Part shown: positions 1 through 21,502 of the stretch, piece by piece
How the letters are laid out: every line of letters starts with the position of its first letter
Position numbering within the stretch: the first letter of the stretch is position 1
Assembly: GCA_015657535.1 (NCBI GenBank)
Contig: JADHZB010000237.1
Span: forward strand, 1 to 21,502
DNA from: Nephromyces sp. MM_2019
Taxonomy: Eukaryota; Apicomplexa; Aconoidasida; Nephromycida
Direction of reading: 5' to 3'
DNA: 21,502 nt
Translations under genes and position numbers: made by a program
Notes under the pieces: model-generated
What the model saw: only the letters and a program-made list of their open reading frames with translations
What the model was told of the DNA's origin: nothing
The model's database searches: none

Positions 1-58
1 AATACACACCCCCTCAATACACACCCCCTCAATACACACCCCCTCAATACACACACCC
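1..58. repeat. 15-base minisatellite in the next ERO1 intron
   Basis: Three perfect copies of a 15-base unit (aatacacaccccctc) occupy 1-45, followed by a shortened fourth copy. They lie directly downstream (minus sense) of the ERO1 exon 2 donor, within an intron that runs off the window. Confidence 0.9.
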
Positions 59-75
59 AATACACACACACATAC

Positions 76-1711
76 CTGTATCACAATTACATTCCTCTAG
101 AATAGGAGATAAACGACATAAACTACGGATGATATAAGTAAATAAGAAATATAGGTTGGATATACGTTCGGGGTAATTGGCCACTTTTTCACGAAAAAAT
201 GAATAAGATGGATATAACTCTTTTGTATAAGGTTCACTAGGTGTGTAAATATCATCTTCTTTATTAAATAATTTAAAGGGTGTAAAATGATTTTCTGAGC
301 TGTGTAATGCGATAGATGTGTGCATACCAGAAATGAGCCTATAAAAATGTGAGGCTTCTTTACACATTTCATTATAATTTACTTCATCTGTTGAAAGTGT
401 ATTTGAATTAACAATTTCAGTTGTTTGTGATAATGGATAAGGACACCCTAAACAATTTTCATCATATATTCTTTCCCATATAATTTGACCCTTATATCCT
501 GTATATACAGGTTTATTTAATGATAAATCTACATAGGTTAATGGACCCGTTATATTCTGTTCTAATTGGGGTGTATAAAAATTTCCATTTCCTGTTATGT
601 ATATGTAGGGAATGTGTATGTGTGTGTGTATGTGTGTGTGTTGTGTTGTGTTGTATTGTGCTGTGTGTGTGTGTGTATGTGTGTGTGTGTGTGTGAGAAA
701 GAAAGAGTGTGTATGTGTGTGTGTGTGTGTGAGAGAGAGAGAAAGAGTGTGTATGTGTGTGTGTGTGTGTGTGAGAAAGAAAGAGTGTGTATGTGTGTGT
801 GTGTGTGTGTGAGAAAGAAAGAGTGTGTGTGTGTGAGAGAGAATAATATGATGGAGGGCTTTTTTTTTGTGGGGGGGGGGGTGTATATTTGTATGGGGTG
901 TGTGTATGTAGAGAGAGAGTGTGTGTGTATGTGTGTGTGTGTGTGAGAGAATATTTTTGATATTTTTTTCAAGGGTGTATATTTGTATGGGGTGTGTGTG
1001 TGTGTAATGAATGAAAGAATGTCGATATATTGAATGTTTAATATATATAGTATTGAGTATATATAATTTTTATCAATATATATATATATTCTCATATAGT
1101 TCATTATATGTCATTACACCTATATGTGTTTATCATATTGTAACATACATATACACATTGTAACACACACACACACATATATATATTTATAAACACACAC
1201 CATAATGACGACGATCAACAAATGATTCAATGGGTTTCATTTTCCAAGGGAGAGGTATTTCATCATATGTACATTGACACACACCACACATTTGTGGTTT
1301 TGTACACATTCCTTGTTCAGCCCATAAAGGGCATTCACCATCTAAATCAGCCCTATATTTCTTAAAAAATTCATATTCACGTAATTTGGATAAAATGGGT
1401 GTAATTAATTCAATATCTTTATTTACATCATCAATTGGGGGTATATATAAATGATCACAATATAATGAAATTTCTTTACTATTTGTTATTGACCAAAATG
1501 GTAGAAGTATAGATTCCCACTCTTTATTTACACCATGTTTTAATAAGAATGTACTCATAGGTTGGATGATGTGTGTGTGTAAATTATATAAACTCTTTGT
1601 ATAGATTTGATCTACATTCAATGATAAACTTGGTTTAGGTGTATATACACTATGCAATAATGATAAATATATCATTAATAACATACACCTAGACTTTTTT
1701 ATATAGGTCAT
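76..1711 (-). CDS. ERO1: ERO1 endoplasmic reticulum thiol oxidase, 5' part (two exons; 3' end off the window)
   Basis: ERO1 is the FAD enzyme that re-oxidises protein disulfide isomerase in the ER lumen. Exon 1 is 1201-1711 and exon 2 is 76-591. The joined frame gives 342 residues before the next donor (CAG|GTATGT, intron running off at base 1). The intron 592-1200 is GT-AG and joins in phase 1. Residues 9-24 form a hydrophobic, signal-peptide-like stretch. The family's Cys-rich regulatory region is at 113-152: FFKKY, then C127-PLW, C136, C142, C145, C147, and DEIP. YVDL (190-193), YTGYKG (200-205), the W...IY.ENC block (209-217) and FYRLISGMHTSI (253-264) follow, with H261 the expected FAD ligand. 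The catalytic CxxC should lie in a later exon outside the window. The outer shuttle cysteines are spaced CX5C, one residue wider than in human ERO1-alpha, and about 60 unrecognised residues follow the signal peptide. Family assignment is firm; the first exon could have an upstream partner. Confidence 0.9.
592..1200 (-). repeat. ERO1 intron 1, almost entirely TG/GA microsatellite
   Basis: The intron is bounded by a donor that is itself a repeat (G|GTGTGTGT on the sense strand) and by acceptor AACAG. On the plus strand 605-950 is (TG)n broken by short GAGAAAGAAAGA blocks, making a degenerate unit of roughly 50 bases repeated about four times. A G10 run lies at 872-881. Open frames through it, made of Cys-Val or His-Thr repeats, are products of the dinucleotide repeat and not genes. 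Confidence 0.85.
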
Positions 1712-1792
1712 ATTTTTGTGAATGGGTGTATATTGAAGGGAAGGGTGTGTGTGTCTGAAAGGAGAGAGAGGGGTGGTGTATGTGTGTGTGTG

Positions 1793-1910
1793 AAGGTGAG
1801 GGAGGTGGTGTGTGTGTGTGTTAAGGTGAGGGAGGTGGTGTATGTGTGTGTGTGAAGGTGAGGGAGGTGGTGTGTGTGTGTGTTAAGGTGAGGGGTGGTG
1901 TATGTGTGTG
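1793..1910 (+). repeat. G-rich 30-32-base minisatellite upstream of ERO1
   Basis: Four units start at 1793, 1823, 1855 and 1885. Each begins with aaggtgaggg, then aggtggtg and a TG tail of variable length. The array starts about 80 bases upstream of the ERO1 start codon, and the plus strand has many GG/GGG runs. Confidence 0.85.
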
Positions 1911-2738
1911 GAAAGAGATAGAGGGGTGGTGTGTGTGTGTGTGTGTGTATGAAGGTGAGAGTGTGGATGTTTATAAGTGTATGTTTGAATAAGGATAGGG
2001 GATTATGTATGTATGTGTGTGTGTAAGGGTGTATAAATATGGATCTAGGGGGTAATTGAGGATGTAGTGTGTGTGTGTGAATGTGTATGTATACAAAATG
2101 TGTATAATTATCTCAAAATATATTAGATATTTTGATATGTATTATTTAATGGATGTTGTTTCATGTATACTATATGAGGTATGTGTATATATTTACACTT
2201 CTTTATATCCAATATATGTGTGTAGATTAAATCTTGTATATAATTTTGTTTCTGAAAAACTATATAAAGGGTAAGTTTATATAAATATATTAACTTGTGT
2301 ATATATATATATATAGTATAGGTTATTTCATTAGTGTTTATGTTGTGTGTGGGTGTGTGTGTGTGTGTGTGTTTAAATATTGTGTGACTATATGGTTTGT
2401 GTGTGTATATTTTGTGTGCAATATTTATATTATATAGATCTTTAAATAGATATAATTTGTATATTTAAGTGTATATATTTTGTGAGTGTTATATATACAC
2501 ACACGCATACTTTAGTGTAAAATTTTGGTATGTCTAGTTACTTCTTCTTTTGCACTGTTTTACGGTGTGTAATAATTAATAAGTATATATACTTATATAT
2601 ATATATATATATATATATTTTTATAAATAAAATTTTTTATGTGTTAGTGTGTGGTGCAATTTTATACAAAATTGAAATGAGGTCAAATAAAAATTTATGA
2701 ACAGTTGTATAAATGTGTGTATATTTTACTATTTCAAA

Positions 2739-2804
2739 TGTGTGTATAATGATATGTAAGTGTGTGTATAATGATATGTAAGTGTGTGTATAATGATATG
2801 TAAG
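2739..2804 (+). repeat. 22-base tandem repeat, three copies
   Basis: The unit tgtgtgtataatgatatgta plus ag is repeated perfectly at 2739-2760, 2761-2782 and 2783-2804, followed by diverged copies to about 2,900. It is intergenic and its function is unknown. Confidence 0.9.
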
Positions 2805-3939
2805 TGTGTGTATATAATTGTATGTCAATGTGTGTATATAAATGTATTTCAATGTGTATAGTAAATGGGTGTGTGTCAATGTGTATAGATAGGTGTGTGT
2901 CAATGTATATAAGTGTGTAGAAATATGTTTAAAAGTGTGGATAAATAATTTGTTTAAATGTTTGTTATGTCTATAGTAAAAATCTTGAATGAAAAAGTTA
3001 GTTATAATATATGTGATATTAATGTGTATGTGTGTACACTCAATAATAAAATTTTTACTAAAATTTTTTATATTTTATCGAATTTGTTAATAATTGTGAG
3101 ATTGTTAGTATTATTATATACTTTGTTATATTTGATGTATGTGTGTGTGAGGTTAAAAAGCTCAACATACAGATCTGTGTGTGTTATATATTTTTTATAA
3201 CCTTGTATAAATATATATATATTAGTAAAATGTGTGTGTAAAATAATCAAGGCAGTATGAATGATAAGGTGTAGTAAGGTACTAATTAATAGCATATATA
3301 GGAATGTGTGTAAATAATTAATTTACTATATTATCATTTACACAATGTGTGTGTATATGTAGGTGTGTGTATAATTTAGGCTGTCTGTGTGGTTGATTAT
3401 AATCATGTATATATATATATATGTGTATAAATAAGATATATTTAGGTGGGTGTTGAGGTGTAAAATTGTAAATGTGTGTAAGCTTATGAAGTTATAGATA
3501 TGTGGGAGTGGGTATAAGTGTGTGTGTGTATTTATATGTGGGAGTTTAGATGTGATTTAAATGTGTGCATAAAGAGGTGGTTATTTACACTTTTTGTTTA
3601 TAATCAAATGTTTTAGTGTGTGTATGTTGCTGATGTATGATTTCTGTGTATTATATAAATATATACCATTTGGTTAAATAATAACATGAGTGTGTGCATG
3701 TGACTGTGTTGTTTATAAAATAGTTCTAAATATCTAAATTTTTATTTATAACTTTATACACACTCTGTGATAATTTAATACATGTAAAACTACACACTTT
3801 TGTATCATTAAATCTACACATATGCATATTTTTAATTAAATATTGATTCTCAAATTAAATACACACATATATATATTTACATCATAATACAAGATTTAAT
3901 TGTACTATAAAGTCATTATATAATTTTTAGTATTATAAA

Positions 3940-4215
3940 ATACACACACACATCATACACAAACACACACACCACACACACACACCACATACACACACAC
4001 ACAACTATTACACAACAAACACAACTCTTACACAACACACACACAACTCTTAATCAAACACAACTCTTACATAACACACAAACACACACAAACCGCTCTC
4101 ACACAACACACACACACACGCACACGCATACATACACACACGCATACATACACACACACATACATACACACACGTATACATACACACACACATATACACA
4201 CACACACAAACATTT
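3940..4215 (+). repeat. CA-rich microsatellite block
   Basis: Imperfect (CA)n with interruptions such as actcttacacaac and catacatacac fills this stretch. It reverses the strand bias of the TG-rich sequence on both sides. Confidence 0.85.
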
Positions 4216-4586
4216 ATGTATGCATATAGTTTTGTGTGTAAAAATAAATTTAATTACAAAATTTAACAAGAATTTATTCGAGTAGTGAAAAATTTTTTTT
4301 AAGTATATAACTTTAGTATTTTAAAAAAAAATAATTTAAAAATTTACAGTGTGTGAAATTCAATATTACTTATACTATTTTGATTTATATACACACAATA
4401 TTTAGAATTTGTATAAATGTGTGTGTATAAATTGTGCGTACAAAAATGTGTATAATAAGTTTATAAAATTGTTTAGGTATGTTTATAGGTGCATTTAAAA
4501 ATGTGTACAACAAGACTATAGATTGTGTGTGCAAAAATGTGTAGATGTGTGTGCAAAAATGTGTAGATGTGTGTGCAAAATTTCTT

Positions 4587-7500
4587 TTACATTTTTTGTG
4601 TGTGAAACTTTCTAAAAAGTGGGTGCATATTTGCAATGTGTGCCTTCTTTTCTTTCTTAGACATTGGTTCATGTGTGTGTGTGTGTGTATGAGATTGACC
4701 CTTATTTAAATATGGTTGTTTACTTTCATAATATTGTTGTCCAGTATTACCACCTAATATATAAGAAGATGTGTTTGTGTGTGTATGTGTCTGTGTCTAT
4801 GTGAGTGTATATGTGTGTGTGTGTTAAATTAAAAATATCATATTTTGGTTGTGTGTGTAAATATAAAGATAATTTGAATTTTTTAAATAATGAATAATTT
4901 GTACATGTGTCAGGAGATAAATGTGGGCGTATTGTATTTTGTGTATTTGATATGTATATGTGATGTGTGTGTGTTTATCTCGTGTGTTTAATGTGTATTA
5001 TGCGTGTTATATACATAAATATATAACAATATAAAAGTGTGTGTGTGTGTGTGTGTGTTATTATCTGTGTAATATATATATATATAACAATATAAAAGTG
5101 TGCGTGTGTGTGTGTGTACCAGAAATAGAGGCTAAACCACGTTTAAGTTGTACAACTTTTACATCTGATGAGTTGGGTTGTTGTTGTGTGTGTGTTAAAT
5201 TACTATCATCTTCATCTTCATCCAACTCATTATCATTGGACACCAAAATTTCATTTAATAATTCGTTTTGTACGGCCCGTTGGCGATAAATCAAATCAAC
5301 TTCATGTAAGGGTAAACTACTACTATGTATTACCCTATATGAATAGCCCTATAAAAAGAGAGTGGTATATATATATGTGTGTGTGGTGTGTGTGTATGAT
5401 GTGTGTGTGATGAATGATGTGTGTGTATGATGTGTGATGAATGTGTGGTGTGTGAGTATGATGTGTGGGGTGTGTATGTGTGATAAATGTGTGCTGTGTG
5501 TATGTGTGTGAAATGTGGGGTGTGTATATGTGTGATGTTTGGGGTGTGTATGTGTAATGAGTGTGTGGTGTGTGTGTGTTGTATGTATGTGTGGTGTATG
5601 TGTGATATTTGATATGTATAATGTATGATGTGTGTAGTGTATGTGATATATGTGTGTGATATAATTACATATAGATGTATATACACACTTTTAAGAAACA
5701 GTGATCACACATATATATAATAATATTCATCAATAATTATACATACACACATGAAAATAATACTTACTTGATCAATAATAAATTGTTGGCGTTTATCTGC
5801 ATATACCATTTCGTGTGTATCCTTACTTACAAGTGTGTAAAAAAATGAATTGAATTCATTATCTTCAGATTTGGGTTTTGGGCGTAATATACGACCTAAT
5901 CGTTGTGCCTCTTGCCTCCTATAGATTGATGTATTATGTGTGTATATATATATATGTAATCATAAATATATATATAGAATAATTTATCCAGTTTGATCTT
6001 TACTCGTTTATACGTTTATGTTCTATCAGAATTATGTAATTACACACCTAGCCCTAAAAGATCCATTCATTTACATACACAACCCTAATTCATTTTTACA
6101 CGCACACCGCTCCCCCCTTTACACACACCCCCCTCTCTTCTTTCCCTTCCCCTATACACACACACCCCCCTCTCTTCTTTCCCTTCCCCTATACACACAC
6201 ACACTCCTCTCCCCTTTCCCTTCCCCTATACACACACACTCCTCTCCCCTTTCCCTCCCCCTATACACACACACACCCCTCTCTTCTTTCCCTTCCCCTA
6301 TACACACACACACCCGACCCCTTTACACACACCTTGAAGCAAAATTAAAAGAAATTTGAATAACAACATTTGCACAGGGTATATCAATAGCATTATCACC
6401 CACTTTACTTAGAAAAATTGTATTAAATTGTGTTTCATTTTTAAATTTAGTGAGTAAGGCCATACGTTCAGCTGGGCTAACTTTACCATATATAAATGGT
6501 CGTTGTAGGGCCTTAGCTGCGTGTAATAGCGCAAACACATTGTCAGAAAAAACAATAATTTTGTCGCCTCTAGCCTCATGATATTTAATAAGGAATTCAC
6601 AAATCATCATTTTATTTGGATTACACACCCACAATTTTCTTTGCTTAGCGTGTGTACACTGTTATGGATATGTAGTAAGTAGGGGAGATGTCTATGTATG
6701 TGTGTGTGTTTGTGTTTGTGTGTTTGTGGTTGTGTGTGTTTGTGTGTTGTGTGTGTTGTGTGTTTGTGTGTATGTGTGTATGTGTGTATGTGTGTTTTTG
6801 GTGAGAGGGGTGGGGATAGTTTGAGTGTTGCGGAGAGTGTATATGCATTGCGTGTGGGTATATGAGAAGAATATATAGATATGTATGTGTGTTGTATGTA
6901 TGTAATCAGTGTATAGGTTTGTGTGTGTGTTGTGTGTATGTAATCAGTATATAGATATGTATGTGTGTTGTATGTATGTAATCAGTGTATAGATATGTAT
7001 GTGTGTTGTATGTATGTAATCAGTGTATAGGTTTGTGTGTGTGTTGTGTGTATGTAATCAGTATATAGATATGTATGTGTGTTGTATGTATGTAATCAGT
7101 GTATAGGTTTGTGTGTGTTTTGTGTGTATGTAATCAGTGTGTAGGTGTATATATGTATGTGTGAGTTACTCGAATGTATTCTTTAAAGAATTCTGGTGTC
7201 ATTGGGCACCAAACTTCTTGACATGTAACACGAGCCAGAAATCCCTAAATGGTGTGTTTGAATGTGTGTGTATATTTAAGATAAATATACTCTTAAGTTA
7301 AGGAAATGTGCATAAACTACAATACATTATATACATATTTAGTGTATGTATATAAAAGTGTACTTACACGTTCTTGAAGCTCTAACCAATTGGCTTCATA
7401 AAGTTTAGGTCCAATGAGCCATTGTAAATCTTTAATAAGATCATCTTCCCTTACTAATGTGGCGGTTAATCCAAGTTTACAATGTGATCTAATTATATAC

Positions 7501-7610
7501 CAAAATATACATAAACATGAAAGATATCCTATTTCAATTTATCTCAACATATACATATATCTAATTATAAAAAGTCACACATTCACACACAACCCATCTG
7601 AACACACACG

Positions 7611-7646
<36 letters not shown>

Positions 7647-7649
7647 CAT

Positions 7650-7692
<43 letters not shown>

Positions 7693-7712
7693 CACACACA
7701 CACACAACCCAT

Positions 7713-7749
<37 letters not shown>

Positions 7750-10174
7750 CATACACACACACACCATATCAACATATATAATAAATCACATACACACACC
7801 CATTAGATCAATACATAGATATAAAAAGTATAAAATCACATACATACACAACCCATCAACTTAAATATATTATAAATCACTCCCTCACACACACACATAC
7901 ACACACACACACACCTAATAGTTTCATTAACTTTACGAAAGGCGGGAGCAGGTGCGTATTGTACTTCATCAAAAATTAAGAGTCCCCATTCTCTCCCTCT
8001 AATTTGTTGAAGGATACGTTCAGCAGCTACACTTCGTTTTCCACTAAATGCCATCATAGTGTATGTACTGACTAATACACCCGCTTCACACACATCCCAT
8101 AAATCAGATTTATAATCCGATGTAAGCTGTTTAACTAAATCAGGTTGTATACTAGTAAATTCTTCAAATTGTCGTTTCCATTGTTCTACAGCTACAGCAG
8201 ATGTTGTTAAAACCATAACAGATTTACGTATTGTACAGGCAGCGGTTATACCTGTTAATGTTTTACCTGCACCACACGGTAAAACAATTATACCAGAACG
8301 TGCTCTACCATTACTAAACATCTTCCTAAGCGCTCTTTCTTGATAATAACGAATTTTTGTAGTGCATTTTATAGTGCTATTTAGATTAGGATTACGTTTA
8401 TCTTTCCTAAAATCATATTCCATAACAAGTGGTCTTAACATACGTTCTAATGCTTCACGTTTAACTTCTTCTATTTGTTCTTGTAATACTTCAAATGCAT
8501 ATACTTGTTGCATGGGTGTTTGTGTATTCACTTCCGTATTGAGCGGTGTTGTTGTTGTTGTTGTTGTTGATGGTGATGATGTTGTTGTTGATGGTGGTGA
8601 TGATGTTGTTGTTTCTGTTGCTTTTGTTGTTGTTGTTTGATTTGAGGGAACTTGTGATGTTTCAATATGTATTGAACTTTCTTCTTTATCAGATGTTGTA
8701 AATCCTAATTGTGATGCATCTAATACAGGGATTGTTGTTGTTACATATTCATTTTGATTATCGAGTGTATGTACACGTGATGATGATTGCGTATTTGCGG
8801 AAGATTGTTTTGTTTCATCATTGTTTGAAAATATATTTAAAGTTGGTTTAGATGTACGTACACGTGATGTACGTATTATTTCATTACTCAATAAAAAATC
8901 TAATTCCTTTTTATCCGTTGCCTCCACCCAATACTTATTATCTCGTAACACCAATTTTACCTTACCAAATGCCTATATGTATGTATGTGTATGTGTGTGT
9001 GTGTGTGTGTATAGGGTAGATAGTTTGTGAGGAATTGGGGTAGGTGGGGATGGAATTGGGATGAGAGTGTGTGGAATTGGGATGAGAGTGTGTGGAAATG
9101 GAGGTGTGCGGGGGGGNGGGCGTGATTAAATATGAATTAATATGTATATGATGTATCTGTATAAAGTTTACAAGATAAATACTAAGTATTGATATGTATA
9201 TATATTGTGTAAAGTGGATTTTGGATGTGTAATAGTATGTAGTGAAATGGTGTACTTTCTTAGAAATTATTTGCATATGTGTATGTGTGTGTATGTGTGT
9301 ATATGTCATTAAACAAACCTGTGCATTTAACCTAATCGTTCGAACCAAATCTTCTGGGAGTTCATTCTTTGAAAACTTATTTAAATTGTCAAGTAATTCA
9401 TCATCCGATAAACCCACAGAAATTGCACCATATAATGAAAATACCGTAATCTATTTAAAATATACACACATATCCATATTGATCATACGCATTTATAGAT
9501 AGATATGTTGTAGAAATATATGTATATATATATGTTATATACACACCTATAGTATGTAAGAAGTGTAATTAATGATAGCTGAATGATAGGAGATATTTAA
9601 GTTGAATATATGAGGAACAAAGTATATGAGATTACTTATACCTATATAAAGTACACTCAGTAACATACATACAGAGAGGGTGTACACGAGTTGTTATAGA
9701 CTTGATACCTATCATACCCCTCAGCCCCCCTACATACAAACACCGCACCCCTACAAACACACACACCCTACACAAACCCACCTGAAATTCATGGATAAGT
9801 TCTGGACGGCAAATTGGTTCTGCAATGGTAACTAAGAAATCAGAGGCTTGTTTACTAACAGGAAGGAAGAGTTCAAGAAAGATCATCCCATCTGTACATA
9901 CCCACATTGGCCTATTGTTATGGTCTCCTTTTAATTTGAGGGCACTATGGTCACGATACCGCCTTGCCCGGGAACTGAGGGCATCCGCCGTTGCAGGCAG
10001 ATCAACGCTCCCTGAAAAACTGGCTACTTGGACAGAGGCTTTAGATTTAGTTTTGAGGGAGGATGTGTGTGAAGAGATGTCTCCAGAGGAATGTGTGTAA
10101 GAGGGTGTGGAGAAATCAGGTACTGTGGGAAGAGGAAGGGGAGGAGGACCTCCTATATTAATCTTCAGTGGCAT
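4587..10174 (-). CDS. XPB: XPB/ERCC3/SSL2 DNA helicase, TFIIH subunit (nine exons, complete)
   Basis: XPB is the 3'-to-5' ATPase/translocase of TFIIH that opens promoters and acts in nucleotide excision repair. Exons: 9782-10174, 9319-9450, 7915-8972, 7368-7488, 7170-7244, 6333-6658, 5768-5918, 5120-5348, 4587-4753. All introns are GT-AG and all phases join, giving 883 residues (human about 780). The N-terminal domain carries RPMWV...DGMIFLE...[10 protein letters not shown] Ser/Thr-rich linker lies near 280-326. Walker A is PCGAGKT (409-413), motif II is DEVQ (510-513, His in animals and yeast), and the RED motif is at 541-543. Motif VI QRLGR (707-711) spans the exon 6/7 join. The C-terminus ends HPLFRKF, as in other XPBs. 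For exon 6 I chose the acceptor at 6659-6660 over an AAG five codons downstream because it restores the family's spacing. An in-frame stop precedes the start Met, which could itself be part of an upstream acceptor (TAG). Confidence 0.96.
6110..6318 (-). repeat. G-rich minisatellite in XPB intron 6, quadruplex-prone on the sense strand
   Basis: About five copies of a unit near 42 bases, reading cccctctcttctttcccttc plus cctatacacacacac on the plus strand. On the XPB sense strand each unit carries GGGGAAGGGAAAG followed by another GGGG-like run, so any two adjacent units meet a four-run G-quadruplex pattern. It lies at the 5' end of the intron, close to the donor at 6332. Confidence 0.85.
6905..7140 (+). 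repeat. 38-base tandem array in XPB intron 5
   Basis: The hexamer atcagt recurs at 6905, 6943, 6981, 7019, 7057, 7095 and 7133, exactly 38 bases apart each time. Two unit versions occur: one with gtataggtttgtg and one with tatagatatgtatg. Their order is A B B A B A, then a diverged copy. The array lies wholly within intron 5 (6659-7169). Confidence 0.92.
7615..7920. repeat. (TA)n and (CA)n tracts in XPB intron 3
   Basis: Three alternating TA blocks (about 7,615-7,641, 7,655-7,690 and 7,717-7,746) are separated by CA-rich linkers containing aacccatcaacatat. The last CA tract forms the 5' splice donor of the intron (G|GTGTGTG on the sense strand at 7,914). The intron is 7489-7914. Confidence 0.85.
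9117..9117. other. Ambiguous base in a poly-G run
   Basis: The single N in the window lies inside a G run (six G, N, three G) in XPB intron 2 (8973-9318). It marks an unresolved homopolymer length and does not touch coding sequence. Confidence 0.95.
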
Positions 10175-10260
10175 CTTCTTCCTCTATTTAAATTGGGAGA
10201 GGCGTTGAGAATATATAGCATTCATTGACGGAAGGAGGAAGGGGAGGTGTATATGTGTAT

Positions 10261-10440
10261 GAGGATTATAATATGATGTTTCAAGCACCTTATGTGTGTG
10301 TGTTTGTGGATGTGTGCTGAGAATAATTAAGTGATGCTTCAAACACCTTGTGTGTATTGTAGTTGTGTGTAGGTTTGTTGAGAATAATTATATGGTGTTT
10401 CAAAAATTTGTGTGTGTTATAATTATGTGAGGATGTGGTG
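10261..10440 (+). repeat. Degenerate repeat of about 60 bases, three copies, upstream of XPB
   Basis: Each copy contains a gagaataatta-like start (10,319 and 10,380, diverged at 10,261) and a gatgtttcaa core, with ttcaa at 10,280, 10,338 and 10,399, followed by cacctt and a TG tail. The array starts about 90 bases upstream of the XPB start codon. Confidence 0.7.
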
Positions 10441-11090
10441 TGGGTGTGGTTGTTGATTGTGTTGTAGATGTAGCTGTAGTGTTGTGGTTGTGAGTGTAGT
10501 GTGTGTTGTAGGTGTGTGTGTGGTTTTTTTGTGTAGTGTTGTGTGCGTGAGTGAATGTGTGTATGGTTGGAAGATTGAGAAGATGAGAAGGGAGGGTGCA
10601 AAGCACTAATGTGCTAAGTGTAGTAATTATGTATATATGTATAACTTTAGACAATTTGTTGAGCTACCAAAACATAATTATCATTATTTATAATTTTTTC
10701 ACAACTTTTTTGTGTATACATTACAAATTTAGTGAATATAAATGATGTTTATAAATTAATATGTAAGTTAAATACTTGTTATTTTTTTATTTTATAATCC
10801 AACAAGACCAACTATCGTTTTATTTTAATTTATTTAACAACTTTAGATGCTTTGAGATAGCAAATTTTATACACACACTATATAAAATTACACATACACA
10901 CAGTTTGTTATACATATTTATAATTTCTCACATACACACAATTTATCACATGTGCCCACAATTAGTTACATATACACATTTAATTACACATGTGTAAGTT
11001 TTAACATAAAATGTAAATAAATAGATGCTTATAAAATTACATAAATAGCCAATACACATGGCTAAATTCTCAAACACTTCTCAAGCACAT

Positions 11091-11156
11091 ACACACATGA
11101 ATACTCATACATACACACATGAATACTGATATATACACACATGAATACTCATATAC
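11091..11156 (+). repeat. 22-base tandem repeat, three copies
   Basis: The unit acacacatgaatactcatac plus at is found at 11091-11112, 11113-11134 and 11135-11156 with a few substitutions. It is intergenic. Confidence 0.88.
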
Positions 11157-12092
11157 ACGCACATATAAACTCTTATGAATACATAAATACACAAAAATAA
11201 GCACGGATACACACAGGAAAAATGAGCTAACTGATCTATTACACCTTTAAACTATTTAAATTTATAAATAAGTATGAATTCATAATAACTATAATTAATT
11301 ATTTAAGTGTGCCTAGGTAAAAATATTTACAAAAATATATATTTATTAATTTTACACAATTGTTACTCATATCTATTAAAAAAGTACACAACACAAACAA
11401 CGATACATAAGTAATATTATACATGCATACACACATGCACATATGTTTTTTGTAAATTCACATACAGACAACTTATGTGTGTGTATGTGTTTTCAAGAGT
11501 GATGATAAGTTAATTTATTTATAAATGTGTGTGCGAAACATGTGTGAAGAGATGTTTTAAAAGTGTTTGTAATTTTAAAAAGTGTTCGTAAGCTTGCTAT
11601 ATATAGTAAGTTTATAAAAGTGAGTAACATTCTTTGTTTATTTAATATAAATTTTGATTATGACAATTAAATTAGAATTTGTAAAATTATAAGTCATTTT
11701 ATTTGACAGTAGCAATTATCTTAGACTCAATAATTTACACACACTTACTTAAACCCTTACCATGATATATTTGTTGTTACTCAAACAACTTAAAACCAAA
11801 CTATACTCACATATACATAGGTTATTTAATTTAATATATACATGTATTCCAAATGTAATGTGCAAACACACACATACACAAAGATTATATAAACTAAAAA
11901 TTACAACACGCCCACTCACAGGCACACACACATTCATAGCAGATACAGGAGGCATACACACACATAGTATTTATACAAACACACCAATAGCTCACACCAA
12001 ATGCACATCAACACTTATACACGCAAATAATAAAATTACAACACACCCTATCTAAACAATAATAAACCGCGCACATAACACACTACATATCA

Positions 12093-12298
12093 CTAATAAA
12101 TCACACACACTACATACACACTAATAAACCACACACACTACATGCACACTAATAAACCACACACACTACATACACACTAATAAACCACACACACAACACA
12201 CTACATTTACGCTAATAAACCACACACACAACACACTACATTTACGCTAATAAACCACACACACAACACACTACATACACACTAATAAGTCACACACA
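12093..12298 (+). repeat. Composite satellite: 28-base units followed by 35-base units
   Basis: The anchor ctaataa occurs at 12093, 12121, 12149, 12177, 12212, 12247 and 12282. The first three intervals are exactly 28 bases and the next three exactly 35. The longer unit has an extra seven-base acaacac-type block and a tttacg variant. Two further duplicated blocks follow: an attaaacataca...aacaaacaacac pair near 12,312 and 12,368, and a tgtacctacaccaata pair near 12,419 and 12,460. Confidence 0.92.
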
Positions 12299-12719
12299 CA
12301 GATACACAAAACATTAAACATACACCAACAAACAACACTCATACACACACACACAGACGCACAACACATTAAACATACATTAACAAACAACACACATACA
12401 CACACACACAATATCACACTGTACCTACACCAATAAATCACACACACAATATCATACTGTACCTACACCAATAATTCACACACACATAAAACACAGTTTT
12501 TCAAGTAGATATGACATAAAAAATATAAACAATTTAAATTACGCTTTCTGTATATACACATAACCCGTTAAATTTTTCCTCACCATATTTACCTCCTCAT
12601 ACATATATATATATATATATATATACCTATTTTATTTATATATAATATTTTAACTCCACTCTTACCTTTCCTCTTACCCACATTTCCCCCCAAATATCAT
12701 CACTTCTTTACCTATAAAA

Positions 12720-13406
12720 ATGACAACTACAGGCAGATCACCTCGTTACCCCTACTCTCCTCTACAGGAAATATTTGCCCCTGAATCAGTCCCATTTGCC
12801 GCCTATGACCCATCGTCTCCTTCTCAGACCATGCCTCCAACTTCCCTCCAATTCAACTCAGAAATGTGTGATGGTTTGAAGAATATGTATATGGATATGA
12901 AGAGGCATTTCTCCTCGGGTACAGACATGAAAACACAACTTGATAAGGCAGAATTTGATTATATTAAATGCCAACAAAAAATGGCCTCCCAAACTGTTAA
13001 GGAAACGGATCCCGAATACATACAAATGAGGAAAGAAATGGGTAATCTTACACACACTACCTAGTTGTATCTATAAATACCCACACCTCACCATACCCAC
13101 CTCTTTTGATTTTATCCAACTAACAATACACAGATCAACTCTATTCGAATCTTACATAGAAACACATACCTTTAAATTTACACACACACATACATGAGAT
13201 ACATTCACAAGATACACACATATATTTACATATATGATACACTCAATTATATAATACACTCATGGACAAATACATAAGATACATACATACACATCTGTAC
13301 AGGTGAACCTAAAGCAGATTATGAATCATTAGATAAAATGGACGAACGCCTTAATAATTTATTTTATAAAAAAACGGGCCAAATGAAATCGAAATTTTCG
13401 ATGTAA
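12720..13406 (+). CDS. Unknown protein of 141 residues, two exons
   Basis: I do not recognise this gene. Exon 1 is 12720-13041 and exon 2 is 13303-13406; the 261-base intron has donor G|GTAATC and acceptor TACAG and joins in phase 1. The protein has a Pro/Ser/Tyr-rich N-terminal part (residues 1-42), then a charged, probably helical region (about 47-141) rich in Lys, Glu, Met and Asp, ending KSKFSM. There is no signal peptide, membrane segment or catalytic motif. Even codon use, loss of the surrounding repeats inside both exons, and a frame that survives splicing argue that it is real. The composition suggests a small soluble helical or coiled-coil protein, perhaps a subunit of a complex; that is inference only. 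Confidence 0.75.
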
Positions 13407-14445
13407 ATTTTTTAATTTTAAAAATCGCACACATATTTCTTATTTTAACCCAAAATAACAACATCTCTTTAAATATGTATGTAAATTGGATGTAAACATT
13501 ATTATATAGATATCGATGTATGTGTGTATATAAGCACTTAAATCATACAGAATGTGTATGGTTTTATGTACTAAGTTATATATATTCACTCAATGTGTAT
13601 GTGTATAAATACTTACACAGAATGTGCATGCTTTATGTGCACTAATTTAAATCGTACATGGAATGTGAGTGTATGTTTGTGAAAAATGATTATAAAACAA
13701 GTTGTAATGATACCCAATATTTAACTCAGCACATTCCTAAACTTCTTATATATAGTGGATATTTAAATTTTACAAGTTACTAGTATTAACGTAGTAATTT
13801 AATACTTACACATAATAGTATGGTAGAATTGTTTAAATCTGTGTCATACATTTTAGATACAATTCTTACTATATATTTATAATATATACATATATATATT
13901 GTATTTCCAATTTAAACAGATGGATATATTTAATATATATACACACACGTACCTATTACATTCAAAATTAAATAAAATAATTTTAATATTTGATAAGTAA
14001 TTTTAAAAAGCAAAAATATATGCTATATTTATATAAATTTGTTTATTTTAGATATGAGAAAAACAAAATAATCAATTCCATACAAGTAAAATATATATAT
14101 ATATTTTATATATACAAAAATTAAATTTAATAAGTCAAAATGGAGTTTAATAAGAAATTTTAAATTATATAAACTACACAAATATAAAATTAGTGTATAA
14201 ATATATACTATTAAATACAATTTTGTGTTTATGTGTTTGTATATGTTTTTGTATGTGTATGTATATATTTAATATTTAATAAAAAGTTGTTCCTAAACTA
14301 TTGTAAGAGGGATAAGAAATACAAAAATATGCTATTATTTCTTAAGTATACTGCTGATGTGTTGATCTATATTGTTAGGTGTGCATTAATTAAATTAATT
14401 ACTTACAAGAATTTATTCTATATGATGCAATGTAAGCTAATTGAT
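13407..14445. other. AT-rich intergenic region, 3' ends of two convergent genes
   Basis: The stretch separates the ends of the plus-strand unknown gene and the minus-strand transporter gene. It is AT-rich with short TG and TA tracts and no coding signal. Open frames near 14,030-14,480 are AT-rich, hydrophobic by composition and overlap the transporter's terminal exon on the other strand, so I do not call them. Confidence 0.7.
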
Positions 14446-16240
14446 TTAATTTCTCATTTTCTTTTGTTCCATAAGTCTTGAGTGACCTCTCATAAAATGG
14501 AATGAAAAATAATTAAATACGCATAACACCATCATCATTATACTTACATATAGATAGTTCTCGTTGAATGTTTCTTTGGTTAGTGGATCATATAAATATA
14601 CAGATAATAAAGAAACTACACCACCACACATTGATGCTACACCTACTAATTTTCCAAAGTGTAAATCTTCAAATCTATCCTTAATGAAGAAATACACCTG
14701 CGAAGTGTATATAGATACATATATAGTCATACATACACTTGCTGCATATTTAGTAGCAATACTAGGTATGTTGGCCAATATATAAGCTACAAAACCAAAG
14801 GTTGTGTTGATAAACATAACATATACAGGTCCGATAGAATCTACCAATTTACCATACACAATAGTTGGAGCAAAACTGATAGGGTTAATAATACCGTAAA
14901 ATGTGTTAACTTCTGTAGTAAGTAGTTGTTCACCACTTACAGTAAAGAAATTAAATATTAGGCAAGTTGTACAAAAATAGAAAGAAATTGCAATAAATCT
15001 ACTAGATGTAAATTGATCATAAGACTGAGCGAGATTCTTAGGTAATCCCTTTATGTCTTCCCACAACTTTGTTATACCAGTCTTTTGTGACTTGATGATA
15101 GGAGCAGAACCATCTAGTGTGTAATATTCCAATGGATAGAATGATCTTGTAGGCATGAAAAGAGCTGCATATAACCACATAATAGCTAATATAGCCATAT
15201 ATCCATAACAAATTTGCTGAAATGTTAAGTTATATCCTCTTTGTATAGAATCCATGATTGTAGGTACGGCAAAACTTGCAGAATTGGCTGCTCCTAATAT
15301 TGCAATAACAACACCATTATAGCCTGGGAAGAGATTGGAAGTTTGTAATGTAGGTAAAAAGCCTGTATCTGCTCCCAATCCAATCATTGCAAAACAAAAA
15401 ACATATGCGTTAAAATTCTCTCCAGCAAATGACAATAATAACCAAGCTGTAAAATTAATTGATTGACCCAGAACTGCGGTAAATTTAGGTCCAAAGTTGT
15501 CAATAAAAGTACCTGCCACTAACGACATTATATACTGACAAGGCATAGCAATTTGAAAAAGTCGTTGAACAGCTGTGTCTTGTTCTTCACAATCATACCG
15601 CCTATCGTCAATGAATGAGCCTTCAGGACATAGCCATCGATATGCACCTACACATACATTATATGAAGGATTAAGAGATGATATTTGTAATTAGAGAGAA
15701 TGTTAAGTATGTGCGGAATATTGTGTAGATTGTATGTGTATGGAGGAGATATGAAGGAAAAAATATAAGTTTACGGACTTGTATATATGTGTAAGCATAC
15801 AGAAGCTTTGTGTATGTATGTATATCTGTTTGGAAGTTGTGAAATCGAGTATAACAATATAGGTAAAAGTGTAAATTTGAGTTTATGTACGCATGCATCA
15901 AATTTAGCATACATGTGGGGTTAAACGTTATAAATATTTATATATGCTGTGCATGCAAAGTATTTTGAATCTCATAAACATAGTTACCATCTCTGAAAAG
16001 CATATTGGAAAAACCAGGCCAACCATAGTAAACACTCCCAGTGAAAGATACATAAATCGTGCAGCAAAGAAGTATTAAATATCTACTTTGATTAAAAGGT
16101 GTTTTCTGTCTAGCACATGGGTTATCGCTTTGTAAAAAATTAGGTGGAAAAAATTTGGACATCTTCTTGTTAGAAAGTTCAAAAGGGGTATTATAGCTTT
16201 TGGAGGAGCCAGTAGTAGCTGTTTCGTGGTCGGTTTGCAT
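14446..16240 (-). CDS. Major facilitator transporter, SLC43/ApiAT-like (two exons, complete)
   Basis: Exon 1 is 15988-16240 and exon 2 is 14446-15647. The 340-base intron (GTAACT...TGTAG) joins in phase 1 within ...LFRDG|AYRWLC..., giving 484 residues. The start is the first Met after an upstream in-frame stop. A soluble N-terminus of about 50 residues is followed by about 12 hydrophobic segments. GWPGFSNMLFRDGAY after the first helix, a first loop with C91 and C104, and the MFS motif-A-like DNFGPK (134-139) match the SLC43-like amino-acid transporters and the apicomplexan ApiAT group. The likely role is amino-acid or related solute transport in a membrane; the substrate cannot be read from the sequence. 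A GTAAGT near 14,544 could look like a donor, but reading through it completes the last membrane helix, so I treat exon 2 as uninterrupted. Confidence 0.88.
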
Positions 16241-17536
16241 TATGTAGTAAAATAATGAAGGGTAAAATTCTTCTATGGATGCTTAATGTTATATTTATAT
16301 ATTGTTTATTACGGGTAGTAAATAGGGTAGTAAATAGGGTAGTAAATAAACTGTTTTGTTGAATTATAGAAGACAGTAAAGTAAATATGTTATTCTTCCT
16401 GAGATGTTGGTGGAAGAAAAATAATTCTCTGAGTTTTTGTATTTACTATAAAATTATTTATAAAAGTATTATAATAAATTATCTGTTTTATTCTTTATTT
16501 TGATAATTAAATTTCTTGTTGTGACAAATAAAAACAAAAAAGTGAACAATTTCGAAAAAAGGGATTACCGGCTTTAGCTAAATTTTGTTTGGTTATTTTA
16601 TTGTCGTAATTAAAAAGTGGTTAATCAAGTCATTTTCAATTTTTGAATTTATGTTTATTATTGTTAAAAGAATATAAATTTTTATGTTAAGCAGTACAAT
16701 TATTTTCTTGTATAGTTATGGCTTAGCTAAGAATTATAATTATCGAATATCTAGAAAATTAATATGTGTAACTTGTGTAATTTATGTAGCTTTTGTATCT
16801 AGTTTTATTTTTATTTAAATTAGCATGTGTTAGTGCATTTATATATATATCTTATACAGAAGAAGTTGATATTTTCGATTAGAATAATTTCTACAAACTT
16901 TTAACTTTTAACAGAAAGTTTATGTTCTTATTTAAGGTATATATATATATATATATGTGTATATATATGTTAGGATTAGAGAGGGGGGAGGATAGAAAAA
17001 ATAGTAAGTAATATAAGTTGATAGATGCAAAAGTAATATTTTTTAGACGATTAGTTAAGTTCATTTAATTTACGTGCGTGTGTGATGAATGTTTAGTAAA
17101 TACACTTTGAGTTTGTGTATATATACTATATAGTTCTAATTTAATTTAATACATATTGTTTACTTGTTACATAATATATGCTTAAAGATGTGAATATATA
17201 GCTACCCTGGATATATATGCATGCATTCTTACTATATGTATGTATATATAATTATAAAATGTACATATATATATAAGGTACGTTTGCTAGGTTAATTTCT
17301 TGTGTGTAAACTATTCTTCATTCTACAATTTGTGGTTGTGTGCATATATATAATTTGTTTTAATTAGATTAAATTGTGCTATCAACTATAAATTATAATT
17401 TAGATGAACAAATGTGCAAAGTATTATCGTTAATTAAATTTATTTTTGGTTTTTTAGTCGAAAAGTTTTGCCAAGTGCAAAATAATATACTACACACACA
17501 CAAACACACGTGCGTATTGAGCACTTTTTGTCAATA
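16241..17536. other. AT-rich region upstream of the transporter, up to the bacterial relic
   Basis: No gene is visible. It should hold the transporter promoter. It contains a perfect 12-base triple repeat at 16,313-16,348, a (TA)n tract near 16,938-16,960, and many TATATA stretches. A short (AC)n tract at about 17,491-17,508 is the last host-style repeat before the bacterial sequence, so the left junction lies between about 17,510 and 17,565. Confidence 0.7.
16313..16348 (+). repeat. Perfect 12-base triple repeat upstream of the transporter
   Basis: The unit gggtagtaaata is repeated exactly at 16313-16324, 16325-16336 and 16337-16348, ending 73 bases before the first base of the transporter start codon. 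It is distinct from the surrounding TG and TA microsatellites. Confidence 0.95.
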
Positions 17537-17748
17537 CTATTTAAAATAAAAAATAAACATAAATTTCTTTTGCTCATTTTGCAAAAATTCGAAAATCTCC
17601 CCTTGTGCATTCGGCACTGCCCCAACCACTGGATTTGCCTGTAATACGAATCCTATAGAACCCTCATTGAAAAAAATTGAGTTTTTTTATCAAAAGATTC
17701 ATATACAAAATATTTCCCAAAATGTTCTCTTTTTTCCTGCGCTCTCAT
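17537..17748 (-). pseudogene. traC: traC fragment: N-terminus of conjugation assembly ATPase, truncated and frameshifted
   Basis: TraC is the VirB4-like ATPase that energises pilus assembly. The start codon (17,746-17,748) overlaps the stop of the dsbA-like gene as ATGA. The frame reads FVYESFDKKTQFF, then breaks at a run of seven A (17,670-17,676, plus strand); one base is missing relative to the continuing frame, NEGSIGFVLQANPVVGA...IFEFLQNEQ. That block matches the N-terminal region of TraC proteins. Similarity stops near 17,565 and the frame closes at 17,537. Only about 60 of the usual 800-plus residues remain, and no Walker motif is present. The break coincides with the return of host-like sequence, so the gene was cut by the insertion end or by later deletion. 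Confidence 0.75.
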
Positions 17749-18297
17749 TCAATATTTTCCAATAAAAATTTAAGTTGCTCATAATTGCCGTGAAAGAATT
17801 TACCATTCACAAGAATTTGAGGAGCTGCGTTTACCACTTCAGAATTTTGGGAACATGAAAGGAGAATCTTATTTTTCAGTTCTTCGGAAGAAAAACTCTC
17901 ATTCATTTGCTCAATAGTAATGCCATATTTTATACCAATTTCCATTAGCAATTTTATAATCTTTTTTGTAAAAAATCTCCTCTTTAGATATGATGGCTTG
18001 GAACACGGGTCCTTGAAACTCTGGTGCAGCTAGATGTAGCAAAACCAAACTATACAAATCCTTTATATGCACTGCATGTTCTCGAAACACAAAATGCACA
18101 CTGCCAGTATCTATGAAATCTTTTTTAAGTGGCAAAAAAATTTGCTCAAATGAAAGGCGGCAACCATAACAAGTAAAACCATAGTGATATTCTATTTTTA
18201 CCCGAGAAGTCGGATTCCCAAGACTTATAGGAGCTCCATAAACTGATTGAAATGTAAAAAATATATTAAGAAAAATTAATAAAAATTTAATTTTCAT
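17745..18297 (-). pseudogene. DsbA-like thiol oxidoreductase, one frameshift
   Basis: A periplasmic thioredoxin-fold protein that would form or shuffle disulfides in pilus and secretion proteins. Residues 1-21 are a signal peptide ending VYGA. The CxxC active site is FTCYGC near residues 38-43, the helical insert carries FREHAV, and the family's cis-proline region appears as APQILVNGKF in the downstream frame. The total length (553 bases, one more than 184 codons) fits a single inserted base near 17,962-17,975, where runs of six T and six A lie close together. The gene starts inside the traV stop (ATGA, 18,294-18,297) and ends inside the traC start. A Dsb gene between traV and traC is typical of SXT-like conjugation operons. 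Confidence 0.82.
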
Positions 18298-18452
18298 ATT
18301 TCTCCTCTATCTACCATATCGTTGATCTCTTTCAAAGATTTGCAGCTTTGCCCATCTTGGGTTGGACATTTATAATCACTCTTGTACGGCCAAAATACAG
18401 TACAAGAACTTGTAGATGACAGTAAAATGAGAAGAAAAAAAATGTTTTTCAT
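18294..18452 (-). CDS. traV: TraV-like outer-membrane lipoprotein, 52 residues, intact frame
   Basis: TraV is the lipoprotein of the outer-membrane core (with TraK and TraB). The frame encodes a hydrophobic signal, a lipobox-type Cys at residue 17 (SSTSSC), then a Cys-containing segment with FWPYKSDYKCP, CKSLKEINDMVD and the ending RGEI. The two later cysteines and the CKSL...MVD pattern are those of the conserved N-terminal part of TraV. At 52 residues it is much shorter than the F-plasmid protein (about 170), but both ends are fixed by ATGA overlaps with traB and the dsbA-like gene, so this short form looks native. It is one of two undamaged genes in the relic. Being only about 160 bases, its intactness may be chance. 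Confidence 0.75.
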   Translation of the reverse strand: MKNIFFLLILLSSTSSCTVFWPYKSDYKCPTQDGQSCKSLKEINDMVDRGEI

Positions 18453-19658
18453 TGGTCCAGCCCTTCTGTATTTATTTTAACAATGGATGATTCTTGTTTT
18501 TCTTCTTGTGATCTTATTTTTTTTACAGTAGGAGCTACATCTTCTTTAAGAAAAACACTGCTCTTGAAAAGTATTTGTACTTTCGCACCAGCATCAACTA
18601 TTATTACAGGGCTTAATTGCTCTGCTCTATCAATCGAATATTTAGCTAATCGATCCAGAGCATTTGAAACTCCGTCTGCTGCACCCACCTTTAGCGCATC
18701 TTTTACTTCTAGGCCATTTGTATGAATCGCTAGTGGAGAAGTGGGTACAACAGCATTCATAGTCTGCTGCTTTAAAAATTAGACATTCCTCCAAGCAAAC
18801 CATTGACTAAAGACATCTGAACCATTGGACCAGCTCTATCTATAACTTTTCCTCTTATGCCTACTCTACCATCTCCTCCAATCACACAACCCTCTATTTT
18901 CTTCTCTATTATTTGTCCATCTTTGTTTTTGAGGCTTAAGCTATCTAATCTCCACTCTGCTCTCTCTGAAGAAATATTTCCAGTACAAGATCCTAGCACT
19001 ATAGCGTCTACTACCTGCTCTGTGTTAAGGTTTCTAGAAAATTTTGCAAAGTCTGTAAGGCGTAGCATAACTGGTTAGGATCTCCTTTCACTGTTGTGCC
19101 AGTAGAGACATCTAATCCAGTCATGAAAACTGCATCTGCAAATGCACCACTTGTTATATAGCGCTCTTCATTTGGAGCAACATAACTTGTGTTAGCTGTA
19201 TGTATTCTCAATAATCTTCTTGTAACAACAGGAATAATGGATATACTGTTTTTATTGTTCGTAGCGTTATTTGCAAATTGTAATTCTTGCTGCGCTCTCA
19301 CTATCCTTTCATTCTCAAGCTCTTGAGCCAACTCTTGGAGTTTTGCCTCAAAGAGCTTTTGCTGCTCTTTTAGAGCAGCTTGAAATTCTGTCAATTTTTC
19401 ATCTTTGTTCTTTGTCACCATAGTTGTAACGTTGTTGGCCCAAGTGTCTCTAGGATCTACAACTTTTGCTATTCCAGTTATTTCTTCTTCTTTCTTGGTT
19501 TGGGTTATTTTTACTTCGTTTGTAATTTTTTCCTCTTCTTTTGCTCTTTGAGCAAAAAGCAAAAGACAAGCAAACACAACCATAGACATTGTTATCAAAA
19601 TTATTATTTTGGTAATTTTGTTTTGAGTTTGAAATTTTTGCAAAAAACTCTTCATCAT
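18449..19658 (-). pseudogene. traB: traB, VirB10-like envelope-spanning scaffold, two frameshifts
   Basis: TraB spans the inner membrane and periplasm to the outer-membrane core. The first frame (from 19,658) has a membrane anchor at about residues 18-40, a Glu/Lys/Gln-rich coiled coil (about 88-130), and the TrbI/VirB10-type core start ITSGAFADAVFMTGLDVSTG. The frame breaks near 19,071-19,080 (one base lost at AACC). It continues as VMLRLTDFAKF...ERAEWR...GCVIGGDGRVGIRGKV, classic TraB sequence, to a second break at a T5 run (18,774-18,778, one T lost). The last part runs from KQQTMNAVV to a TGA that overlaps the traV start. With both bases restored the length would be 403 residues, near the usual size. 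It begins directly after the pilin-like stop codon. Confidence 0.92.
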
Positions 19659-19949
19659 CTATGCAAGTTTCATATCCCCCTCGATCCAACCAAGATAAAG
19701 GCTCAATATGAGCCTAATTGCTACTATTGCTCCAGTGAGCTTTAGATTTCCTTTAACTGCTGCCCATACAGATCCGAGAATCGTTGCTCCAGTAAGTCCT
19801 ATTTTTTTTAAGTAATCATTACTAAATTTTTGTATTTGATCCATTTGATTTTGCAGGTTTGCGTTGCCTGAAGCAAAAACATCATCCAAAAAAACAAAAA
19901 TTGTAAGTATATACTGGATTTGTTTAGTAAAATTTTTCTTATTCATCAT
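19659..19949 (-). CDS. Small pilin-like membrane protein, 96 residues, intact frame
   Basis: The protein has an N-terminal hydrophobic signal (YILTIFVFLDDVFAS, about residues 13-27), a short polar stretch, then two hydrophobic segments (about 50-66 and 70-90) separated by the small basic loop KGNLK. This size and two-helix layout fit conjugative pilins of the TraA/VirB2 type. It sits three bases after the traK stop and ends immediately before the traB start codon, so it belongs to the operon. In the F plasmid the pilin gene precedes traL; a position between traK and traB is unusual. It could be an unrelated small inner-membrane protein. The frame is undamaged. Confidence 0.55.
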   Translation of the reverse strand: MMNKKNFTKQIQYILTIFVFLDDVFASGNANLQNQMDQIQKFSNDYLKKIGLTGATILGSVWAAVKGNLKLTGAIVAIRLILSLYLGWIEGDMKLA

Positions 19950-19952
19950 TTT

Positions 19953-20320
19953 TTACCTCACTTTTTTTTGTAAAAAATTGCCACTGAAAATACGCACCAC
20001 TTCTGGTTTTTTATCTGTAAATGATACAGATAAATCTTGTACTGTTTTTTATCAGTAATAAAACTTATAAATAAAGTCTCTTTTGTATATGATTTAGGAA
20101 CAATGATTAGTTGTCCCAAACTGTTTAATTCTATATCAACCACCCCTTCTGGAAATACAATTAAATCCACAATTTTCTCATTTGTTACGAAAATTCTTGT
20201 AAACCCAGTTTTGGAAATTTTTAATGTCATAATCATTTCTTCATTTCCTTGGTATCCAATAGCGAAAATATTTCCAAAAGAAAAAACAACGCTCAAAAAA
20301 AATATACTAAACACTCTCAT
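19953..20320 (-). pseudogene. traK: traK-like secretin-domain protein, one frameshift
   Basis: TraK forms the outer-membrane core with TraB and TraV. The frame opens with a signal peptide (residues 1-21, ending FAIG) and a beta-rich region with RIFVTNEKIVDLIVFPEGVV...ELNSLGQLIIVPKS, the hallmark of the TraK/secretin N-terminal domain. The frame breaks near 20,038-20,042 (one base lost at CAGTAC). The alternative frame gives a natural end, FSGNFLQKKVR, and a TAA three bases before the pilin-like gene. The restored length would be about 122 residues, roughly half of F TraK, so the gene may have been short before it decayed. Its start overlaps the end of traE by 14 bases. Confidence 0.78.
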
Positions 20321-20876
20321 TGGTAAGATCTTTTACGTTGGACAGAATTATCAGGCTGCCTCGAATTACTTTGTAAGTAACAAGGCACACCCTTTCTTGC
20401 GCTACTTTATTTTATCTGGAGAATCCCCAAACCAGTAATGCACGGTGCCGTTAATCTTTACTTGTCTGTTATTCACTGGAACAAAGTCTTTAATGAAAAA
20501 AACTGAAGTGACTCGATTACTTTTTATGAAATAGATTTGTTCCTTTAAAAATTTTGCTAAGTCTTCGGAACGAAGATCACAAATGGATCGCAAATTGTTC
20601 ATTTGAGAATCTACTTCTCCGTAAGAAACGGTTAGTAATTCGTGCATTATAGATTTACACCACTCAAACAAATAGCTTTGATAGAAAGCTTAGTCAGAAA
20701 TCTTTAGTTGTTTTTCTGTATTTATTGCCGGAATCAAAACAAAAATTTCTTCTTTTGAAAAGGCCTTTTATTCCTAGCAACAAACAAAGAACAGACAAAA
20801 CAACTAATACAATTAAAAGTGTTTTGTTCGCGCTTGCAACAATGCTCAAAGAAGCATTCTTGTATAAATGTTTCAT
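20307..20876 (-). pseudogene. traE: traE, two frameshifts and an in-frame stop
   Basis: TraE is a VirB8-like inner-membrane assembly protein. The first frame has the single N-terminal membrane helix (residues about 16-38, LLIVLVVLSVLCLLLGI). It breaks at an A4 run (20,753-20,756 on the plus strand as T4) and continues as EEIFVLIPAIN...QLKISD, which hits a TAA at 20,690-20,692. It then resumes in the same frame with FEWCKSIMHELL...RVTSVFFIKDFV...GTVHYWFGDS, typical TraE. A second break at an A4 run (20,410-20,413) leads to VAQERVCLVTYKV and a stop inside traK. The span is exactly 190 codons, so the two indels compensate and the size matches F TraE (188). The start overlaps the traL stop (ATGA). 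Confidence 0.88.
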
Positions 20877-21182
20877 CTTACAACTCTTTTTTTGTATAAA
20901 GTATTTGGTAATGTCGAAGGTCTTAACAAAATTTTTTTGGCGATAAAAAAACTTTTCAAGCTAAAAGTTTTAGAAAAATGTTTTATTTTTTTTTAAAAAT
21001 AGCAAAAAAAGAAGCTGCCTAAAAATAGAACAAAGCCCCAACTTTATATGTCCTGCGTTTAAAACCCAAAAACCTAAAGATATTGAAGATAGCATCACCA
21101 ACCACTCATCTATCGTAAATCCCAAATATTGTATTGGTTTGGACCAAGACCAATACAAATACTGCATTTTTTCTTTTTGCAT
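20873..21182 (-). pseudogene. traL: traL, one frameshift in a nine-base A run
   Basis: TraL is a small inner-membrane pilus-assembly protein. The frame has an N-terminal WSKPIQYLGFTIDEW segment, as in TraL (aromatic, then DE), followed by two hydrophobic stretches (about residues 28-40 and 46-60). It runs into a run of nine A (plus-strand T9, 20,986-20,994), where one extra base shifts the frame. The shifted frame continues as KHFSKTFSLKSFF to a TGA overlapping the traE start as ATGA. The span (310 bases) is one base longer than 103 codons, consistent with a single insertion. The start at 21,182 lies about 28 bases from the promoter's -10 box. No clear Shine-Dalgarno precedes it, and a Met five codons downstream is possible. 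Confidence 0.8.
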
Positions 21183-21209
21183 TCGCGTCTTATCAAAAAA
21201 TAAAAAATA

Positions 21210-21238
21210 ATAATATTCAATTTGTAAATTTTTGTCAA
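21210..21238 (-). promoter_or_regulatory. Sigma-70 promoter of the tra operon
   Basis: On the minus strand a perfect -35 box TTGACA (21,233-21,238) is followed by exactly 17 bases and TATTAT (21,210-21,215), one mismatch from TATAAT. The expected start of transcription is near 21,203, about 20 bases before the traL start codon. It shows that the transferred DNA includes the true start of the operon. In a eukaryotic nucleus it would not function as such. Confidence 0.8.
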
Positions 21239-21502
21239 CAGTTATATTAATCTTTATTTATCTAAATTTTAATATACAATTTTGTATGATATATATATAT
21301 ATTATTATGTGTGAAAATATACTTTATTTTAAAATTATTTATATATATATGTATAACATATTGTATACATATGAGAATGATTTAAAGATATATGTTTTGT
21401 ATATATATAAGGTGCAATTACATATGAACTTTATATATTTAATTTGTCTAAGTGTGTAAATATGATGATGCATATATTATATTTTTAAATATTTACATAT
21501 AT
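21239..21502. other. Host-like AT-rich sequence after the bacterial relic
   Basis: No gene. From about 21,289 the sequence is again (TA)n with tgtgtg stretches, as in the rest of the window. The right junction therefore lies between the promoter's -35 box (21,238) and about 21,288. Confidence 0.65.

What the first reader, a model, noticed from the sequence alone, without database searches (positions are those of the whole stretch)
17540..21240. Bacterial conjugation operon embedded in a protist nuclear contig
A 3.7 kb run of F-type T4SS genes (traL, E, K, pilin-like, B, V, dsbA-like, traC start) is flanked on both sides by intron-bearing, microsatellite-rich eukaryotic DNA. Rickettsiales commonly carry such systems, and Rickettsiales-like endosymbionts are known in apicomplexan relatives such as Cardiosporidium/Nephromyces. 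Transfer from an endosymbiont to the nucleus fits best, and a secretion operon as cargo is unusual.
Basis: partly seen in the sequence, partly recalled or inferred. Interest (0 to 1): 0.9.

Follow-up and report, generated by a model that had tools for sequence, protein, structure and literature searches.

The report
Broken bacterial operon in protist DNA
A 3.6-kilobase fragment of a bacterial DNA-transfer (conjugation) operon, with several of its genes broken, sits near the end of a contig that otherwise carries genes of a likely apicomplexan protist; it was probably inserted into the protist's nuclear DNA from a bacterial symbiont and is predicted to do nothing there but decay.

Summary
The genes are real: positions 17,573-21,173 (minus strand) match F-type conjugation genes in the order traL, traE, traK, an unassigned pilin-shaped frame, traB, traV-like, dsbA-like, traC. 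But it is a damaged fragment. traB runs through three reading frames, traC homology stops at residue 87 of 818, and traL, traE, traK and dsbA look shifted or shortened. The window is one whole contig of a 48-Mb eukaryote assembly. The left flank is host DNA (ERO1, XPB, an intron-bearing apicomplexan-type transporter). The right flank is only about 260 bp, yet host-like: TA runs, partial matches to four other host contigs, and a composition score reached by 0 of 232 bacterial windows. The insert occurs once in the assembly; TraU, VirB4 and DnaA are not found. Best reading: symbiont DNA inserted in the nucleus and decaying, as known for Wolbachia and rickettsial DNA in other hosts. A Rickettsiales source is not shown: TraB groups with two unnamed metagenomic proteins (100/100), apart from the two Rickettsiales and two Chlamydiae sampled. 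The host is probably Nephromyces (inferred). No reads were at hand and 16S rRNA could not be searched, so an assembly chimera remains possible.

The parts
17573..17740 (-). traC fragment, N-terminal end only
   Evidence: 17,686-17,576 matches Protochlamydia TraC residues 51-87 of 818 (E 2e-5, custom set); the part before it lies in another frame (read by eye)
17745..18297 (-). dsbA-like (thioredoxin fold) gene, frameshifted
   Evidence: Pfam Thioredoxin_4 E 3.1e-9; plasmid matches Simkania E 1e-4, Bosea 3e-4, Protochlamydia 2e-3; 3' part in another frame read by eye, without a BLAST match
18297..18464 (-). short traV-like lipoprotein gene
   Evidence: Matches Megaera 110-aa protein (E 1e-5) and a Protochlamydia protein (E 5e-5) in a custom set
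18449..19658 (-). traB in three pieces, two frameshifts (near 19,060-19,070 and near 18,775)
   Evidence: contiguous matches to P0012 in three frames; NCBIfam TraB; protein search
19659..19949 (-). open frame of 96 aa, pilin-like in shape only
   Evidence: no significant family match
19961..20320 (-). traK, 5' part only
   Evidence: TIGR02756 E 0.0044; reference TraK proteins are 230-271 aa, matches here end near residue 131 and are weak
20405..20880 (-). traE, likely frameshifted with an in-frame stop
   Evidence: Pfam TraE E 8.4e-5, TIGR02761 E 7.4e-6 for 20,402-20,671; upstream part in another frame (weak)
20973..21187 (-). traL, likely frameshifted near its 3' end
   Evidence: 21,173-21,015 matches Protochlamydia TraL residues 2-59 of 96 (E 2e-4, custom set)
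17525..17572 (.). left junction zone; one copy of TTTTTGTCAA at 17,525
   Evidence: repeat not beyond chance
21188..21250 (.). right junction zone; other copy of TTTTTGTCAA at 21,229
21251..21502 (.). right flank, host-like AT-rich DNA up to the contig end
   Evidence: Composition and dinucleotide runs; partial matches to four other host contigs; contig end
14491..16243 (-). host MFS transporter gene, two exons, 1.3 kb from the insert

Best explanation
It is a broken 3.6-kb piece of a bacterial F-type conjugation operon that was likely inserted into intergenic nuclear DNA of a likely apicomplexan protist, probably from a bacterium living in its cells. Shown: gene content and order, the three frames of traB, the end of homology inside traC, host genes on the left, host-like DNA on the right, a single copy in the assembly, and no match to TraU, VirB4 or DnaA elsewhere in it. 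Inferred: a fragment of symbiont chromosome or plasmid reached the nucleus and was joined into a double-strand break, as organelle and Wolbachia DNA are (recalled mechanism); without selection it then collected indels and stops. It is predicted to make no pilus and to secrete nothing: it would be a fossil of a symbiont that carried a conjugation system.
For: F-type genes in operon order. TraB in three frames and traC stopping at residue 87 of 818; three residues kept in P0011 and P0012 are changed in the middle TraB piece. Host genes on the same contig. Right flank scores 0.137 for host: 0 of 232 windows of four bacterial loci and 26 of 260 windows of 12 host loci reach it; 35 of 262 bp of dinucleotide runs against 0 of 3,640 in the insert and 0 of 58,761 in the bacterial loci. 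Right-flank DNA matches four other host contigs at 70-77% over 98-146 bp. One copy in the assembly; no TraU, VirB4 or DnaA C-terminal domain.
Against: No reads were mapped. The right flank is only about 260 bp and carries no gene. Host windows reach the right-flank score in only 26 of 260 cases, and the bacterial controls are gene-rich and from other bacteria. 16S rRNA in the assembly could not be searched. The TraC family search did not find even the window's own fragment, so short bacterial pieces elsewhere may be missed. No near-identical bacterial source was found. The decay may predate the transfer.
Confidence: 0.72

Rival explanations
1. Assembly chimera: the end of a co-sequenced endosymbiont contig, carrying an already decaying conjugation operon, was wrongly joined to a host contig.
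For: The insert lies at a contig end; bacteria are known in this host group (PMC7737231, passages); decayed tra genes are common in Rickettsiales (recalled). The published Nephromyces data joined PacBio and Illumina contigs (PMC6320678, passages), if this is that assembly.
Against: Two joins would be needed if the right flank is host DNA, as searches suggest. VirB4, DnaA and TraU are absent from the assembly. No N lies in the insert or near either edge (only N at 9117).
Confidence: 0.16
2. A recent insertion whose genes were intact, the frameshifts being sequencing or polishing errors.
For: Long-read data may underlie the assembly (inferred host); indel errors of that kind give frameshifts without loss of sequence, as seen in traB.
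Against: Host matches of 1,374, 1,200 and 1,161 bp of one gene family run without a stop (biased, since one match cannot cross a frameshift, and 3 of 17 matches there do contain stops). Conserved residues are changed too. traC homology ends at the junction.
Confidence: 0.07
3. Interdomain conjugation: the symbiont's own conjugation machine carried its element into the protist nucleus.
For: The cargo is part of a conjugation machine.
Against: No oriT, relaxase or element end was identified, and passive capture explains the same scar.
Confidence: 0.04

Closest known systems
Rickettsial DNA in the nuclear genome of Volvox carteri (PMC4324946; passages)
   Same: A contiguous stretch of bacterial genes, about 9 kb, in a protist nuclear genome; described there as possibly non-functional
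   Different: The cargo there is 16S rRNA, murB, ddlB and a piece of ftsQ; donor kin are known and nuclear copy number was tested by PCR
Nuclear Wolbachia insertions in animals (PMC3998919, PMC5541319; listing with start of abstract)
   Same: Endosymbiont DNA in host chromosomes; the abstract of PMC5541319 calls most transferred genes neutrally evolving fossils
   Different: Donor genus known and the hosts are animals; here the donor is unknown and the host is a protist
Rickettsial inserts in the Haplopteris fern mitogenome (PMC10027690; passages)
   Same: Variably degenerated bacterial genes inserted in a eukaryote genome, including parts of a conjugation/secretion system (VirB8/B9)
   Different: Organelle genome, P-type genes, confirmed by PCR and read coverage
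Conjugation modules of Protochlamydia naegleriophila pPNK and Simkania negevensis pSn
   Same: traE-K-B, a thioredoxin-domain gene and a small protein gene before traC (traL annotated in pPNK); best DsbA-like plasmid match is Simkania
   Different: Annotated as complete genes in bacteria; TraB pieces only 38-44% identical to pPNK; thioredoxin precedes the small protein gene there, whereas here the traV-like gene comes first; no extra frame between traK and traB

Membership tests
F-type (MPF-F) conjugation operon | traL, traE, traK, traB, traV, traC in this order | tested here: met
   Homology and order; TraK and TraL support is weak
F-type (MPF-F) conjugation operon | Intact reading frames and the rest of the machine (traW, traU, traN, traH, traG) | tested here: not met
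   traB in three frames, traC cut; TraU absent from the assembly; traW, traN, traH, traG not searched one by one
Nuclear insertion of symbiont DNA (nuwt-like) | Bacterial DNA joined to host DNA on both sides | tested here: inconclusive
   Left: host genes on the contig. Right: about 260 bp of host-like DNA; no reads
Nuclear insertion of symbiont DNA (nuwt-like) | Fragmentary, degenerating genes | tested here: met
Nuclear insertion of symbiont DNA (nuwt-like) | An identifiable symbiont donor | tested here: not met
   No close bacterial copy
Rickettsiales (RAGE-like) tra genes | TraB groups with Rickettsiales | tested here: not met
   Groups with P0011 and P0012 (100/100), apart from Megaera and Bandiella; only two named Rickettsiales rows, deep forks weak and long branches flagged.
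Nephromyces as host | Host genes closest to nephromycids; uricase present | tested here: inconclusive
   Transporter best hits Cardiosporidium 46% and 43%; not Cardiosporidium itself (best long match 47%, best short 61%); uricase matches on three contigs. 18S rRNA was not searched

The most novel reading that the evidence does not exclude
The symbiont's own conjugation machine delivered the DNA: an F-type element entered the protist nucleus by interdomain conjugation and left the genes of the transfer machine itself as the scar.
Probability: 0.04. Interest if true: 0.85.

Novelty: new member of a known kind. Interest (0 to 1): 0.45.

Why it matters
If the junctions hold, this is a fossil of a conjugation-bearing bacterium in the cells of an apicomplexan lineage, and direct evidence that symbiont DNA reaches and stays in such nuclei, which bears on how gene transfer from symbionts begins. 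Four searches of the held open-licence papers listed no title on F-type tra genes in an apicomplexan nuclear genome; I saw listings and the starts of abstracts, and passages of two of the papers listed.

Tried and rejected
Donor search. The TraB C-terminal piece alone in genome contigs gave none. With a Protochlamydia partner it gave two loci of one gammaproteobacterial MAG at 48-49% over about 50 residues. Viral contigs gave none for A3, P0011 or P0012. The DsbA piece found none in the protein database. The TraE piece (E <= 0.1) and the middle TraB piece (E <= 2e-5) found none in plasmids; the TraB C-terminal piece found 975 plasmid records at E <= 2e-5, among them enteric F plasmids (E 2e-8) slightly ahead of Protochlamydia (6e-8). 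Of the plasmid hits of P0011, Candidatus Megaera is listed first by coverage, but the best listed E-value is a betaproteobacterium; for P0012 the best listed is the same betaproteobacterium, with one Rickettsiales record among 15 rows.

Host as Cardiosporidium cionae: rejected by 47% identity of the best long match and by other assembly figures (57 Mb, 2,213 contigs; PMC7737231 passages).

Target-site duplication: a 10-bp repeat at 17,525 and 21,229 was reached by 73 of 2,000 mononucleotide shuffles of 50-bp stretches chosen after the repeat was seen, so it is inconclusive. A 14-bp A/T-only repeat at 17,543 and 21,197 was set aside as low complexity; its order clashes with the first.

A first composition classifier separated host from bacteria poorly by sign: 9 to 20 of 20 windows (and 19 of 40) for five held-out host loci, 13 of 64 to 29 of 49 bacterial windows scored host-like. 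A second run with control counts was used for the right flank only; of 14 host stretches fetched, the two masked ones (L014, L019) were dropped.

PHROGs hits to TraB piece 1 (E 0.0027) and NCBIfam hits to OppC, MrdA and RNase RNM were judged spurious.

Full report
What is there. The window is one complete contig (C114, 21,502 bp) of an assembly of 48,283,399 bases in 1,127 contigs. Its first 17.5 kb carry eukaryotic genes: an ERO1 exon (Pfam E 2.2e-11), an XPB/Rad25 helicase exon (TIGR00603 E 8.3e-86) and an MFS transporter with exons at 14,491-15,651 and 15,962-16,243, in DNA rich in tandem repeats (58 rows in the whole window). From about 17,573 to 21,173, on the minus strand, lie parts of an F-type conjugation operon in the order traL, traE, traK, a 96-aa unassigned open frame, traB, a small traV-like gene, a dsbA-like gene and the start of traC. 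About 260 bp of AT-rich DNA follow, and the contig ends.

It is broken. TraB matches the metagenomic protein P0012 continuously (residues 32-221, 217-316, 316-419), but the three parts lie in three reading frames, so there are at least two frameshifts. TraC homology stops at residue 87 of 818. TraL matches residues 2-59 of 96 in one frame, and TraE and TraK are partial with weak matches in a second frame. For the dsbA-like gene and the first part of traC the second frame was read by eye only. In the middle TraB piece a cysteine, a tryptophan and a glutamate kept in both P0011 and P0012 are changed. By contrast, matches of 1,374 and 1,200 bp in related host genes and 1,161 bp in this contig's transporter contain no stop; 3 of the 17 matches in that search do contain stops, and one match cannot cross a frameshift, so this control is biased. 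The damage is more likely mutation than sequencing error. Whether it came before or after the transfer is unknown.

Is it in the host? The insert occurs once in the assembly. TraU, VirB4 and the DnaA C-terminal domain have no match there, while 1, 1 and 10 of the 14 control genomes ring. TraC_F_IV has none either, but that search missed the window's own fragment, so it says little about short pieces. PF03743 (TraB) rings only in this contig. The assembly thus does not look loaded with whole bacterial genomes, but 16S rRNA could not be tested (nine unanswered calls, the last). The last 250 bp score 0.137 on a fourth-order host-versus-bacterium composition test; 0 of 232 windows from four bacterial loci and 26 of 260 from 12 host loci reach that. 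The right flank has 35 of 262 bp in dinucleotide runs, against 0 of 3,640 in the insert and 0 of 58,761 in the bacterial loci. It matches four other host contigs at 70-77% over 98-146 bp. The left flank has no second copy in the assembly, only short repeat matches. These points favour insertion over chimera; reads would decide.

Where from? In a TraB tree of 38 rows the window joins P0011 and P0012 at 100/100 and stands apart from the Protochlamydia, Simkania, Megaera, Bandiella, F-plasmid and other rows; deep forks are weak and long branches are flagged. The DsbA-like piece matches 7 plasmid records: Simkania E 1e-4, Bosea 3e-4, Protochlamydia 2e-3 and four Azospirillum. pPNK holds the same set of genes apart from the extra frame between traK and traB, but with the thioredoxin gene and the small protein gene in the other order. 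An intracellular bacterium is a fair guess; its order is open.

Which host? Of 10 proteins found with the transporter, the best two are Cardiosporidium cionae (46% and 43%); the other named ones are from Neospora, Toxoplasma and Eimeria. The Cardiosporidium protein matches this contig at 47% and nothing in the assembly above 61%, so the assembly is not C. cionae. Uricase matches lie on three contigs. PMC6320678 (passages) reports purine degradation genes on Nephromyces contigs and a Nephromyces assembly of 1,176 contigs over 5 kb, averaging 36 kb. Nephromyces is the likeliest host, by inference.

How it works. The best reading is that it does not: symbiont DNA was joined into intergenic DNA 1.3 kb upstream of a transporter gene and decayed. 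The 10-bp direct repeat near the edges is inconclusive. Known parallels are nuclear Wolbachia insertions (starts of abstracts), rickettsial DNA in Volvox (passages) and in a fern mitogenome, with VirB8/B9 (passages). It is a new member of that kind, with F-type conjugation genes as unusual cargo.

Noticed in passing
window 9117: A single N, the only one in the window, inside host DNA; perhaps a merge point of two assemblies.
   Followed up: no
window 16313-16348: Three perfect copies of a 12-bp unit just upstream of the transporter's first exon.
   Followed up: no
G000 contigs C548, C1090, C1018: Uricase matches on three contigs of the host assembly: gene copies, or several strains in one sample.
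   Followed up: partly
L052, L053 (genome behind L038): TraB-like matches with TGA stops inside (2 and 1) in a gammaproteobacterial MAG, although the TraB frame of L038 is open.
   Followed up: no
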